Shown piece after piece: positions 1 to 64,000 of a stretch of 64,000 nucleotides of DNA (position 1 is its first letter; the number at the start of each line of letters is the position of its first letter). Position numbers and translations under genes: made by a program. The stretch is taken from contig JAJCZJ010000050.1 in the NCBI GenBank assembly GCA_029262455.1, positions 1 to 64,000 of the forward strand, in the 5' to 3' direction. The notes under the pieces are model-generated. The model was not told the DNA's origin and made no database searches. It saw only the letters and a list, made by a program, of their open reading frames with translations. Source of the DNA: Deltaproteobacteria bacterium (lineage in GTDB: Bacteria; Desulfobacterota; Binatia; HRBIN30; CADEER01).

Positions 1-193
1 GCTTCGCTGCGACCTCTCAGTCGCCAACGCATGACTCGGGGCCGATGCGGTTCGCTATTCCTTCATCGTACGGATCTTTCATCCGCTTCTCCTTGCCGAT
101 TTTAATCGGCGCTTTCAGGGCGAGGCTCCGCCCGAGCCGCGCAACAATTTTGACCACGGATTGGCCTCGCCATCGCCTGGAATTGCAAACACG

Positions 194-231
194 AAAAACC
201 CTGCTCGCAAGTGCGTCGCACCCGCGAGCAG
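194..231 (-). terminator. Rho-independent terminator of the CorA-like gene
   Basis: On the minus strand, just after the CorA-like stop codon, an 8-bp perfect stem (CTGCTCGC/GCGAGCAG, 201-208 with 224-231) is followed by GG and a run of five T (194-198). Stem plus U-tract is the standard intrinsic terminator layout, correctly oriented for the upstream gene. Nothing else is evident in positions 1-193. Confidence 0.75.
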
Positions 232-248
232 AGTCCTGCATTGCGGCT

Positions 249-1148
249 TCAGTACCAACCGCGCCGTTTGAAATAGAGGACGGCAATCGCGGCTGCGCCC
301 ACGATGAGAGCAGACACGAAAGCAAATCCGTAGGGATGATCCTGCCACGGCACACCGACGTTCATTCCGAAGATTCCAGAAATCAGAGTCGGCGGAATCA
401 AGATCACCGACACCACGGTTAGGACCCGCAGCGTGTTGTTGAGCGAGTGATTCAAGAACGCTTCGTTCGCCTCGGTTATGATCTCAGCGCTATCGCGCAG
501 CCCGCGCAGTAGTGTCGTGATGTGGTCCAAGCGCTCTTCGATGTCGCGCATCAACGACGGATCCGAGCCTGGAGCGTTGGCCAACCGATTGCCGAGGGCT
601 CGCACGACATCGCGTTGTGGCTCGACGATACGTTGCACGGTCGAAACGTGCTTTTTGACCACCATCAAGTCCCGGATCATGTCGGTTCGCCCTTCTTCGA
701 CGAAGACGCATTGCTCGAGCTCTCGCACCTTGTCTCGCAAGGTATCGATGAAATCAAAACGGTCTTGCAGGATACCAACCAGGAGCTCGTAAACGATCTG
801 TTCGACTCGGGTTCTGCTTCCGAAGATGCCGTCCTTGGCGCGCTGACGAACGCCACAACCGCCGTGCAACCGTTCATCGCGTATCGAAACGAAGATTCCG
901 TCGGCAAGCAGGATCTCTACGGGCAGGGTCTCGACCTCCGTTTGCGCATCATTGAAAGTCGGGAAATACAGCACGAAGAAGGTGGCCTGGCCCATTTCCT
1001 CGATCCCCGGCCGGCCGGTCTGACGCTCGACCCGCAATCGTTGCCCTTCGTCGAGACCGAGGATATCAGCAGCACGGTCGAGTTGCTCGCCGTCGAGCTT
1101 CTCGAAATCAAACCAACGAAAGGTCTCGCAAGCCAGCGTCGGATTCAT
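249..1148 (-). CDS. corA: CorA-family divalent cation transporter
   Basis: A 299-residue inner-membrane protein of the CorA Mg2+/Co2+ (2-TM-GxN) family, expected to be a homopentameric channel for Mg2+ or other divalent metals. The N-terminal two thirds is a soluble alpha/beta and helical domain with long charged helices. The C-terminus has two membrane segments: the first ends in the hallmark GMN motif (in GIFGMNVGVPW), followed by a short loop, TM2 and a basic tail KRRGWY. Length is typical for the family. Some family members export Zn2+ or Ni2+, so the substrate is not fixed by sequence alone. It is transcribed away from position 1148, has its own terminator, and the next gene upstream is an unrelated methyltransferase. 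Confidence 0.9.
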   Translation of the reverse strand: MNPTLACETFRWFDFEKLDGEQLDRAADILGLDEGQRLRVERQTGRPGIEEMGQATFFVLYFPTFNDAQTEVETLPVEILLADGIFVSIRDERLHGGCGVRQRAKDGIFGSRTRVEQIVYELLVGILQDRFDFIDTLRDKVRELEQCVFVEEGRTDMIRDLMVVKKHVSTVQRIVEPQRDVVRALGNRLANAPGSDPSLMRDIEERLDHITTLLRGLRDSAEIITEANEAFLNHSLNNTLRVLTVVSVILIPPTLISGIFGMNVGVPWQDHPYGFAFVSALIVGAAAIAVLYFKRRGWY

Positions 1149-1244
1149 CGTGCGCTTCCCCTCTCGCCTGAATGGCGATCCCTCAATGCCGGAGCGCGAG
1201 TTGCGCCACGTAACCGATCATCACCGCCTCGCGAGGCGAGGCTC

Positions 1245-2021
1245 CTACGCAGCCCTTCGAGCAATGACATACCCAAATCCAATCCAACGTCCACCATCGA
1301 CCTCGAGCATACGAGGGATGCGCTCCGGATTCGCCTTACACTCCACGTCGTGGGCCGCAAACTCCAACCACCACTCCCACCCATCCGGAGCGTAGCCCGA
1401 CTCGACAATCTCGAATCCAGCTGCGAGGAAGTCATCCTCGACCTGCCCGATACTCGTCAGACAATCGCCGAAGGTGATGATCCCGTCAGAAAGGAAGGGT
1501 GCGAGCTCTGGCGGCGGCTCACCGCCCAGGTGCATCGGCTCCGCCAGTCCAAAAAGCCCGCCCGGACGAAGCACTCGTCGTACCTCAGCCAAACATGCGC
1601 GGTAGTGATCCACACCACCGAGGCCGCGAAGCATCTCGAACGCCGTCGTCGAGTACGCCGCATCGAAAGAGACGTCGGCGAACTTGAGATCCGGCACGCC
1701 CAACTGCAGGCCGAGCACTCGGTCTGCAACCCCCCAACGATCGGCGTTGCGACGCAGATGATCGACGAACGGTCGGTGGTCACAATCGGGATAGAAGTCG
1801 TCCAACCACGGATCGACCGCGACCACCATCGAGCCGTACTCCTTGGCAAGAAAACACGTCTGCTCGCCCTTGAACACGCCGATGTCCAGAAGCCGCGTAT
1901 CCGGACGAAGGTCCAGCTTGTCGGCAACGAACTCGGCAGTCCGCAAAGCTCCTGGACCACTACAGCGCGAGTAAATGGAATCGAGATCTAGGTATTTCGT
2001 TGCTCGTGGATAGGAATTCAC
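1245..2021 (-). CDS. Class I SAM-dependent methyltransferase
   Basis: A 258-residue protein with a Rossmann-type SAM-binding fold. Motif I reads LLDIGVFKGEQTC (around residues 39-51), with an acidic motif II (VVAVDPW) and a motif IV-like region (FDAAYSTTAFEML), followed by LRPGGLFGLAEPMHLGG, the usual post-motif strand of Methyltransf_11/25 proteins. The motif I glycines are partly replaced (DIGVFKGE), as in many divergent members. The substrate cannot be read from sequence. It is probably co-directional with the CorA-like gene but separated by about 95 bases and not clearly an operon. A short palindrome (GCCTCGCGAGGC near 1227-1238) follows the stop codon. Confidence 0.8.
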   Translation of the reverse strand: MNSYPRATKYLDLDSIYSRCSGPGALRTAEFVADKLDLRPDTRLLDIGVFKGEQTCFLAKEYGSMVVAVDPWLDDFYPDCDHRPFVDHLRRNADRWGVADRVLGLQLGVPDLKFADVSFDAAYSTTAFEMLRGLGGVDHYRACLAEVRRVLRPGGLFGLAEPMHLGGEPPPELAPFLSDGIITFGDCLTSIGQVEDDFLAAGFEIVESGYAPDGWEWWLEFAAHDVECKANPERIPRMLEVDGGRWIGFGYVIARRAA

Positions 2022-2199
2022 CCGGTCATCCCTAGCAGCCCGTTGAACGACAGAACACGCGCTGCAAGCCGGGCCACCACTTGGGACGCCCGAATCAGCT
2101 CAGGGCCGATGGAAAGTCCCAGCATCGTCCAAAACCGGAAATCTGAAGAAAATACAGATTCCAGGCAATTTTTCGCCAGGCTCGAGCGTCCATGCGTAC

Positions 2200-2216
2200 G
2201 TGGGATAATTACCCAC
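2200..2216. promoter_or_regulatory. Candidate operator palindrome
   Basis: GTGGGATAATTACCCAC is a near-perfect dyad with GTGGG/CCCAC arms around an AT core. It lies 31 bases upstream of the haem peroxidase start in the 226-base gap between divergent genes, a suitable place for a dimeric regulator. No cognate regulator gene is adjacent. Function is inference. Confidence 0.35.
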
Positions 2217-2247
2217 ATATTTAATTTCACTTCAGAAAGGGGCTACA

Positions 2248-3960
2248 ATGGACAACAATCGGCGATTCTATCGAGCTGCAGCAATGTTTCTCGGTCTCCT
2301 GCTCTTCAACGGGCCAGAGATCGGCGCGCAAACGCGCGAGGGGCGACTGAGAATGCGGCGAACACGACCGGGCGAGGACGTCTCCCCGGCTCGTCGGATC
2401 AACCGCCAGCGGCGGCGCAGGAACGCGGAACCGGCAACAGGCAACCGAACCTTCGACGGTAGCAACAACAACCTCCGGCATCCGGATCTCGGTTCGTCCG
2501 AAAGCCAACTCCTGCGCACGACAGAGCCGCACTACGAAGACGGCATCTCATCACTGGCGGGACAAGATCGACCCGGTCCAAGAGAGATCAGCAACGCTGT
2601 GTTCGCCCAGGAGGCATCGGCGGCCAACTCTGCCGGGGCATCTGACTATCTGTGGCTTTGGGGCCAGTTCGTCGACCACGACATCGATCTGACCGACGGT
2701 ACTGACCCGCCCGAAGACGCTTCGATCGAGGTTCCCTCGGGAGACTCGTTCTTCGATCCCTTCTCGACTGGGGAACAATCGATCGCGCTGAACCGATCAA
2801 TCTACGATGAAGACACAGGCACCGACCGGCACAACCCCCGCCAGCAACTCAATGAGATTACCGCATGGATCGACGCTTCCAACGTCTATGGTTCCGACGC
2901 CGAGAGAGCGACGGCCCTACGAGCGAACGACGGTAGCGGCCAACTCCTGACCAGTGACGGCGAGCTCCTACCCTTCAATGAGTTGGGTTTGCCAAACGCG
3001 GGCGGCGACTCGTCGAGCCTCTTTCTTGCCGGCGACGTTCGAGCCAACGAGCACGCCGGCCTGACCGCGATGCATACTTTGTTCGTACGCGAGCACAACC
3101 GCCTGGCTCGCGAGATCGCGGAGGGCGACCCGCACTTGTCTGGCGAAGAGATCTACCAACGCGCCCGCGGTATTGTTGGCGCGCAGATGCAGGTCATCAC
3201 ATACAACGAGTTTCTTCCTGCGCTTCTAGGCGAGGAGGCATTGCGCCCATACCGCGGTTACCGCAGCAGGGCGAGAGTCGGCATCGCCAACGAGTTCTCA
3301 ACCGGCGCGTACCGCTTCGGTCACAGCGCGCTGAGCCCTACGTTGATTCGAATCGATGCGAACGGCAGCGAGATCGCCGAGGGCCACCTGGCGCTGCGCG
3401 ACGCTTTCTTTGCGCCGCAGCGGCTCACCGACGAAGGAGGCATCGAGCCCCTACTGCGCGGCATGGCAGCGCAAACCTGCCAAGACATCGACACTTTCGT
3501 GGTCGACGACGTTCGCAACTTCCTCTTCGGCCCGCCCGGATCTGGCGGCTTCGACCTGGTCTCGCTCAACATTCAACGCGGTCGCGACCACGGTCTCGGT
3601 TCCTACAACCAACTCCGCGAAGGCTACGGCCTCCGCCCCGCCCGAGACTTCGAAGACATCACTTCGGATCCGGACGTCGCAGAAAAGTTGCGCGCCGCGT
3701 ACGGCGACGTTGACTTGGTCGACGCGTGGGTCGGTGGCCTCGCAGAAGATCCAATCCGCGGAGCACTCGTCGGCGAGTTGGTCTTCAACATTCTGCGCCA
3801 ACAGTTCGAGCTACTACGCGACGGCGACCGCTTTTGGTACGAGCGAGTATTCAGAAGCGATGAACTCCGACAGTTGGAGGACACTCGTCTGTCTGACGTG
3901 ATTCGCCGCAACACGACCATCGACGACGAGATCCAAGACAGCGTTTTCTGGACCCATTGA
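2248..3960 (+). CDS. Secreted animal-type haem peroxidase
   Basis: A 570-residue member of the animal (An) haem peroxidase superfamily (peroxicin/peroxinectin-like bacterial branch). A hydrophobic signal peptide (about residues 9-27, cleavage near IGA-QT) precedes an unusual Arg-rich segment (about residues 33-60). Catalytic signatures are intact: WGQFVDHDI with the distal His near residue 144, FVREHNRLA, the proximal-His motif YRFGHSAL, and the signature LNIQRGRDHGLGSYNQLR. It should bind covalently attached haem and oxidise halides or phenolics with H2O2 outside the cytoplasm. The ATG at 2248 follows an AGAAAGGGG ribosome site. It is monocistronic: the next gene is 160 bases on, after a GC hairpin. 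Length and motif order match bacterial members, which are sporadically distributed. Confidence 0.9.
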   Translation: MDNNRRFYRAAAMFLGLLLFNGPEIGAQTREGRLRMRRTRPGEDVSPARRINRQRRRRNAEPATGNRTFDGSNNNLRHPDLGSSESQLLRTTEPHYEDGISSLAGQDRPGPREISNAVFAQEASAANSAGASDYLWLWGQFVDHDIDLTDGTDPPEDASIEVPSGDSFFDPFSTGEQSIALNRSIYDEDTGTDRHNPRQQLNEITAWIDASNVYGSDAERATALRANDGSGQLLTSDGELLPFNELGLPNAGGDSSSLFLAGDVRANEHAGLTAMHTLFVREHNRLAREIAEGDPHLSGEEIYQRARGIVGAQMQVITYNEFLPALLGEEALRPYRGYRSRARVGIANEFSTGAYRFGHSALSPTLIRIDANGSEIAEGHLALRDAFFAPQRLTDEGGIEPLLRGMAAQTCQDIDTFVVDDVRNFLFGPPGSGGFDLVSLNIQRGRDHGLGSYNQLREGYGLRPARDFEDITSDPDVAEKLRAAYGDVDLVDAWVGGLAEDPIRGALVGELVFNILRQQFELLRDGDRFWYERVFRSDELRQLEDTRLSDVIRRNTTIDDEIQDSVFWTH

Positions 3961-3973
3961 ATTCGAGACACAC

Positions 3974-4007
3974 CAGGGCCGGTAGCTCAACCGAGCCGCC
4001 GGCCCTG
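3974..4007 (+). terminator. GC-rich hairpin after the haem peroxidase
   Basis: CAGGGCCGG (3974-3982) pairs perfectly with CCGGCCCTG (3999-4007) 14 bases after the peroxidase stop. There is no U-tract, so it may act as a weak or factor-assisted terminator or an mRNA 3' stabiliser. Confidence 0.5.
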
Positions 4008-4124
4008 AGACCCGAGCGATCGCGCTGACATCTCAACCCCAAGACTTGGTTTCGTCTCATTTCGTCCGAGAAAAAGCGTGGCCTCGAAACTGGATAAAAA
4101 AGGCAGGAGGTGCTAGGCAGGCCC

Positions 4125-4574
4125 ATGCCCCAAAAAGACACCGGGAAGAGCTGGATCCCAGGGCGGCAGCGTCGCTTCACCTCCCCTTGGCTCTCTATCG
4201 CAGTCGGAGCAATCCTACTCGCGATCACCCTGCCGTCACCGGGAAGTGCCGGCAACACCGACCCCGGCTGTTGCGTGTGCGATTGCAGGAGCCAACCGGC
4301 GACAACTTCCCAGCAGCAACCAGAACCGACGATCGTCGCTGGGCAGGGTGCACTATGCGTCGATACGGTTCGGCAACTCTGCGGCTCCTTGTGCTTTCAG
4401 GCAGGCTGCCAAGAGCTTTTCGCCGGCAACGAGTGCGCCGCAGTCGCCGGCTGCCCGCAAGCCGGAGGGGGCCATATGGCGCCGCTCGCTTCGCCGCTAG
4501 TCCTGGCAGCAATCGGAGCAGCACTCGCAGGGCTGGGCATCTACGCAGTCAGTCGACCCAAGTCACACAGCTGA
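4125..4574 (+). CDS. Small Cys-rich secreted/membrane protein, unknown
   Basis: A 149-residue protein I do not recognise. After a basic N-terminus, a hydrophobic segment (about residues 20-42, ending SPGSAG) looks like a signal peptide. The mature part opens with CCVCDC, then a Gln/Pro/Ser linker, then six further Cys, with spacings suggesting disulfides or a metal site. It ends in a hydrophobic helix (LVLAAIGAALAGLGIYAV) and a short basic tail SRPKSHS, a layout like C-terminal membrane-anchor or sorting signals. The ATG at 4125 is chosen; a GTG at 4110 overlaps the AGGAGG (4105-4110) and would leave it no ribosome site. It stands alone between the peroxidase and a convergent thiolase gene. 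Confidence 0.55.
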   Translation: MPQKDTGKSWIPGRQRRFTSPWLSIAVGAILLAITLPSPGSAGNTDPGCCVCDCRSQPATTSQQQPEPTIVAGQGALCVDTVRQLCGSLCFQAGCQELFAGNECAAVAGCPQAGGGHMAPLASPLVLAAIGAALAGLGIYAVSRPKSHS

Positions 4575-4629
4575 GACGGCGGCGGTAGCAGTAACCCGTG
4601 ATATCGAGATCTACATATCGCTCCGGAAT

Positions 4630-4662
4630 ACCGGGGGTGCCGAAGGTGTCGGCACCCCCGGT
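4630..4662. terminator. Strong bidirectional hairpin between convergent genes
   Basis: A 14-bp perfect inverted repeat, A-CCGGGGGTGCCGA / TCGGCACCCCCGG-T, with a 5-base loop (AGGTG). It sits between the stop of the Cys-rich gene and the stop of the thiolase gene on the other strand. No clear U-run follows on either strand, but position and stem strength suit a shared terminator. Confidence 0.6.
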
Positions 4663-4667
4663 GAAAA

Positions 4668-5831
4668 TTAGATACGTTCGATGATCGTTGCGTTGGCCAT
4701 GCCGCCGCCTTCGCACATGGTCTGCAGTCCGTAGCGGCCACCGGTACGCTCGAGCTCGTTCAGCAGCGTCGCCATCAGCTTGGTGCCCGAACAGCCGAGC
4801 GGATGCCCGAGGGCGATCGCACCGCCGTTGACGTTGACCTTGTCCATGTCCGCGCCTAGCTCTTTCTGCCACGCCAACACGACCGAGGCGAAGGCCTCAT
4901 TGACCTCAAACAGGTCGATGTCGCCGATCGACATTCCGGTCCTCTCGAGGATTTTCTTGGTCACCGGCAGCGGTCCCTTGAGCATCGTCACCGGATCCGT
5001 ACCGGCGAGCGCAAAGGCGTGAAAACGCGCCCGCGGCTTGAGACCGAGCTCTTTCGCCTTCTCCTCGCTCATGACCAACACGGCCGACGCACCGTCGGCG
5101 ATCTGCGACGAGTTACCGGCCGTGATCTTGCCGTCTTCTTTGAAGGCGGGCTTCAACGTGCCGAGCTTGCCGACATTGGTATCGGCTCGGATCCCCTCGT
5201 CCGCGGTCATCATCTCTACCTTGTCGCCGACCTTGACCGGCACCGGGACGATTTCGTTCTTGAAGCGCCCTTCTTCCGTCGCCTTCGCAGCCAGCTGCTG
5301 TGACCGCGTAGCGAAGGTGTCGAGGTCCTCCCGCGTGAAGCCGAACTCGTCCGCTATCATGTCAGCACCGATGCCCTGCGGAGGCAGGCCCGACTCCTTA
5401 TAGCGATCGAGCATCGACTGCGGGAAGGGAAATCCCATCCCTTCCACGATCGAGGCTCCCATCGGAGTGCGACTCATTACCTCGACGCCGGCTGCGACAA
5501 CGACATCGTAAGAGCCGGCCATGACACCCTGGGCGGCGAAGTGAAGCGCCTGCTGCGAGCTGCCACATTGGCGATCGACCGTCGTAGAAGGAACCGACTC
5601 GGGCCAGCCGGCCGCCAGCACAGCGTTGCGGCCAATGTTGATCGCCTGCTCGCCGACTTGCATGACGCACCCCATGATCACGTCATCGACGATCGCAGGA
5701 TCGAGGTTGTTGCGCTTCTCCAAAGCCTTGAGGACGTGGGCAGCGAGATCAACTGGGTGCCAGGTGCTCAACTTCCCATTGCGCCTGCCACCGGGAGTCC
5801 GAACGGCGTCTACGATAACGGCTGTAGCCAT
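4668..5831 (-). CDS. Acetyl-CoA C-acyltransferase (thiolase)
   Basis: A 387-residue thiolase, catalysing either thiolytic cleavage of 3-ketoacyl-CoA in beta-oxidation or condensation of two acetyl-CoA. The nucleophilic Cys (about residue 89) is in VDRQCGSSQQALHFAAQ; the His of GHPLGCSGT and second Cys of that motif are present, with the C-terminal glycine-rich signature MCEGGGMANATI. Length and motifs are those of the acetyl-CoA acetyltransferase family, and the closest recalled relatives are mycobacterial FadA-type degradative enzymes. A strong hairpin follows its stop. No other beta-oxidation gene is adjacent, although thioesterase, enoyl-CoA hydratase and SDR genes occur elsewhere in the window. 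Confidence 0.92.
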   Translation of the reverse strand: MATAVIVDAVRTPGGRRNGKLSTWHPVDLAAHVLKALEKRNNLDPAIVDDVIMGCVMQVGEQAINIGRNAVLAAGWPESVPSTTVDRQCGSSQQALHFAAQGVMAGSYDVVVAAGVEVMSRTPMGASIVEGMGFPFPQSMLDRYKESGLPPQGIGADMIADEFGFTREDLDTFATRSQQLAAKATEEGRFKNEIVPVPVKVGDKVEMMTADEGIRADTNVGKLGTLKPAFKEDGKITAGNSSQIADGASAVLVMSEEKAKELGLKPRARFHAFALAGTDPVTMLKGPLPVTKKILERTGMSIGDIDLFEVNEAFASVVLAWQKELGADMDKVNVNGGAIALGHPLGCSGTKLMATLLNELERTGGRYGLQTMCEGGGMANATIIERI

Positions 5832-6079
5832 GGTGTTTCTCCTTCTCTACTTTTCAATTCGGGGTCGGAACTGTCGGGACGATCGGAAAGACCCGGGCAA
5901 CCTCGCAAAGGATCGTCACAGCTATGAATATCGGTTTCACCACATGGCTCAACTCCCCAGCCTCAGAGCAAAGTCATGGCCAAAAGCAGCGGGATCCATT
6001 TACATTGCGACTGCATGGTAAATCCCATATGGTGTCCGCCGGTTCGAATCACCTTCGGACGTACTAGAAAGGGCTCACC

Positions 6080-7726
6080 ATGAGTACAGCAGTTGAGGAT
6101 TCAGCCACCCCCGAGGCTACCGGCGATCGTCAATACCCGGGCGGATCCGCCCCGCCGGTGCTCTCCGGATCGTGGCCCCTGCTCGGACACTTGCTCGAAT
6201 TGCGCAAGCGTCCGATCGAGCTGTTTCAACGCGTTCGCGACGAACTAGGCGAGATCGGCGAGGTCAACTTCGCCGGAAACCGCGTCGTCATGCTCATGGG
6301 CGAGGAAGCACAGGAAGCCTTCTTTCGCGGCTCCGAAGAGCAACTCGACCAGGCCGCCGCCTACCCTTTTATGACTCCTATTTTCGGTCAGGGGGTCGTA
6401 TTCGACGGCACGCCCGAACAGCGCAAGCAGGCGCTGCGGAACCAGTCACTGAAAGCCGAATTCATGAAGGGTCATGCCGACACCATCTCGCGTGAGGTCC
6501 ACCGAATGATGGACTCACTCGGTGACAGCGGCGAGGTCGACCTGCTCGACCTGTTTTCCGAGCTCACCATGTACACCTCCAGCGCATGCCTGATCGGCAC
6601 CGAGTTTCGCGAAGAGCTGACCGCCGAATACTACAAGACCTTCTACGAGCTCGAAAAAGGGACCGACGCCATCGCCTACGTCAACCCGGACCTGCCGCTG
6701 CCGGTTTTCCGCAGCCGCGACCGCGCCCGGCAACGCCTGGTCGCCCTGCTCACAGAAGTCTTCGAAAGGCGCCAGGCGAATCCCGACTCGCAGCAAGAAC
6801 TCTTCGACATCCTACTCACGCTGCAAGACAAGAACGGGCAATCGCGCTACAGCGTCGATCAGATCACCGGCATGTTCATCTCCTTGATGTTCGCCGGTCA
6901 CCACACCACGTCGGGCACGGCCGCGTGGACCTTGATCGAGCTACTCAAGAACCCCCATGTACTCGGCCCTGTCATCACCGAGCTCGACGAGCTCTACGCC
7001 GATGGGCGCGACATCAGCTTCCAGGCCCTGCGCGCAATTCCGCTACTAGAGAGGGCCATTCTCGAGGCGCTGCGCCTACACCCACCGCTAATCATCCTGA
7101 TGCGCAAGGTTATGTACGACTTTCACTACAAGGGCTGGACCGTGCCCGCCGGCAAGTTGGTCGCAGTTTCGCCAGCGGTCTCGAACCGAATGCCGGAGTG
7201 CTTTGCCGACCCCAATCGCTACGATCCAACTCGCTACGAGGAGGGGCGGGAGGAAGACAAGCAGCTCTTCGCGTGGATCCCCTTCGGCGCGGGGCGCCAC
7301 CGCTGCGTCGGCGCTGCCTTTGCCATGATGCAACTCAAGGCCATCTTCAGCGACTTACTACGAGAGTACGAGTTCGAGCTTTCCCAGCCCCCCGAAACCT
7401 ATCGCAACGATCACTCCAAAATGGTGGTGCAACTCGAGCAACCTTGCCGCGCACGCTATCGAAGACGAGCCAAGCAAGCGATCGCCGCAAGTAGTACGGC
7501 CTCGAAAGCGACGCTCCCTCCCGGCGCCTGCCGAATCAAGGTCGACCTGGATCTCTGCCAAGGCCACGGGGTCTGCGCTGACGAAGCGCCGGAGGTATTC
7601 GGCCTCGACCCAGATCAGAGCAAAGTGATCGTCCTCAACAAGACACCCGGGCCCGAACAGCGCGATCTCGTCGATCTCGCGGTCAAACACTGTCCGACGC
7701 GGGCACTGAAAATCACCGAAGAGTGA
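6080..7726 (+). CDS. CYP51-type sterol 14-alpha-demethylase fused to ferredoxin
   Basis: A 548-residue two-domain protein. Residues about 1-460 form a cytochrome P450 with the CYP51 hallmark I-helix MFAGHHTTSGTAAW (near 270-282), ExxR in ILEALRLHPPL, and haem-Cys motif FGAGRHRCVGA (near 400-410). The stretch around YRNDHSKMVVQLEQP closely resembles mycobacterial CYP51. After a basic, Ala/Ser-rich linker, residues about 483-548 are a small ferredoxin with CQGHGVC and a final HCP, the pattern of P450-partner [3Fe-4S] ferredoxins. CYP51 removes the 14-alpha-methyl of lanosterol-type sterols; a CYP51-ferredoxin fusion is known from Methylococcus capsulatus. A self-supplied electron carrier and sterol-like substrate are therefore inferred. 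No sterol cyclase is in the window. Confidence 0.9.
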   Translation: MSTAVEDSATPEATGDRQYPGGSAPPVLSGSWPLLGHLLELRKRPIELFQRVRDELGEIGEVNFAGNRVVMLMGEEAQEAFFRGSEEQLDQAAAYPFMTPIFGQGVVFDGTPEQRKQALRNQSLKAEFMKGHADTISREVHRMMDSLGDSGEVDLLDLFSELTMYTSSACLIGTEFREELTAEYYKTFYELEKGTDAIAYVNPDLPLPVFRSRDRARQRLVALLTEVFERRQANPDSQQELFDILLTLQDKNGQSRYSVDQITGMFISLMFAGHHTTSGTAAWTLIELLKNPHVLGPVITELDELYADGRDISFQALRAIPLLERAILEALRLHPPLIILMRKVMYDFHYKGWTVPAGKLVAVSPAVSNRMPECFADPNRYDPTRYEEGREEDKQLFAWIPFGAGRHRCVGAAFAMMQLKAIFSDLLREYEFELSQPPETYRNDHSKMVVQLEQPCRARYRRRAKQAIAASSTASKATLPPGACRIKVDLDLCQGHGVCADEAPEVFGLDPDQSKVIVLNKTPGPEQRDLVDLAVKHCPTRALKITEE

Positions 7727-7826
7727 GGGCCGCAGGCGCGTCCCCATACCCGACTCGGTACGACGGAAAAAACAAGAGCTTCTCGACGACTCCAGAACAA
7801 AGCTGGTATGACGAGCTTCTTCGACC

Positions 7827-8357
7827 ATGGCGACGCGTCCGACACTTCACCTGATCTCCGGCCTCCCATGCACTGGCAAGACTACTTACGCCAAGAAGCT
7901 CAGTATTGAGCGCGATGCCGCCTACTTCTCGCTCGACTACTGGTTGCTCACGAGCTTTGGGCGATACCCCGTCGACGTCGTAGGGCACGGAGAGCACGTG
8001 CGGCGTGTCTACGCATGTCGCGAACTCATTTGGAGCGCTGCAACCGAGCTCCTACTTCGCGGCGCCGACGTTATCCTCGACGATGGCTTTTTCCTTCAAA
8101 GCGATCGAGTACAACACATCAACTCAGCAAACGAAGTTGGCGCGGCAGCCACCATTCACTTCGTCAACACGCCAGACAATGAAGTGCGCAGCCGCGTCGC
8201 CGCGCGAAACAACAGCCCCGGCACATCGCACTTTGAGATCGCGACTGACGCGCTGGATGCCTACATCGCATTCTTTGAAACACCCACAGCCGAGGAGGGT
8301 GCCGCACTCCTCGTCATCGACGGTTCATCAAGGCCGCGACCCAAACACTCCCCTTAG
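7827..8357 (+). CDS. P-loop kinase-like protein (AAA_33/zeta-toxin-like)
   Basis: A 176-residue cytoplasmic protein with a Walker A motif near the N-terminus, ISGLPCTGKTTYAK (about residues 10-23), and a following acidic strand segment (AAYFSLDYW) typical of small nucleotide or sugar kinases grouped as AAA_33. An arginine-containing lid segment (RSRVAARNNS) is near residue 118. Relatives include phosphotransferases conferring chloramphenicol resistance, polynucleotide kinases and uncharacterised ATPases; the substrate cannot be assigned. No antitoxin-like partner is adjacent, which argues against a zeta toxin. It is 100 bases downstream of the CYP51 fusion and converges on the outer-membrane protein gene. 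Confidence 0.75.
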   Translation: MATRPTLHLISGLPCTGKTTYAKKLSIERDAAYFSLDYWLLTSFGRYPVDVVGHGEHVRRVYACRELIWSAATELLLRGADVILDDGFFLQSDRVQHINSANEVGAAATIHFVNTPDNEVRSRVAARNNSPGTSHFEIATDALDAYIAFFETPTAEEGAALLVIDGSSRPRPKHSP

Positions 8358-8389
8358 CCGTGAGTGCGAGCGCTCCGATTCCGACGACA

Positions 8390-9280
8390 TCAAAGAGCGA
8401 TGCGAATGCCGACCAACACGTCGTGGTCCAGCTTCGGCTGCGGACCGTTCAATTTCTCAGCGGCGAGCAGGCGGACCGAAACCTCGAGCAGAATCCGGTC
8501 ACCGATGATCGCCTGAAGGCCTGGCGCAACGGTGAGCGTCGTGCCGCCGGATGCGGCAATCTTCTCACCGCGCAGCTCACTGCGGTCGCTGTGTTGCAAT
8601 CCGAGCTCGACCTGAGCATTGACTTCGAAACCCTGCGGCCGGGTTCGTTCGGGGAACAAAAACGCTCCAAGGCTCGATCCAGCTATGAGCGCGTCCCCGG
8701 CATCCAAGCCCTTGCCTTCGGTCTTGATCGCATAGCCGAGATTTAGATCGACATTGAAGCGGTAGTCCTCGCGACTGAGTATCAACTGACCCAGTACATC
8801 CGTCGAGCCCGTCCCCGGCTGAACCGCCCGCCGCAGCGGCTCCGGAACGTCGAAGTCCAGCCCGCGCGAGGTGGACCCCGTCGGCACATCGAGCGACAGT
8901 CGAAAGCCAGCCATATCACGACGTCCTCGACCTAGACGCTGCCAGAACCGATAGTGCCCGAAGATCCTAATGTCGCCGAGGCCCCGAATCGAGTCCTCTC
9001 GACCGTCGAATTCGAGTGTCTTCTCGACATAAGGAAGCACCACCCCGACGAGGCTGTGGGTCGAAAGGCCAAAAGCCATGGCGACCAAGTGCCGCTGACC
9101 GGAGACCGAGGTGTCCCTTCGACTCGCTTCGGTGAAAACCGTCCGTCCCAGAAGGATGTTTGACTGAAAAATACCCGTAGCAGCCGAGGTAGTCCGAATC
9201 GGCGCAGCGCCCGCGGGTGACGTCAACCACAAGCAGAATGCAACAACAAAGCTGGCGACCGTTGCAGGCCGGCGACTCAC
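8390..9280 (-). CDS. Outer-membrane beta-barrel protein (Phenol_MetA_deg-like)
   Basis: A 296-residue exported protein: signal peptide (about residues 1-25, ending SPAGA-A) followed by alternating amphipathic strands and a C-terminal strand ending in hydrophobic-alternating VGIRIAL, as in outer-membrane barrels. The overall pattern (LVGVVLPYVEKTLEF, GLGDIRIFGHYRFWQ, FRLSLDVPTG) resembles the Phenol_MetA_deg/transporter family often found next to metal or aromatic transport genes. Translation starts at a GTG whose GTGA overlaps the stop codon of the upstream HMA selenoprotein candidate, so the two are translationally coupled. This suggests a shared role, perhaps in metal handling or export at the envelope. 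The family name is a resemblance by eye. Confidence 0.65.
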   Translation of the reverse strand: MSRRPATVASFVVAFCLWLTSPAGAAPIRTTSAATGIFQSNILLGRTVFTEASRRDTSVSGQRHLVAMAFGLSTHSLVGVVLPYVEKTLEFDGREDSIRGLGDIRIFGHYRFWQRLGRGRRDMAGFRLSLDVPTGSTSRGLDFDVPEPLRRAVQPGTGSTDVLGQLILSREDYRFNVDLNLGYAIKTEGKGLDAGDALIAGSSLGAFLFPERTRPQGFEVNAQVELGLQHSDRSELRGEKIAASGGTTLTVAPGLQAIIGDRILLEVSVRLLAAEKLNGPQPKLDHDVLVGIRIAL

Positions 9281-9642
9281 GGCGCTGGCTTACCGTCGAT
9301 GGTGATCTTGCCGAGCTCGTATCCCGCTTCCTCGATCACCTTCCGCAAGGCATCGGGACTACACTCGGTTCCCGCTTGGGTCGGAAAATCAAGTCGAGCG
9401 GCCTGGACGTCGACGACGATTTGATTCTCCGGAGGTGCAAAAGACAGACGACTCACGGCCGCCTTGACGCCCTTGGCGCAAAATCCTCAGCCAAGGCCCA
9501 GAACCTCAGCGCTGACCTGCTGCGACAACGCCGGCTTGGCAAGATCCTCGGCGCCTGCTGACACCGGCCCCGTCCCCGCTGCCAACACAAGTAAAACCGC
9601 AAAGCACCGATGCCAACGGGTCAATTGCTGCACCAACTTCAT
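9277..9642 (-). CDS. Candidate HMA-domain selenoprotein (UGA-decoded, U-x-x-C)
   Basis: Read through one in-frame TGA (9487-9489), this frame gives a 121-residue exported protein. Residues 1-31 are a signal peptide (basic start, then FAVLLVLAAGTGPVSA). The mature part matches a MerP/CopZ heavy-metal-associated fold: strand SAEVLGLG, then U52-G-F-C55 where the family has C-x-x-C, helix AKGVKAAVSRL, strand NQIVVDVQAARLDF, and PDALRKVIEEAGYELGKI, the conserved 'AGYE' ending. The TGA falls exactly at the first metal-binding Cys. The frame stays open on both sides, and its true stop overlaps the next gene's GTG by four bases (GTGA). A stop-decayed pseudogene is the alternative. The predicted role is periplasmic metal (for example Hg or Cu) or redox chemistry. 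Confidence 0.75.
9446..9464 (-). promoter_or_regulatory. Possible bacterial SECIS hairpin
   Basis: Downstream of the in-frame TGA, minus-strand nucleotides +23 to +41 can fold with AGGCG pairing to CGTCT (one G-U pair) around a 9-base loop that begins with G (9451-9459). The loop is about 27 bases after the UGA, within the 16-37 base range described for bacterial SECIS elements. A competing 7-bp hairpin closer to the UGA (9464-9481, loop AAG) also exists. Folded by eye only. Confidence 0.3.
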
Positions 9643-10234
9643 CTCCCAAGTCTGACAGTACCGGCCGCCAATGACAAAGGACCTCGGCTGCAGTCTGCTG
9701 AAAAACAGGCGGCAAGGCGCAAATGAGGACTTTCGACAAAGAGCAATACACGAGCCGGCCTGTCCACCAAAGCCCTGGCGGAGGCTGGAGGCAAAGCCAA
9801 CGATTGCTACAGGGTTCGCCAACACACCTGCGGCGCGAAAAGACCCTTGCAGCACGCGCCCTGTTGCTCAACGGTGCTGCTGCTCAACCGACCTCCACCG
9901 CCCTGCGGGAACCCCACAGTCGCCAGCCATAGAACTCGCATCATGGCCAAGGAGAGAAGCTGGGATCACCCGCGCCACAAAAAATCAGAAATCGCTAGAG
10001 CCAGCACTATTTACAACTGCAAACAACTCGGGTGAAACACAGCTCTGGACAAATGGGGCTCGCTGATCTAGGCGTATGACAGGATCAGTCATGGTGACTA
10101 ATTCCTCGGGCTCAAATTCAGGGCCTGTCCAAGCGGGAGCATCCCGCAGCAGCGAGTGGTCGGAGAGTTACGGATCATGCATATCAAGCACAATGCCGCA
10201 CACCGACGATTCAGGAAGAGTTAAGGAGTACGGC
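9643..10234. other. 592-base gene-poor region with dispersed-repeat traces
   Basis: No gene is supported here. At 9690-9709 lies GCAGTCTGCTGAAAAACAGG, which matches 17 of 20 bases at 57530-57549. Around 9755-9795 the minus strand translates to a segment containing LRQGFGGQAG, a string I recall as a product of a dispersed repeat in many environmental genomes. The last 150 bases are the leader of the cold-shock gene, with AAGGAG at 10223-10228 and a long untranslated region that could be thermosensing, as in other csp genes. Confidence 0.4.
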
Positions 10235-10441
10235 ATGCGTACAACAGGAACAGTCAAGTGGTTTAACGGCGACAAGGGATTCGGCTTCATCGTCCGCGAC
10301 GATGGCGAAAGCGATGTCTTCTGCCATCACACCGCAATTCAGGGAGAGGGCTTCAAGACTCTTGCCGAAGGCGCCAAAGTCGAGTTCGACGTCGTCAAAG
10401 GCCAGAAGGGCCCGGCCGCTGAGAACGTAGTCACCATCTAA
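10235..10441 (+). CDS. Cold-shock-domain protein
   Basis: A 68-residue single cold-shock domain protein that binds single-stranded RNA/DNA and acts as an RNA chaperone. RNP1 (KGFGFI) and RNP2 (VFCHHTAI, with Cys in place of the usual Val) are present, with the canonical start TGTVKWFN and end GPAAENVV. The ATG at 10235 is fixed by AAGGAG six bases upstream; earlier in-frame starts lack the domain match and a ribosome site. A textbook intrinsic terminator follows. The long leader is consistent with post-transcriptional temperature control, as for cspA, but that is inference. Confidence 0.95.
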
Positions 10442-10460
10442 GGTTACGTGTCAGCCTAAA

Positions 10461-10500
10461 AAAAGGCCCATCGGCGTTACGCCGATGGGCCTTTTCTTTT
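10461..10500 (+). terminator. Rho-independent terminator of the cold-shock gene
   Basis: A 16-bp perfect stem, AAAAGGCCCATCGGCG / CGCCGATGGGCCTTTT (10461-10476 with 10480-10495), with loop TTA, followed by CTTTT. It is 20 bases after the stop codon. The A/T-flanked stem could also work on the opposite strand. Confidence 0.95.
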
Positions 10501-10684
10501 GAAAGTCCGCCCCCACTCCCTGTATTCAGCCGCCAGGGACTCGAGTGCCGAACAAGTAGGTTTCAGCCCGGTGCTCCACGAATCCATCAGTCAATAGCCA
10601 AACCGGCGACTTGATCAGCCGCGACCAGACCTGGATGGCTCGACATGTCGCTCGACATGTCCCGGAAATCTGTTCTGAACCAGC

Positions 10685-11530
10685 ATGACTTACCCGCCAA
10701 TCCGCCATGTGCTGCGCGACCTCGGGATCGAGCTCACTCACGGCCCCCACGTCGCCCATCGGGTCACAATCCCAACGCCGCCCGAAACACGGGCTGCGCA
10801 CGGTGGTGTCCGGATCGGCGTCCTGGCAAGCGCAGCCGACGTGGTTGCCGCTCGGCTCGCGATGCGCTCGCTCGAACCCGACTGGCTCGCAACCTCGGAC
10901 CTCTCCATCTGGACTCGTGACACCAGGTGCAGAGGCCCCATCGTCGGAGAAGCCCGTGTCTTGCGCACCGGCAGAACGACAACCGTGGTGGAAGTCGAGA
11001 TTTCCGAACAAGGGGGAGAGAAACGCGCCATCGCCTTGGCGGCACTGTCTTTCGTGCGTATCAAACGTCCCGATCTAGCCGATGCCATTGAGAGTGAACC
11101 GGAGCAAACCACAGTCTCCTTCGCGACCGAGACCTCGGGACTGACCCGGCCCTTCCGCGAGACGGTGGGAATCGAGACCATCGATGCCAACCACGGCGTC
11201 GTCCGCCTCGCCCAATCCGAGTACACGATCAACAGTTTCGGGTCCCTACAGGGCGGCATGGTCGCAGCGCTCGGCGAGTTTGGTGCCGAAACCGCGGCGA
11301 CAGCGATGACCGGCCAAGCGCAAGCCGCTATCGACATCGCAGTTCGATACCTAGCCAAGGGGCCAACGGGACCGTACGAAACGCACGTCCAGCCATTGCG
11401 CGTCGCCAACAAAGGCTGCCTGCTCCGAGTCGTCGTCCAGGATGCCGGCAGCGGCCAAGAGATGGCAGTCATCACCGCCGCCACCATCCCTGTCAGCTCA
11501 GATTTGACGCTCATGGGCTTTTCGGACTAG
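10685..11530 (+). CDS. Double hotdog acyl-CoA thioesterase-like protein
   Basis: A 281-residue protein made of two hotdog-fold halves. The N-terminal half (about 1-140) carries AHGGVRIGVLASAADVVAA, and the C-terminal half (about 150-281) carries the PaaI-type NSFGSLQGGMVAALGEFGAETAA, in which the 'HGG' helix motif is varied to LQGG. PaaI/4HBT proteins hydrolyse acyl-CoA thioesters; tandem fusions form a pseudo-dimer. The specific acyl substrate is unknown. It ends directly against the M28 peptidase gene (9 bases before its ATG), so they may be co-transcribed, though the functions look unrelated. A start at 10685 (ATG) gives the full first hotdog. Confidence 0.75.
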   Translation: MTYPPIRHVLRDLGIELTHGPHVAHRVTIPTPPETRAAHGGVRIGVLASAADVVAARLAMRSLEPDWLATSDLSIWTRDTRCRGPIVGEARVLRTGRTTTVVEVEISEQGGEKRAIALAALSFVRIKRPDLADAIESEPEQTTVSFATETSGLTRPFRETVGIETIDANHGVVRLAQSEYTINSFGSLQGGMVAALGEFGAETAATAMTGQAQAAIDIAVRYLAKGPTGPYETHVQPLRVANKGCLLRVVVQDAGSGQEMAVITAATIPVSSDLTLMGFSD

Positions 11531-11539
11531 TTGTTCAAG

Positions 11540-13030
11540 ATGCGAGTACAAGCACTGAGTAGAGTCGTTTCTCTAATTTTGGCTTTGTCTGTGTTGGTGT
11601 CCTCACCATCCGACGCGAAGCCCTCCCTCGACACTCTAGTGGGCCAGCTGAGCCAGCCCAACATTGAGGCGCACGTCAACGCCCTCGCAGCGAATCCACG
11701 CGATACGCCCGCCGCGTGGACCACGGCAGCGGCCTATATCGAGTCCGAGCTCGTGTCTTACGGATATACGGTCGTCCGAACCGCTGTCGCCTCAGCGGAG
11801 GGAAACGCCGACAACCTGTCCGCTACGCTGACCGGCACAACAACTCCGGCCGATGTCTTCATCCTCGGTGCACATTACGACTCAGTCGATAACGCCCCAG
11901 GAGCCGACGACAACGCTTCCGGCGTCGCCGGCATGCTCGAAATCGCTCGGGTCCTACAGTCCAGCCCGATGCCATGGACCATCGAGTTCGTGGCCTACGC
12001 CCATGAAGAAAAGGGCCTTCTCGGTAGTACGGTTCACGCAGCTAGCTCCAGCGGCGTGGTCGGAATGATCTCGCTCGAAATGATTGGCTACACCTGCCCG
12101 GCGCCTTGCCAGTTCGGCTTTCCCGACATCCCCGGCTGCTTCGACGTCAGCGCACCGGGCGCAACCAACGGCAACTTCATCGGCGCGGTGGTCAACGACG
12201 CTTCCGCCGCGTTGGCAAATGGGTTTCAAGTCGCGGCAAGCCGCTATTCGCCAAGCCTACTGGTTGGAACGGCGCAGATCGCTGGCACCGGTGCCTGTCT
12301 TTCGGATACGCGCCGTAGCGATCACGCCCCGTACTGGGACCTTGGCATCCCCGCGATGATGCTCACTGACACGGCCAACTTCCGCAACGCCAATTATCAC
12401 GACCCGACCGACACACCGGCCACCATTGACTTCGCGTTCACCCTGAACATCGCCCGCGCCACCCTAGCATTGGCGGCAACGAGGTACGTACCCACCGATG
12501 TGCCGGTGGCAGCCAAGAAGCTACTCCTCATCGACAAGCCCAGCAGTGGGAAATCCAAGCTGGTGTTGGTCGCCAAGGATGGTGCCATCGCAAAAGGCGC
12601 CGGCGGAAACATCACGTTGGTTGATGCCGCACTCGACGTGTTCTACTCCAACACTCCAGTTGACCATGTCGGCGTGCTTACAGTCCCCGCCCCGTGGGAT
12701 AAGAACGACGACAAGGTCGGCAAATACAAGAACAAGAGTGCGCCGACCGGAGGCCGGGTCAAAGTCGGGATCGTAAAGGACGGAAAGTCGGCCAAGATCG
12801 TAGCCAAGGGTCTCGGCGACGGGCTCGTCATGGACATCATCTCGGCGCCCCCTGGGACTGACGGCCTCACCACCATCCTGACGATGATCAACGAGAACGA
12901 CGGCACTCTGAACCGCTACTGCACCCGATTCTCAACCGGCGACGGCAGCTCGATTCTCTACAAGGAAATCGCCGGTGGCACCGGCCGCAAGCTGTTGGCC
13001 AAAGACGGCGTCGGAATCGTCTGCCCTTAA
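11540..13030 (+). CDS. Secreted M28 metallopeptidase with a conserved C-terminal module
   Basis: A 496-residue exported zinc aminopeptidase of family M28. Signal peptide about 1-26 (LILALSVLVSSPSDA). The catalytic domain (about 35-320) has the zinc-site sequences GAHYDSVD, GADDNASGVAG, AHEEKGLLGS with the catalytic Glu, and a final His in NYHDPTDTP. Residues about 325-496 are a separate beta-rich module (KKLLLIDK... GGRVKVGIVKDGK... YCTRF... KLLAKDG) that resembles the C-termini of the proteins at 41812-43584 and 60524-64000. The ATG at 11540 is preferred over a TTG at 11531 because it begins a clean signal peptide. Role: degradation of peptides outside the cytoplasm. Confidence 0.88.
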   Translation: MRVQALSRVVSLILALSVLVSSPSDAKPSLDTLVGQLSQPNIEAHVNALAANPRDTPAAWTTAAAYIESELVSYGYTVVRTAVASAEGNADNLSATLTGTTTPADVFILGAHYDSVDNAPGADDNASGVAGMLEIARVLQSSPMPWTIEFVAYAHEEKGLLGSTVHAASSSGVVGMISLEMIGYTCPAPCQFGFPDIPGCFDVSAPGATNGNFIGAVVNDASAALANGFQVAASRYSPSLLVGTAQIAGTGACLSDTRRSDHAPYWDLGIPAMMLTDTANFRNANYHDPTDTPATIDFAFTLNIARATLALAATRYVPTDVPVAAKKLLLIDKPSSGKSKLVLVAKDGAIAKGAGGNITLVDAALDVFYSNTPVDHVGVLTVPAPWDKNDDKVGKYKNKSAPTGGRVKVGIVKDGKSAKIVAKGLGDGLVMDIISAPPGTDGLTTILTMINENDGTLNRYCTRFSTGDGSSILYKEIAGGTGRKLLAKDGVGIVCP

Positions 13031-13305
13031 GAGACAGGTTGCTGTCGCAGTTACCGCACAAGACCGATCAGAAATACTGAGCCACCCGTCCCGGACAACG
13101 AATCGGCCCAACTTCGCCCGGGACGAACTGGTACGGGGGAAATGAACGACGTTGCCTTCGCACGCGTTCATTAAGTCAGATCCTCCATCGCGCTTAGCCA
13201 CCCCGAGAGAAGTGGGCCAAGCCCTCCGAGGCACAGGCATTCGGCCCACGCTGCAAGTCCTTCGAGAAAACACTCTCTCCCTTGAGCGACGACTTCTAAT
13301 CTCCC

Positions 13306-14475
13306 TTAGTCCTGCGCTACGAGGTCATCCCAACCAGTCGCCGCCAACATCGATGTCACCCAGTCCGCCACAGTTACGCCTTCAATGTTTGTCACGTCAT
13401 ACCGTCCTAGGATCATATCGAGGACTTCGGGATCAATATCGGTGAAGCCGCCCGCCATTCCGAGTTCGGTGTCGGCCTGGATCGCCAGGGTCGTATGGCG
13501 GTTGCCGGCATAGATAAACCGCTTGAAACGCTCTGGATGTCGATTGCGCAATCGGCCACTTTGCTCGAGAAGCGCCGCCTCAAATTGATCTCCCGGGATC
13601 ATCACGAACGTCGCAGCAATGACAAGATCCCGCTTCGATGTCACGATACCGATTCGCAAGTTTGGATCACGATCGAGCTGCCACCCGAGCACCGGCATCA
13701 GCTGGTCGGTAGCAAAGCACTCCGTGCAACTCGCCGGCAATGCCGACGACGAATTCCACTCGGAAGCCAACGCCACCAGAGATCCTTCTTCGCCGGAGGC
13801 AATCCCAACACCGGCATCGTTCAACACCAAGATCTCCGCATCGCGGTAGTGAAATCGCACCATTGGCAAAGCGGTCAGCGTCGCGAAACCACCGGCGCTC
13901 ACGCCGGTCAGCAAGATGCGGGAAGGTTCCGGAAACTCAGCGACGGCCACATCCAGCGCGGCGCTCAGATTACGCAGACCCTTTTGGTAGCGATCGACGA
14001 CACCATCGCCGTCTGTATCGATCTCCACATCACCTGCCATCAAAGACCCGTCACAGTAGGGAGAGTAGAGCACGTTCCAATCGCGTACCGGATTCGCCGC
14101 GAGTGAGGCAGACAAGACACCGGCTCCCGGCACACCGTTCGACAGGGTCGTATCCGTCGTAACGGTTGTGACCTGACAGATCTGTGAGTTACAGGCACCG
14201 CCGCCCTGCAAGTAAATTACGAGATCGTTCGACTGCCCACTGCGCGTCGCAACTCGAAACGGAGCTCCTGCGAGACAGACAGGCCCGTCAGCAGGGTCGA
14301 ACTCGAAGACGGTGGAGTCTCCAACAGTTACCGACTGCCGGGGGCTGGCCGCGCCGACGTAACGCATCAGCCCTTGGTCCACCATCTCTTGAAACTCAAA
14401 CGATCGCGCTGCTTGATCGTCATCTCCGCAGGCAGCAACCAGCAGAGCCAGAATCATCACGGCAAGAATTCGCAT
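13306..14475 (-). CDS. Pectinacetylesterase-family lipoprotein (alpha/beta hydrolase)
   Basis: A 389-residue predicted lipoprotein: start MRILAVMILALLVAACGDDD with lipobox LVAAC, cleavage before Cys17, and Asp after it. The body resembles the pectinacetylesterase (PAE/Notum) hydrolase family: YLQGGGACNSQICQ near the N-terminus and the nucleophile motif GVSAGGFATL, with later NDAG and GNRHTTL segments that could supply the acid and His. These enzymes remove acetyl or acyl groups from polysaccharides or proteins; the substrate is open. A DTDGDG segment looks like a Ca-binding loop. The ATG at 14475 is chosen because it gives the lipoprotein signal; an upstream in-frame extension has no such logic. 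Confidence 0.75.
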   Translation of the reverse strand: MRILAVMILALLVAACGDDDQAARSFEFQEMVDQGLMRYVGAASPRQSVTVGDSTVFEFDPADGPVCLAGAPFRVATRSGQSNDLVIYLQGGGACNSQICQVTTVTTDTTLSNGVPGAGVLSASLAANPVRDWNVLYSPYCDGSLMAGDVEIDTDGDGVVDRYQKGLRNLSAALDVAVAEFPEPSRILLTGVSAGGFATLTALPMVRFHYRDAEILVLNDAGVGIASGEEGSLVALASEWNSSSALPASCTECFATDQLMPVLGWQLDRDPNLRIGIVTSKRDLVIAATFVMIPGDQFEAALLEQSGRLRNRHPERFKRFIYAGNRHTTLAIQADTELGMAGGFTDIDPEVLDMILGRYDVTNIEGVTVADWVTSMLAATGWDDLVAQD

Positions 14476-14584
14476 AGGGCTGCACCTATCCGAAATCATG
14501 GTGGGCGCACAATCCGCAGACGCGAACGGCGATGAGACCGGTCCGGCCCTACTCGTCCAAACGGACTGCCGACCTCGCAAACCC

Positions 14585-15487
14585 CTAGGGCGTGGTGGCT
14601 CTCCGACGATTCGCATCTCCGACACGCAGCATCTCGTCAACACTATCCGCTAGATAGTCGAGAGGGTTGATGGGCGTCTCTGTGTTGATCTGCCCATTCC
14701 AGATCTCGCCCTTTCGAGGCCCCGTAACAATTCGATATGGCCGCTTCAGATAGTCGCCCCCGGCCCATTCCCAGGTGACCGCGACGTTGGCGTAATGAGC
14801 CGAGATCGCGCGCCGAAAGGCTTTGGTGCGGTTCCGTCCTGAGCCATGCAAAAGCAACGGGTGGAAAAATACCGTGTCGCCCGTATTCATTTCGAGGTGA
14901 ACACGCTGCTCGATCGCGTCCGCGACCTCGACGGCGCCGAGATAGGCAACATTTACGTACTCCCAGTCAGGGCTGCCGTGCGGCTGCAGCTTGCCGCGGT
15001 GACTACCGGGCACAACGACCAAACAACCATTCTCGCGCGTCACCGGCTCGAGCGCTGTCCACGAAGCGCCGATTTTTTCTGCCGGTCGAAACGGAAAATA
15101 CAACAGGTCTTGATGGAGAGGGTGGCGACCGTCGACGTTCGGCGGCTTGTTGATCAGCATCGTGTGAATGCTCATAACCTCGTCGCCGAGCAAGCCCTGA
15201 ATGACCTCGAGTATCCTGTCGTCATGCGCATACGTGTCGAGGACGGGATCTCCCTCGTAATCTTGCACCTTGGCAACTGCCTCGAGTTCGTTCTTCGGCG
15301 CAACAGCGCCCTTTGCGACCATCACATCCTTCATCACCAACATGCGCTCGGAGCGCTCGGCCCGCCCTGATACAATTTCGATCAGGCGCTCGCGCCAACG
15401 ATCCACAGACGCCGAGTCGAAAAGCTCGGGGACGACCAAGTAGCCGTCTCTCTCATACGATTCGCGTTGATCAGATGTTAGTGACAT
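14585..15487 (-). CDS. Phytanoyl-CoA dioxygenase (PhyH) family protein
   Basis: A 300-residue Fe(II)/2-oxoglutarate-dependent oxygenase of the PhyH family. The facial triad is visible: HQD in PLHQDLLYFPF, the distal His in FFHPLLLHGSGRN, and a downstream Arg for 2-oxoglutarate (AFRRAISAHY). The N-terminal ERDGYLVVPELFD is the usual opening of the family. These enzymes hydroxylate fatty acyl-CoAs or diverse small metabolites; the substrate is unknown. Start at 15487 (MSLTSDQ) has AAGGGGCAG upstream; an in-frame start 27 bases earlier is less likely. It lies 100 bases downstream of an enoyl-CoA hydratase gene on the same strand, suggesting a lipid-related unit. Confidence 0.88.
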   Translation of the reverse strand: MSLTSDQRESYERDGYLVVPELFDSASVDRWRERLIEIVSGRAERSERMLVMKDVMVAKGAVAPKNELEAVAKVQDYEGDPVLDTYAHDDRILEVIQGLLGDEVMSIHTMLINKPPNVDGRHPLHQDLLYFPFRPAEKIGASWTALEPVTRENGCLVVVPGSHRGKLQPHGSPDWEYVNVAYLGAVEVADAIEQRVHLEMNTGDTVFFHPLLLHGSGRNRTKAFRRAISAHYANVAVTWEWAGGDYLKRPYRIVTGPRKGEIWNGQINTETPINPLDYLADSVDEMLRVGDANRRRATTP

Positions 15488-15587
15488 CAGAACTGCCCCT
15501 TTTCTCTGCCTCAAAAGTTACTCGACTTCGGAGGTCAGTGCCAGCCACAAGTCCCGCGCTGGCAGAGCGCCGCGACAAACCGAGAAA

Positions 15588-16418
15588 TCACTCTCCGGTA
15601 AACACTGGGCGGCGCTTCTCCATAAATGCCATCATTCCCTCAAACTGATCCTTCGATTTCGCGCAACGTTTCACGGCTTCGCGTTCAACAATGAGCGCCT
15701 CTTCGAGTGGAAGCGCTGCTGCCCCAACGACGCAACTCAACACACCGGCAACGGCTATCGGCGGCATCGCTGCAAGTTCGAGAGCAAGAGCATGCGCTGC
15801 CTTTTTCAACTGATCCAGCGGGTGCACCTCCTGAACCAAGCCAATGCGCAACGCCCCCGGCCCGTCAATCTTCTTGGCACGCAAGATCATATCGAGAGCC
15901 TGATCGCGGCCGACACAGCGGGTCAGTCGCGCCGTACCACCCCAAGCGGGCACCGTCCCCAAGTCGAGCTCCGGAAGACCGATCTTGGCGCCCTCCCGCG
16001 CGGCCAGGCGAAAATGACAGGCGAGCGGCAACTCCAGCCCGCCGCCAAGACAGTATCCGTAAAGCGTCGCGATCGACGGTTTCGCCAACCTCTCGATCAG
16101 ACCGAGTACGCGCAATCGCTGATCCAGAATGGCTTCAAAGCCACGCATTCTCCCGGCGTCGGACTGAAGCTGCTTGAGATCCATCCCGACGGAGAAATTC
16201 TTGTCACCTGCTGCGGTAAATACCAAGACGCGCACTTCTGAATCGTTCGCCGCTTCAACAACCGCTGCCTCGAGCGCATCCATGTACTCGAGCGACATCC
16301 GATTGATCGGCGCATCATTGTTGATCAGAGTCAGCACACCGTCGCCACGTTCAATCACCAAAGGATCAGAGCTCACAATCGATCTCGCTTTCTCTATTTC
16401 CGTGCCTTTCGGGGACAT
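15588..16418 (-). CDS. Enoyl-CoA hydratase/isomerase family protein
   Basis: A 276-residue crotonase-superfamily protein. It shows the oxyanion-hole strands (FTAAGDKNFSVGMDLKQL and GYCLGGGLELPLACHFRLA) and the expected EL.LG.VPAWGGTARL region with the catalytic-acid position near GTVPAWGG. The crotonase fold acts on acyl-CoA esters (hydration, isomerisation or related). The usual NxxGM/AF of the first motif is changed to NFSVGMD, which is common. Its partner genes in this window (PhyH on the same strand, thiolase, SDR) fit acyl-chain catabolism. A 115-base gap separates it from the divergent GNAT gene. Confidence 0.88.
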   Translation of the reverse strand: MSPKGTEIEKARSIVSSDPLVIERGDGVLTLINNDAPINRMSLEYMDALEAAVVEAANDSEVRVLVFTAAGDKNFSVGMDLKQLQSDAGRMRGFEAILDQRLRVLGLIERLAKPSIATLYGYCLGGGLELPLACHFRLAAREGAKIGLPELDLGTVPAWGGTARLTRCVGRDQALDMILRAKKIDGPGALRIGLVQEVHPLDQLKKAAHALALELAAMPPIAVAGVLSCVVGAAALPLEEALIVEREAVKRCAKSKDQFEGMMAFMEKRRPVFTGE

Positions 16419-16533
16419 GAACCAAGGGCCCTACTCCGCGAACACCCTCCGATGAGGCCGTCCGCCAACAGCCACATCCTCGCAGCCGTCGAACCATGTG
16501 TGCAATCAAAAACAGATTTGATATCTGAACCGC

Positions 16534-17172
16534 ATGAACGTCCGCCCTGCAAACACTGCCGACTCCCGATTCCTCGCCTGGGTCGCCCTCGCCGCCTCAC
16601 GATCCCACGTCGAAACCGGCATATGGGATCTCTGGATCCCGGGATCCGACGAGGACAAGCTCAACTTTCTCGAGGGGCTGCTGCTTTCCGACCATCGCCA
16701 CTGGTGCCACTACACCAGCTTCGTCATCGCCGAGGTCGACGGCGAACCGGGGGCCGCTCTCTCAGGCTACACACCGGACGACCCAGACTTCGTCAGCCCT
16801 ACCAAAGCGATCATCAACGCATCGATCGCCGCCGGACTCACCGAGGTGGCCCAACAAGAAGCCTTCGAACGGATGCACTGCTTCCTCGCTTGTCTACCGC
16901 AAGACGAGCCCGGCGCGTGGATCATCGAATGGGTCGCAACATCACCCTCGCATCGCCGCAAGGGGCTAGTGCAAGCCCTCATCGCAGATGAGCTCGAGAT
17001 CGGGCGCGCGCGCGGCCACGGCACTTCGCAGATCATGATTCTCAGCGGCAACAACCCCGCACAGCGCGCCTACGAGCAATCCGGCTTTCGCTACGTCGAC
17101 GAAAGGCGCAGTGCCGCGTTCGAATCCGCGACGGGCAGCCCAGGAATTCTACGAATGCTCCGCCCAATCTGA
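16534..17172 (+). CDS. GNAT-family N-acetyltransferase
   Basis: A 212-residue protein whose C-terminal half has GNAT motif A, WVATSPSHRRKGLVQALIADELEIG, with the acetyl-CoA pyrophosphate loop RRKGL, followed by motif B features (GNNPAQRAYEQSGFRYVDE). The N-terminal part is longer than in minimal GNATs and probably contributes the acceptor site. It transfers an acetyl group from acetyl-CoA to an amine on a small molecule or protein; the target is unknown. Monocistronic by context: a divergent gene upstream and a 113-base gap to the following P450. Confidence 0.85.
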   Translation: MNVRPANTADSRFLAWVALAASRSHVETGIWDLWIPGSDEDKLNFLEGLLLSDHRHWCHYTSFVIAEVDGEPGAALSGYTPDDPDFVSPTKAIINASIAAGLTEVAQQEAFERMHCFLACLPQDEPGAWIIEWVATSPSHRRKGLVQALIADELEIGRARGHGTSQIMILSGNNPAQRAYEQSGFRYVDERRSAAFESATGSPGILRMLRPI

Positions 17173-17285
17173 CGCCAAGCTCCCCCCTTTGAAGAATCTA
17201 GTACTCGAGACCACTGAACATGCTAGGTAGCGGCCCTTGCTCGAAATTCAAAAATTGTGCGAATTAGGGCAGCATCAGTGCAGCC

Positions 17286-18518
17286 ATGAGAGATCCTCTG
17301 CCAACGACCGACGACCGGGTCGATCTATCGGACAACGCCACCTTCGGCGCTGAAGTACCCCACCGGTACTTTCGATGGCTGCGCGAACACGACCCCGTTC
17401 ACTGGCAACCGGAGTGCAAGATTCCCGGAGTCCGTCAGGGACCTGGCTACTGGGCACTGACTCGATACGAAGACGTTGCTGAGGTCTCGAAAAGCTCATC
17501 CGTGTTTTCCTCGGCCATCGGTTCCTCAATCCTCAGCGATCTCTACGCAAGGGATCTCCACAATATGCAACAACAGCTGATCAACATGGACCCGCCACAG
17601 CACACGCAGTTGCGGAAGCTGATGAATCCACCATTCAAACCGCGTGCAATAGCGACCCGTGAGGTGGAGGCGAGAAGAATCATCACGAGAGTTTTCGATG
17701 AGCTCGAGGTGCGCACCGACTGCGATTTCGTCGAAGATATCTCCGCACCGATTTCCCTTCGCATCCTCACACACTTTCTCGGAGTCCCTGAAAAGGATTC
17801 GAAGAAGTTCTACAAATGGACCAACAAGCTGATCGGATCAGCCGATTCCGAGGTCAGCAGCGCCTTTCGCGGACGGCTCGCGGTACTAGAGATCTTCATC
17901 TACGCGGCATTCCTCGCCCGGCGCAGACGCAAGAATCCAACCGAAGACGTATACTCCCGCCTGGTCAACGGCGAGATCGACGGTAAGCCCATCGACCGCC
18001 TCGGCCTTGGTATGAACTTCTTCCTGCTTCTTGTCGCCGGGAACGAAACGACTCGCAACGCACTCAGCGGCGGCGTGCAAGCATTGTGCGACCACCCAGA
18101 GCAGTTCGAACGACTGCGGCAAGACCATTCCCTGATTCCTCACGCGATCGAAGAGATGTTGCGTTACGTCACCCCGGTGATGCAGTTTCGTAGAACCGCA
18201 ACACAAGACACGACGATCGGCAATCGGCCGATCCGCAAAGGTGAGAAAGTCGTCGTCTACTACGGCGCCGCGAACCGAGACCCCAGAGTGTTCGACAATC
18301 CCGAGGAGTTCGACATTTCGAGACGCCACAATCCGCATCTTGCATTCGGCACCGGAACCCACGTCTGCATCGGCGCCCACATGGCGCGGATGAGCATGCG
18401 AATCACTCTCGAGCAGCTCCTCACCCGTTCCCCCAACATCCGCCGCAGCGGCGACCTCGATCGGCTCCACTCCAATTTCATCAACGGCATCAAGCGAATG
18501 CCGGTGCGGCTCGCATAG
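17286..18518 (+). CDS. Cytochrome P450 (class I bacterial type)
   Basis: A 410-residue soluble P450 monooxygenase. The I-helix motif LLLVAGNETTRNAL is near residue 250, ExxR in EEMLRYVTPV, and the haem-ligand motif FGTGTHVCIG near 353-362 with the axial Cys near 360. Sequence texture (RTATQDTTIGNRPIRKGEKVVVYYGAANRD) resembles the CYP124/125/142 group that hydroxylates methyl-branched lipids and sterol side chains, but assignment by eye is not firm. It needs separate ferredoxin and reductase, unlike the fused CYP51 at 6.1 kb. RidA and TfoX-like genes follow at 45 and 8 bases, so the three probably form an operon. Confidence 0.9.
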   Translation: MRDPLPTTDDRVDLSDNATFGAEVPHRYFRWLREHDPVHWQPECKIPGVRQGPGYWALTRYEDVAEVSKSSSVFSSAIGSSILSDLYARDLHNMQQQLINMDPPQHTQLRKLMNPPFKPRAIATREVEARRIITRVFDELEVRTDCDFVEDISAPISLRILTHFLGVPEKDSKKFYKWTNKLIGSADSEVSSAFRGRLAVLEIFIYAAFLARRRRKNPTEDVYSRLVNGEIDGKPIDRLGLGMNFFLLLVAGNETTRNALSGGVQALCDHPEQFERLRQDHSLIPHAIEEMLRYVTPVMQFRRTATQDTTIGNRPIRKGEKVVVYYGAANRDPRVFDNPEEFDISRRHNPHLAFGTGTHVCIGAHMARMSMRITLEQLLTRSPNIRRSGDLDRLHSNFINGIKRMPVRLA

Positions 18519-18563
18519 GGCGCTCGGCCGGAGCACACGACACGCTGACAGAAGGAGAACACA

Positions 18564-18959
18564 ATGCCCTCGCCACCCGTCACCTACCACGACCCGTTTG
18601 ATGGCAAACTCGGCTTCGCCCTGGCTTCGCACCACAACGGATTGATCTACGCATCTGGAATGACCGGCTTCGAGCCGGACATGACGGTCCCCGACGGTAT
18701 CGAAGACCAGATGCGCCTGGCGTATCGCAACATCGCTGGGATTCTCGAACACTACGAAGCGACACTTGAGCACGCGGTCGAACAGATCGTGTTCTTCGTC
18801 GGCGACGCAGCCGAAGCCGTCGAAGCATTCGATCGAGTCTCGACCGAAACCTTCGGCACCAAGCCACCCCCGTGCACGATGATCGGCGCTACCGCGTTGG
18901 TCGACCCGCGCTACCGGGTCGAAATCAAGGTTACGGCGGTAGATCCAAGCGCAAAGTGA
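18564..18959 (+). CDS. RidA/YjgF family protein
   Basis: A 131-residue RidA-superfamily protein, a small trimer that hydrolyses reactive enamine/imine intermediates or acts in related detoxification. The family pattern is visible: LIYASGMTGFEP, MRLAYRNIAGILEHYEATLEHAVEQIVFFVGD, and PCTMIGATALVDPRYRVEIKVTAV. The Arg of the terminal PRYRVEI motif matches the position that binds the carboxylate in true RidA deaminases. It is well spaced behind an AGAAGGAG ribosome site. It sits in the P450 operon, where RidA homologues often accompany oxidative catabolic enzymes. Confidence 0.9.
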   Translation: MPSPPVTYHDPFDGKLGFALASHHNGLIYASGMTGFEPDMTVPDGIEDQMRLAYRNIAGILEHYEATLEHAVEQIVFFVGDAAEAVEAFDRVSTETFGTKPPPCTMIGATALVDPRYRVEIKVTAVDPSAK

Positions 18960-18967
18960 GCCGGGAT

Positions 18968-19282
18968 ATGACCGCCGAAGATCTATTCTGGGAACTCGCC
19001 GCAGAATTGCAGGCCGAGGACGCAAGAGTGATCGAGGGCACGATCATGAGCAGCCGCTGCCTGCGGGTCGGTAAGGAGTTTCTCGCACTCCTCGACCACA
19101 AGGGAGCGGGCCTGGTCGTAAAGTTGCCGAAGTCTCGGGTCGATCAGCTGGTCGAAAAGGGACAGGGACAACCTTTCGCACCAGCGGGACGCGTGTTCCG
19201 CGAATGGGTCTCGATCGCAAGGGCGGACCGGCGTCGCTGGCGCGCACTATTGCGCGAAGGGGTCGCGTTCGTCAGTTCGTGA
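18968..19282 (+). CDS. TfoX/MmcQ-like small protein
   Basis: A 104-residue protein with the pattern of the TfoX N-terminal/MmcQ-YjbR-like superfamily: a conserved GKEFLALLDHKGAGLVVKLPKSRVDQLVEKGQGQPF core, then AGRVFREWVSI and a terminal helix. Such proteins are small, soluble and usually of unknown function; none of the TfoX competence role can be assumed. The ATG at 18968 begins eight bases after the RidA stop, so it is the third gene of the P450 operon. The first about 40 residues are helical and less conserved. Confidence 0.65.
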   Translation: MTAEDLFWELAAELQAEDARVIEGTIMSSRCLRVGKEFLALLDHKGAGLVVKLPKSRVDQLVEKGQGQPFAPAGRVFREWVSIARADRRRWRALLREGVAFVSS

Positions 19283-19299
19283 ACGCCCGCCGCCCTCGC

Positions 19300-20163
19300 T
19301 CAAGAAGCGAGAATCTCGACCTTCGCCCCCACCGCGACATCGCCGGCTTGCACGATCTTCGCGTAGACACCGAGATTGCCACCAGCTTCTTTGACTAGTT
19401 TACGCATCACTGCCGGGTCGCGCGGCAAGTCGGCAACCGCGTGCGTGGTCATCACACAACGCGGACACTCCATCTCGACCGACACAATCGCGTCGCCGAT
19501 CGCGAGCCGTTTGCCGATCCACTCCATTTCGGGGAAATCGCCGCCCGCCTCCGTCTCGACGACAATGTTGGGGCGAAATCGCTTCACCCCGATCTTCGAT
19601 TCCGGCGCCCTGGCGGTCAGAGTTCGCAAGGACTGATCACTCAGGATCAACAGAGGAAACGCATCGAAGTACGTGCCCGGGGGCGACTCGAATTCAAAGA
19701 TCTCGGGCGGAAACTTCGAAAGGTCGGGCAATGGTTCGTCAGCATTGCGGCCAAACACCGCTCGCAACTCCGCATCGAAATCGGCATCGTCGGCTGCGCC
19801 GCGCCGATAGTGGTCGAGCGCGTCCGCAGGCAACAGCGGCCATAGCGTCACTTCGTGCCCGAGCGATTCACTGAGCTTCTGCGCCGCCGCGTCGTCGCTA
19901 GCGCGGAATACACCGCCGTCCGGCAGAGTGATTTCAGGAGCCGGCGCCTGCTCGCTGCTCGGTTCCTCCAGGTATCGTGCGGTCAACTGCATCAAGGCCG
20001 ATATCTTCTTCGCACCACGAATTCCGCCGCGCACTTCGTCCCGAACCGCCCAAGCGCGGTCCCCAGGAATTCCGTTCTCCCCAAGCCACACAGACGTCAG
20101 AGACTCGCCCTGCATACTCTTGACGGGGTAACGGTGAATCGCCTGTAAACTTCCGATCGTCAT
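19300..20163 (-). CDS. MOSC-domain protein
   Basis: A 287-residue protein with an N-terminal MOSC beta-barrel (IGSLQAIHRYPVKSMQGESL, GIPGDRAWAVRD) and a C-terminal MOSC domain with the conserved Cys motif ECPRCVMTTHAV near residue 240. MOSC proteins such as YcbX and mARC bind molybdenum cofactor and reduce N-hydroxylated compounds, taking electrons from a partner. The invariant Cys needed to hold the cofactor is present. The ATG at 20163 follows GAGG; a GTG four codons upstream is possible. It diverges from the delta-60-repeat gene across about 120 bases. Confidence 0.88.
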   Translation of the reverse strand: MTIGSLQAIHRYPVKSMQGESLTSVWLGENGIPGDRAWAVRDEVRGGIRGAKKISALMQLTARYLEEPSSEQAPAPEITLPDGGVFRASDDAAAQKLSESLGHEVTLWPLLPADALDHYRRGAADDADFDAELRAVFGRNADEPLPDLSKFPPEIFEFESPPGTYFDAFPLLILSDQSLRTLTARAPESKIGVKRFRPNIVVETEAGGDFPEMEWIGKRLAIGDAIVSVEMECPRCVMTTHAVADLPRDPAVMRKLVKEAGGNLGVYAKIVQAGDVAVGAKVEILAS

Positions 20164-20285
20164 TGGTCGCCTCACTATCCTCGCAACGGAACTTCAAAGT
20201 GAAGTCGAAAGCGTCGCGCAATACAACAATTGACGCTGCCTCTGCTCCCCGACTATACCTTGCAACAGTTGGAGGGAGCATATCG

Positions 20286-21731
20286 ATGGTATCGGACACA
20301 GGCAGGGCGATTCTAGTTTCGACACTGCTTGCCCTTCCCCTCACGGCCGGTGCTCAAGACGCCCAACTAGACATCGGCTTCGGCGACGGCGGCATGGTCA
20401 CAACCGCTAACCAGGGGCAAAGCTTTCACACCGACCTCCTTCATCAACTGGATGGCAAGATCCTCGTTACTGGAAACTCGGGAGAACATCCGGCCGTAAT
20501 TCGGTATCTCGACAACGGGAGTATCGACACGACCTTCGGCAAAAACGGTATCGCGACAATCGCAGGCGCTTCGACTTCAGTTCTCAGCATCGCCCTGCAG
20601 TCGGATCAAAAAATTCTCATACTCGGCAACAACCATCTCACCCGCGTTGATAGCTCCGGCAACCGTGACGAAAGCTTCGGAATCGACGGGAGCATCGAGG
20701 TCGAGGCTTTGCACCTCGCGATACAACCAGACGACAAGATCCTCCTCCACTCCTCCAGCTCTATCTCCCGATTCGACGCCAACGCCAAAGCCTTCGACCC
20801 TACCTTCGGAAACGCAGGCGTGGCAGCGGTCACGAGAATCCATTCCATCGCGCTCCAATCGACAGGCAAGATCGTCGTGGGTACGAATTCTCCTCCGCAG
20901 ATCATTCGGCTAAACTCCGACGGCACCATCGATGGGGGCTTCGCGACCGACAGCGCTGCCCATCTCGCCCCATCGCAACCCGAGTCCGTCACCGCCCTGT
21001 TCAACGGTCTCCAGACAGCGAAAGACGGCACCATCATGGTCACTTGGGCCGAGTCGTTCGCTATCGGCCCGTTTGACGGCCTCAGCGAGGTGCACAATGT
21101 CCGCTTGCAAACCGACGGTACAGTCGGCGAGCCATTCATCAAGTCGATGAATTGGGGTGCGGATGTCGGACCACGCGCTTCCGCTATGGTTGGGGGAAAC
21201 TTCACGAACGACGCCCATGGCCTCACTGTTCAAGTCACCGCATCCCACAGTGCCCTCTTGACCTTCCCCTTCGATCCGAATGGACACAGTTCGGTGACGG
21301 TTATCGGACCAGGATACACAGTACCACTGCTCAATTTCGGAGCTCTCGATCCACCTTTCATCGGCTCCGTAAAGAAGCAGATCCCCGGAGACTCCCGAAG
21401 GACCAGAATCGCCATCGACCACGTCGGTCGAGTCCTCGTCTTGGGCTCCTTTACCGAGACAGAGTTCAATCAATTCGATCCAACCCAAGGCATTCGCTCC
21501 GATACACTTTCCTTTCTGGCGAGGATCTCACCGGCTAGCGCGCTCTCGGATTGCGCCGGAGATTGCGACGGAGACCAAGTTGTCGGCATCGCGGAAGTAA
21601 TCCAAGGAATCAATATTGCCCTCGGCCAACGAGGGATCTCGACCTGCGCGACGTTCGACGCCAATGAAGATGGACTCGTCTCTATCGGCGAGATCCTCGG
21701 CGCCATCAGACGCCTACTGAACGGCTGCTGA
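20286..21731 (+). CDS. Secreted delta-60-repeat beta-propeller with a dockerin-like end
   Basis: A 481-residue exported protein. Signal peptide about 1-21 (LVSTLLALPLTAGA-QD). Residues about 25-240 hold delta-60 repeats (DUF5122): units of the type ALQSDQKILILGN ... GNRDESFG recur about every 35-45 residues and form a propeller-like fold. The final about 60 residues (21547-21728) form a cysteine-framed, EF-hand-like pair: CAGDCDGDQVVGIAEVIQGI, then DANEDGLVSIGEILGAI, ending LLNGC. This resembles a dockerin-like Ca-binding module also present in the 33874-35190 protein. GGAGGGAG seven bases upstream fixes the ATG at 20286. Function is unknown; probably cell-surface or secreted. Confidence 0.8.
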   Translation: MVSDTGRAILVSTLLALPLTAGAQDAQLDIGFGDGGMVTTANQGQSFHTDLLHQLDGKILVTGNSGEHPAVIRYLDNGSIDTTFGKNGIATIAGASTSVLSIALQSDQKILILGNNHLTRVDSSGNRDESFGIDGSIEVEALHLAIQPDDKILLHSSSSISRFDANAKAFDPTFGNAGVAAVTRIHSIALQSTGKIVVGTNSPPQIIRLNSDGTIDGGFATDSAAHLAPSQPESVTALFNGLQTAKDGTIMVTWAESFAIGPFDGLSEVHNVRLQTDGTVGEPFIKSMNWGADVGPRASAMVGGNFTNDAHGLTVQVTASHSALLTFPFDPNGHSSVTVIGPGYTVPLLNFGALDPPFIGSVKKQIPGDSRRTRIAIDHVGRVLVLGSFTETEFNQFDPTQGIRSDTLSFLARISPASALSDCAGDCDGDQVVGIAEVIQGINIALGQRGISTCATFDANEDGLVSIGEILGAIRRLLNGC

Positions 21732-21899
21732 GGACCATAGACTCCACGCTTCGCGAAGAGTACCCAGTTGGATCTTAGCACCAACCCCAATCGGACCGCG
21801 GCAGCAGCGACTTGAAGACGACAACTTCGCTTCAGAGGATACGAGCAATTTTCGGCCCCACTGTAGTCAGGCCGAAACAGCGGTGTCGGGCACACCAAA

Positions 21900-22202
21900 G
21901 CTCGCCGCATCCGGCATCGAAATAGAGAACAAACCGTGCGCGTGCCGTTGCCGGCGTACACCCGAAAGATCTCTTCCCCCGAGAACGAAGCCCCGTTGAG
22001 CGCGGCGACGTGAACCGAGAACGCTTCCTCGACGGGGGTGACGCGTGGTCATGTCGTTGACGCTAGCGTCTTTGTAGGATTTGTTCTCCCAGGCGAAACC
22101 TGTGTTCAGATTTGTTGTCGTACCATTGCCGTTGTATTGGAAGCGTGCCGTCTCCGCGGACACAGTTCCAGTCATCAGCGCAGTGCCGGCAATTGCGATC
22201 AC
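21900..22202 (-). pseudogene. Frameshifted remnant of a small secreted protein
   Basis: The minus strand starts with a signal-peptide-like MIAIAGTALMTGTVSA then ETARFQYNGNGTTTNLNTG and continues to NDMTT near 22040. From there the sensible reading moves to another frame: RVTPVEEAFSVHVAALNG, then ASFSGEEIFRVYAGNGTRTV. The two halves join with a one-base shift and no stop. The family is not recognised. Either a real decayed gene or a base-calling error. The rest of 21732-22315 holds no supported gene. Confidence 0.4.
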
Positions 22203-22315
22203 GTCAAATCTCCAGCTAATACGGACTACCCGCTCAATGACGATCGAAGCCCAAACCTGAAGCCCGCCGGTGAGGCCGCTCCGACGTCACAGTCCTCGCC
22301 TACAACGAGCCACCG

Positions 22316-24094
22316 ATGAACCTCACATTCACACCAGACGACGCACTCTATCATCTAGCCCTAGTGCTGGTTTCCGGCATCGTTGGCGGTGAACTGGTCG
22401 GTCGAGTTGGGCTCCCGAAAGTTACCGGTTGGATCGGAACGGGCATCCTGCTGCGCGCACTCGACGATCATCACGGTGCCTTCACAGGGCTGAACGAGAA
22501 CACGGTTGCCAATTTCCGTCCGTACATGAGCTTTGTGCTGGGGTACATAGGCTTCACCGTTGGCGCTGCGCTTCACTTCGCAAGCTTGCGCAACGCCGGC
22601 AAACGGCTCGGGCTGCTGCTGCTCGGCGAAGCGACCGTGACGCCAGCCGTTGTCGCTCTGACGATGTACGGGCTGGGAAGAATGGTCGCCCCAGAAGAAA
22701 TGACGGCCAGGGCTTGCCTGATCTTGGCGGCGGTCGCGATCGCTGGTGCTCCCGGTACGACCGTGCTCGTTGTTCAGGAAGCACGTGCGCGTGGGATATT
22801 AACTCGTACGCTGGTTGCGGCAGTCGCTTTGATCGACATGGTCGCCGTCGCGGCATTCATTTTCGCTACGTCGTACTTGGCCGAAGGCAGCGGCGGCGAC
22901 GGCCCTTGGCACGCCACCTGGCAGGTTGCCTTCGGCTCGGTGGTGAAAGAATTCGGAGTGGCGGTTGCGGTTGCGGCGATCAGCACGCTGGGCTCGCTCG
23001 TCTTGTTGCGAACCGTCGTCGGTCCCGCATTCTTGGGCCCTCTGATGGTCGCCGTGATCCTGGCAGCCTGGGGCGGCGCCGCTGGATTTGGCGCGTCAGG
23101 CATTCTGTCTTGCACGTTCGCCGGCATGATCATTACTAATGTCCGGCACGATACTGTGCGTTCTGCGGAAGCCTATCTCCATTCGATCGGCGGGGCGTTG
23201 TTTGCTGCCTTCTATACATTCGCCGGGATGAATCTTGATTTCTCGCTTGTCCTGCACTCGGCAGGCCTTGTTGGGCTGTACTTTTTGGCTCGCTTCGTCG
23301 GAAAGTACGCGGGAGCGTTTGCGGCCATGTCACTGGCCGACGTTCCGACTCGCGTTCGCAATTACCTGGGCATCGCGCTCCTTCCCCATGGTGGAGTGGC
23401 CGTGGGGTTGATTCTGTTCGTTCAAGCCGACGCGCGTTTCAGCGACGTTGCCGCGACAGTCACGACGGTGGGGCTGGCTGCTTTGGCGATCAACCAGTTA
23501 GTTGGTCCCAGCAGCGCTCGGTTCGCGCTCTGGCGCGCCGGCGAAGCTGACAAGGATTTACCTCGACTGCTTGACTTTCTCGACGAGCACCACATCTCGG
23601 CCAACGTGACCGGCAATACCAAGAGCGACGTCATTCGGTCCCTCGCCGCGCAACTCTACACGACCGAGGTAAAGCCTTCTGTCTCTCAAGAGGACTTCGT
23701 ACAGAAAGTGCTGGAACGTGAGGAGGAACAATCCACTTGTCTTGCCGAAGGCCTGATGATCCCTCACGCGATCCTCGAAGAGGGCGCCGACATCACGGGG
23801 ATTCTGGGGATCAGTTCGCGCGGGCTAGAGCTAGGCGCTCCTGACGGCCAGCCGGTTCACGCCGTTTTGCTCCTGGCCACTCCGCAGACGGACCGCAAGC
23901 GCCACCTTGAAGTCCTAGCAGCCTTCGCGAGGATCATCACCAGCGACGTCAATCTACGCGAGCAACTCTACCACGCCCGCAGTGCGGCGCATGCCTATGA
24001 CGTATTACATGCTGACGAGGCAGAAGACATTAACTACTTTCTCGAGGATGCGATGGCTCGTGCGGGGGTCAGACAAGACGGCTCGGCGGGGTGA
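22316..24094 (+). CDS. CPA2-type cation:proton antiporter with EIIA-like domain
   Basis: A 592-residue membrane protein. Residues about 1-390 carry some twelve hydrophobic segments of the Na+/H+ exchanger (CPA2/KefB-like) fold. Residues about 430-560 are a soluble PTS_EIIA type 2-like domain (VLEREEEQSTCLAEGLMIPHAILEE), where the His of MIPHA matches the phosphorylatable His of fructose-type EIIA. Such fusions suggest control of ion flux by phosphorylation or by a metabolite. Third-position base use has more G and T than in neighbouring genes (many ttg, gcg, gtt), hinting at recent acquisition. It overlaps the tail of the PIN remnant on the other strand by 26 bases. Confidence 0.85.
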   Translation: MNLTFTPDDALYHLALVLVSGIVGGELVGRVGLPKVTGWIGTGILLRALDDHHGAFTGLNENTVANFRPYMSFVLGYIGFTVGAALHFASLRNAGKRLGLLLLGEATVTPAVVALTMYGLGRMVAPEEMTARACLILAAVAIAGAPGTTVLVVQEARARGILTRTLVAAVALIDMVAVAAFIFATSYLAEGSGGDGPWHATWQVAFGSVVKEFGVAVAVAAISTLGSLVLLRTVVGPAFLGPLMVAVILAAWGGAAGFGASGILSCTFAGMIITNVRHDTVRSAEAYLHSIGGALFAAFYTFAGMNLDFSLVLHSAGLVGLYFLARFVGKYAGAFAAMSLADVPTRVRNYLGIALLPHGGVAVGLILFVQADARFSDVAATVTTVGLAALAINQLVGPSSARFALWRAGEADKDLPRLLDFLDEHHISANVTGNTKSDVIRSLAAQLYTTEVKPSVSQEDFVQKVLEREEEQSTCLAEGLMIPHAILEEGADITGILGISSRGLELGAPDGQPVHAVLLLATPQTDRKRHLEVLAAFARIITSDVNLREQLYHARSAAHAYDVLHADEAEDINYFLEDAMARAGVRQDGSAG

Positions 24095-24510
24095 TTGGTG
24101 CCGCATTTGCTAGAAAGAGGGGTCGCGTCAGCCGGCGACTAAGAGCCCGTGAGACTCGAGGCGCGAAATCAACATGATTGGATGTCGCCAATCGGGCATC
24201 GGTCTGAACGGCAACCGCGGCGACCATGCAATCGGCAAGCGACCCTCGACGCCTGCCGGATGAATTGAAAAGTCGAGCGGCGAGGGCGGCATGCTCTGCG
24301 CTCAGAGGAATCACCTCCTTCAGAAGCTCCCTGGCCAGCGAGGCGTCCCTGTCGGAGAGTGGTCCACAGAGGAATTCGATCCAGACGATTGCGCTCGCCT
24401 GCAGCGGTTCGGACGACGCCAGCCAATGGCGCACATCCGAGCCTCGCTCGACCCGGCTCTCAGGGCCTTGATCGTGAAGTCGCTCGTGCCGTTGAGAATG
24501 ACTGTTCTCT
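24069..24510 (-). pseudogene. Frameshifted PIN-domain (VapC-like) gene
   Basis: From a GTG at 24434 the minus strand encodes the body of a PIN-domain toxin: ASAIVWIEFLCGPLS, then a GSLADCMVAAVAVQTDARLATSNHVDF segment with the second acidic cluster. The N-terminal strand is missing in this frame. It lies just upstream in another frame as TVILNGTSDFTIKALRAG, ending SSEARM. Removing two bases at ATGTGCGCC would join them as SSEARM-RHWLASSEP. The first catalytic Asp of the PIN motif (LDTS) is replaced by LNGTS. A dead or non-catalytic remnant is most likely. No convincing antitoxin is upstream. Confidence 0.5.
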
Positions 24511-24607
24511 CTTCCTTGCCGGGAACTTCGAACAGCGAATCCATCCAGTCAAGCCGCTCGACTGCAAGCCCTTGACCCCCAACCTTGTCGCAACTCTACT
24601 GGAAACG

Positions 24608-25162
24608 ATGTCTGCGAACCAAAGAGAATCGATCGAGGAGCGCCTCCACGACACGATCGAATCACTCTTGAGCGAATGGAAACCCGCCCTCGGTCGCGAC
24701 TACGATGCGTATCGAAATCACGTCTACCGGGTCTATCATCTCACCATCGCGCTGATCGAAACGGACAAAGAACAACGCGAGCAAATCGCCATTGCCGCGG
24801 CCTTTCACGACGTTGGAATCTGGCTCGACGACACCTTCGATTACTTAGACCCTTCGGCTCGGCGCGCACGCGACCATCTTTCATCGCGCGGCTGCGAGAA
24901 GTGGTCCGACACCGTGACCGAGATGATCGATCAGCACCACCGCATACGACCGTGGGCCAATAGCCCGCTGGTCGACGCATTCAGAAAGGCCGACTGGCTG
25001 GACGTTTGCCTCTACTGCCTACCGACGGCCATCGACCGCCAACACATGGCCAGCGTTTTGACCGAGTTTCCGCGCGCCGGATTCCACTACCGGCTAGTTC
25101 AATTCACTCTCGCTTGGACCCGCAAGCATCCCTCTCGTCCGTTGCCAATGCTGCGTCTGTAA
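24608..25162 (+). CDS. HD-domain protein
   Basis: A 184-residue cytoplasmic protein with an HD-superfamily metal site: a His in the first long helix (YRNHVYRVYHLTIAL), HD in IAAAFHDVGIWLDD near residue 77, and an IDQHHRIRPW segment. HD proteins are phosphohydrolases acting on nucleotides or other phosphoesters; a specific substrate cannot be assigned. The ATG at 24608 is taken because the reading upstream is out of register with the family. It stands between the PIN remnant and the convergent SDR gene. Confidence 0.8.
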   Translation: MSANQRESIEERLHDTIESLLSEWKPALGRDYDAYRNHVYRVYHLTIALIETDKEQREQIAIAAAFHDVGIWLDDTFDYLDPSARRARDHLSSRGCEKWSDTVTEMIDQHHRIRPWANSPLVDAFRKADWLDVCLYCLPTAIDRQHMASVLTEFPRAGFHYRLVQFTLAWTRKHPSRPLPMLRL

Positions 25163-25186
25163 CAGCCCCGAAGCCAATCGCCGCGA

Positions 25187-25987
25187 TCATCCGACCCTGG
25201 CGCTCTGGCCGCCATCGACTGGCAACATGACGCCGGTGACGAAACGCGACTCATCCGAAGCCAGGTAGAGCGCCGCGTAGGCGACGTCCCAGGCGCTCCC
25301 CATCTTGGCCCCCAATGGGACCATCGCATCCCTGGTATCGATCAGCTTCGCCTTGTCGACTCCCGTCATCGCACTGATCCCCTCGATCGCCATCGGAGTA
25401 TTCATCAGGCCAGGCATGATCACGTTGGCGCGAATTCCGTACTTGGCGTTCCCTATCGCCAGCGACTGCGTATAGGCGTTGAGCGCCGCCTTCGAGGCCT
25501 TGTAGGCCACCGTCGGCGTCGCACAGACCGCAGCAACCGAGGAGATGTTGATGATCGAACCCGACCGCTGCTCGCGCATGATGGGCAACGCCATCTTGGT
25601 GGGAAGGATCGCCGACTTGAGATTGACTTCCATGATTTGGTCCCACGCTTCGCTTTCGATCCGTGTTGCGGTGTTGTCTCCCGTCCCAATACCGACATTA
25701 TTGTGAAGCACGTCGATCCGCCCGAAGCGCTCCGCGGTCTCTTCGACCACCGAGGCACAAGCCGCTTCGTCGGTAGCGTCGGCCGCAAGGGCAATCGCAT
25801 CGCCGCCTTCTTCAGCGATCATCGCGACCGTCTCGACAGCCGAATCACCAAGTCGGTCGACACACACGACGACGGCTCCCTCACGCGCGAACAAGATCGC
25901 GGTGGCGCGGCCGTTGCCGATCGTATCACCCGGAGTCTGTCCAGCCCCTACGACGATCGCGATCTTCCCGGCGAGCCGGCCGCTCAC
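25187..25987 (-). CDS. Short-chain dehydrogenase/reductase (SDR)
   Basis: A 266-residue classical SDR, NAD(P)-dependent. The cofactor motif is an expanded GAGQTPGDTIGNG in place of TGxxxGIG; NNVG follows, with catalytic Ser in INISSVAAV and Tyr/Lys in AYKASKAAL. The C-terminus VTGVMLPVDGGQS is the usual SDR ending. Acidic VCVDRLG after strand 2 suggests preference for NAD(H). Substrate unknown; the family acts on alcohols, steroids, sugars and 3-hydroxyacyl groups. Its ATG overlaps the upstream CMD-like gene's stop by four bases (ATGA), the last gene of a three-gene unit. Confidence 0.92.
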   Translation of the reverse strand: MSGRLAGKIAIVVGAGQTPGDTIGNGRATAILFAREGAVVVCVDRLGDSAVETVAMIAEEGGDAIALAADATDEAACASVVEETAERFGRIDVLHNNVGIGTGDNTATRIESEAWDQIMEVNLKSAILPTKMALPIMREQRSGSIINISSVAAVCATPTVAYKASKAALNAYTQSLAIGNAKYGIRANVIMPGLMNTPMAIEGISAMTGVDKAKLIDTRDAMVPLGAKMGSAWDVAYAALYLASDESRFVTGVMLPVDGGQSARVG

Positions 25988-26538
25988 GGGCGTTTGCCCT
26001 CCGGCAGGCGCTCGACATCCGACTCTAGTTGGACGCCGAGGCTGTTGAGCGCCATCGAAACGAGTTGGTATTGGCCGACCGCAAAGATCAAGTCAATAAT
26101 CTGCTGGTGATTATAGCGCTCACTCAGCGACTTCCAGGTCGCATCGGAGACAAACGCGTCCTCGCGCAGCTCGTCGACGGCGCGAAGAAGCACAGCATCG
26201 AAGGGATCCAGCCCGGCGGCATTCGGCCCCTCCGCAATGCGGGCAATGTCCTCATCATCCAGCCCACACAACTTCCCAATGCCAACATGCTGGGTCCACT
26301 CGTACTCGGAGCGACACAGCCAACCAATTCGCAAGATCACGAGCTCTCGTTCGCGCTCAGGCAGCGTACTCTTGCCCAAGACGTGGCTACCGAATACCAG
26401 CCAGCGCTTCATCAGCTTCGGATGATGCGCCAGTGTACGGAATATGTTCAGCTTCGGCGCGTCGCCAAAAATCTCATGCGCCTCCTCTGGCAGTTCCTCA
26501 TCACCCAGTGGCGCAACCCTCGGACTATCCATCCTCAT
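25984..26538 (-). CDS. Carboxymuconolactone decarboxylase family protein
   Basis: A 184-residue all-helical protein of the CMD/AhpD-like superfamily. It shows LPERERELVILRIGWLCRSEYEWTQHVGIGKLCGLDDEDI, the EW-x-H pattern of the family, with Glu and His but no CxxC redox pair. It is thus closer to 4-carboxymuconolactone decarboxylase-like proteins of unknown function than to AhpD peroxidases. It overlaps the SDR by four bases and follows the beta-lactamase-like gene after 10 bases, so the three are probably co-expressed in a catabolic role that the sequence does not define. Confidence 0.88.
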   Translation of the reverse strand: MRMDSPRVAPLGDEELPEEAHEIFGDAPKLNIFRTLAHHPKLMKRWLVFGSHVLGKSTLPERERELVILRIGWLCRSEYEWTQHVGIGKLCGLDDEDIARIAEGPNAAGLDPFDAVLLRAVDELREDAFVSDATWKSLSERYNHQQIIDLIFAVGQYQLVSMALNSLGVQLESDVERLPEGKRP

Positions 26539-26548
26539 TCATTCCTCC

Positions 26549-27580
26549 TCAATCTCCAGCGGTCGGAAAACTGGCAAGGACTTCCCCCAGAGCTTCGACC
26601 ACATACTCACGCTGCGGTTCGGTCGAAACACCGAGCCGCACGACGACCATATCCTTTTCCGGAGAGATCAGGATGTACTGTCCCTGAAACCCCTTGGCGC
26701 AAAACGTTCCTGCCTCGGCCACATCGAGCCACCAGTGCGCTCCGTACTCGCCTTTCGACGGCGCAGTGACGGTCCGGGCGTGGTCCACCCACCCAGCCGG
26801 CACGATGCGTTGATCCTCCCAAACACCATCACGCAAGTAGAGCAGGCCAAAACGCGCGAAGTCACGAGCGGTCGCAAACAGATAAGACGATCCAATAAAG
26901 GTCTCGGCTCCGTCAAATCGAGGCAACGCGCTCTGCATACCGAGCGGAGCAAACAGTCGCTCGGCCATGTACTCCTCCATCCGCTTCCGCCCACCACCCA
27001 GCGCTCGCTTGGCAATCGCTGCGACGATCATGCTCGTCCCACTGGAGTAGTTGAAGACCGAACCGGGCGGATGTGCCAACCCGCGCTCTTCAGCAAACGC
27101 GGCCGTGTCTGATGTCTTCGCCTCGCGCAGCATTTCGATCACGTCCGATCGACTACCCGCCTCGTAGTGTTCAACGAAATCTAGCCCATCAACCATCCGC
27201 AACAGCTGCTCGAGGGTGATCGTGCCCCGTTCGTCACCGGGTTGGCCCCACGCCGGTACGGCAGCCGGAGCATTAAGCTCGAGCAGTCCGTCGTCGACAA
27301 GACAGCCGACAACGGCGTGTAGCACACTCTTGGCCATCGACCATGAGCGCAACGTTTGCTCGGGCCCGACCCCGTCACCGTACCGCTCAACGACGACGCC
27401 ACCCCGCCAAATCCCCAACAGGGCCTGAGTGATTCCGCAGCGGGTTGCTCCAGTGGGAGAGAACAACAACTCAATCGCGGCTCCAAGTCGCCTCGCATCT
27501 ACATCGGACGTCGGCGACGTCTCGGGCCACTCTTGGGTCGGCCACGGGACCTCTCCGGCTTGTCGGGGCAATCGCTGCAT
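26549..27580 (-). CDS. Beta-lactamase-family serine hydrolase
   Basis: A 343-residue protein of the class C beta-lactamase/esterase family. The S-x-x-K nucleophile motif is SMAK in LRSWSMAKSVLHAVVG; the second motif is Y-S-S in FNYSSGTSMIVAAI. The third region reads GAHWWLDV. No obvious signal peptide is present, so it is likely cytoplasmic and a hydrolase of esters or amides (as in 6-aminohexanoate-oligomer hydrolases or EstB) rather than an antibiotic-resistance enzyme. First gene of the unit with CMD-like and SDR genes; a 291-base divergent gap separates it from the pilin operon. Confidence 0.85.
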   Translation of the reverse strand: MQRLPRQAGEVPWPTQEWPETSPTSDVDARRLGAAIELLFSPTGATRCGITQALLGIWRGGVVVERYGDGVGPEQTLRSWSMAKSVLHAVVGCLVDDGLLELNAPAAVPAWGQPGDERGTITLEQLLRMVDGLDFVEHYEAGSRSDVIEMLREAKTSDTAAFAEERGLAHPPGSVFNYSSGTSMIVAAIAKRALGGGRKRMEEYMAERLFAPLGMQSALPRFDGAETFIGSSYLFATARDFARFGLLYLRDGVWEDQRIVPAGWVDHARTVTAPSKGEYGAHWWLDVAEAGTFCAKGFQGQYILISPEKDMVVVRLGVSTEPQREYVVEALGEVLASFPTAGD

Positions 27581-27871
27581 CCCCCCTCATACCGGTCGGG
27601 ATGCCTGAGACGCAAAGATGCCCCCATCATGGGCTCTTTGCCGACCCAAAAATGCGAAAATCGCAACTCGGAACCACCAAGATACCCCAAAAAAGTGATT
27701 CAGATCCGACCTTGGTCGTACAAAAAACGGCAAAACCGCGAAAAGTCCTACCTTGACCGAATCTCCAAAGTCCCGCTGGCCGTGCGAATATCTCGCAACG
27801 TGAAATTGACAACCGTATATCGCCAAGATCTGGCCTCAACCGCCACCACGGCAAACGCCTCGGAAAACCGA

Positions 27872-29971
27872 ATGAGTGCAATTCGCAACAATCAAAATGG
27901 AGCCGCCCTGCTGGGTGCCGTCATCGCGCTCGTCGTCCTGATGTCAATCGCTGCAGTGATGGCAGTGAATACGGCCTCTGACACCCGCCTGCGCGGTGCC
28001 TTCGGCCATACGATCGAGGGCTTCTACGCTGCCGAATCCGGGCTGAACATCGGGATGGCGCGTTTCAAAAACATCTTTCTCGACTACAACGTTCCGACCT
28101 CCGCAGACTTCGTCGAACAAACAGTCGCGGTCGGCGATCGACAGGTAACCTACTCACTCAACGAGCGCCCAGGAAATCCACGCTCCGTGGTGATCCCAGC
28201 AGGTGAAGTGTTCGCCGGCGTCAACTCTCAGCAGTTTAGCTACGTCGTGTCTTCCCAGGCCTCGAACGGTATCAACGATACCGAAGCGAGAGTCGGAGCA
28301 GAATTTCTGGTGTCCTACATTCCGCTGTTCCAGTTCGTCGCATTCTACCGCGACGACCTAGAGATCCTGCCCGGACCCGACATGTTCTTGACCGGGCGCG
28401 TTCACACCAACGGCAACCTCTATCTCAACGCAAACAGTGAGCTTCATGTCGAGGACGCACCCGCCGAAGGCGTGAATACCGTCCAGGTTTCCGCCGGCGA
28501 AAATATCTATCGCGGGCGCAAAGACGGCAACACCTGCGGCGGAACCGTCGTGATCGACAAGCTCGAAGATGTCGTCGCCCCCGCCGGCGACCTCGACCCA
28601 CGCAATCTCGATTGCAGCGGCGGGGCGACGCGTCTGGTTCCGCAGTCAGAGCTCGACGCTTGGCAGGGTTCGATCAAAAGCCAGATCGAGACCATCACGA
28701 TTCCCGAACCCGACATCATCGACCGCGGCACGGGGATATTTTGGAACAAGGCGGACCTACGCATCGTCCTCAAGCTGAACGCGCCAGACAACCTACCCGC
28801 AGGGCCGCAGCTGGCTCATTCACTCGAGGTTCAGCACGCCTCGGGTGCACGCGACATTCCCCTGACAAACCGACTTCACCAGTTCATGCGCGACAACGCG
28901 TGGAACGCCGCCAGCAGCACATATGTCGACACCATGCCGGTCTTCTACACCGACGTTCCAGTCGCAGGCCCGTTATGCACCTGCGATGACGCCACACCCC
29001 TCTGCAATAATGCTGCCCCAACATGCTATGATGACCTGATCCCGGACATTACCACCGGTTCCGTCCGGCCCGGCGGGGTTTACGGCTCAGTGATGGGCCA
29101 GCCAGACAACTTCGATCTCGACTACCGGCGCGGTGGCTACTACAACTGGCGCGAGCAGAAATGGATGCTGCTGCTCAACATCAACATCGGCGATCTCATT
29201 CGCTGGAACGACGAGCGGGGAGAACCATTTTTCGCGACGGCGGACGCGACACACGGTGGGATTGTCATTTACGCAACCGTCGAGGGCCCTGCTTCGGCCG
29301 GAGTCAACAACTACGGCGTCCGCTTGTTCGGCGGTGCAAACCTCGCCATCCCAGGCGGAATTGACGTCGTCGCCAACCCGACCGGACTGACGGTCGTATC
29401 TGATCAAGCCATGTATGTCCTCGGCGACTACAACCGAGGACTCGTCGATCCGGCGACGCTGCAGCCTTGGGCCGACCAGGCAATCCTTCCGCGCCAACCC
29501 GCTGCAATCATTGGGGACAGTATCAACGTCATGTCCGAGGGATACTGGAGACCGGACCCATTCTGCGCGGTCATCAACCCCCTCTGCCGAGATGGCCAAA
29601 GCGTAGTCCCTCTTACAAGCGGACCTCGAGACGGATTCACGACCGTGATCAACGCCGCCTTTCTCGGCGGCGTTGACACCACGCCCGAAGGATTCGTCGG
29701 TACCTACAACGGTGGCATGGAGAACTACCCCCGTTTCCACGAGACTTGGAGTGGCCAGTGGCTACGTTACCGTGGTTCATTTGTTTCTCTCGGCGAACCC
29801 GAACACGTCCAGGGCCTTTGGTGCGGAACCGGCGACACTTGCAACATCTACAACCCGCCAAAGCGTGATTGGAACTTCGACACCGCGTTCAACGACGTCG
29901 CCAACTTGCCTCCCTTGACGCCACGCTTTACATTCTTGAAGCAGCGCGTATTCGCGCAGGAGTTCAAGTAG
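27872..29971 (+). CDS. PilX-like minor pilin, very long
   Basis: A 699-residue protein that begins with a type IV pilus PilX-like N-terminus: NQNGAALLGAVIALVVLMSI (residues about 6-25), the hydrophobic helix of class PilX. Typical PilX proteins have 150-200 residues, so this is a greatly extended form. The body includes DMFLTGRVHTNGNLYL, reminiscent of DUF4900 regions in PilX-associated proteins, and several Cys-rich stretches (CTCDDATPLCNNAAPTC). The start at 27872 places the hydrophobic helix at the N-terminus. The next gene starts one base after its stop. Likely a pilus-tip or adhesin-like component. Confidence 0.8.
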   Translation: MSAIRNNQNGAALLGAVIALVVLMSIAAVMAVNTASDTRLRGAFGHTIEGFYAAESGLNIGMARFKNIFLDYNVPTSADFVEQTVAVGDRQVTYSLNERPGNPRSVVIPAGEVFAGVNSQQFSYVVSSQASNGINDTEARVGAEFLVSYIPLFQFVAFYRDDLEILPGPDMFLTGRVHTNGNLYLNANSELHVEDAPAEGVNTVQVSAGENIYRGRKDGNTCGGTVVIDKLEDVVAPAGDLDPRNLDCSGGATRLVPQSELDAWQGSIKSQIETITIPEPDIIDRGTGIFWNKADLRIVLKLNAPDNLPAGPQLAHSLEVQHASGARDIPLTNRLHQFMRDNAWNAASSTYVDTMPVFYTDVPVAGPLCTCDDATPLCNNAAPTCYDDLIPDITTGSVRPGGVYGSVMGQPDNFDLDYRRGGYYNWREQKWMLLLNINIGDLIRWNDERGEPFFATADATHGGIVIYATVEGPASAGVNNYGVRLFGGANLAIPGGIDVVANPTGLTVVSDQAMYVLGDYNRGLVDPATLQPWADQAILPRQPAAIIGDSINVMSEGYWRPDPFCAVINPLCRDGQSVVPLTSGPRDGFTTVINAAFLGGVDTTPEGFVGTYNGGMENYPRFHETWSGQWLRYRGSFVSLGEPEHVQGLWCGTGDTCNIYNPPKRDWNFDTAFNDVANLPPLTPRFTFLKQRVFAQEFK

Positions 29972-30466
29972 ATGTCACCAAGCTGGCGAGATACCTATTC
30001 GGTCAACAAAAACTGCCGAGGCTTCGGTCTCATTGAGATAATCGCAATGATCGCGATTATCTCGATCCTGTCGGCCGCTGGATTGATGACCGTCGACCAA
30101 CGACGCAACGACATCAACACGGCCGAGCGCCGTATCCTGGCCGACTTCCGTTGGACACGGGGGCGCGCCATCGTGTCCGGGGTCCACCACCGCATCAACG
30201 TGACCGGCCCGAACAACTACCGGATCGAACGCCTCACAGAAGGCACCGGCCCTTGGACCTTCGATCGAGTCGTTCGCGAAGTGACTCTTCCCGCTCACGT
30301 CTCCCTCACCAGCGACGAAGCTTTGACCGAGTTCAACACACGCGGAACCATCGTCTTCCCCACCGCTGCTGCAGCCGCCATCGGAACCTGGACCCTGAAC
30401 GACTCGAAATTCTCGGCGGTGCGCACTCTTACCATCTTTCCATCGGGCCAGATCAATGCCGGGTAA
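29972..30466 (+). CDS. GspH/FimT-family pseudopilin
   Basis: A 164-residue prepilin-like protein. A short basic leader ends in Gly before a hydrophobic helix: RGFGLIEIIAMIAIISILSAAGL, with the conserved Glu5 of mature pilins, the prepilin-peptidase motif. The rest is a small globular beta-rich head like FimT/GspH. The ATG at 29972 directly follows the PilX-like stop and its end overlaps the PilV-like gene by 11 bases. It would be processed by PilD and join the minor-pilin initiation complex of a type IV pilus. Confidence 0.88.
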   Translation: MSPSWRDTYSVNKNCRGFGLIEIIAMIAIISILSAAGLMTVDQRRNDINTAERRILADFRWTRGRAIVSGVHHRINVTGPNNYRIERLTEGTGPWTFDRVVREVTLPAHVSLTSDEALTEFNTRGTIVFPTAAAAAIGTWTLNDSKFSAVRTLTIFPSGQINAG

Positions 30467-30860
30467 GGACCGTCAGTCGAACCGAATCCTGAACCAGAGA
30501 GGACTCACCCTCTTCGAGTCGCTCGTTGCGCTGGCTCTCCTCGCCCTCGGTGCCGCCGCCGTCGGCAACTTTATGACTTCGCAGATCCGTCACGGATCCA
30601 ACAACCACCTACAAGCGCAAGCCTACTCACACGCCGCCGACGAACTGGAACGTGTTCGCGCGTTGCCATTCAGACAGATGGACAACAGCACGAGCAACCG
30701 AACCACCGGCGACGTGAAGTATCTAATTCACACAGCGGTCACCGATGGCGCTCCCGCGCCGAGCATGAAGACTATCGCAGTGACCGTCTCATGGAATAGC
30801 CCTGGAGGGGCGCAGAGTATCGATGTTCACACGGTCTACACACAAGTTACCCCCGACTGA
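30456..30860 (+). CDS. PilV-like minor pilin
   Basis: A 134-residue prepilin-like protein with processing site QRGLTLFESLVALALLALGA (Glu at mature position 5, Phe-Glu in place of Ile-Glu), followed by a small C-terminal domain. The sequence and its position between FimT-like and PilW-like genes match the PilV class. It overlaps both neighbours (11 bases upstream, 38 bases downstream), which implies translational coupling of the minor-pilin set. Confidence 0.85.
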   Translation: MPGKDRQSNRILNQRGLTLFESLVALALLALGAAAVGNFMTSQIRHGSNNHLQAQAYSHAADELERVRALPFRQMDNSTSNRTTGDVKYLIHTAVTDGAPAPSMKTIAVTVSWNSPGGAQSIDVHTVYTQVTPD

Positions 30861-31716
30861 CGAATCGCAGAGCATTTGCGGTTCTGGCTCGGTGGTCCGC
30901 CGCCGCGGCGTGCTGGGATTCACCAGCATCGAGCTGCTCGTGTCGATGACGATCAGCTTGTTGGGAATCGCCCTTGCTTCTGGACTGATGTTGGCCGGAA
31001 AGGGCCACATCCTCCAGCAAGAAAAGGAACTCGAGGCCACCCATGCGGGCCGCGCCGCTGTGGAAACGATCTTGAGAGAGCTACGACTCGGCGGCGCATG
31101 CCTGCCAGAGACGGGCGAGTTCATCGCACTAGACGCCGTCGAAAACGGCACCACGGACATCCTCACGACGCGATACGGCCTTACGATGCCAGCCGACATG
31201 AGCTGCATCCAAACAGCTACTTCGCAATCGACTCCCGGCGGATCTAGCGTTCTCACCGTCGACGACGTCACCGGCTTCAAAGTCGGGGGCCTCGTCTACC
31301 TGCGCCACACCAACGGAAGCGGCGAGTACTTCAAGATTGTCGCCGTCGACAACGGCGCGAACACGATTTCCAGCGATGGTGGCCTCAGCGCGACGTATCC
31401 CCAAACGAGCGGAGTCTACGCAATCGATGAGCGCCGTTTTTTCATCGACACGACGGCCGGAACCCCAACCTTGATGTTCCAGGTCGATGACCGCCCCGCA
31501 ACGCCGTTCGCCCTGGGAATCGAGACTCTCGACATCGAATACGAGTTCTCCGATGGGACATCCACCGACGCCCCAGCCAATGATCAAGAATGGCGTTCGA
31601 TCCGCCAGATCCACGTGGCCCTCACCGCACGATCCGCCAAGTCCTACGACGGCGGCCAACACTACCGTCGTTCATTCAACGTCACGATCAAGCCGAGAAA
31701 CCTGGTGGATAGCTAG
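30823..31716 (+). CDS. PilW-like minor pilin
   Basis: A 297-residue prepilin-like protein. After a 30-residue leader, LGFTSIELLVSMTISLLGIA gives the prepilin site with Glu5, characteristic of PilW. The globular part contains CLPETGEF and two further segments rich in Asp/Gly that are typical of PilW heads (DILTTRYG, ADMSC). It completes the PilX-FimT-PilV-PilW cluster, which normally primes pilus assembly and presents PilY1. No PilY1 gene is in the window. Confidence 0.88.
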   Translation: MFTRSTHKLPPTDESQSICGSGSVVRRRGVLGFTSIELLVSMTISLLGIALASGLMLAGKGHILQQEKELEATHAGRAAVETILRELRLGGACLPETGEFIALDAVENGTTDILTTRYGLTMPADMSCIQTATSQSTPGGSSVLTVDDVTGFKVGGLVYLRHTNGSGEYFKIVAVDNGANTISSDGGLSATYPQTSGVYAIDERRFFIDTTAGTPTLMFQVDDRPATPFALGIETLDIEYEFSDGTSTDAPANDQEWRSIRQIHVALTARSAKSYDGGQHYRRSFNVTIKPRNLVDS

Positions 31717-32031
31717 TCAAAAACTAGAAGGGTCTGCCGTCAAAAATCGTTGTGAGTTGAGGGCAAGAGGCCAGTGGATGGGGCTGCGCTGGATCTACAC
31801 GGCGCAATCTCGATCCGGTGGCATCCGCTCGGACAAGTCGATTTGCCGCGCATTGTCGCGGGCACGACTAGTCGAATCGAAGGCTGCGCAGCCGACCTGT
31901 CCCCTCGGATCCCCCTGTGCTCAATCGGGCCGCTCTAGCCGTCCCAAGGGCGCAGGAAACAGCAGCAACCACGTAGGATTGGCGCAAGGCGGGTTGCACT
32001 AGCTGGCGGAACCTGGAATCTGGCCTGTTCT
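31717..32031. other. 315-base gap, no gene supported
   Basis: Between the PilW-like gene and the EttA gene on the same strand. I see no conserved protein, RNA gene or convincing terminator hairpin here. It probably carries the end of the pilus transcript and the promoter of ettA. Confidence 0.5.
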
Positions 32032-33717
32032 ATGGCTGAAGATCCAAACAAGGTTATCTACTCGATGGTCGGTGTGACCAAGACGCACGGCCAGAAGCAA
32101 GTTCTGAAAGAGATCTACCTCTCGTACTTCTACGGAGCGAAGATCGGCGTCCTGGGCCTCAACGGCTCGGGGAAGAGCTCGCTACTCAGAATCCTCGCCG
32201 GACTCGACACCGACTACGAAGGCGAGACGGTACTCTCAGAAGGCTTTACCATCGGGCTCCTCGAGCAGGAGCCACAGCTCACACCGGGCAAGACCGTGAT
32301 GGATAGCGTTCGGGAAGGCGCGGCCGAGGCAGTTGCCCTGCTCGACGAGTACGACAAGATCAACGAGCGCTTCTCGGAGCCGATGTCCGACGACGACATG
32401 GCGAAGCTCATCGAACGCCAAGGTGAGGTGCAAGAGCAGATCGAGCACATTGGCGCCTGGGACCTCAACGCGCGACTACAAATGGCAATGGAGGCCCTCA
32501 GCTGTCCCCCGGCCGACGACATCGTAGACAACCTCTCAGGTGGCGAGCGACGTCGGGTGGCGCTGTGCCGTCTGCTCCTGAGAAAACCTGACATCCTACT
32601 CCTCGACGAACCGACCAACCATCTCGACGCGGAATCCGTGGCGTGGCTGGAAAACCACCTGCAACGCTACGAGGGCACCGTCATCGCGGTCACCCACGAT
32701 CGTTACTTTCTCGACAACGTCGCGGGCTGGATCCTCGAGCTCGAACGTGGACGAGGGATTCCCTACAAGGGCAACTACTCCTCTTGGCTCGAGCAAAAGC
32801 AGCTTCGACTGGAGAAAGAGGAGAAGTCCGACAAGAAGCGCCAGAAGACCCTCGCGAGAGAGCTTGAGTGGGTGCGCATGTCCGCCAAGGGACGCCACAG
32901 CAAGTCGAAGGCGAGAATCACATCCTACGAAAACCTGCTCAGCGAGGAGAACGAACGCGTCGCTGAAGATTTGGCCATCTACGTCGCGCCCGGACCTCGT
33001 CTGGGAAAAGTGGTGATCGAGGTTGAAGGCGTAGACAAATCCTTCGAGGACAAGCTTCTGACCAAGGGGATGACGTTTGCCCTGCCGCCTGGAGGTATCG
33101 TCGGTATCGTCGGACCAAACGGTGCCGGCAAGACCACTCTGTTCAAGATGATCGCTGGAGAAGAAAAACCCGACGCAGGAACCATCAAGATCGGGGAAAC
33201 AGTCAAGTTCGGTTACGTCGAACAAGATCGCTCGACCCTCGATCCCAACAAGAACATCTGGGAGGCCATTACCGATGGTTCCGATATTCTGGTGTTGGGA
33301 AAAAAGGAAGTGAACTCGAGAGCGTACGTCGCCCGCTTCAACTTCAACGGCCAGGATCAACAGAAGAAGGTCGGGGTGCTCTCAGGCGGAGAGCGCAATC
33401 GGGTTCAACTGGCACGCATGCTAAAAGAGGGCTCCAACGTCCTCCTCCTCGATGAGCCGACCAATGACCTCGACGTGAACACCATGCGAGCTTTGGAAGA
33501 GGCCCTCGAACACTTCGCCGGCTGCGCCGTGGTCATCAGCCACGATCGGTGGTTCCTCGATCGCGTCTGCACACATATCCTCGCCTTCGAGGGTGACGGC
33601 GTTGTTACGTGGTTCGACGGCAACTACACCCAGTACGAAGCGGACCGCTTCGAGCGCCTCGGCAGCAGCGCCGACCCGACTCAAAAGGTAAAGTACCGCC
33701 AACTCACCAGAGGCTAA
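32032..33717 (+). CDS. ettA: Energy-dependent translational throttle protein EttA (ABC-F)
   Basis: A 561-residue ABC-F ATPase. Two nucleotide-binding domains are complete: Walker A GLNGSGKSSL and GPNGAGKTTLFKM, signatures LSGGERRRVALCRLLL and LSGGERNRVQLARML, Walker B LLLDEPTNHLDAES and LLLDEPTNDLDVNT. A helical linker (the P-site tRNA interaction motif) lies between. The length, the arm-like insertion near residue 100 and the closing DRFERLG segment match EttA. It binds the ribosomal E site and gates the first elongation step according to ATP/ADP ratio. Next gene is 156 bases away. Confidence 0.95.
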   Translation: MAEDPNKVIYSMVGVTKTHGQKQVLKEIYLSYFYGAKIGVLGLNGSGKSSLLRILAGLDTDYEGETVLSEGFTIGLLEQEPQLTPGKTVMDSVREGAAEAVALLDEYDKINERFSEPMSDDDMAKLIERQGEVQEQIEHIGAWDLNARLQMAMEALSCPPADDIVDNLSGGERRRVALCRLLLRKPDILLLDEPTNHLDAESVAWLENHLQRYEGTVIAVTHDRYFLDNVAGWILELERGRGIPYKGNYSSWLEQKQLRLEKEEKSDKKRQKTLARELEWVRMSAKGRHSKSKARITSYENLLSEENERVAEDLAIYVAPGPRLGKVVIEVEGVDKSFEDKLLTKGMTFALPPGGIVGIVGPNGAGKTTLFKMIAGEEKPDAGTIKIGETVKFGYVEQDRSTLDPNKNIWEAITDGSDILVLGKKEVNSRAYVARFNFNGQDQQKKVGVLSGGERNRVQLARMLKEGSNVLLLDEPTNDLDVNTMRALEEALEHFAGCAVVISHDRWFLDRVCTHILAFEGDGVVTWFDGNYTQYEADRFERLGSSADPTQKVKYRQLTRG

Positions 33718-33873
33718 TTCAACCTCATGACGGATCGGTGCGGGGACCGCATTCACGGCAACTTGCGTCTGGCGGCGATGTGGCCAAATCGCCGCCCACA
33801 AGAACCTCTGGCGGAGAGTACTGATCACCACACACAGTTGTCGTCGCCGCCCCAAGTCGGGTAGGTAACAACT

Positions 33874-35190
33874 GTGCGCATCCTCACCCCCTACCTGCTT
33901 GGCCACCTGATACTCCTCGCCACGCTCGCCGGAGCAACACCGGTCCCGCTTCCGACTCGTACCCCAACAGAACCAGTGTGCGTCGGCGACTGCGACGGAA
34001 ACCAGCGTGTCAGTATCGCCGAGCTCGTCCGCATCGTAACCATCGCCCTAGGACGCAGCCCGATCATGGACTGTCCCGCCGCGGACGCAAACGGCGACGC
34101 GCAGATCCGCATTAGTGACATCGTCGTGGCGGTCAATCGAGCTCTCCGAGGCTGCCGCGCGATTCAGCCTCGCTACATGCGAGCGAGACTCTTCAACGCC
34201 GGCTCCGCGCACCGCGGTTTGACAGTCGGCGACTTTGACCTAGATGGACTTCTCGACATCGTTGTCGCCGATGTTGGGGCTCCCCGCCTGAGTGTATTGG
34301 GCGGGAACGGCGACGGATCATTTTCCGCGGCGCTCACGTCCGAGCTGGGAATCACATCCTTTGCAATCGACAGCGGTGATCTCGACGAAGACGGACTCCT
34401 TGACATCGTCACAGCCAACGACTTCGTCGGCAACGACGCCGCAATCGCCCTGGGAGCGGGCGATCACTCGCTTACCCTTACAGCACGCGTCCCGACTGGT
34501 GAAGCCCCTGTGGCGGTCGCCATCGGGGACCTAAACGACGACCGCCATCTCGACTTCGTCATCGCGAACAACGGCACCGCCGACGTCTCGGTCTATTTCG
34601 GCGACGGCAGCGGGTCCTTTGCGCAGCAGCCACGCGTGTCGGTCGGACAACGTCCGCGTGGCGTCATCGTCGCTGACCTCAATGGCGATGCGATCGCCGA
34701 CATCGCGACAGCCAATATCACTTCGGGCGACGTGTCGGTCGCGCTCGGCCTGGGGGGCGGAACCTTCGCCGACGATCGTCGCTTTTCGGTTGGAGACGCT
34801 CCGCACGCACTCGTCGCAGCCGACCTCGACGGCGACGGTATCACCGATATCGCCGCGGTAAACGAGGGCAGCAACGATGTCTCGTTCCTACGCGGTCTCG
34901 GCGGCGGAAACTTTGATTCGGAATCGCGTCACTCGGTCGGCAGGACACCGTCGGCGATCGCCGCAGCGGATCTCAACGGCGACGGCAGCATCGACCTAGC
35001 AACCGCCAACATCGGCGACAGCACTGTCTCCATCCTCATCGGCAACCGCGGAGTCTTCGCCCCGGAACAAGCCGTTGCCGCACTCCATCCGGCAAATTCT
35101 CTCGTCGTCGCAGACGTCGACGACAATGGTATCCCCGATCTGATCACGGCAAGCACGGACGGTACCGTGTCCATCCTGCTGGGAAACTAG
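33874..35190 (+). CDS. Secreted FG-GAP/VCBS-repeat protein with dockerin-like module
   Basis: A 438-residue exported protein. Signal peptide about 1-21, a TRTPTEP linker, then a cysteine-framed pair of EF-hand-like loops (33970-34158): CVGDCDGNQRVSIAELVRIV and DANGDAQIRISDIVVAVNRA, ending LRGC. Residues about 95-438 contain about seven FG-GAP/VCBS repeats with Ca-binding DxDxDG-type loops (GDFDLDGLLDIVVAD, ADLNGDAIADIATAN, ADLDGDGITDIAAVN), forming a beta-propeller like integrin alpha. The dockerin-like module is N-terminal here but C-terminal in the 20286-21731 protein. Probably a surface or matrix protein. GTG start, no close homologue recognised. Confidence 0.85.
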   Translation: MRILTPYLLGHLILLATLAGATPVPLPTRTPTEPVCVGDCDGNQRVSIAELVRIVTIALGRSPIMDCPAADANGDAQIRISDIVVAVNRALRGCRAIQPRYMRARLFNAGSAHRGLTVGDFDLDGLLDIVVADVGAPRLSVLGGNGDGSFSAALTSELGITSFAIDSGDLDEDGLLDIVTANDFVGNDAAIALGAGDHSLTLTARVPTGEAPVAVAIGDLNDDRHLDFVIANNGTADVSVYFGDGSGSFAQQPRVSVGQRPRGVIVADLNGDAIADIATANITSGDVSVALGLGGGTFADDRRFSVGDAPHALVAADLDGDGITDIAAVNEGSNDVSFLRGLGGGNFDSESRHSVGRTPSAIAAADLNGDGSIDLATANIGDSTVSILIGNRGVFAPEQAVAALHPANSLVVADVDDNGIPDLITASTDGTVSILLGN

Positions 35191-35276
35191 CGTCCTGCAC
35201 CATCGTTCGTGACAAGACGCGGCTCGACTGGGAGTAGGTCACTTCTATCGAACGCAACAACTCTGGGGGAAGCTCA

Positions 35277-36347
35277 ATGACGAAACGACTCAAGGTCATC
35301 CAATGGGCTACAGGCAACGTTGGCGGCGAATCCCTTAAAGCCGTCCTGATGCACCCACAACTCGAGCTCGTCGGCCTCCGAGTCTATTCGAGCGACAAGA
35401 ATGGCATCGACGCAGGTCAACTGTGCGGCATGCCGGACACCGGCATCCGCGCCACCACGGACTCGCAAAAGATCATCGACACAGAAGCCGACTGCGTCGT
35501 CTATATGCCGCGCCACGCCAGCATAGACGAAGTGTGCGCGCTTCTCAGCTCGGGGAAGAATGTGATCAGCACGGCTTTCCTTTTCTACGCCGAGTCACTT
35601 CCCGCAGAGGAACGCGAGAAATTGCGGAAAGCGTGCATCCAAGGCAAGAGCTCGGTACATGGGACGGGCATCCACCCCGGATTTGTCGGTATGGTCCTAC
35701 CTCTGGCACTGTCCGGCATGTCCCGGACCATCGAAGAGATTCACATCCAAGAGAAAGCCGACTGGACTTACTACGCGAGCCCTCGAATCACCTTCGACAA
35801 CATGAGGTTCGGTTACCCGAAGGAAGAGGCCACTCTGGCTGCCAATGCTTTCGCTCGATTCAATGCAGGCATTTTCGAAGAGCAGATTTGGATGTTGGCA
35901 GCTGCCCTCGGCCTCGAACTCGACGAAGTTTGCACCGAACAAGACCTCATCGTCACCCCAACGGCCTACGATGTTCCGGTCGGCCGCGTCGAGGCCAATA
36001 CTGTTTGCGCTCAGGGCTACCAATGGCGAGGTCGAGTCGGCGACGATCACCCCATCGCGATCGATGCCCTCTGGACACTCGGCGGCGAATACCCGGCGCA
36101 CTGGGACAAGCCGCGCGAGGGTTGGACAATCACTGTCGAGGGTGAGCCTTCTTTCCGCACCCACTTCCTCCCCGCCGCAAGTTTTCGCCGGCGCGACCTT
36201 GCGATCGAAGAGCACGTACACGCATCGGACATCGCGACGGCAATGCAGGCGGTCAACTCGATCCCTGCCCTATGCCTTGCAGAGACGGGATTGCGCGGCA
36301 CGTTTGAACTCAACCAAACGTACGCCGGCATCGGTTTCCGCCGTTAG
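35277..36347 (+). CDS. DapB-like NAD(P)-dependent dehydrogenase
   Basis: A 356-residue protein of the dihydrodipicolinate-reductase-like superfamily often annotated in actinobacteria, and related to 2,4-diaminopentanoate dehydrogenase. The Rossmann start is VIQWATGNVGGESLKAV (about residues 7-23) and the cofactor loop follows; C-terminal regions conserved in the group include GTGIHPGFVG and LCLAETGLRG. The substrate is not known; these enzymes act on amino acid- or imine-type compounds. The ATG at 35277 has GGGGGAAG upstream. It converges with the GAF gene, overlapping by four bases. Confidence 0.75.
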   Translation: MTKRLKVIQWATGNVGGESLKAVLMHPQLELVGLRVYSSDKNGIDAGQLCGMPDTGIRATTDSQKIIDTEADCVVYMPRHASIDEVCALLSSGKNVISTAFLFYAESLPAEEREKLRKACIQGKSSVHGTGIHPGFVGMVLPLALSGMSRTIEEIHIQEKADWTYYASPRITFDNMRFGYPKEEATLAANAFARFNAGIFEEQIWMLAAALGLELDEVCTEQDLIVTPTAYDVPVGRVEANTVCAQGYQWRGRVGDDHPIAIDALWTLGGEYPAHWDKPREGWTITVEGEPSFRTHFLPAASFRRRDLAIEEHVHASDIATAMQAVNSIPALCLAETGLRGTFELNQTYAGIGFRR

Positions 36348-37123
36348 GAAGTCGCTTCGGGCCCTTTGCGTGTGAGCACAGTTACGACGACACCGCCGAT
36401 CAACAAGACAAGCGCCACCCACATTTCGCGCCGACCAAACAAATCGACCCACGGGAGCACCCTGGCGCGGTGCGCCATGGCAACAAATGCGGCCATCAAG
36501 AAGCCTCCGAAAGACATCGCAACCCCTGCGATACGCCCGATCTGCCGCAGACTGATCACCTCGGCGCGTAGCCTGCGATAGAGATCGGCCTTCTCGTAAG
36601 CAAGCGCAATCTCGTTGCCCAGCGTATCCAGGAATTGGAGGCGGTCTTCCGTCAGATGTCGCAGGGCCGGGTTTACGACTTCAATGACACCGATGTTCAC
36701 CGCACCGGTGCGCAGGGGGGCGCACAAGAGAGACCGTGTCTGACTATCGGTTTCGTGATCGACCCCGCCGTAGAAGCGATCGTCATTAGCCACGTCGTGC
36801 ACCAGCGCCGCCTCATCATTCTTGAACACCCAGCCGGCAATCCCTTGATCAGCAGGGAAACGAATCTCCGCGAGCGCTCTCTCGGTAACGACACCGGCTC
36901 CGCGCTGGCTCGCAACGGGAATCGCAAACTCGTTGCGACCGCGATCGAGCAAGATCAACGAACAACCATCGGCCTCAAAGATCTCGCGCGCGCGACGCGT
37001 TGCAAATCCTACCACGTCGTCGAGGTCGGTAAACGAAGTCAGCTTGCGACTGACTTCATACAGTACGCGCAGTTCGTTACTCGATGTCTGCTGAAATGTC
37101 TCCCGAGAACGTTCGTTCGCCAT
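36344..37123 (-). CDS. GAF-domain membrane protein
   Basis: A 259-residue protein. Residues about 18-170 form a GAF domain (VSRKLTSFTDLDDVV, ADGCSLILLDRG, GIAGWVFKN, SLLCAPLRTGAVNIGVIEVVN) able to bind cyclic nucleotides, haem or other small ligands. A helical segment follows, then two C-terminal membrane spans (MSFGGFLMAAFVAMAH and MWVALVLLIGGVVVTVL). There is no kinase, GGDEF or HTH output domain, so it may be a membrane-tethered sensor signalling through partners. No promoter or partner gene is evident nearby. Confidence 0.82.
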   Translation of the reverse strand: MANERSRETFQQTSSNELRVLYEVSRKLTSFTDLDDVVGFATRRAREIFEADGCSLILLDRGRNEFAIPVASQRGAGVVTERALAEIRFPADQGIAGWVFKNDEAALVHDVANDDRFYGGVDHETDSQTRSLLCAPLRTGAVNIGVIEVVNPALRHLTEDRLQFLDTLGNEIALAYEKADLYRRLRAEVISLRQIGRIAGVAMSFGGFLMAAFVAMAHRARVLPWVDLFGRREMWVALVLLIGGVVVTVLTRKGPEATS

Positions 37124-37302
37124 ATTGTCACAACTCTAGTCCGGATGACTCGGTCTTGTGAAGGCAACAGCCCTGCCCCACCGGGGATAGAAAGGAAACA
37201 CCTAGGGCGACCATGCCCCGTCGGTCAGCGCGAGGCGGCGCGGCGGTGAGACGGTCACGCCTTCTGCTGTCATCGCAACTCCGTCCATCGATCAGACTCC
37301 AC

Positions 37303-38904
37303 TCAGGAAGCGGCGCGCTTGCGTCCGCGCGCAGTTGCCTTCGTTTTCGCTCCCGTCTTCTTTCTCGCCTTGGCACTACTCTTCTTCGCCGCTTTCAAGG
37401 GTTTCTTCTGCCTCGCCTTGCGCCGCCCGGTCACGCGTTTCGGCGGCGACTTGCTCTTCTTTGCGACGGGAACCGGCCTGCTCTTCTTTGCGACGGGAAC
37501 CGTCGCGACGAGCAGCTCTTCGAACGACTCCTGAATGCACTCCGCATAGAACTCCGGGTCGGGCATCATCTCGCGACAAGACGTGATCGTCACGGTAATC
37601 GTGCCGCAGTAGCTGAAGACAGCATGGAGCAAACCCATCCCGTCGACGATCGGCGCCATCCCAAAGGTAGTCACCAAACGGGACCCCACTGAGTACAGCG
37701 GAATCTGCGGACCCGGAACATTGGTTACGACGCAATTGAACATAGGGCGAACCCGATTCGCCAAGTGGAGCCCCGTGTAAAGCCGAGCCGCCAACGCCGC
37801 CGTCGTCGATGGAATGAACTGCGTGTAATCGGTCATCAGACGCGCGCCGATGGCGTTGGTGAACTCTTTTGACTGCATAGTACTAACGTGAACCGCCTCG
37901 AGGCGCTCGAGCGGATCCTCGACGTCGGAACGAAGCGACACCGCCATCTGACTTACCTTGTTGCCGCCGACCCCCTTTTCGTCCTCGGTCCGAGTGCTGA
38001 TCGGTGCCATCGCAACCAGCGACTCTTGCGGCAGTTCGCCGAACTCGTTGAGATACTTGCGGAGAGCCCCGCCGCAGAGAGCGAGCACCACGTCATTGAC
38101 GGTCGCGCCGGGCACCGCTTGCTTGATTGCTTTGAAGTCGGCCAGAGCAAAGGAGCGCCCCTCGACGACTCGGTGTGGAGATACAGGCCGGTTGAACCGA
38201 GTCCGCGGCACCCTCGACCCTCTCGAGGGCAGTAGTTTGCGCCACTCACGTGTCGCCCGGGCAATGGCCGGCACAGACTCTGCCAGGACACTGGCCATCT
38301 TGAACGGTGTCCGGACGTTGTTGACCGCAGTTCGTGTTAGCAGGGAAAGCGCGTCAGGAGCTTGTTCGGGCAGCCATTGCTTTTCCGCCTGGCGAGGCGG
38401 CGCGTCTGCGCTCAAGTCGTGGGTTGCCGCAATGAGCTCAGCACCGGATTCGCCATCGATCGCAGCGTGATGGGTCTTCGTAAAGATACCAAAGCTTCCG
38501 GGCGGCAGACCGGGGACATTGCCCAAGCCTTCGATGACGTAGGCTTCCCAGAGCGGTCGGGAAACATCCAGAGGACGCGAATGGAGGCGAGCGATCTGTA
38601 TGCACAGCTGTCGCCAGTCGCCCGGCTTTGGCAGTGCGATGTGTCGCACATGATACTCGATGTCGAAGTCCGGATCTTCGATCCAATACGGATGGTCGAG
38701 GCTGAGCGGGACGTAGGCCAAACGGCGCCGGAAGGCCGGCGCCAAATGCAGGCGCTCCTCGAAGAACGCCAGGATGTCCTTGAAGCGTACGACTCCGCCG
38801 GCGACTTCCGACTGGTCGTAAATGAACAGACTTGCAATATGCATCGGCGAATTCGCCGTCTCGAAATAGAGAAAGGAAGCGTCTAGTCCACTGAGCTGCT
38901 GCAT
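37303..38904 (-). CDS. Wax ester synthase/diacylglycerol acyltransferase with H1-like tail
   Basis: A 533-residue WS/DGAT-family enzyme that makes wax esters or triacylglycerol from acyl-CoA. The catalytic HHxxxDG motif is HHAAIDG near residue 145. Family features include the MQQLSGLDASFLYFET start, PLWEAYVIEGL, and NVPGPQIPLY. Unlike typical members (about 450-480 residues), it ends in a 66-residue Lys/Ala/Arg-rich tail with repeats such as VAKKSRPVPVAKKSK, resembling histone H1 or KU-like basic tails that bind nucleic acid. It is in tandem with a FAD oxidoreductase 62 bases upstream. Lipid storage in this organism is implied. Confidence 0.92.
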   Translation of the reverse strand: MQQLSGLDASFLYFETANSPMHIASLFIYDQSEVAGGVVRFKDILAFFEERLHLAPAFRRRLAYVPLSLDHPYWIEDPDFDIEYHVRHIALPKPGDWRQLCIQIARLHSRPLDVSRPLWEAYVIEGLGNVPGLPPGSFGIFTKTHHAAIDGESGAELIAATHDLSADAPPRQAEKQWLPEQAPDALSLLTRTAVNNVRTPFKMASVLAESVPAIARATREWRKLLPSRGSRVPRTRFNRPVSPHRVVEGRSFALADFKAIKQAVPGATVNDVVLALCGGALRKYLNEFGELPQESLVAMAPISTRTEDEKGVGGNKVSQMAVSLRSDVEDPLERLEAVHVSTMQSKEFTNAIGARLMTDYTQFIPSTTAALAARLYTGLHLANRVRPMFNCVVTNVPGPQIPLYSVGSRLVTTFGMAPIVDGMGLLHAVFSYCGTITVTITSCREMMPDPEFYAECIQESFEELLVATVPVAKKSRPVPVAKKSKSPPKRVTGRRKARQKKPLKAAKKSSAKARKKTGAKTKATARGRKRAAS

Positions 38905-38966
38905 GAGATCCCCCGGCTAGGAAAGACTGACCATAGCGAAAGGACAGCCAGCAAGAAACGGCGGCA

Positions 38967-40436
38967 TCAGGCGACGAGTCGGGCGTGCGGCAGCGTCAAC
39001 TGTCTCTGCGCACTGCACGCCGCATGATAGCCGCACATTCCGTGCACACCGCCGCCAGGCGGGGTCGATGCCGAACAGATAAAGATGCGCGGATTCGGAG
39101 TCGAATACGGATCGACGCGTGCAACCGGACGGGTAAACAACTGCCGCAGATCCGCCGCACCACCGGTGATCGCGCCGCCGACGTAGTTTGGATTGTCGCG
39201 GAAAAAGTCGCTGGTTCGCATGGCGTGGCGCGCCAGAACGACATCCTGGAACCCGGGAGCGAAGCGCTCGATCTGGGCTTCAATACGGTCCGTCATATCG
39301 AAATCCGAAGCATGCGGCACATGGCAGTAGGCGTAGCCCGTATGTTTGCCAGCCGGGGCGCGACTTCGGTCGAACATGCTTTGCTGCACCACGATCAAGA
39401 ACGGCTTCTCCGCGTGTTCGCCGCGCCACATCGCCGCCTCGCTTGCGGCAATCTCGTCCAGCGAGCCGCCGACATGGACTGTCGATGCCTCCAAGCAACG
39501 CGGATCGGTCCAAGGGATCGGCCCATCGAGGGCAAAGTCGAGTTTAAAAACGCCCGGACCAAAACGGTAGCGGCCCAGCCTTCTCAGGTAACCGTTCGGC
39601 AATACCGGTCCGGCGATACGCGCGAGTTGCTTCGGGTCGGTATCAAAGAGATAGACCCGGGCAGCGGGAAGGTCTGCCAACGACCTCACCTCGACACTTG
39701 TGTGGATGGTTCCGCCAAGCTCCGCCAGGTAGCTCGCAAGCGCGTTCGCCACGCCGATCGAACCACCGCGAACAACCGGCCAATCCTCGATATGGGCGGT
39801 GAGCGCGAACACCAGCCCAACCGCAGAGGTCATCGGTTGCGACAACGGGAGGATCGAATGCCCCGCGCAGCCGGCAAACAACGCCCGCGCTGCAGCGCCG
39901 CGCAAAGCAGCGCGGGCCAAGACGGTCGCCGGCCACATTCCCCTGAGACCGAAGCGAACAAAGTTCACAGGATGATCGGGAACGCGCAGCGGGCCCATGA
40001 TGTCTCGCAACAAACCGTGCGGGTTCTGCAACAGCGGCTCGATCAAGCGCCGATAGCTATCTCCTCCCGCACCCAGCTCTTCGCACGTCCGCTCGAGCGA
40101 TCGCCAAGACATCGCAGCCGGGCCGTCGTCCAAAGGGTGTGCGATCGACGCCCCGGGACGAACCCATTCGAGCCCGTGCCGGTCGAGCGGCAGCTCGCGA
40201 AAGAACGGCGACAGGATTCCCATCGGGTGCGCACCCGAGCAAACATCGTGAACAAACCCGGGCAGCGTCAATTCGCCCACCCGCGTCCCGCCACCGATCG
40301 ATTCAGCTCTCTCGAGAACGGCAACCGAAGCACCGGCACGCGCCAGTTCCACCGCCGCCGACAACCCATTCGGGCCGGCGCCTACAACGACAGCATCGTA
40401 TTCTCGGTCCGCAATCACCGGTCTGGTTCCAATCAA
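38967..40436 (-). CDS. FAD-dependent oxidoreductase, phytoene desaturase-like
   Basis: A 489-residue flavoprotein. The N-terminus holds a dinucleotide-binding motif, DAVVVGAGPNGLSAAVELARAGA, followed by VLERAESIGGGTR, which is the NAD(P)/FAD_oxidored pattern of the phytoene desaturase/amine oxidase group (CrtI-like). The C-terminus GGGVHGMCGYHAA is a conserved ending in this branch. Members desaturate or isomerise carotenoids, or act on unknown lipids; without crt neighbours a carotenoid role is only a possibility. It is directly upstream of the wax ester synthase gene. Confidence 0.88.
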   Translation of the reverse strand: MIGTRPVIADREYDAVVVGAGPNGLSAAVELARAGASVAVLERAESIGGGTRVGELTLPGFVHDVCSGAHPMGILSPFFRELPLDRHGLEWVRPGASIAHPLDDGPAAMSWRSLERTCEELGAGGDSYRRLIEPLLQNPHGLLRDIMGPLRVPDHPVNFVRFGLRGMWPATVLARAALRGAAARALFAGCAGHSILPLSQPMTSAVGLVFALTAHIEDWPVVRGGSIGVANALASYLAELGGTIHTSVEVRSLADLPAARVYLFDTDPKQLARIAGPVLPNGYLRRLGRYRFGPGVFKLDFALDGPIPWTDPRCLEASTVHVGGSLDEIAASEAAMWRGEHAEKPFLIVVQQSMFDRSRAPAGKHTGYAYCHVPHASDFDMTDRIEAQIERFAPGFQDVVLARHAMRTSDFFRDNPNYVGGAITGGAADLRQLFTRPVARVDPYSTPNPRIFICSASTPPGGGVHGMCGYHAACSAQRQLTLPHARLVA

Positions 40437-40483
40437 GTCACAGGAAGGTTCGCAAATTGACCGTTACGCTCATCGAGAAAAAC

Positions 40484-40628
40484 TTGGCCACGGATGAACA
40501 CGGATACATACGGACAACAGAGCAGAGCCAATCCCGATCTTCGACGATAAGCCCTCGGTTCGCCGGCACGAACAACCATCGTCTTTTCACCACGCATTCG
40601 CGTTTAGTCCGTGTTCATCCGTGGCCAA
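40484..40628. repeat. Inverted-repeat element (copy A)
   Basis: A 145-base unit bounded by 21-base perfect inverted repeats, TTGGCCACGGATGAACACGGA and its reverse complement (40484-40504, 40608-40628), with no protein inside. Same family as copy B (41370-41523) and copy C (43610-43647). It lies upstream of the toxin-antitoxin module. MITE-like, non-autonomous element by inference. Confidence 0.8.
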
Positions 40629-40703
40629 AAGTAGACCTGCGAGGCCCCATTTCCTCGCCGACACTCGCTTGACATGTTTCCCACATGAAAGCAGTCTAAC
40701 TTC

Positions 40704-40934
40704 ATGTCCACGATGCTTCAGATTCGCAACGTCCCGCGGGAAGTCCATAAGCGGCTCAAGGTACGGGCCGCTCAAGAGGGGATCTCGATGTCGGACTTTG
40801 CCTTGCGAGAGATCGAGCGGGCGCTGGATCGCCCCGCCCGTGCAGAGTTGCTCAACAACATCGCCGAGCTCCCCGAAGTCTATCTCCCCCAGTCGGCAGC
40901 GGAGTTGGTTCGCAAGGAGAGAGACTCTCGTTGA
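40704..40934 (+). CDS. FitA/VapB-type antitoxin
   Basis: A 76-residue protein with a ribbon-helix-helix N-terminus (MLQIRNVPREVHKRLKVRAA, EGISMSDFALREIERAL) of the FitA/Arc-like class that binds promoter DNA and neutralises a PIN toxin through its C-terminal tail. It starts at the ATG at 40704. Its TGA stop overlaps the toxin's TTG start as TTGA, the compact layout of type II modules. Predicted to autorepress with its toxin. Confidence 0.88.
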   Translation: MSTMLQIRNVPREVHKRLKVRAAQEGISMSDFALREIERALDRPARAELLNNIAELPEVYLPQSAAELVRKERDSR

Positions 40935-41338
40935 TTGTCATCGACGCGTCCGCGCTCATCGAACTCCTATTAAACACCGCGATAGGCCGCGCCGTGGCCA
41001 ATCGCGTACGAGACGATTCGCAAGCGTTGCACGCGCCGCACTTGATCGACCTCGAGGTTGCCCAGGTGTTGCGACGCCTCGTGTCAGTTGGGATCATCAC
41101 TTCAGCACGGGCGCTGCAAGCCCTCGAAAGCCTCGCGGACCTAGGGATCGCGAGGTACCCACACGAGCCATTGTTAACGCGTATCTGGAGCCTTCGCGCC
41201 AATCTCACAGCCTACGACGCGGCGTACGTTTGCCTGGCAGAAGCACTCGCCGCACCGCTGGTCACATGTGATGAGAAACTCCAAAGGGCACCCGGCCACA
41301 CGGCGCGAATCGACGTGGTGAACATTGCTACCGCGTGA
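40931..41338 (+). CDS. VapC-family PIN-domain toxin
   Basis: A 135-residue PIN-domain RNase toxin. The acidic catalytic residues are present: Asp in VIDASALIELL, Glu in DLEVAQVLRRL, Asp in LTAYDAAYVCLAEAL and Asp in LVTCDEKLQ. It would cleave tRNA or rRNA when the antitoxin is degraded. Translation starts from a TTG (40931) overlapping the antitoxin stop, probably by coupling. The complete module sits between two inverted-repeat elements, so it may be mobile or have been inserted with them. Confidence 0.9.
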   Translation: MIVIDASALIELLLNTAIGRAVANRVRDDSQALHAPHLIDLEVAQVLRRLVSVGIITSARALQALESLADLGIARYPHEPLLTRIWSLRANLTAYDAAYVCLAEALAAPLVTCDEKLQRAPGHTARIDVVNIATA

Positions 41339-41369
41339 TCCAGCAGCCCCCGCGCCCAATAACAAGAAC

Positions 41370-41523
41370 TGGCCACGGATGAACACGGATAAACACGGAT
41401 GCTGGGTTGGAAGACTGCGGGCTTGGAGGGATTCGTCCGTGTCGGCGAAGAGGGGGCCTACTATGGTGATCGGGATTGGCGCCGCTCTCTGATCGGTGTT
41501 TATCCGTGTTCCATCCGTGGCCA
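41370..41523. repeat. Inverted-repeat element (copy B)
   Basis: A 154-base unit. Left arm TGGCCACGGATGAACACGGA then TAAACACGGAT; right arm GTGTTTATCCGTGTT then CCATCCGTGGCCA, which matches the left arm's complement with one inserted C and a small end difference. Directly downstream of the VapC stop codon. The following 41524-41811 has no supported gene and leads into the secreted PT-repeat protein. Confidence 0.8.
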
Positions 41524-41811
41524 AAAAAAAGGAATCGATATCGGCCAACTAAATCCCAAAAACTACGATCGGCACTGACCCCGCCCGCCTTCACTTGTAA
41601 AGCCAGCTGAGCACCTCTTCCAATAGAGAAAGCACTCCAGTTGGGCTGGCAATACCACCGGAAAAAGGAGTAATGATGCGCATGCGCGCCTTTGCTTTGG
41701 CGATGCACGCCTAAGAAAATCGGCAAACAAATCTAGTCGTCTTCGAAGTCGGTCGGGCCCAACGTCCGACCCGACGCTTCGTCGGGACGCTTCATTCGAG
41801 GGGGAGATCAG

Positions 41812-43584
41812 ATGAAGAAGGTTGTTGTAGCCAGTCTTTCACTTTGGCTTTCGGCGATGTGCAGTACCGCCTTCGCCGGCAGTCCGACGATGGTGACCGC
41901 ACCCGGATCGTCCGGGAGCTGCGGTATTCCTGGAAACGATCTGTGTATTCCCGGAGCCAGCATCTTCCTCAACTTTCCGCCGGTCGCACCATTTGTCTTC
42001 CCCGGCGGTGTCGCTTACGGCCTTGCGGCCGGCGATGTCATCAATGGACTTTCGTTTGGTCTCGACACCTTCGGTGGAGGCGAGCCGGTTTTCATTTCCG
42101 TCGACGCCTTTTCGCCGGGTGTCGCAGGTGCTGTACTGGCAGAAGCCGGCGCCGGCCAAGCTCAGGCTGACATCTATGGGGTCGGTGCCGTCGGAGCCCC
42201 TGTGGCGAACTTCCTCGCAGTCGATGGCGACGGTCTACCAGCCGCGGCGCCTCCGGCCACTGGTCTGATTGAAGCGCCGGCGGCGCCCCCGGTAGACGAG
42301 CTCAACGCGATGGCGGCGTGCGACCTCGGCACGGGACCGCTGTTCTTTGGAGCTCCCATCTTCTTCACCCTCGCCCCCGGGTCACCAACGTTGGCGGGCC
42401 TCGGAGCCGGCCCAGCCGATATTCTGATATCGGGACCCGGAGGTCCGCCGGCTGTCGCCGCTCCCGCGGCGGCGATGGGCTTCGTACCGGGTGACGTGAT
42501 CGACGCACTGTCTTGGGACGGTTTCGGATTCGGCTACTTGTCACTTGCTCCTGGCTCACCGACGCTGGGCGCATTTCCGGGCTTAGCGGCAGACATCTTC
42601 GTACCCGGTCCGGCAATCGCAGTAGCTGCGGCTGCCATGGGGCTGGGAGCCGGCGACAACATCGACGCGATCGACGTCCTCGCCGCCGACGCCGACGGCG
42701 ACCACGTCAACGATGCCTGTGACAACTGCCCAGGCGTTGCGAACAACGCCCAGCTAGACTTCGATGCGGACGGAATGGGCGATGCATGTGATCCGCCTCC
42801 CACATCTACCCCGACCTCAACGCCAACAGCAACGCCGACTTCGACGCCAACTTCGACGCCAACCGCAGTGGGACCAACATCGACCCCGACGGCAACGCCA
42901 ACGGCAACGCCGACATCGACACCGACCGATACTCCGACTCCAACCCCCACGTCGACGCAGACGGCGACCCCGACTTCAACCCCCACATCAACGCCGACAT
43001 CGACACCGACCGATACAGCTGCACCTCCGGCAGGATGCCCTGCGAGCCCACTGGTCGGGTGTGACATGCCGACGAAATCGATCCTCAAACTCAAAGACCG
43101 CGACGCCGATGGCCCGGGAGCCAAAGATCAGCTTCTGTGGAAGTACATCAAGGGTCCGGCCGAGTTGCAGACCGGATTCGGCGATCCTCTGACGACAGCG
43201 AGCATACAGCTCTGCCTCTACGACGGTACCGGGACACTCGCTCTGGACGCGACGATCACTCCCCCCGGTGGAACATGTGGATCGAAGCCGTGCTGGAAAG
43301 CGCTCGGAACCAAGGGCTACAAGTATCTCGACAAGTCTGCCGCCAAAGATGGTGCGTTCAAGGCGATCCTGAAGGGCGACGCCGTCAACCCGAAGACGAA
43401 GATTCTCTTCAAAGGACGCGACGGTGCATTAAACTACTCCGCTGCCAATCCGTTGCTAGACGATAGCGGTACGATCTCGATACGGATGAGCAACACCGAC
43501 AACGCCAACTGCTGGGGAGCCGACTTTGCGCCGGCGACCGTCATCAAAAACACCGACGGTCTGTTCAAGGCGAAGACACCGTAA
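41812..43584 (+). CDS. Secreted protein with TSP3, PT linker and conserved C-terminal module
   Basis: A 590-residue exported protein. Signal peptide about 1-23 ([13 protein letters not shown]). An unrecognised, Gly/Ala/Pro-rich region follows (residues about 25-285). Next is a thrombospondin-type-3-like Ca-binding segment, [16 protein letters not shown], then [12 protein letters not shown], near 290-327. A 70-residue Thr/Pro/Ser linker ([12 protein letters not shown] units) follows. The final about 180 residues (43040-43584) are the recurrent module with [28 protein letters not shown] and NCWGADF. It has its own start after GGGGAG. Function unknown; likely a cell-surface, cation-stabilised protein. 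Confidence 0.85.
42799..43017 (+). repeat. Thr/Pro tandem repeat in coding sequence
   Basis: Imperfect tandem copies of a 12-18-base unit encoding TPTSTP/TPTATP, forming a flexible, probably O-glycosylated or extended linker between the TSP3 segment and the C-terminal module of the surrounding gene. Unit copies vary by synonymous and conservative changes. Confidence 0.85.
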
Positions 43585-43609
43585 CCGCTGAGCGGTAGCA
43601 GTGAAAATA

Positions 43610-43647
43610 GGCCACGGATGAACACAGATCTGTGTTCATCCGTGGCC
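43610..43647. repeat. 38-bp perfect palindrome of the repeat family (copy C)
   Basis: GGCCACGGATGAACACAGA followed at once by its exact reverse complement, with no spacer. This is the same GGCCACGGATGAACAC core as copies A and B with the interior deleted. It lies between two convergent genes and may also stop transcription on either strand. Confidence 0.9.
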
Positions 43648-43659
43648 CCGGTAAAGCAC

Positions 43660-44583
43660 CTACCTACTACCTCCACGACGGAAGCGACGCAGGACGACCA
43701 ATCCTTCCGCCTCGCCGACCGGGCGACCGCCGACGTGAAGAGTCGCGGTCGCGGGCACCCAGTCTCGCCCCTTGTCGTCTGCGCTGCGAGCCCCCGGCCG
43801 GGCTACGTATTCGATACCCTCGGCGTCGTCCCCAATGTCCGGAGCAATCCAGCGATAGGTCATACTCGCCAGGAGCATCGACTCATCCATATCCTCCGGC
43901 GTACCGTCACCGCGAATGATCTTCCCCGCGTCGCCTAGTGCTTGTTCGGCGACACCGACCAGTGACCCTGGGGGTTCCCGACACAAACCGCGAATCTCTT
44001 CGTTCGTCCAACCAGCGCGATAAGCCGGAAGCGCCAATCGTCGAGGCAACGAGAACAGATAATCCGCCATACGCCGCTCCGTAGTGCGGCCGTCGGGTGT
44101 GATCTCAACTCGATCGAAAGTGGCCGTCGCCTCTACGGCCAAAACCGGCTCAGTCGCCGAGGGTAATCGCCTTTCCATCCGCACGTCGACATCCCCGCCT
44201 GCCGCCACCTTCGATTCCCAGTAGAGCACCTTCGCCCCATCGGCAATGTGCGGGCGTGTGCGCGGGTCGGCGATCGGAATCGTCCGGCGGAATCGAACCG
44301 AAATGTCGCGCGGCTGCGGTGATTCCGTTTCGTCAGCGTGAGCCAGCGCTGCCAAAGTCGCACAGCGGAGCGCAAGCTCGGCCAGCAATGCACCCGACAA
44401 TGCCGGCCAACGATTCCCCCGCACGACACTGTCGGACAACAAGGCGATGCCTCTGCATCCGGAGCGACTCCAATCCGATCCATGCGGCAATGAGGGCCGC
44501 GGCAGTCCGCAAGGCAAAACATCCCATTCGCCGACGTGGCGCAACAACTGATCGTGATAGTCGGATCGGGCCATACCTCGCAT
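43660..44583 (-). CDS. Protein of unknown function, 307 residues
   Basis: I do not recognise this protein. It has no signal peptide or membrane span. The middle (RDISVRFRRTIPIADPRT, VLYWESKVAAGGDVDVRM, PVLAVEATATFDRVE) reads as a run of beta strands preceded by a helix-rich region (LAELALRCATLAALAHA). That could fit a hotdog-like acyl-binding fold, as in some thioesterases, but no catalytic signature was found. The ATG at 44583 is the first start; another Met is three codons in. It is divergent from the MlaC/HpnM-like gene with a 100-base gap and follows the 38-bp palindrome. Confidence 0.65.
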   Translation of the reverse strand: MRGMARSDYHDQLLRHVGEWDVLPCGLPRPSLPHGSDWSRSGCRGIALLSDSVVRGNRWPALSGALLAELALRCATLAALAHADETESPQPRDISVRFRRTIPIADPRTRPHIADGAKVLYWESKVAAGGDVDVRMERRLPSATEPVLAVEATATFDRVEITPDGRTTERRMADYLFSLPRRLALPAYRAGWTNEEIRGLCREPPGSLVGVAEQALGDAGKIIRGDGTPEDMDESMLLASMTYRWIAPDIGDDAEGIEYVARPGARSADDKGRDWVPATATLHVGGRPVGEAEGLVVLRRFRRGGSR

Positions 44584-44683
44584 GTTAGTGACGGAACCCG
44601 GTCATTCTCAAGCCCCGGCGGGCTCGGCATCCGGGTCCGCAACGTGCTAGGATCTCCCTAGTGTCTACGCGTAGGAGGACCTA

Positions 44684-45448
44684 GTGAGAATAGGTATTTG
44701 GCGAATCTGGATCACCGCAGGACTTGTGTCGACGTACTTCGCAGCAGCGTCTCTCGGAGAGGAGAGCACCGCCGCCCGCGCTGCCGGACACGTTGAAAAT
44801 GGCGAGCCATCGGAGGATGTCCTCGCTCCGGCGGTGGTTGTGGAGGGCTCAAGCACGGCGGCCACGGTGGCCGGCGACGAAGAACAGAGCCCCGCAGTGC
44901 TGGTCGTCAACGATCTCAACGACGCCCTGCTCGAAGTCCTCAAGCAGTCCAACGAGCTGGACTACGCGGGACGCTTCTCACTGTTGGAACCTTCGCTCAA
45001 AGCCATCTTCGACCTCCAGTACATGGCCCGCCAAGCCGTCGGCCGCGGTTTCCTCGACCTCAGCCAAGAAGATCGGGCGCTGTGGTATTCACTGTTCTCC
45101 GACTACATGGTCTCGAACTACGCCGCGCGATTCGACCACTACGCAAATCAGCAATTCGAAATCGTCGGAGAGGAGCCTGGCACCAAGGACACGGTTCTAG
45201 TGCGCACGCAGGTCATCGACCCCGGCAAAGAAACGGTAGACCTGAGCTATCGACTGCGAGGAACCGGCGACGAGTGGAAGGTTATCGACGTCTACCTGAA
45301 GGGCTCGGTCAGCGAACTCGCACTGCGTCGGTCGGAATACGCCGGAGTTCTCAAGCGGGAAGGATTTACCGCACTGGTCACAAAGGTGCGGGCCAAAATC
45401 GGCGAGGCCGCAAACGACGCCTCGCCGATCGCGAGGGCAGCAAACTAG
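44684..45448 (+). CDS. MlaC/Ttg2D/HpnM-like periplasmic lipid-binding protein
   Basis: A 254-residue exported protein of the MlaC/Tol_Tol_Ttg2 family, which ferries lipids across the periplasm; the HpnM members belong to hopanoid clusters. A signal peptide (about 1-24) and a 50-residue variable region precede the core: FDLQYMARQAVGRGF, LSQEDRALWYSLFSDYMVSNYAARF, VRTQVIDPG, DEWKVIDVYLKGSVSELALRRSEYAGVLKREGF. The GTG start has AGGAGG five bases before it. It converges with the MlaA-like gene one base apart, and HpnN-like RND is 1.5 kb downstream, so the three probably serve outer-membrane lipid or hopanoid traffic. Confidence 0.88.
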   Translation: MRIGIWRIWITAGLVSTYFAAASLGEESTAARAAGHVENGEPSEDVLAPAVVVEGSSTAATVAGDEEQSPAVLVVNDLNDALLEVLKQSNELDYAGRFSLLEPSLKAIFDLQYMARQAVGRGFLDLSQEDRALWYSLFSDYMVSNYAARFDHYANQQFEIVGEEPGTKDTVLVRTQVIDPGKETVDLSYRLRGTGDEWKVIDVYLKGSVSELALRRSEYAGVLKREGFTALVTKVRAKIGEAANDASPIARAAN

Positions 45449-45449
45449 G

Positions 45450-46391
45450 TCAGCGCTGTGCCAGCGACGCGTGAGACACACCGTCCGGCGTCGGAGAGAC
45501 CCACGCATACGCGACCGACGAGAGGGATTCGTGATTCGAGCGGCGCCCCCAAATGTCTGCGTCGCGGCTCTGACAGTAGGCATTGCGCAGCGCCGCGTAG
45601 AAATCGATCGAAGATTCCTCAAGCATCCGAAGTTCATCCGAGACCTCATCGCGAACGACGAGCCCTTTGCCACCACCGTGCAACGCTGCATAGAAGATCT
45701 GATCCACCGGACCAAGCAAGAAAGTGATCGGGCGGAACATCAGATCTACGATGTCGCCGAGGCCGTCCCGCACCGTCGTCGGGCCAAGCACGGGGACGAC
45801 GATATAGGCGCCGCTAGGAACACCTTCGAGCGCCAACGTCTGACCGAAATCAGACGTATGCCCTTCCATGCCCACGGAGGCAGCCGGATCGAACAAACCG
45901 GCAACACCGATGGTCGTGTTGATACCGAACCGCGCCGCTGTGACTCCGGCATCGTCCCACTGCCTCTGCAGCAAGTCGTTCACCAGAACCACCGGCGTAT
46001 CCAAATTGGCAAGAAAACGACGTACGCTGTCGCGCGCGGGGCTAGGAACGACGTATTGGTAGACTTGGGTGATTGGATCAAAAACCCAGCCGTCGAGTGC
46101 TCGATTGAAGGCCAGCGTTCTGCGATTCACCGACTCGAGCGGATCCGAGACAGCGCCCCGCTCAGCTACGAAGTCGTCACCAAAGTCCTCGTCGTCGAAC
46201 TCGGCAGCTAGGGCTGCGTCACCCATCGCCGGGCGAAGATCCGGACGCGCAGACGCAGGCAACGCCGTCAACAAGGCCAGCGCGGCGAGCACTCCAAGAA
46301 TCGAAAGTTGCGAACGACGATCGGTCAATTCAGAACCCCTCACAGTCTCCAGCACCAGCCCTTCCTTCCAACGACGCCTACCCGCGTCCAT
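45450..46391 (-). CDS. mlaA: MlaA (VacJ)-family outer-membrane lipid protein
   Basis: A 313-residue protein of the MlaA/VacJ family. The conserved core is complete: SDPLESVNRRTLAFNRALDGW, DTPVVLVNDLLQR, RFGINTTIGVAGLFDPAA, DFGQTLALEGVPSGAYIVVPVLGP, and YAALRNAYCQSRD. MlaA removes phospholipids from the outer-membrane outer leaflet and hands them to MlaC. The N-terminal hydrophobic segment (LGVLAALALLTALPASA) gives an export signal without a lipobox Cys, so it may be anchored differently from the E. coli lipoprotein. The exact start is uncertain: a GTG 12 codons in is possible. Confidence 0.92.
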   Translation of the reverse strand: MDAGRRRWKEGLVLETVRGSELTDRRSQLSILGVLAALALLTALPASARPDLRPAMGDAALAAEFDDEDFGDDFVAERGAVSDPLESVNRRTLAFNRALDGWVFDPITQVYQYVVPSPARDSVRRFLANLDTPVVLVNDLLQRQWDDAGVTAARFGINTTIGVAGLFDPAASVGMEGHTSDFGQTLALEGVPSGAYIVVPVLGPTTVRDGLGDIVDLMFRPITFLLGPVDQIFYAALHGGGKGLVVRDEVSDELRMLEESSIDFYAALRNAYCQSRDADIWGRRSNHESLSSVAYAWVSPTPDGVSHASLAQR

Positions 46392-46917
46392 CGCAGAGTC
46401 CTATGCGGACCGATCGTGCGATCTCTTTCTTTATCTAAGGTCGATTGTCCTTCAGACAAAATTCCGAAAGCAGGTATGCGGCGGCTGACCTTCAAGACAG
46501 TCGCCAAGCGCCCAGGCAGTATCACAGACCATCGTTTTATTTTCAAGCAACTTTTGGTTCTCGCCCAAAAACTCCATGCAAGAATTTGCACGATCGGCAG
46601 AGCTTCCGTAAATATCCGATTTTGTGCGGCAATTGTTCATTCCGGAGGAAATCGCGTAGATTTCTGGTGTACCGAGCATATCAGGTGACGCCCTACAGGA
46701 CATCTCGAATCTGTGATACCGCAAGGTACCGTCAAGCCATGAGCAGGGTTTAACCAAACCATTCACAGCGCAACGAAGATTCACCGGCCGGCAGCTTCGC
46801 GAGATCTAGCCCGAACGATTCATGACTTCATCGCAGCTGTCGTCTCGCAGCACTTGGCACACATAGGGAAAAATTGGCCTCGAATCTTCTCACTTTTGCA
46901 GGTTAGGGAAGCTTAGC
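46392..46917. other. 526-base gap, no gene supported
   Basis: A rather AT-richer region upstream of the HpnN-like gene and the divergent MlaA-like gene. I find no conserved protein or RNA. A small open frame on the minus strand (46452-46784) lacks any family match, ribosome site or codon pattern like its neighbours. Probably promoters for both divergent genes. Confidence 0.4.
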
Positions 46918-49551
46918 ATGTCACTCGAAGATAGAGTCGCCTCCCTCGCACGCTCGTGGGTCGGCGCCATACAAAATCATCATCGGCTCGCAATCGGCAC
47001 GATCCTCGCTGCCACCGTGGCGCTCGGGATCTTCACCGCCCTGACACTTGGCGTCAACATGGACAACAAGAAGCTGTTGTCCCCCGACCTTCCGTTCCAG
47101 AAAGCCGCGCGCGCCTACGGACGCTACTTCCCTTCTCTCGACGACGGTCTCCTGATCGTCCTCGACGCGCAAACACCGGAGCAAGCACGCGCCAGCGCGC
47201 AAGCTCTGGCGGATAAACTGAGGGAGGATCGCGACACCTTTCGCGACGTATACATCCCGGGCGGCGACCCTTTCTTCCAGCGCCACGGCCTTCTTTACCG
47301 CTCACCCGAGGAGCTCGACGACTTTGTCGATCATGTGGCCCTCGTTCAGCCAATCCTCGCCGATCTATCCCGCGATGCCAGCATCGGTAGTCTGTCGCGC
47401 ATCATCCAGCTCGGACTCAAACAAGCACGCACAAACCCCACCGCTGCGGCCACCGACTGGCCTGCAGTTCTCGACAAGATCGGCGTCGCAACCGTCCGCG
47501 TCTTCGACGAATACCCGATCTCCGTGTCGTGGGAGGATCTCATGGTCGAGGGCACAGCCCTCGACATAGGCACCCGCCAAACCATCGTCCTGGAGCCAGT
47601 CCTCGAATTCGGCAAGATCCTAGCAGCGCAAAACGCCATCGCAGAGATACGAAGCGCTGCGCAGGATCTAGGACTAACGCCTGATCGCGGAATCGAAGTT
47701 CGCATCACCGGAAACCCAGCCCTCAACTACGAGGAGATGATCGGCCTCGCTTGGGACATCGGCGTGTCCACCTTCTTCTCACTCGCAATCGTCGTCGCCC
47801 TGCTCTACGCCGCCCTGCGAAGCATGCGACTTGTCTCAGCGGCCGCCATTACTTTGGTCGTCGGTCTCATCTGGACCGCGGCATTCGCCGCCGCTACGGT
47901 CGGCCAACTCAACGTCTTGTCGATCGCCTTCGCAGTCCTCTTCATCGGACTCGGCGTCGACTTCGCAATCCATCTCGGCATGCAGTACGTCGATACTCTC
48001 AATAGCGGCACCCCGGGCGACGCGATGCAGAACACCCTGCAACACATCGTCAGCGCACTCGTTCTATGCGCCATCACCACGGCGATTGGATTTCTCGCGT
48101 TTTACCCAACCGGATACCGCGGCGTCGCAGAGCTCGGTCTGATATCCGGCGGCGGAATGTTCATCACTTTGTTTCAGACGTTCACCCTGTTTCCGGCACT
48201 CGTCAGTGCTCTCTTAGGAGACCACCCGGAGAACCTTCGCCCGGCGCTGCCCCTCCGCCTAGTGCCGCCGCGGGCCGTCACGACACACCCGGGGTGGATT
48301 GTCGCGATCGCCATCGCTCTGGCGATTGCCGCACTCCTGCAGCTGCCGCACATGAAGTTCGACATCAACGTAGTCGAGATGCGCGACCCAAAGACAGAGT
48401 CGGTGCAAGCGTTCAAGGACCTGCTGGCGCGCAGCGAGACATCGCCCTGGTACATCGATGTTCTCACTCCGGATCTCGAAGCCGGCCAAGCCCTAGCAGA
48501 GCGCGCCCGCGACCTCGACGTTGTCAGCTCAGCGTTGACTCTCGCCGACTACGTGCCCGCCGACCAAGATGAGAAACGCCAGATCTTAGAAACAGTCGCG
48601 ATGCTGCTCGAGGTTCCGATCGGCGAAAGCAATAACGACACATCAACCGAGCAACAGGTCTCTGCCCTGCGCGACCTCCGCAACGAACTCGACGCGGACT
48701 GGCTCGACGCGGATTCGCCATTGGGCCGCAGCGCCCTCAGCCTGCGGAAGCACTTGGATACCTTCCTCGCGCGCGTCGGGGACGAGGCCGAAACCAAGGC
48801 AGCACTGGCAGAGCTCCAAAAGATTCTGCTGGGAAACTTCACCGCTCAGTTCGACCGTCTGCGTGAGGCAGCCGACCCGCCATTGGTCGAACTGAAAGAT
48901 CTTCCGCGCGACCTTAGCCGCCGCATGGTATCCGACGACGGCCACGCCCGCGTTCAGATCTTTCCGAGCGAAGAACTCGCCACCAGTGATGACGTCGCTC
49001 GATTCGTCGACACGGTGCGGGAGCTCGCCCCCGACGCCACTGGCGTCGCCGTCAACCTCCTCGAACTCGGTCGTGCGACATCACAATCGCTGCGTCAGGC
49101 ACTAACATCAGCCTTTGTCGCCATCGCCATCTTGTTGCTTCTGCTTTGGCGGCGGATCGGTGACACCCTACTGGTTCTGGCGCCGCTGCTGCTTGGCGCC
49201 ATCCTCAACGGCGGACTCATGGTCGCTCTCGACATCCAGTTAAATTTCGCCAACGTCGTCGTACTCCCTCTGCTCATCGGCATCGGCGTAGACTGCGGAA
49301 TCCACCTCGTTTACGCGGCGCGCGACGGCAAGGCAGCGAACGCTCTTCTCGAGAGCGTAACCGCTCGCGCCGTCTTCTTCAGCACCATGACGACGACTGC
49401 AAGTTTCGGAAGCCTCTCGCTTTCTTCACACCGCGGCATTTCCACACTCGGTATGCTGTTGGTGTTCGGCATCCTCATCATACTCGTCTGCAATCTGGTC
49501 GTACTGCCGGCACTCATCACACTCCGGCAACGCGCCGGCGCGAGCGATTGA
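46918..49551 (+). CDS. hpnN: HpnN-like RND (MMPL) lipid exporter
   Basis: An 877-residue inner-membrane transporter of the RND/MMPL superfamily. TM1 (TILAATVALGIFTAL) is followed by a periplasmic domain, then TM2-TM6, a second periplasmic domain (about residues 475-715) and TM7-12. The conserved GLGVDFAIHLGMQY and GIGVDCGIHLVYAA motifs of TM4/TM10 carry the proton-relay Asp residues. Its start (SLEDRVASLARSWVGAI) and overall size resemble HpnN, which moves hopanoids to the outer membrane, often with HpnM. No squalene-hopene cyclase is present here, so hopanoid is the likely but not proven cargo. Confidence 0.85.
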   Translation: MSLEDRVASLARSWVGAIQNHHRLAIGTILAATVALGIFTALTLGVNMDNKKLLSPDLPFQKAARAYGRYFPSLDDGLLIVLDAQTPEQARASAQALADKLREDRDTFRDVYIPGGDPFFQRHGLLYRSPEELDDFVDHVALVQPILADLSRDASIGSLSRIIQLGLKQARTNPTAAATDWPAVLDKIGVATVRVFDEYPISVSWEDLMVEGTALDIGTRQTIVLEPVLEFGKILAAQNAIAEIRSAAQDLGLTPDRGIEVRITGNPALNYEEMIGLAWDIGVSTFFSLAIVVALLYAALRSMRLVSAAAITLVVGLIWTAAFAAATVGQLNVLSIAFAVLFIGLGVDFAIHLGMQYVDTLNSGTPGDAMQNTLQHIVSALVLCAITTAIGFLAFYPTGYRGVAELGLISGGGMFITLFQTFTLFPALVSALLGDHPENLRPALPLRLVPPRAVTTHPGWIVAIAIALAIAALLQLPHMKFDINVVEMRDPKTESVQAFKDLLARSETSPWYIDVLTPDLEAGQALAERARDLDVVSSALTLADYVPADQDEKRQILETVAMLLEVPIGESNNDTSTEQQVSALRDLRNELDADWLDADSPLGRSALSLRKHLDTFLARVGDEAETKAALAELQKILLGNFTAQFDRLREAADPPLVELKDLPRDLSRRMVSDDGHARVQIFPSEELATSDDVARFVDTVRELAPDATGVAVNLLELGRATSQSLRQALTSAFVAIAILLLLLWRRIGDTLLVLAPLLLGAILNGGLMVALDIQLNFANVVVLPLLIGIGVDCGIHLVYAARDGKAANALLESVTARAVFFSTMTTTASFGSLSLSSHRGISTLGMLLVFGILIILVCNLVVLPALITLRQRAGASD

Positions 49552-49559
49552 GTCGGGCT

Positions 49560-50000
49560 CTACGCTTTCTTCATCCCAGCGAGCATCGCAGCCATCTGCT
49601 GATGCACGGCGTTGACCGCCTGCAGCGGACGAATCATCACTTTGAACTCGACGATCTTTCCTTCGTCATTGCAGGTGATGATATCGACGCCATTGACGTA
49701 CTTCCCGTCCATCTCCGTCTCGAACTCGAGAAAGGCGTGATGTCCGGACATCACCTCCTTGACGTAACCAAAAGTGGTTCCAGACTCGACCGGCTTTTCG
49801 GCCGCAGCCGACGCTCCGTCGCCCCCGTCAAAAGTCGCAAAAGCAGCTGACAGGTAGGCTTTGGTGATGTCCTTGCCACGCTGCGGTGTGAAAACTACCG
49901 GTGACAAGAAGACACAATCGTCGGCCAACAGATCGTCCAAGCCACCCGGATGTTGACCGCGCAGGTGGTTGTGCCAGTTCGCAATCGTCTTTTCGATCAT
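49560..50000 (-). CDS. SnoaL/NTF2-like protein
   Basis: A 146-residue single-domain NTF2-like (cone-shaped) protein: IEKTIANWHNHLRGQHPGGLDDLLADDCVFLSP, then DITKAYLSAAF and VNGVDIITCNDEGKIVEFKVMIRPLQAV, typical of nuclear transport factor 2/SnoaL-like domains. The family includes isomerases, hydratases and proteins of unknown role; a ligand-binding pocket is expected. The ATG at 50000 gives the complete domain. It is 8 bases from the convergent HpnN-like stop. Confidence 0.85.
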   Translation of the reverse strand: MIEKTIANWHNHLRGQHPGGLDDLLADDCVFLSPVVFTPQRGKDITKAYLSAAFATFDGGDGASAAAEKPVESGTTFGYVKEVMSGHHAFLEFETEMDGKYVNGVDIITCNDEGKIVEFKVMIRPLQAVNAVHQQMAAMLAGMKKA

Positions 50001-50088
50001 GCGCCACCATCACCACACGACCGCGGCCAGGGCAAGGCCATAACCGCAGCCCCGGCCAACGCCGACTACGGAGCGAGCTCTACATGAC

Positions 50089-50943
50089 TCACGGGGAGAC
50101 GCATGAACCGTTGCTCGCATCATCGTCGCGGAGATCGCAATCGACATCGAGCGCAAACATGGCGTTCAACCCAAGACAGGTCTGGCAATCGGCGGCATCT
50201 TCAACGCACGCCGCCAACGCTGGACCGGCTGCGGCCGAGCACTGCCCTGGAAACAACCCCGAGGGGTCGCCGCAATGGTCGGCGACGGTCTTCGACAGCT
50301 TCGCTGAAACCTTGCCAACTTTACCGCGTTCGTCCGCGGCCACAGACCACGACGTCGCCGCGTCGTAAAGGCAGCGCTCGAGCTCGTCGGTCGACAACAC
50401 ACCGCCTAGGAACGGGTGCTTGTTCACTTTTACCGCTCGCTTGGTGCAGTTCGAGAATTCGGCGAGTTGCGTCTTCACCAGATCGGCGGCTTTCGAAAGA
50501 ACCTTCACCTGACAACTGCAGGCATCACGATCGTCAGAGCAAGGTATGAGCGCCGCGTCCAAGTCGCCCCCAAACAACGCGCCAACCAGCGCGACCTGTT
50601 TACCGGACCCTTCTTGGTTGACCGTATCCGCGTCGGTCGATCCGAACGTCGGAGTCTCTACCGCGCATTTCGCACCGGCAATCACCGTCGTCCGCTGATG
50701 CTTCTTAACAACCCGCTTGCGCATGTCCGCAGTCAAGCAAGACTGCGCGGACATCGGTAATTTCCCCTTGCCTGCCATTTTCGCGCAATGGACGTTTTCT
50801 TTACCTTGCGCGTGCGAAACCTGAACCGAGGATTTCCACAAATCCTTCAGACACTTGATCTGGTGTTTGCTTTGTAGTTGCGCAGTTGCGGGTACCGCGG
50901 AAACCACAAAGACGGTGGCCAAAGCTATGGATATTGCTCGCAT
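50089..50943 (-). CDS. Cys-rich secreted protein of unknown function
   Basis: A 284-residue exported protein. Signal peptide about 1-21 (SIALATVFVVSAVPATAQ). The mature part has about 14 Cys, with a helical, Lys-rich N-half (KHQIKCLKDLWKSSVQ) and a C-terminal block LAACVEDAADCQTCLGLNAM, then DVDCDLRDDD and NGSCVSP. I recall a similar C-terminal Cys block in other uncharacterised secreted proteins of environmental deltaproteobacteria/Binatota, but no family name or function is known to me. The ATG at 50943 is chosen because it begins the signal peptide. Redox-active, metal-binding or structural Cys are all possible. Confidence 0.7.
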   Translation of the reverse strand: MRAISIALATVFVVSAVPATAQLQSKHQIKCLKDLWKSSVQVSHAQGKENVHCAKMAGKGKLPMSAQSCLTADMRKRVVKKHQRTTVIAGAKCAVETPTFGSTDADTVNQEGSGKQVALVGALFGGDLDAALIPCSDDRDACSCQVKVLSKAADLVKTQLAEFSNCTKRAVKVNKHPFLGGVLSTDELERCLYDAATSWSVAADERGKVGKVSAKLSKTVADHCGDPSGLFPGQCSAAAGPALAACVEDAADCQTCLGLNAMFALDVDCDLRDDDASNGSCVSP

Positions 50944-51205
50944 GGTCAGATTCTCCTGTGTCTCTGCATCTCCAGTCCGACGGTGACGACCACCGACGGG
51001 AACGGTTGATTGCAGTTGATCTGACCAAGGCGCAATGCGAACGATATGCCAACAAATTATTGCCGCGCGATGTGCGCACTGAAGGCTCCATCGACAGCAC
51101 ACCGTCGTCCAGACAACGGACCACCGACAAGGATGTTCCGCCAAGCACCGCGTCTCGCCTAGCGAACGCTTTGCCATGCCTCGCACGGCATAATGCCGCG
51201 CGGGG

Positions 51206-51240
51206 AAAAAGCGGCCGCGGCACGAAGCGTGCCACGGCCG
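51206..51240 (-). terminator. Rho-independent terminator of the dodecin gene
   Basis: On the minus strand, stem CGGCCGTGGCACG with one mismatch to CGTGCCGCGGCCG, loop CTT, followed by C and five T (51206-51210). It is six bases after the dodecin stop. The rest of 50944-51246 holds the promoter side of the Cys-rich gene; no gene is supported. Confidence 0.85.
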
Positions 51241-51246
51241 ACCGAT

Positions 51247-51450
51247 CTAGTCGTTGAGAATAAAGGTGACCTTCAAGCCGACGCGGTACTCTGTGATGCG
51301 ACCGTTCACGACCTCGACCTTCTGATCCTGAACCCAGGCCCCCCGAACGTTCTTCAGGGTCTGATTCGCTCGCTCGATTCCCTTCACGATCGCGTCTTCG
51401 AAACTGGCCGGCGACGACGAAATGATCTCTGTAACTCTTGCAACTGCCAT
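51247..51450 (-). CDS. Dodecin family protein
   Basis: A 67-residue dodecin: MAVARVTEIISSSPASFEDAI, then AIVKGIERANQTLKNVRGAWV and the strand VNGRITEYRVGLKVTFILN. Dodecins assemble into hollow dodecamers that bind flavins or CoA and buffer them. The family's aromatic at the binding site corresponds to the Trp in GAWVQDQKVEV. AGGAGG sits a few bases upstream of the ATG at 51450, and a strong terminator follows. Confidence 0.93.
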   Translation of the reverse strand: MAVARVTEIISSSPASFEDAIVKGIERANQTLKNVRGAWVQDQKVEVVNGRITEYRVGLKVTFILND

Positions 51451-51527
51451 GAAACCTCCTAGCTGGTTTCTATCATCATGGCACCGACGTTGCGCGATTC
51501 GCAAACCGCCTCAGCGTCCGCAGGTAC

Positions 51528-52514
51528 TCACGTGGGACCAAACAGGAAGCAGGCGACGCGGTGACGATCTTTACCCGACTGCTCGGTCAATCGAGGCACT
51601 TCCGACCTGCACCGCTCCATTACTTCGGGGCACCGATCGGCAAACGAACAACCGCCCTCAGCAATCGGCTCACTTGCCGGTTCGGCCGATGCACGGCGTT
51701 TGCGAGATCGCTCGTGGCGTGGGTCGGGTTCCGGATTCGATCCGATCAACAGCTGTGTGTACGGATGCTGCGGCCTAAAAAACACATCTTCGGAGGGCCC
51801 TACTTCGACTAATGCGCCGCGGTACAGCACGGCGATTCGGTCCGAAAAATACCGCACCATCGATAGGTCGTGTGCGATGAACAGCAGGGTCAGTCCCATC
51901 GACTGCTTCAGGTCTCGCAACAAATTGACGATCTGCGCCTGCACAGACACGTCCAAAGCGCTCAGAGGTTCGTCGCACACGACAAACGCCGGTTCGAGAA
52001 TCAGCGCCCGAGCAATCCCCAGCCGCTGGCGTTGGCCACCGGAAAGCTCATGCGGATAGCGCGACCGAAACCCCTCCGAGAGCCCGACTCGATCGAACCA
52101 ATCCACGACCTTCGCCTCTACTTCCTTCCTCCCCATACCCTGAATCCGCGAGCCCTCGCCTACGATCTCCCCAGCCGTCATGCGCGGGTTCAGAGAGGAA
52201 CTCGGGTCCTGAAAGATCATTTGAATCTTGCGAGCCACCTCCCGGAAGTCGGAGGGCCTGTAGCGTCGCGGCAACGCCTCGCCTCGATAAAGCACACGCC
52301 CACCTGCTACCTCGCGCAGACCCACCACCGCCTTGCCCAAAGTCGTCTTGCCCGATCCGCTCTCGCCGACCAACCCGACGACCTCACCGGCGTCAATGGC
52401 AAGCGACACACCATCCACGGCACGCAGAACTTCTCGACGACCGATTTGAAACTCGACCGCCAGATCTTCGATCTCCAGCAGCTTCGTCGCCTCGCTGTGA
52501 TCCTTCCCGCTCAC
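51528..52514 (-). CDS. Peptide ABC transporter ATP-binding protein (OppF/DppF)
   Basis: A 328-residue ABC ATPase of the Opp/Dpp family. Walker A GESGSGKTTLGKAVVGL, signature LSGGQRQRLGIARALI, Walker B FVVCDEPLSALDVSV and the switch His in LFIAHDLSMV are present, and the C-terminal oligopeptide extension CSFADRCPEVMERC has the conserved Cys pattern of these proteins. The GTG start (52514) overlaps the stop of the OppD-like gene (GTGA). Last gene of a five-gene operon: binding protein, two permeases, two ATPases. Confidence 0.93.
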   Translation of the reverse strand: MSGKDHSEATKLLEIEDLAVEFQIGRREVLRAVDGVSLAIDAGEVVGLVGESGSGKTTLGKAVVGLREVAGGRVLYRGEALPRRYRPSDFREVARKIQMIFQDPSSSLNPRMTAGEIVGEGSRIQGMGRKEVEAKVVDWFDRVGLSEGFRSRYPHELSGGQRQRLGIARALILEPAFVVCDEPLSALDVSVQAQIVNLLRDLKQSMGLTLLFIAHDLSMVRYFSDRIAVLYRGALVEVGPSEDVFFRPQHPYTQLLIGSNPEPDPRHERSRKRRASAEPASEPIAEGGCSFADRCPEVMERCRSEVPRLTEQSGKDRHRVACFLFGPT

Positions 52515-53509
52515 GCTTGGTCCAACGAGACATCGGCAGCGTAGTCGTGATGCAACCAACACCGCGACACATGCCCTGCCTCCAAGGACACGAGATCGGG
52601 AGGATGCCCTTCACAAACCCTCATTGCACGCGGACACCGCATGAAATAGCCACAACCCGCCGGCGGAGCAAAAAGATCTGGTGGAGTCCCTGCGATCGGC
52701 TCGAGGTCTCTTCCTGGATCAATGGATCGGGCCGGCAACGCCGCCTTGAGACCGACCGTGTAGGGATGGGCGGGGCGATAGAAGACGTCGTCGACGGTCC
52801 CCGATTCGACGATTTGCCCGGCATACATTACAGCGACGCGATCGGCGACGCGCGCGACGACCCCCAGATCATGAGTCACCAAAACGATCGTCATCCCTTT
52901 GCGCTGCTGCAAATCCGCGAGCAAGTCCAAAATGTCCGACTGAATCGTAACATCCAGTGCGGTCGTCGGTTCATCCGCAATCAACATCGCCGGTTCACAG
53001 GCTATCGCCATCGCGATCATCGCGCGCTGCAACATCCCCCCCGACAACTCGAAAGGGTACTGTTTCGCACAACGCTCGGGGGCATGAATCCGAGCCTGGT
53101 CGAGCAAGCTGACCGCTTGAGAAAGCGCTTGCCGGCGCGACTTGCCGCGATGAACCTGCAATGGCTCCGCGATCTGATCACCGATGCGCATCGTCGGGTT
53201 CAGCGACGACATCGGATCCTGGAAAATCATTCCGATCTCGGTACCCCGCAGATCACGTCCAGCACTGCGACCGAGATGCATCCTGTCACCACGCCAAGTG
53301 ACTTCTCCTGCGGTGATGCGACCAGGGGGCATCGGGATCAAGCCCATCACGCTTTGAAACGTAACCGTCTTGCCACAACCGGACTCGCCGACCACAGCGA
53401 CGGTCTCGCCGGGGTACGCCGCTAGACTGACGTCGCGGACCGCATGAACCACACCGCCGTGTGTATCGAACTCGACCGAGAGGTTTTCGATGCTGAGCAG
53501 CGCATTCAT
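52511..53509 (-). CDS. Peptide ABC transporter ATP-binding protein (OppD/DppD)
   Basis: A 332-residue ABC ATPase. Walker A GESGCGKTVTFQSVMGL, signature LSGGMLQRAMIAMAIA, Walker B LIADEPTTALDVTIQ and switch His in VLVTHDLGVV are intact. The C-terminal CGYFMRCPRAMRVC has the oligo_HPY Cys pattern of Opp/Dpp proteins. The ATG at 53509 overlaps the permease stop by four bases (ATGA). It pairs with the OppF-like ATPase as a heterodimer. Confidence 0.93.
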   Translation of the reverse strand: MNALLSIENLSVEFDTHGGVVHAVRDVSLAAYPGETVAVVGESGCGKTVTFQSVMGLIPMPPGRITAGEVTWRGDRMHLGRSAGRDLRGTEIGMIFQDPMSSLNPTMRIGDQIAEPLQVHRGKSRRQALSQAVSLLDQARIHAPERCAKQYPFELSGGMLQRAMIAMAIACEPAMLIADEPTTALDVTIQSDILDLLADLQQRKGMTIVLVTHDLGVVARVADRVAVMYAGQIVESGTVDDVFYRPAHPYTVGLKAALPARSIDPGRDLEPIAGTPPDLFAPPAGCGYFMRCPRAMRVCEGHPPDLVSLEAGHVSRCWLHHDYAADVSLDQA

Positions 53510-54897
53510 TCGCGAGACCTCAACCGTGCGTCCAGCGCATCGCGCAGCCCATCTCCCAAAACGTTGAAGGCGAGCACCGTCAGCGAGATGAGCGTAGCTG
53601 GAAGAACGAGTTCGTGCGGATGCATCAACATCGTTTTCGTTCCGTCGTTGCACATACTGCCCCACGACGGCGTTGGAGGTACGACGCCCATCCCAATGAA
53701 AGAGAGAAACGCTTCCGTGAAAATCGCGCTAGGGATCGCAAAGGTCAGCGTCACCAAGACCACCCCCATGACGTTCGGAACGAGATGATGCAGCAACAAG
53801 TGCCGAGTCGGCGCACCGAGCAGCCTAGACGCTTCCAAGTACCCCTCTTCGCGAATCTGCAGCACCTGGCCGCGCACCAGGCGCGTTGTACCAGGCCACG
53901 ACAACAGCACCAGCGCGACCAGCATCGGTAAGATCCCGCTCTCCCCCGGTCCAATTCCAAAACCGATCTTAAACAGGATCATGAAGAGCAAAAATGGCAG
54001 CGCCACAACAAAGTCGGTGAAGCGCATGATGAGCTGATCCACCGCGCCGCCGCGCAGCCCAGCCAACGACCCGAGCCCTACCCCGATCATCACATAGAAC
54101 CACGGAGCGGCAATCCCTATGAAAAGCGACACCCGCGAACCATGGATCAGCCGCGCCAACATGTCGCGACCGAGTGCATCCGTTCCCAGCGGATGAAAAG
54201 GTAGCTCCACTTCGGCGCCCGGAAAGATCTTGCTTGCCGCAAAACCTCTCGCGATTGCTTCCTGCTCCGAGAGCACACGTACAACGTCAGCAGGGATGAT
54301 TGTCGACGCTGCCTGCTCTTCTCCTGCTGCGTCGAGCGCCGCTACGGCATAATAGTATCGATGCGGCTGTAGATTGAGCCGGTCGATGAAACGCCCAGGC
54401 CCGGCGATAGGCACTTCCGCCAGAGGCAGCCCGAGCGGCTCCCCTCCCGCGATCGCATCGATGTGGCGATAGACACGGTAGCCAGAAGCCAGGTCGCTCA
54501 GATTCCATTCGAGAACGACCGATTTCGTGGTTGCCTCGCCCACGATACGCAAATCCATCCCGGTGGGGTCCGATCCGCCCGTGGCTCTCGCTACCGGTAA
54601 AGATGGGTCCGCTGCTCCCGCTCCGTCGACGATTCGAGCGCGGCGGTCCGCCCAGGGGAGCTTGCTTACCTGGTCGAGGTCTTGTGCCGACGGATCGACA
54701 GTCCACACCACGGGCCCGACGGCGCTCGCAGTGAGCAACGCAATCACAACGACCAATGCGAGCGTCGCGCGACGATTGCCGCGCAGTCTGCGCCAAGTGT
54801 CTTCCCAGTAGGACAGCGACGGCCGCAGAATAGGATCGACCTGCAAGCCTCGCTCGGCAGGTCGAAAATCTAATGGGGAGAGAGGCGCTCGAGCCAT
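53506..54897 (-). CDS. OppC/DppC-like permease with inserted FN3-like domain
   Basis: A 463-residue inner-membrane permease. The canonical OppC core is present: TM1 (ATLALVVVIALLTASAVGPV), HPLGTDALGRDMLARLIHG, five further TMs and the EAA-loop ATPase contact EEGYLEASRLLGAPTRH. Normal OppC proteins have about 300 residues. Here residues about 105-215, between TM1 and the GTDxLGRD motif (periplasmic side), hold an extra domain that reads as fibronectin type III: KSVVLEWNLSDLASGYRVYR, then RFIDRLNLQPHRYYYAVAA. An FN3-like domain in this loop is unusual and might contact the substrate-binding protein or peptidoglycan. It ends one base before the OppB-like gene. Confidence 0.88.
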   Translation of the reverse strand: MARAPLSPLDFRPAERGLQVDPILRPSLSYWEDTWRRLRGNRRATLALVVVIALLTASAVGPVVWTVDPSAQDLDQVSKLPWADRRARIVDGAGAADPSLPVARATGGSDPTGMDLRIVGEATTKSVVLEWNLSDLASGYRVYRHIDAIAGGEPLGLPLAEVPIAGPGRFIDRLNLQPHRYYYAVAALDAAGEEQAASTIIPADVVRVLSEQEAIARGFAASKIFPGAEVELPFHPLGTDALGRDMLARLIHGSRVSLFIGIAAPWFYVMIGVGLGSLAGLRGGAVDQLIMRFTDFVVALPFLLFMILFKIGFGIGPGESGILPMLVALVLLSWPGTTRLVRGQVLQIREEGYLEASRLLGAPTRHLLLHHLVPNVMGVVLVTLTFAIPSAIFTEAFLSFIGMGVVPPTPSWGSMCNDGTKTMLMHPHELVLPATLISLTVLAFNVLGDGLRDALDARLRSRE

Positions 54898-55833
54898 CTA
54901 CTCTAACCTCACGCGCGGGTCCACCAACGCGTACGCAAGGTCGACGACAAGCACCATCACAACGAGAAAGGTCCCGTAGAAAACTGTCGTCCCCATGATC
55001 ACCGTGTAGTCGAGCTGTTGAACGGCCTCGACGAAGTATCGACCCAAGCCAGGAATCGCAAAAATCAACTCGACGACAAATCCTCCCGTGGTGATCGCCG
55101 CTATCGCTGGACCGAGAACCGTCAACACTGGCAAACTCGCGTTGGCGAGTTGGTGACGGAAAAATATCCGCGTCGGGGGTAGGCCCTTGGACCGCGCGGT
55201 GCGAATGTAGTCCGCGCCCAGGACGTCGAGCATCGACGAGCGCATCAGCCGCGTGAGGAACGCCATGGTTCCGAGGCCAAGGACCAACGACGGAATGATC
55301 AGGTGACGCAACGTACCCCAGCCAGCAACCGGCAGCACGGTCCACCCAAGGACTTCGTTGAGGCCCACGATACCGAGTTGAGCAAGCGCGGCGAAAACGA
55401 ACCCTGGCACCGAAATTCCAACAACGACCAGAACCATGATAACAACATCGGGCAGCCGGTTTCGATACACCGCGGTCAGGGAGCCAAAGAGGATTCCACC
55501 GAATCCGGCAAAGACGATCGCGAGGATGCCGAGGATCGCCGAAACTGGAAAATGCTCCCGCAGGATGTCGTTCACACGTCGATTCCGCTGTGTAAACGAA
55601 ATGCCGAAATCACCACGCAAGATGTTTCGCATATAGGTCAGGTACTGATCCGGAAACACCGGGCGGTCGAGACCATACCTAGCTTCGAGATTGCGCCGAA
55701 TCTCGGGCGACACTGCCTTTTCGTCGAGCAGTGGGTTACCGGGAACATTGTGCATCGCAACGAAAGTCGACGTGGCAATAAACCAGATCGTCACCACACC
55801 CTGCAGCAACCGCTTCATCGTATAGCGAAACAC
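54898..55833 (-). CDS. Peptide ABC transporter permease (OppB/DppB)
   Basis: A 311-residue inner-membrane permease of the BPD_transp_1 family with about six TMs. Typical OppB features are FVAMHNVPGNPLL near the N-terminus, RYGLDRPVFPDQYL, and the cytoplasmic EAA-like loop DYIRTARSKGLPPTRIFFRHQLAN. A GTG start at 55833 (VFRYTMKRLLQG) matches the usual OppB opening and lies four bases after the binding-protein stop. An earlier in-frame ATG would force overlap with the upstream gene without adding family sequence. Confidence 0.92.
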   Translation of the reverse strand: MFRYTMKRLLQGVVTIWFIATSTFVAMHNVPGNPLLDEKAVSPEIRRNLEARYGLDRPVFPDQYLTYMRNILRGDFGISFTQRNRRVNDILREHFPVSAILGILAIVFAGFGGILFGSLTAVYRNRLPDVVIMVLVVVGISVPGFVFAALAQLGIVGLNEVLGWTVLPVAGWGTLRHLIIPSLVLGLGTMAFLTRLMRSSMLDVLGADYIRTARSKGLPPTRIFFRHQLANASLPVLTVLGPAIAAITTGGFVVELIFAIPGLGRYFVEAVQQLDYTVIMGTTVFYGTFLVVMVLVVDLAYALVDPRVRLE

Positions 55834-55837
55834 GGTC

Positions 55838-57517
55838 TCAGGATTCTCCGGTGATATACGCGTTCGTATAGTCCGGGTCCGGTCCAACAGCGCGGCGCAC
55901 AACGCCCTGCAGCAGCGGGTGACGCACGTAGACTGAGCCAGGCTCATACGTTGGGATCAACGCAACCTCTTCAGCGAGGATCCGCTGGATCTGCCCGAAC
56001 GCAAACACACGATGGCCCGGATCCAGGGAAGTCTGAGCCGTCGCGACCCAGCGATCGAGCTCGGCGTTCGAGAACTTGCCGTGGTTGTTCTGGTTCCAAG
56101 AGGCGAAGAGATCCCCAAACGTCAGCGGATCGTCGTAATCCGGCCCCCAACCGGACACCACGATATCGAAATCGCCCGCAGCCGCCTTTGCCAAGCGCTG
56201 TTTGAAAATTTGCTTGTCAATCGCAACATCCAGTCCAAGCCGCGTCTGGAAGATATTCTGCAGGTACTCCGCCTCTTTGGCCGTCGTCGGACTGTCGGTA
56301 ACCAACATCATCAGCCTCGGGATCTCGTCGACACCCAGCTCACGCTTCGCTAGCTCCAAATGATGCCGTGCCAAGTCTACGTCTACTTTCATCGGTGGAA
56401 CGGGGATCTCATTGCGTAAGGGACCATTCGCTCCCTGCAGCCAAATCGGGAACAAGGACGGCGCCGGCACGAACCCCGCGGTTCGAATCACATTGTAGAC
56501 CAACTCGTCGCGGTCAATCACCAGCGACAAGGCCCGTCGTAAGTGCAGGTTGCTGGTAGGACGCTCGGGTCGGTGGTTGAGCTCTAGGTAGAACACCGCG
56601 CCACTCGCAAAACGCGAGATCGGCCAGCGTTTACGCAACGCGGTTTCGACCGTCTCCACATTGAGACTCGCCACGGCCGCGCGACCTTCGCGGTAAAGGT
56701 TCAGCTGGGTGGAAGGATCTCGCGTAAAATAGGCTGCGTCGATGGCCTGCAGTCGGATGCGAGCCTTGTCCCAATAGTGCGGGTTCTTCTCGAGCCGCAA
56801 GCGAGCGCCATGAATCCACTTCGAAATCTCAAACGGCCCATTGTACAGGAGAGTATCGGCGTCGGCGCCGTAGCGTCCGCGGGTCGAAGCGAAGAAGTCT
56901 TCTCGAATCGGATAATACGAGGGAAACGCGACGAGCTTGTCGAAGTAGGCGACCGGACGCTGAAGGCTCACATCGAGTTGGAAATCATCGACGGCACGAA
57001 CCCCTAGCGTTTCTACAGGAAGTTTGCCGAGATTGATCTGCTCGGCATTCTCGATCGCGTACAAGATGAACGCGTAGCTCGACCCGTTGGCCGGATCGAT
57101 GGTCCGACGCCAACCGAAGACAAAGTCGTGGGCGGTTACGGGTCGCCCATCACTCCACCGAGCATCGCGCCGCAACCAAAAGGTCGCCCGGTCTTCACCG
57201 ATCTCCCAACGCTCGGCAACCCCGGGTTCGAGACCGCCATCCTTACCGTAGCGCAGCAGCCCTTCCATCACATGGCCGAGCACCATGAAACTGCTCGTGT
57301 CGGTTGAAAGCGAACTGTCGAGTTGCGGAGGCTCTTCCGCCACGACGATGGTGACTGTCTGCGCATCGGCATCGACGGCGTCGGCCAGGGTCGATTCCGT
57401 CAGCCCAGCCAACCAGCCGAGGACCCAAACCAGACCAGCAAAGCCGAAGACACCGACCACGGCCAGCTGCACTAGATAGCGGCCGACGGATCGATGGGAT
57501 TGGTTCGACTCCGGCAT
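55838..57517 (-). CDS. Peptide ABC transporter substrate-binding protein (OppA/DppA)
   Basis: A 559-residue SBP_bac_5 family protein. An N-terminal hydrophobic segment (LVQLAVVGVFGFAGLVWVLG) acts as signal or anchor. The family's conserved segments are VAEEPPQLDSSLSTDTSS, HVMEGLLRYGKDGGLEPGVAERW, WSDGRPVTAHDFVFGWRR, and SGWGPDYDDPLTFGDLF. It captures oligopeptides or similar ligands in the periplasm and delivers them to the OppB/OppC permease. It is first in the operon, which then continues through the two permeases and two ATPases. Confidence 0.93.
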   Translation of the reverse strand: MPESNQSHRSVGRYLVQLAVVGVFGFAGLVWVLGWLAGLTESTLADAVDADAQTVTIVVAEEPPQLDSSLSTDTSSFMVLGHVMEGLLRYGKDGGLEPGVAERWEIGEDRATFWLRRDARWSDGRPVTAHDFVFGWRRTIDPANGSSYAFILYAIENAEQINLGKLPVETLGVRAVDDFQLDVSLQRPVAYFDKLVAFPSYYPIREDFFASTRGRYGADADTLLYNGPFEISKWIHGARLRLEKNPHYWDKARIRLQAIDAAYFTRDPSTQLNLYREGRAAVASLNVETVETALRKRWPISRFASGAVFYLELNHRPERPTSNLHLRRALSLVIDRDELVYNVIRTAGFVPAPSLFPIWLQGANGPLRNEIPVPPMKVDVDLARHHLELAKRELGVDEIPRLMMLVTDSPTTAKEAEYLQNIFQTRLGLDVAIDKQIFKQRLAKAAAGDFDIVVSGWGPDYDDPLTFGDLFASWNQNNHGKFSNAELDRWVATAQTSLDPGHRVFAFGQIQRILAEEVALIPTYEPGSVYVRHPLLQGVVRRAVGPDPDYTNAYITGES

Positions 57518-57632
57518 CGTGCAAGCTTAGCAGCCTGTCGAAAAACAGGACACGCATTGCAAACGGTTTTTTGCGCCAATAGCGACCACGAAGCCATTTG
57601 CAGCAACTCTGATGATCAACCAGGAGAACAAC

Positions 57633-58511
57633 ATGGATATCGGTCGGCTCGGCTGCTGGACATTTTTCGACACTCTACCAATTGAAGACGCGGTGAGAAT
57701 CACCAAGAAGATCGAAGAGTGGGGCTACGGGGCTCTTTGGATCCCTGAGGCCGTCGGTCGCGACCCGTTTGCGCTGCTAACCTACTTCGCAACCGCAACC
57801 GACCGGTTGGTCCTGGCTACCGGCATCGCCAACATCTACGCACGCGATGCGATGTCTCTCCGCGCCCTCCAGCAAACCTTGGCAGAGCTGTCGAACGGCC
57901 GCTTTCTCCTCGGCCTCGGGGTGTCGCACAAACCAATGGTCACCGACCTGCGCGGACACGATTACGCAAAGCCTCTGAGCACGATGCGACGAGTCCTCGA
58001 GGCAATGGAACAGTCGCTCTACATCGGACCGCCGCCGGCCGAGGAGGCACCGGTCGTCATCGGAGCGCTGCGACCAAAAATGCTAGCGCTAGCTGCCGAG
58101 ATGACGCAGGGTGCTCACCCCTACAACGTCCCTCCCGAGCATACCGCATACGCCCGCGACATCCTCGGCGAAGGCCCCTGGCTGTGCCCCGATCAGAAGG
58201 CGATCTTGGTCACGGACCCATCGCGAGCGCGCGAGCTCGGTCGCCAGCATCTCGGCACCTACTTGACCCTTCCAAACTACCGGAACAACTGGCGTGCTCT
58301 GGGATTTGGCGATGCCGACTTCGAAAACGGCGGCAGTGATGCGCTCATCGATGCCGTCTTCGTTTGGGGAGACGAGAAAGCGATCGCCGATCGTATCCAA
58401 GCCCACTACGACGCCGGCGCCACCCACGTTTGCCTGCAACCAATCCGCAGCGACGGGCAAATGGGCCCTGACCTCGACATCCTCGAAGCCTTCGCCCCCG
58501 CAAAGAACTAA
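57633..58511 (+). CDS. LLM-class (F420-type) oxidoreductase
   Basis: A 292-residue TIM-barrel protein of the bacterial luciferase superfamily. Motifs include IGRLGCWTFFDTLP, YGALWIPEAVGRDPFALLTYFA, LVLATGIANIYARDAMS, RFLLGLGVSHKPMV and HVCLQPI. The pattern matches the TIGR03620-like probable F420-dependent group rather than FMN monooxygenases, but the cofactor is inferred. AGGAGA five bases upstream fixes the ATG at 57633. It is divergent from the opp operon and 46 bases upstream of the NYN protein gene. Confidence 0.85.
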   Translation: MDIGRLGCWTFFDTLPIEDAVRITKKIEEWGYGALWIPEAVGRDPFALLTYFATATDRLVLATGIANIYARDAMSLRALQQTLAELSNGRFLLGLGVSHKPMVTDLRGHDYAKPLSTMRRVLEAMEQSLYIGPPPAEEAPVVIGALRPKMLALAAEMTQGAHPYNVPPEHTAYARDILGEGPWLCPDQKAILVTDPSRARELGRQHLGTYLTLPNYRNNWRALGFGDADFENGGSDALIDAVFVWGDEKAIADRIQAHYDAGATHVCLQPIRSDGQMGPDLDILEAFAPAKN

Positions 58512-58557
58512 TCGCGGTGGCTTTGACGGACCGCCATCAAAGTGGCAAGAGAACTTC

Positions 58558-59769
58558 GTGCCAGCGAAAAAGAAAAAAGTCACAAAGAAGAACCCGTCCG
58601 CGTCGCCTTCCCGCCGCAAGACCGTCAAACGAGCAGCCAAGGCGGTAGCCAAGAAGCCAGCGAAGAAGAGCGCGAACAAACGCACCACAAGAAAGACCGC
58701 TGCAAAACGGCCAGCCGCCAAAAAGCGGGCGACGGCGAAGCGGACAGCGGCCAAACGAGCCACAGCGCGGCCTTCTGCAAAGAAGCGGACAACAAAGGCC
58801 CCTAGCGCAAGGCGTGCGACTACCCGCAAGCGAACCCCGCTCAAAGCGCCGAAGAGGGTCGCCGCCAAGAAGCGAGCGACGAAGCGAGCGACGAAGCGAG
58901 TCTCGACACGTGACGTTGCCAACACTCCGCCAGCCCGACGCGCCGTGTATATTGATGTGGAGAACACCAGCAGCCAGACGGCGCTTTTCGATGTGCTGCG
59001 GTCTCTAGATCTCGATCGGACAAAACAGCCGATCGAGCTCGCAGCAGTCGGCAACTGGCGAGCTATCGGACAGCAAGTTGGACGCGAGCTCGCTTCTCTC
59101 GGCGCCCAACTGATCCACAGCGCTCCGGCGCGCGGCGTTCGCGACTGGAGCGATCTATGGATCGCCGTCGCGGCGGGTGCGTGGATTGGGCAAGCACAGC
59201 CCGGGGACATTCTCGAAATCATCTCAAATGACCGCGCCTTCGACGCGGTTGGCGACGCGGCGGCGGCCCAGGGCGTCATCTATCGTCGGGTACAGCACAA
59301 GCGCGGTGGGAGCGCTGCGGCAACGACGGCGACCCGCGAAGCTCCGCCACGCAAACGACGCGTGCGCAAGCGGCGTCGACCATCCTCAACAACCAAGACC
59401 ACCACAACAACGACCACGGCATCTGCGGCTCCACCAACTCACGCGCCTCCAGCCGAGGTGCACGGCGCCACGCCCGAGCAGATGGAAGCACTCGTCGCGC
59501 GTCTGAGCGATGGGCGAGCGACCCCCTGGGTCAACCTTGATGTCCTCGAAAGCGCGCTCAAAGCGGACGGCTACTCGAGACCCCCGGGTTCTCCGCGGCT
59601 GGTCACCCTGTTGCGCCGGTTGAAAGCGTTCGAGATCGATTCGCACGGGCGTGTCCGGCTCTCTAGTTCGATGGACGAAGCGGCAGAGACCGACGAGGAT
59701 GAAGCACCACCTCCACCAAAGCCGCGCCGACGCCGCAGCCCCGCAGTCAAAAGGGCCGAAGCAGAATAG
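58558..59769 (+). CDS. NYN RNase-like protein with OST-HTH domain and H1-like basic tail
   Basis: A 403-residue protein. Residues about 1-128 are almost entirely Lys/Ala/Arg/Thr (AKKKKVTKKN, KRAAKAVAKKPAKK), a histone-H1-like tail. Residues about 129-250 are a NYN/PIN-like nuclease domain: VYIDVENTSS with the catalytic Asp, RDWSDLWIAVAAGAWIG and LEIISNDRAFD. After a basic linker, residues about 301-370 read as an OST-HTH/LOTUS winged helix (MEALVARLSDGRATPWVNL, LVTLLRRLKAFEID). An acidic/proline tail follows. A nucleic-acid-tethered RNase is the inferred role. GTG start (58558). Co-directional with the NnrU gene, 9 bases downstream. Confidence 0.8.
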   Translation: MPAKKKKVTKKNPSASPSRRKTVKRAAKAVAKKPAKKSANKRTTRKTAAKRPAAKKRATAKRTAAKRATARPSAKKRTTKAPSARRATTRKRTPLKAPKRVAAKKRATKRATKRVSTRDVANTPPARRAVYIDVENTSSQTALFDVLRSLDLDRTKQPIELAAVGNWRAIGQQVGRELASLGAQLIHSAPARGVRDWSDLWIAVAAGAWIGQAQPGDILEIISNDRAFDAVGDAAAAQGVIYRRVQHKRGGSAAATTATREAPPRKRRVRKRRRPSSTTKTTTTTTTASAAPPTHAPPAEVHGATPEQMEALVARLSDGRATPWVNLDVLESALKADGYSRPPGSPRLVTLLRRLKAFEIDSHGRVRLSSSMDEAAETDEDEAPPPPKPRRRRSPAVKRAEAE

Positions 59770-59778
59770 AGGCTTCAC

Positions 59779-60339
59779 ATGATTTGGTTGATTCTCGGCG
59801 TCACTCTATGGAGCTGTGTCCATCTGATGCGCCGCGCGACGCCGGGGTTGCGTCAGCGAATCATCGACCAAGTTGGCGCCGATCCCTACAAGGGACTGTT
59901 TTCGCTGGCGATTGTCGCATCGATCGTCCTGATGGTGATCGGCTGGCGCAGTGGCCCAGCTTCAATCATCTACGCGCCGCCGGTCTGGGGTCGTTCGGCG
60001 GCACTCGTATTGATGTTCGTCGCTCTCGTGCTGCTCGCGGCCAGCGGAGTGCCAACCAACATCAAGCGCGCCCTGCGCCACCCACAGTTGACTAGTGTCT
60101 GCGTCTGGGCCATCGCACACTTGCTGGCAAACGGCGACAGTCATTCCGTCGTCCTATTCGGCGGCATCGGGGCCTGGGCTCTGGTGTCGATGCTTGCGAT
60201 CAACCGCAGAGAACAAGACTGGCAGCCTCCGCCAACGGTGTCAGCAACCGCCGAAATCAAACCGATCGTGGGAGGATTGGTCGTTTACGTGGTCCTGTTG
60301 TTCGCCCACCAGTATCTCTTCGGCGTCTCGCCGCTCTGA
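59779..60339 (+). CDS. NnrU family membrane protein
   Basis: A 186-residue inner-membrane protein of the NnrU family, named from denitrification-linked genes but widespread and of unknown exact function. It has five to six hydrophobic segments, including MIWLILGVTLWSCVHLM, GLFSLAIVASIVLMVIGW and IVGGLVVYVVLLFAHQYLF, and the family motif ALRHPQLTSVCVWAIAHLLANGD. No denitrification genes are near. It follows the NYN gene with a 9-base gap. Confidence 0.88.
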   Translation: MIWLILGVTLWSCVHLMRRATPGLRQRIIDQVGADPYKGLFSLAIVASIVLMVIGWRSGPASIIYAPPVWGRSAALVLMFVALVLLAASGVPTNIKRALRHPQLTSVCVWAIAHLLANGDSHSVVLFGGIGAWALVSMLAINRREQDWQPPPTVSATAEIKPIVGGLVVYVVLLFAHQYLFGVSPL

Positions 60340-60439
60340 GTTCGACGTAACCGAGGTACACCCGATGCGGCCCCAAAGGGCCCTACTCGGGGACCTCTGT
60401 GTGAGCAATTCTCCGCCCCAGCGGACTCCACCGACCATG

Positions 60440-60472
60440 CCGAGTAGCCGGAGCGACGCCCCGACTACTCGG
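60440..60472. terminator. Hairpin between convergent genes
   Basis: CCGAGTAG (60440-60447) pairs with CTACTCGG (60465-60472), with further GC pairing possible inside the loop. It sits between the NnrU stop and the cytochrome-propeller stop on the other strand. No U-tract; termination is only suggested. Confidence 0.4.
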
Positions 60473-60523
60473 AACGCCGTCTCGCTCCAATATTCGACAG
60501 CCCGCGGAGACCGATGGGTTCGG

Positions 60524-63500
60524 CTATTGCTTGGCTTTGTAGGAATCCACTCGGTTCTGTGAGACGTCGGCCGGGGTGAACACTGCTTCCCAGCAGAAGC
60601 CGTCGTCGTTGGCGAGCTGGACCGTGACGTTTTCGTCCTGGTGCATCAACGCCGACGGGGTCGCCGGATCAGGAACCGGTACGAGGTTGCCGCGTGCGCT
60701 CACGATGATCTTGTCGCGGCCGGGCTTTCCTCCCTTGATCAGGATTTTGGAAATCCCCGACTGGTGCTTCTCGCCATCGCGATAGCGATATCCTTTGAGA
60801 GTCGAACCTCCGATGGCACTCCAGCACTCCTTCGCTGGACAAACGCCGGCGGCAGCGATCTCGGCGGTCACGACGTTCTCAGCCACTAGGCCTTGTTCGT
60901 CGTAAATACAAAGCGCGTATTCCGTGGTTGCGCGCGGATCGCCCAATTCGACGATCGGGGCATCGCCCTTGAGCCACTTCCACACAATCTGCTTGTTGGT
61001 GGCTGAGCGCTTCTTGATCTTAATCCCCGAACGTCCGGCTTGTCGGCATCCGCTGCGCGGCTGAGCAAAACACGATGGAGCTTCGGTTGCCGTCGCCGTA
61101 CTGGTTGCAGTCGCAGTCGGCAGAGCGGTATCTGTCGCCGTTGGGCTCGGCCCAGGCGTGTGCGTTTTCGTCGGAGTCGCGGTCGGGATCAACGTCCCGG
61201 TCGGAGTATTGGTCGCCGTTGCGGTCGCGGTACTGGTTGGCGTGCTCGTCGGCGTGTCGGTCGGCGTACCCGTTTCCGTCGCCGTCGGCGTGATCGTCGG
61301 CGTGTCGCTACTGGTCGGCGTTGGCGTCAGATTGTTTGGGTTGCTGAGAGGATCGGCAGGGTCGGAGCCCCCGTCGAGTTCGTCTCGATCGAAAAAGCCG
61401 TCCAAATCGCGATCCACACCGGCGCGCAACGCTGATCCGGGGGGGACACACGTATAGGTCAGCTCCTGGTTGAAGACACTGGACAGTGCGCGCAACTGAG
61501 CATCTGTCAGCAGCGGCTCTGAGGCCCGATCACTGCGAAACGTATCGGCCGCCGCGAGGTACCAACCGCGCGCCTCGCCACCAACCACTCCCTTCACCAC
61601 GATGTCGCACTCCGTGGCGCCGGCATCCCCGAGAACCGGATACGAGGCCGCCGCACGTTGCAACAGCAGATCGACGCGAGCCCCTACAACCGGCCCGTTG
61701 GCGCTGGTCAGAGTGACTTGCTGACCAACGATCGGAGCAAGATTGCTGTCAAAGACCATCATGAAGTCCTCGACCTGTCGGCGCTGCGGGTCACCGCCGT
61801 TGAATCCAACCGGGTTCAATGAACCGCCATCGTTGAAAACCGTCGCGTTGAAGAAGCGGAACAGAGTGTCCGTACTCCCGTCGTGCAGGAAACCGAAACC
61901 GCGCACCTGATCACCTTGATGACCGTTGTTGCCACCGTTAAAGAAGCTGACATCCGGCATGCCGAACATACCGACCTTCTGATACATGTTGCGCAGGTGG
62001 GCGACCTTCATCGTCTGCGGCTCGTTCTCGAAGCTCGCCTGGCCATCGGTTCCGAAAAAGCCCTGCGCCGGATTGAACGTGTGGCAGCCTTCACAGGTAA
62101 ATCCGAAGCCATTGCCGACGAATACTCCGTCGGCACGCCGGCTCCCAGTCATGAAGTTACGGCCCGCCTGCTGACTCGCCGTGAGCGAATTGTCGAGGGC
62201 ACGGATTGGATTTGGCGGCAGAAGAATTTGCAAGGCGAAGTCGGCGAACGCTTGCATGTCGGTTTCGGGTATCAACGAAGCACGTCCGACTAATCCGGGA
62301 AACGCCACGCGGAAATTTCGAAACGCGATATCCTCATTGAAGGGTTCGACCAGATCGGCGCGATCGCCGCGCCAGTGCATGGCGCCGTGATTCGCCATGC
62401 CGCGCAATGTCTGCGTCGTCATCGGACCCTTCATCGGATGAAACGACTCGAAGTCGACGTCCTCACCGGCGAGTACAGCTACATCCTCGAGCTTGATGGG
62501 CAGCGGGTTCGGAATCTTTTCGTCGTCCGGGTTGCCCAGATCCCAGGCTAGACTGTCGAAGTCCCCAAAGATGTGACAGCTCGAACACGACGCCTCACCG
62601 TTGCTCGACGTAAAGTGGGCATCGTAGAGCAGCGGTCGCCCCTCCACGACGTCGGCCGGTTCGGGGTTGTGCAACAGCAGGTGATCGATCTCGTTGCGCG
62701 TCCCCACATCCACCACTGAAACGCCATTGTCGAAACGGGTCGTGACGTAGAGTCGATTGTTGGTCTCGTCCAAGATCACGCCACTAGCACCACCGCCGGA
62801 AACCGAAATGTGGTCGGCGCTATCGGGAGTGAACGTGTCGTTCTCCAGCTCCGCGGTATCAAAGATCCCAACCTTGCTCGATCCGAAAGCGGCTGTGTAG
62901 AGCGTCGCACCGTCACTCGAAATCGCCATCTCCAGAGGCGTCGCCAAGCTATCGTCCTTGACACCGGCTGGCGCCGGCCGAACGGAATAGTCGATGTGCT
63001 TGTTCAGGTGGCGCGGATTGACGTTGGCTCCATCGAGAACCGTAATGCGATACTCAGCGAGACGTCCTTGGACCGTCGACCCGCCGCCGCCAGGCCCTTC
63101 GAAGCGCACTTCGTTGCGCGCCTCGCCATTGGTTACATAGACCACGCCGCTCACCGGGTTCACTGCGATGTTGAACAGAATCGTTCCAACGCTGGCGAAC
63201 GACGCCGACTCGGCCGGGGGATTGGCATTCGCGTCGATCGCGAATACGTCCAAGTCGGGCAGATTGAACTTGACGGCGTTGTCCCAGATACGCCCGAGCT
63301 CATCGCGCCAGTTGGTGCCATCATACTTGACGATCAAACCAGTCTCAGGTCGTTCCGCGCCCTGGCTATCGCGGTGCGGCAACGGCAACCCACCGGGCAT
63401 CGTGAGGCCGCCGACGGAACACTGACCCTCGACGAGGTCGGCCGATATATTCGCTTCACTCGTGTCGCACACGGCCCCCTCTGAAACTGTCATGGTCTGA

Positions 63501-64000
63501 TTCCCGGAGTGAAAGATTCCGGCGTAGACCGTGCTTCCGTCCGGCGACACCGCCAAAGGTCGAGGCGTATCCCCAAATAGGGTGATCACCGTTAGCGGCG
63601 TCCCCCCGAGAAAGTGTGTCAGATTCGACGCGTCAAAAACCCAGACGTCGGCGCGACCGACTCCCTCGGTGGTCAGCTGGGGATCCACCGGACTGTTTTG
63701 CCCGCGGTGGGCGGTCGTGATGAAGGCCCGATCCCCGGATGGTCCGGCAAAGACGATATCTCGCGGCTCATCCCCCACCAGAAGCGTCCGAACGACCCGC
63801 GGCGGTATCGCCGCGAGATCGACGATACTGACGCTATCGGACAAATGATTGACGACCCACGCTTCGGAGTCGTTGCGCAAGGCGACCGCACAGGGTTCGA
63901 CGCCGACATCGACGGCCTCCAGATGGACCAAGCCCGATCCTCCAACCGAAAAGATCTCGAGCCGATTGTCTGGCGTGTTGATCGCATAAAGGCGTGCCCC
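60524..64000 (-). CDS. Partial: secreted beta-propeller/c-type cytochrome with PT linker and shared C-terminal module
   Basis: The reading frame is open to the window end, so the N-terminus (signal peptide expected) is outside. The visible >1150 residues begin with YVTN-type propeller repeats ([41 protein letters not shown]). In the middle are two c-type haem sites, CSSCH and CEGCH, with cytochrome-c-peroxidase-like surroundings ([15 protein letters not shown]). Then come a Ca-binding-like [19 protein letters not shown], a Thr/Pro linker, and the recurrent module ([34 protein letters not shown]). Likely an outer-surface redox enzyme. Few bacterial proteins combine these parts, to my knowledge. 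Confidence 0.82.
61075..61340 (-). repeat. Thr/Pro/Ala tandem repeat in coding sequence
   Basis: Minus-strand imperfect repeats encode [24 protein letters not shown] and [11 protein letters not shown] units, a linker similar to the one at 42799-43017. It separates the cytochrome/EF-hand part from the C-terminal module of the surrounding gene. Confidence 0.8.

Follow-up and report, generated by a model that had tools for sequence, protein, structure and literature searches.

A candidate HMA-family selenoprotein with UGA at a metal-ligand codon, encoded beside a putative outer-membrane protein gene

The stretch of 64,000 nucleotides analysed here, referred to throughout as the window, carries on its minus strand the frame of a small HMA/MerP-like protein in which the codon at the first metal-binding Cys position is TGA, and the frame overlaps the gene of a putative outer-membrane beta-barrel protein, designated OMP (Table 1). 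The locus raises the question of whether the TGA is read as Sec and, if so, what a Sec-containing metal binder would do next to an outer-membrane protein. The explanation preferred here is a Sec-bearing, MerP-like metal-binding protein that works with the OMP. The probability of this explanation as a whole is estimated at about 0.77, a figure in which the selenoprotein claim has the greatest weight.

Table 1. Positions of the features in the window and of UGA-containing HMA genes in related genomes (G, genome; L, locus)
Feature	Position	Strand	Remarks
HMA/MerP-like candidate selenoprotein gene (window)	9277..9642	minus	121 codons, U52-G-F-C55
In-frame TGA, proposed Sec codon (window)	9487..9489	minus	codon 52, first metal-binding Cys position
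Candidate bSECIS hairpin (window)	9446..9464	minus	7-bp stem, loop CGUGA starting 29 nt past UGA
Putative OMP gene (window)	8390..9280	minus	296 aa, GTG start overlapping HMA stop
HMA gene (G181)	L148 313-726		C-x-x-UGA
HMA gene (G181)	L149 2700-3194		C-x-x-UGA
HMA gene (G181)	L150 2016-2348		C-x-x-UGA
HMA gene (G015)	L059 2892-3389		CxxU

The interrupted frame and its decoding signals

The minus-strand translation from 9642 to 9277 (MKLVQQ...VLGLG-U-GFCAKG...EEAGYELGKITIDGKPAP) contains one internal stop, the TGA, and its terminal TGA (9279-9277) overlaps the GTG (9280-9278) of the OMP gene. An earlier, sequence-only reading had claimed both a single TGA at the first Cys of C-x-x-C, giving U-G-F-C, and a true stop shared with the start of the next gene, and both claims were confirmed. 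The same reading took AGYE to be the final motif of the protein; the motif is present but occupies residues 106-109 of 121. A signal peptide was recognized by inspection at approximately residues 1-31. GGGAG immediately abuts the ATG, so that TTG and GTG codons 6-9 nt downstream are possible starts and the start codon may be uncertain by up to three codons, which leaves the Sec finding unaffected.

One alternative is that translation ends at the TGA, so that the gene yields just 51 residues or is a pseudogene, and that the frame beyond the TGA is open fortuitously or owing to the OMP overlap. The mechanical list of open reading frames treats the locus in this way, its ORF 9855-9487 ending at the internal TGA, as was foreseen in the remark that gene callers would miss the gene. 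Codon usage before the TGA is weak (0.008, nonetheless the top value of the six frames of that stretch), and the hairpin that follows also belongs to a terminator-like set, although such sites are no more numerous than expected (2 found versus 2.9 expected). However, the stretch after the TGA alone reached 17.6 bits with a family profile that had been built from eight relatives and excluded the window protein, more than any of the 1815 shuffles reported out of 2000, the best of which scored 7.5 bits. Its codon usage is gene-like (0.202, compared with a mean of 0.207 for 13 window genes), a value equalled by 0.9% of 965 off-frame stretches. The reading frame after the TGA is more than chance, in agreement with the claim that it has been kept, and full-length homologues retain the pairing of the HMA and OMP genes. 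Truncation at the TGA is scarcely credible.

Residues 49-109 matched the Pfam HMA family (PF00403) with an E-value of 8e-4 and 20.2 bits, under the curated cut-off of 24.8, which the OMP-linked HMA relative in G235 clears with 32.9 bits. An AlphaFold2 model, made with C placed at codon 52 together with seven Cys HMA relatives, has the HMA fold with a pLDDT of ~93 across residues 41-119. In the model, residue 52 sits just ahead of helix 1, with the ligand pair at the helix start, and the top PDB match was MerP (1osd), with copper chaperones and ATPase domains ranking next. The predicted fold of the window protein is MerP-like.

The source genome (7.3 Mb in 127 contigs, listed as 100% complete) was searched for selA, selB, selC and selD, the check proposed with the Sec claim, and selA (561.8 bits), selB (375 bits), selD (271.6 bits) and one tRNA-Sec over the cut-off (74.9 bits, anticodon tca) were all found. 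Since selB was above the cut-off in 15 of the 19 genomes tested, the Sec genes are necessary but insufficient, and their presence alone gives weak support.

A bSECIS hairpin is expected shortly after the UGA. The candidate in the window has an energy of -7.3 kcal/mol, a value matched after 10.8% of the 1727 TGAs of the window, so that by itself the hairpin proves little; shuffle z-scores for six stretches ranged from -1.01 to +0.40. At the allowed distances, the seven sites in U genes had hairpins of -7.3 to -11.8 kcal/mol, and these were stronger than the hairpins of 11 non-U homologues (Mann-Whitney p 0.0025, which is only a guide because the sequences are kin). Each non-U gene was represented by the better of its two positions; the MerP-like gene of G235 was included, G061 was left out, and the one non-U exception, a strong hairpin in G235 (-14.2 kcal/mol), was retained. 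G141 entered the U group without its first UGA (-1.7 kcal/mol), because the two UGAs of this gene would share one hairpin.

The covariation test covered second-position UGA sites. At four such sites (G141, G015 and two of the G181 genes), the proposed helices retain 88.6% of their pairs. Three pairs changed on both sides, a number reached by 39 of 500 shuffles, the covariation score was reached by 5 of 500 shuffles, and slid versions of the helices had 0 or 1 doubly changed pairs. Counted from the UGA, the start of the loop is at 31-32 nt in these four genes, at 28 nt in G103 and at 23 nt in the third G181 gene. In the window the UGA is 9 nt earlier in the motif and the loop still starts at 29 nt, so the distance between UGA and loop is roughly kept.

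Cys and UGA in related HMA genes

Homologues had been predicted to show either Cys or U at the site, and Cys or UGA was indeed found at the motif, including UxxU, CxxU and CxxC forms. A class-wide HMA search gave a match in 28 of 148 genomes, with the motifs V-U-P-I-U-GYG in G141 (UxxU), Q-C-S-L-U-SYG in G015 (CxxU) and P-P-C-U-AYN in G103 (PxCU). A phylum sample of 395 genomes had HMA matches in 203, mostly generic HMA proteins, and G181 contributed three genes, with C-V-L-U-AYG, C-E-L-U-AYG and C-S-G-U-PPN. Among the matches listed there was no other UxxC gene than that of the window. Seven further loci encode Cys HMA proteins, none with UGA at the motif, and one of the seven, L022, is the most like the window protein.

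Nine TGA-containing rows of the phylum sample were inspected. Besides the three G181 genes, these were six ordinary HMA proteins (G225, G339, G444, G345, G451 and G273) whose TGA is a stop located at the end of the gene or upstream of it; other rows, G524, G161 and G445 among them, lie outside the nine, and the sample may contain further Sec forms. A G044 gene scored with one TGA was also rejected: it is of the ordinary CopZ-like kind, one TGA lying ahead of its start and one at its end.

A second alternative is that an ordinary Cys protein, its true codon being TGC or TGT, has acquired the TGA by a single-base read or assembly error or by a strain-level nonsense mutation. Neither gene of the pair was found in any of the three other genomes of the genus, so that the exact UGA is known from one assembly only. 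In addition, G015 has a family UGA although no Sec system is visible in its genome: profile searches gave no selB over the cut-off and no tRNA-Sec, the best match to the selB profile spans part of the profile only and on reading is EF-Tu-like, and the best tRNA match is a tRNA-Ser. The Sec genes of G015 may lie in a gap, the contig may derive from another organism, or the gene may no longer function there; this genome counts against a tidy picture. Three of the seven genomes given (G141, G103 and G181) have tRNA-Sec, and selB is present in G141 and G103, G181 being outside that selB search. Several observations argue against an error or mutation, 1) the sole internal stop of 121 codons hits one of the two ligand positions, in a genome that decodes Sec, 2) distant relatives have UGA at the same two positions and 3) homology and codon usage carry on past the TGA. 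An error or a mutation is very unlikely, and the HMA protein of the window is, with high probability, a selenoprotein; the Sec interpretation of the gene was supported overall.

The outer-membrane partner and the metal context

The window OMP had no match in Pfam, PF13557 included, and its single-sequence fold was uninformative (pLDDT 33). The homologues in G141, G235 and G511 match PF13557, whose members we take to be outer-membrane barrels, while the G015 homologue does not. OMP homologues were present in 15 of the 148 class genomes, and a query with the G141 OMP found them in 39 of the 395 genomes in the phylum sample. A profile of nine HMA proteins, mostly OMP-linked, was used to scan the OMP loci of 42 genomes, made up of 30 of the 42 places in the phylum sample plus the class loci. 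An HMA gene was in the same locus as the OMP in 14 of these genomes, and it was found at all eight of the best phylum OMP loci, five of which were not in the profile, versus 1 of 22 others. In the remaining 28 genomes no HMA neighbour was found at the OMP within a view restricted by contig ends or by flanks of 1.5 kb; most of their OMPs rank among the weaker members of a broad OMP superfamily, and the OMP of G079 is truncated, with no HMA gene by profile. The G103 and G181 genes are at or near contig ends or in short stretches, so that an OMP partner, if any, would be out of view.

The motif in the 14 paired genomes is CxxC in seven (G005, G026, G249, G235, G511, G296 and G206), UxxC in the window, UxxU in G141, CxxU in G015, and lacks a Cys pair in four (G117, G118, G108 and G061). 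The HMA gene comes first in the window, G249, G235 and G511 and the OMP gene in the other ten; the two genes are ~1 kb apart in G005. A plasmid search with the OMP returned 12 records, of which four were viewed. An HMA gene lies beside the OMP match on two of them, with CPFC in Marinobacter salarius pSMR5 and VPFS, without Cys, in Acidibrevibacterium fodinaquatile, and no HMA gene adjoins the match on the Ruegeria and Manganitrophus plasmids. In a tree of 17 OMPs, the three U-linked OMPs were placed with those of G079, G206 and Manganitrophus (99/99) and away from the OMPs linked to CPFC or Cys-less HMA proteins. The U-linked trio formed one group in 0 of 200 bootstrap trees, the firmly supported branches being compatible with such a group.

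The Cys-less OMP-linked HMA proteins (L081 3831-4226, L082 4008-4448, L083 5781-6224 and L170 3397-3759; motifs NPFS, IPFT and VPFS) retain the pair with a metal-chaperone fold minus the ligands, so the HMA-OMP pair can exist with no metal ligands at the site.

The neighbours of the relatives suggest a role with metals. The order in G235 is MerR, MerT, a MerP-like HMA gene, another ORF, HMA, OMP and an NHL-repeat protein, that in G249 is MerR, HMA, OMP and NHL, and that in G511 is HMA, OMP and NHL. The G026 locus has MerR and a MerC-like protein, an ArsP_1 permease gene follows the HMA gene in G141 and G015, two of the three G181 loci also contain a protein resembling these ArsP-type permeases, and a P-type ATPase gene precedes the HMA gene on pSMR5. 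No metal genes adjoin the window pair among the neighbours scanned, which were P450-ferredoxin, AAA_33, cold-shock, thioesterase and M28 peptidase genes.

Several features of these loci were recorded in their own right. The NHL-repeat gene, encoding a beta-propeller, follows the HMA-OMP pair in G235, G249 and G511 (L158, L157 and L159). Beside the OMP-HMA pair of G026, L086 2181-3014 encodes a protein in which a part with a weak match to the DF family of (seleno)proteins is joined to a MerC-like part. On the plus strand of the window, 6080-7726 encodes a cytochrome P450 with a C-terminal ferredoxin fusion (PF00067 and Fer4_13), and thus a self-contained electron partner, and 2248-3960 encodes a bacterial animal-type haem peroxidase with PF03098 matched over its full length; on the minus strand, 1-79 matches the end of a group II intron (RF02005) at the cut-off.

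A third alternative accepts the selenoprotein but gives it thiol/selenol redox chemistry or sulfur delivery on the OMP, the Cys-less homologues then being scaffold or assembly factors. The Cys-less OMP-linked forms in G117, G118, G108, G061 and Acidibrevibacterium are consistent with this possibility, as is the view, in the available part of one paper, that most prokaryotic selenoprotein families are involved in redox reactions (PMC9312934). Against it, the top PDB matches of the model are metal-binding proteins, MerP first, and the neighbours of the relatives are MerR, MerT, MerP-like, MerC-like, ArsP_1 and P-type ATPase genes. A redox or sulfur-delivery role is considered unlikely, and Sec probably acts as a metal ligand. 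A functional partnership of the HMA protein with the OMP is also favored, if slightly less firmly.

Known systems and the proposed mechanism

The window protein is like MerP (TIGR02052; PDB 1osd and 1afi) in its predicted HMA fold, in ligand positions four residues apart and, by inspection, in its signal peptide. It differs in having UGA at the first ligand, in scoring 12.9 bits against the TIGR02052 cut-off of 92.55 and in lacking mer genes in the part of its neighbourhood that was scanned. NF041115 (UxxU_metal_bind), a metal-binding (seleno)protein family tabulated as UxxU with 2 Sec in the accessible part of a 2026 review (PMC13188914), is likewise of the HMA type with Sec at ligand positions, but the window protein scored 13 bits and its UxxU relative in G141 42.1 bits against a cut-off of 95, and the window combines UxxC with an OMP partner. 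NF045683, a MerT/CopZ fusion-like heavy metal transport selenoprotein, has an HMA-type part and matched relatives of the window protein, whereas the window protein has no MerT part and no match up to E 1 (curated cut-off 375 bits).

Table 2 of the GOS paper (PMC2398784) lists, in the portion available, a Sec-containing MerP, with no motif stated, and a cation-transporting ATPase, and a UxxC cation-transporting ATPase is also in the list of PMC13188914. These proteins share Sec in metal transport with the window protein, but no OMP coupling is described in the accessible text. The Marinobacter salarius pSMR5 protein (WP_085682200.1) resembles the window protein in its CxFCAxG motif and in the overlap with the next gene, and differs in having Cys at both positions, a P-type ATPase gene ahead and a shorter partner, a 139-aa hypothetical protein that aligns with one third of the OMP query (45.5% identity). 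In the parts of the literature available to the search, no description of an OMP-coupled HMA selenoprotein was found. The window protein is far under the NF041115 cut-off and has no NF045683 match, which sets this HMA family, coupled to an OMP and with UGA in place of one ligand, the other or both, apart as a new variant among the HMA selenoproteins already catalogued. The pairing of a Sec-containing HMA protein with an outer-membrane protein gene had been called unusual. Because such families are already known, Sec in an HMA protein is less unusual than was held, while the coupling to an OMP gene is real and recurs in the relatives.

The steps of the proposed mechanism up to translation rest on the genome. 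SelB and charged tRNA-Sec would decode the UGA at codon 52 with the aid of the hairpin ~29 nt downstream, and the second TGA would terminate translation of the HMA protein. The product would then be exported, its mature form adopting the HMA fold and placing U52 and C55 in the metal loop, where the selenolate and the thiolate may hold a soft metal, most likely Hg(II) or Cu(I). Together with the OMP from the overlapping gene, the HMA protein would move the metal across the envelope or detoxify it there. The metal, the contact with the OMP and the direction of transport are proposed from MerP and CopZ biology and from the neighbours of the relatives.

A more elaborate possibility, which is doubtful, is a trans-envelope module of the periplasmic HMA protein and the barrel, with an ArsP-type permease in some genomes, in which Sec has been moved freely between the ligands. 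In the genome of the window, UGA decoding would also gate the synthesis of the barrel by way of the stop codon that overlaps its start. If this were true, outer-membrane capacity would track the supply of selenium.

The finding corrects the annotation of a gene at whose UGA the mechanical list halts. More broadly, the family amounts to a set of natural substitutions in one metal site (CxxC, UxxC, CxxU, UxxU and no Cys) tied to the same kind of OMP, and it therefore offers a direct test of what selenium gains for metal binding. It also tests whether bacteria use a periplasmic chaperone paired with an outer-membrane barrel for soft metals.
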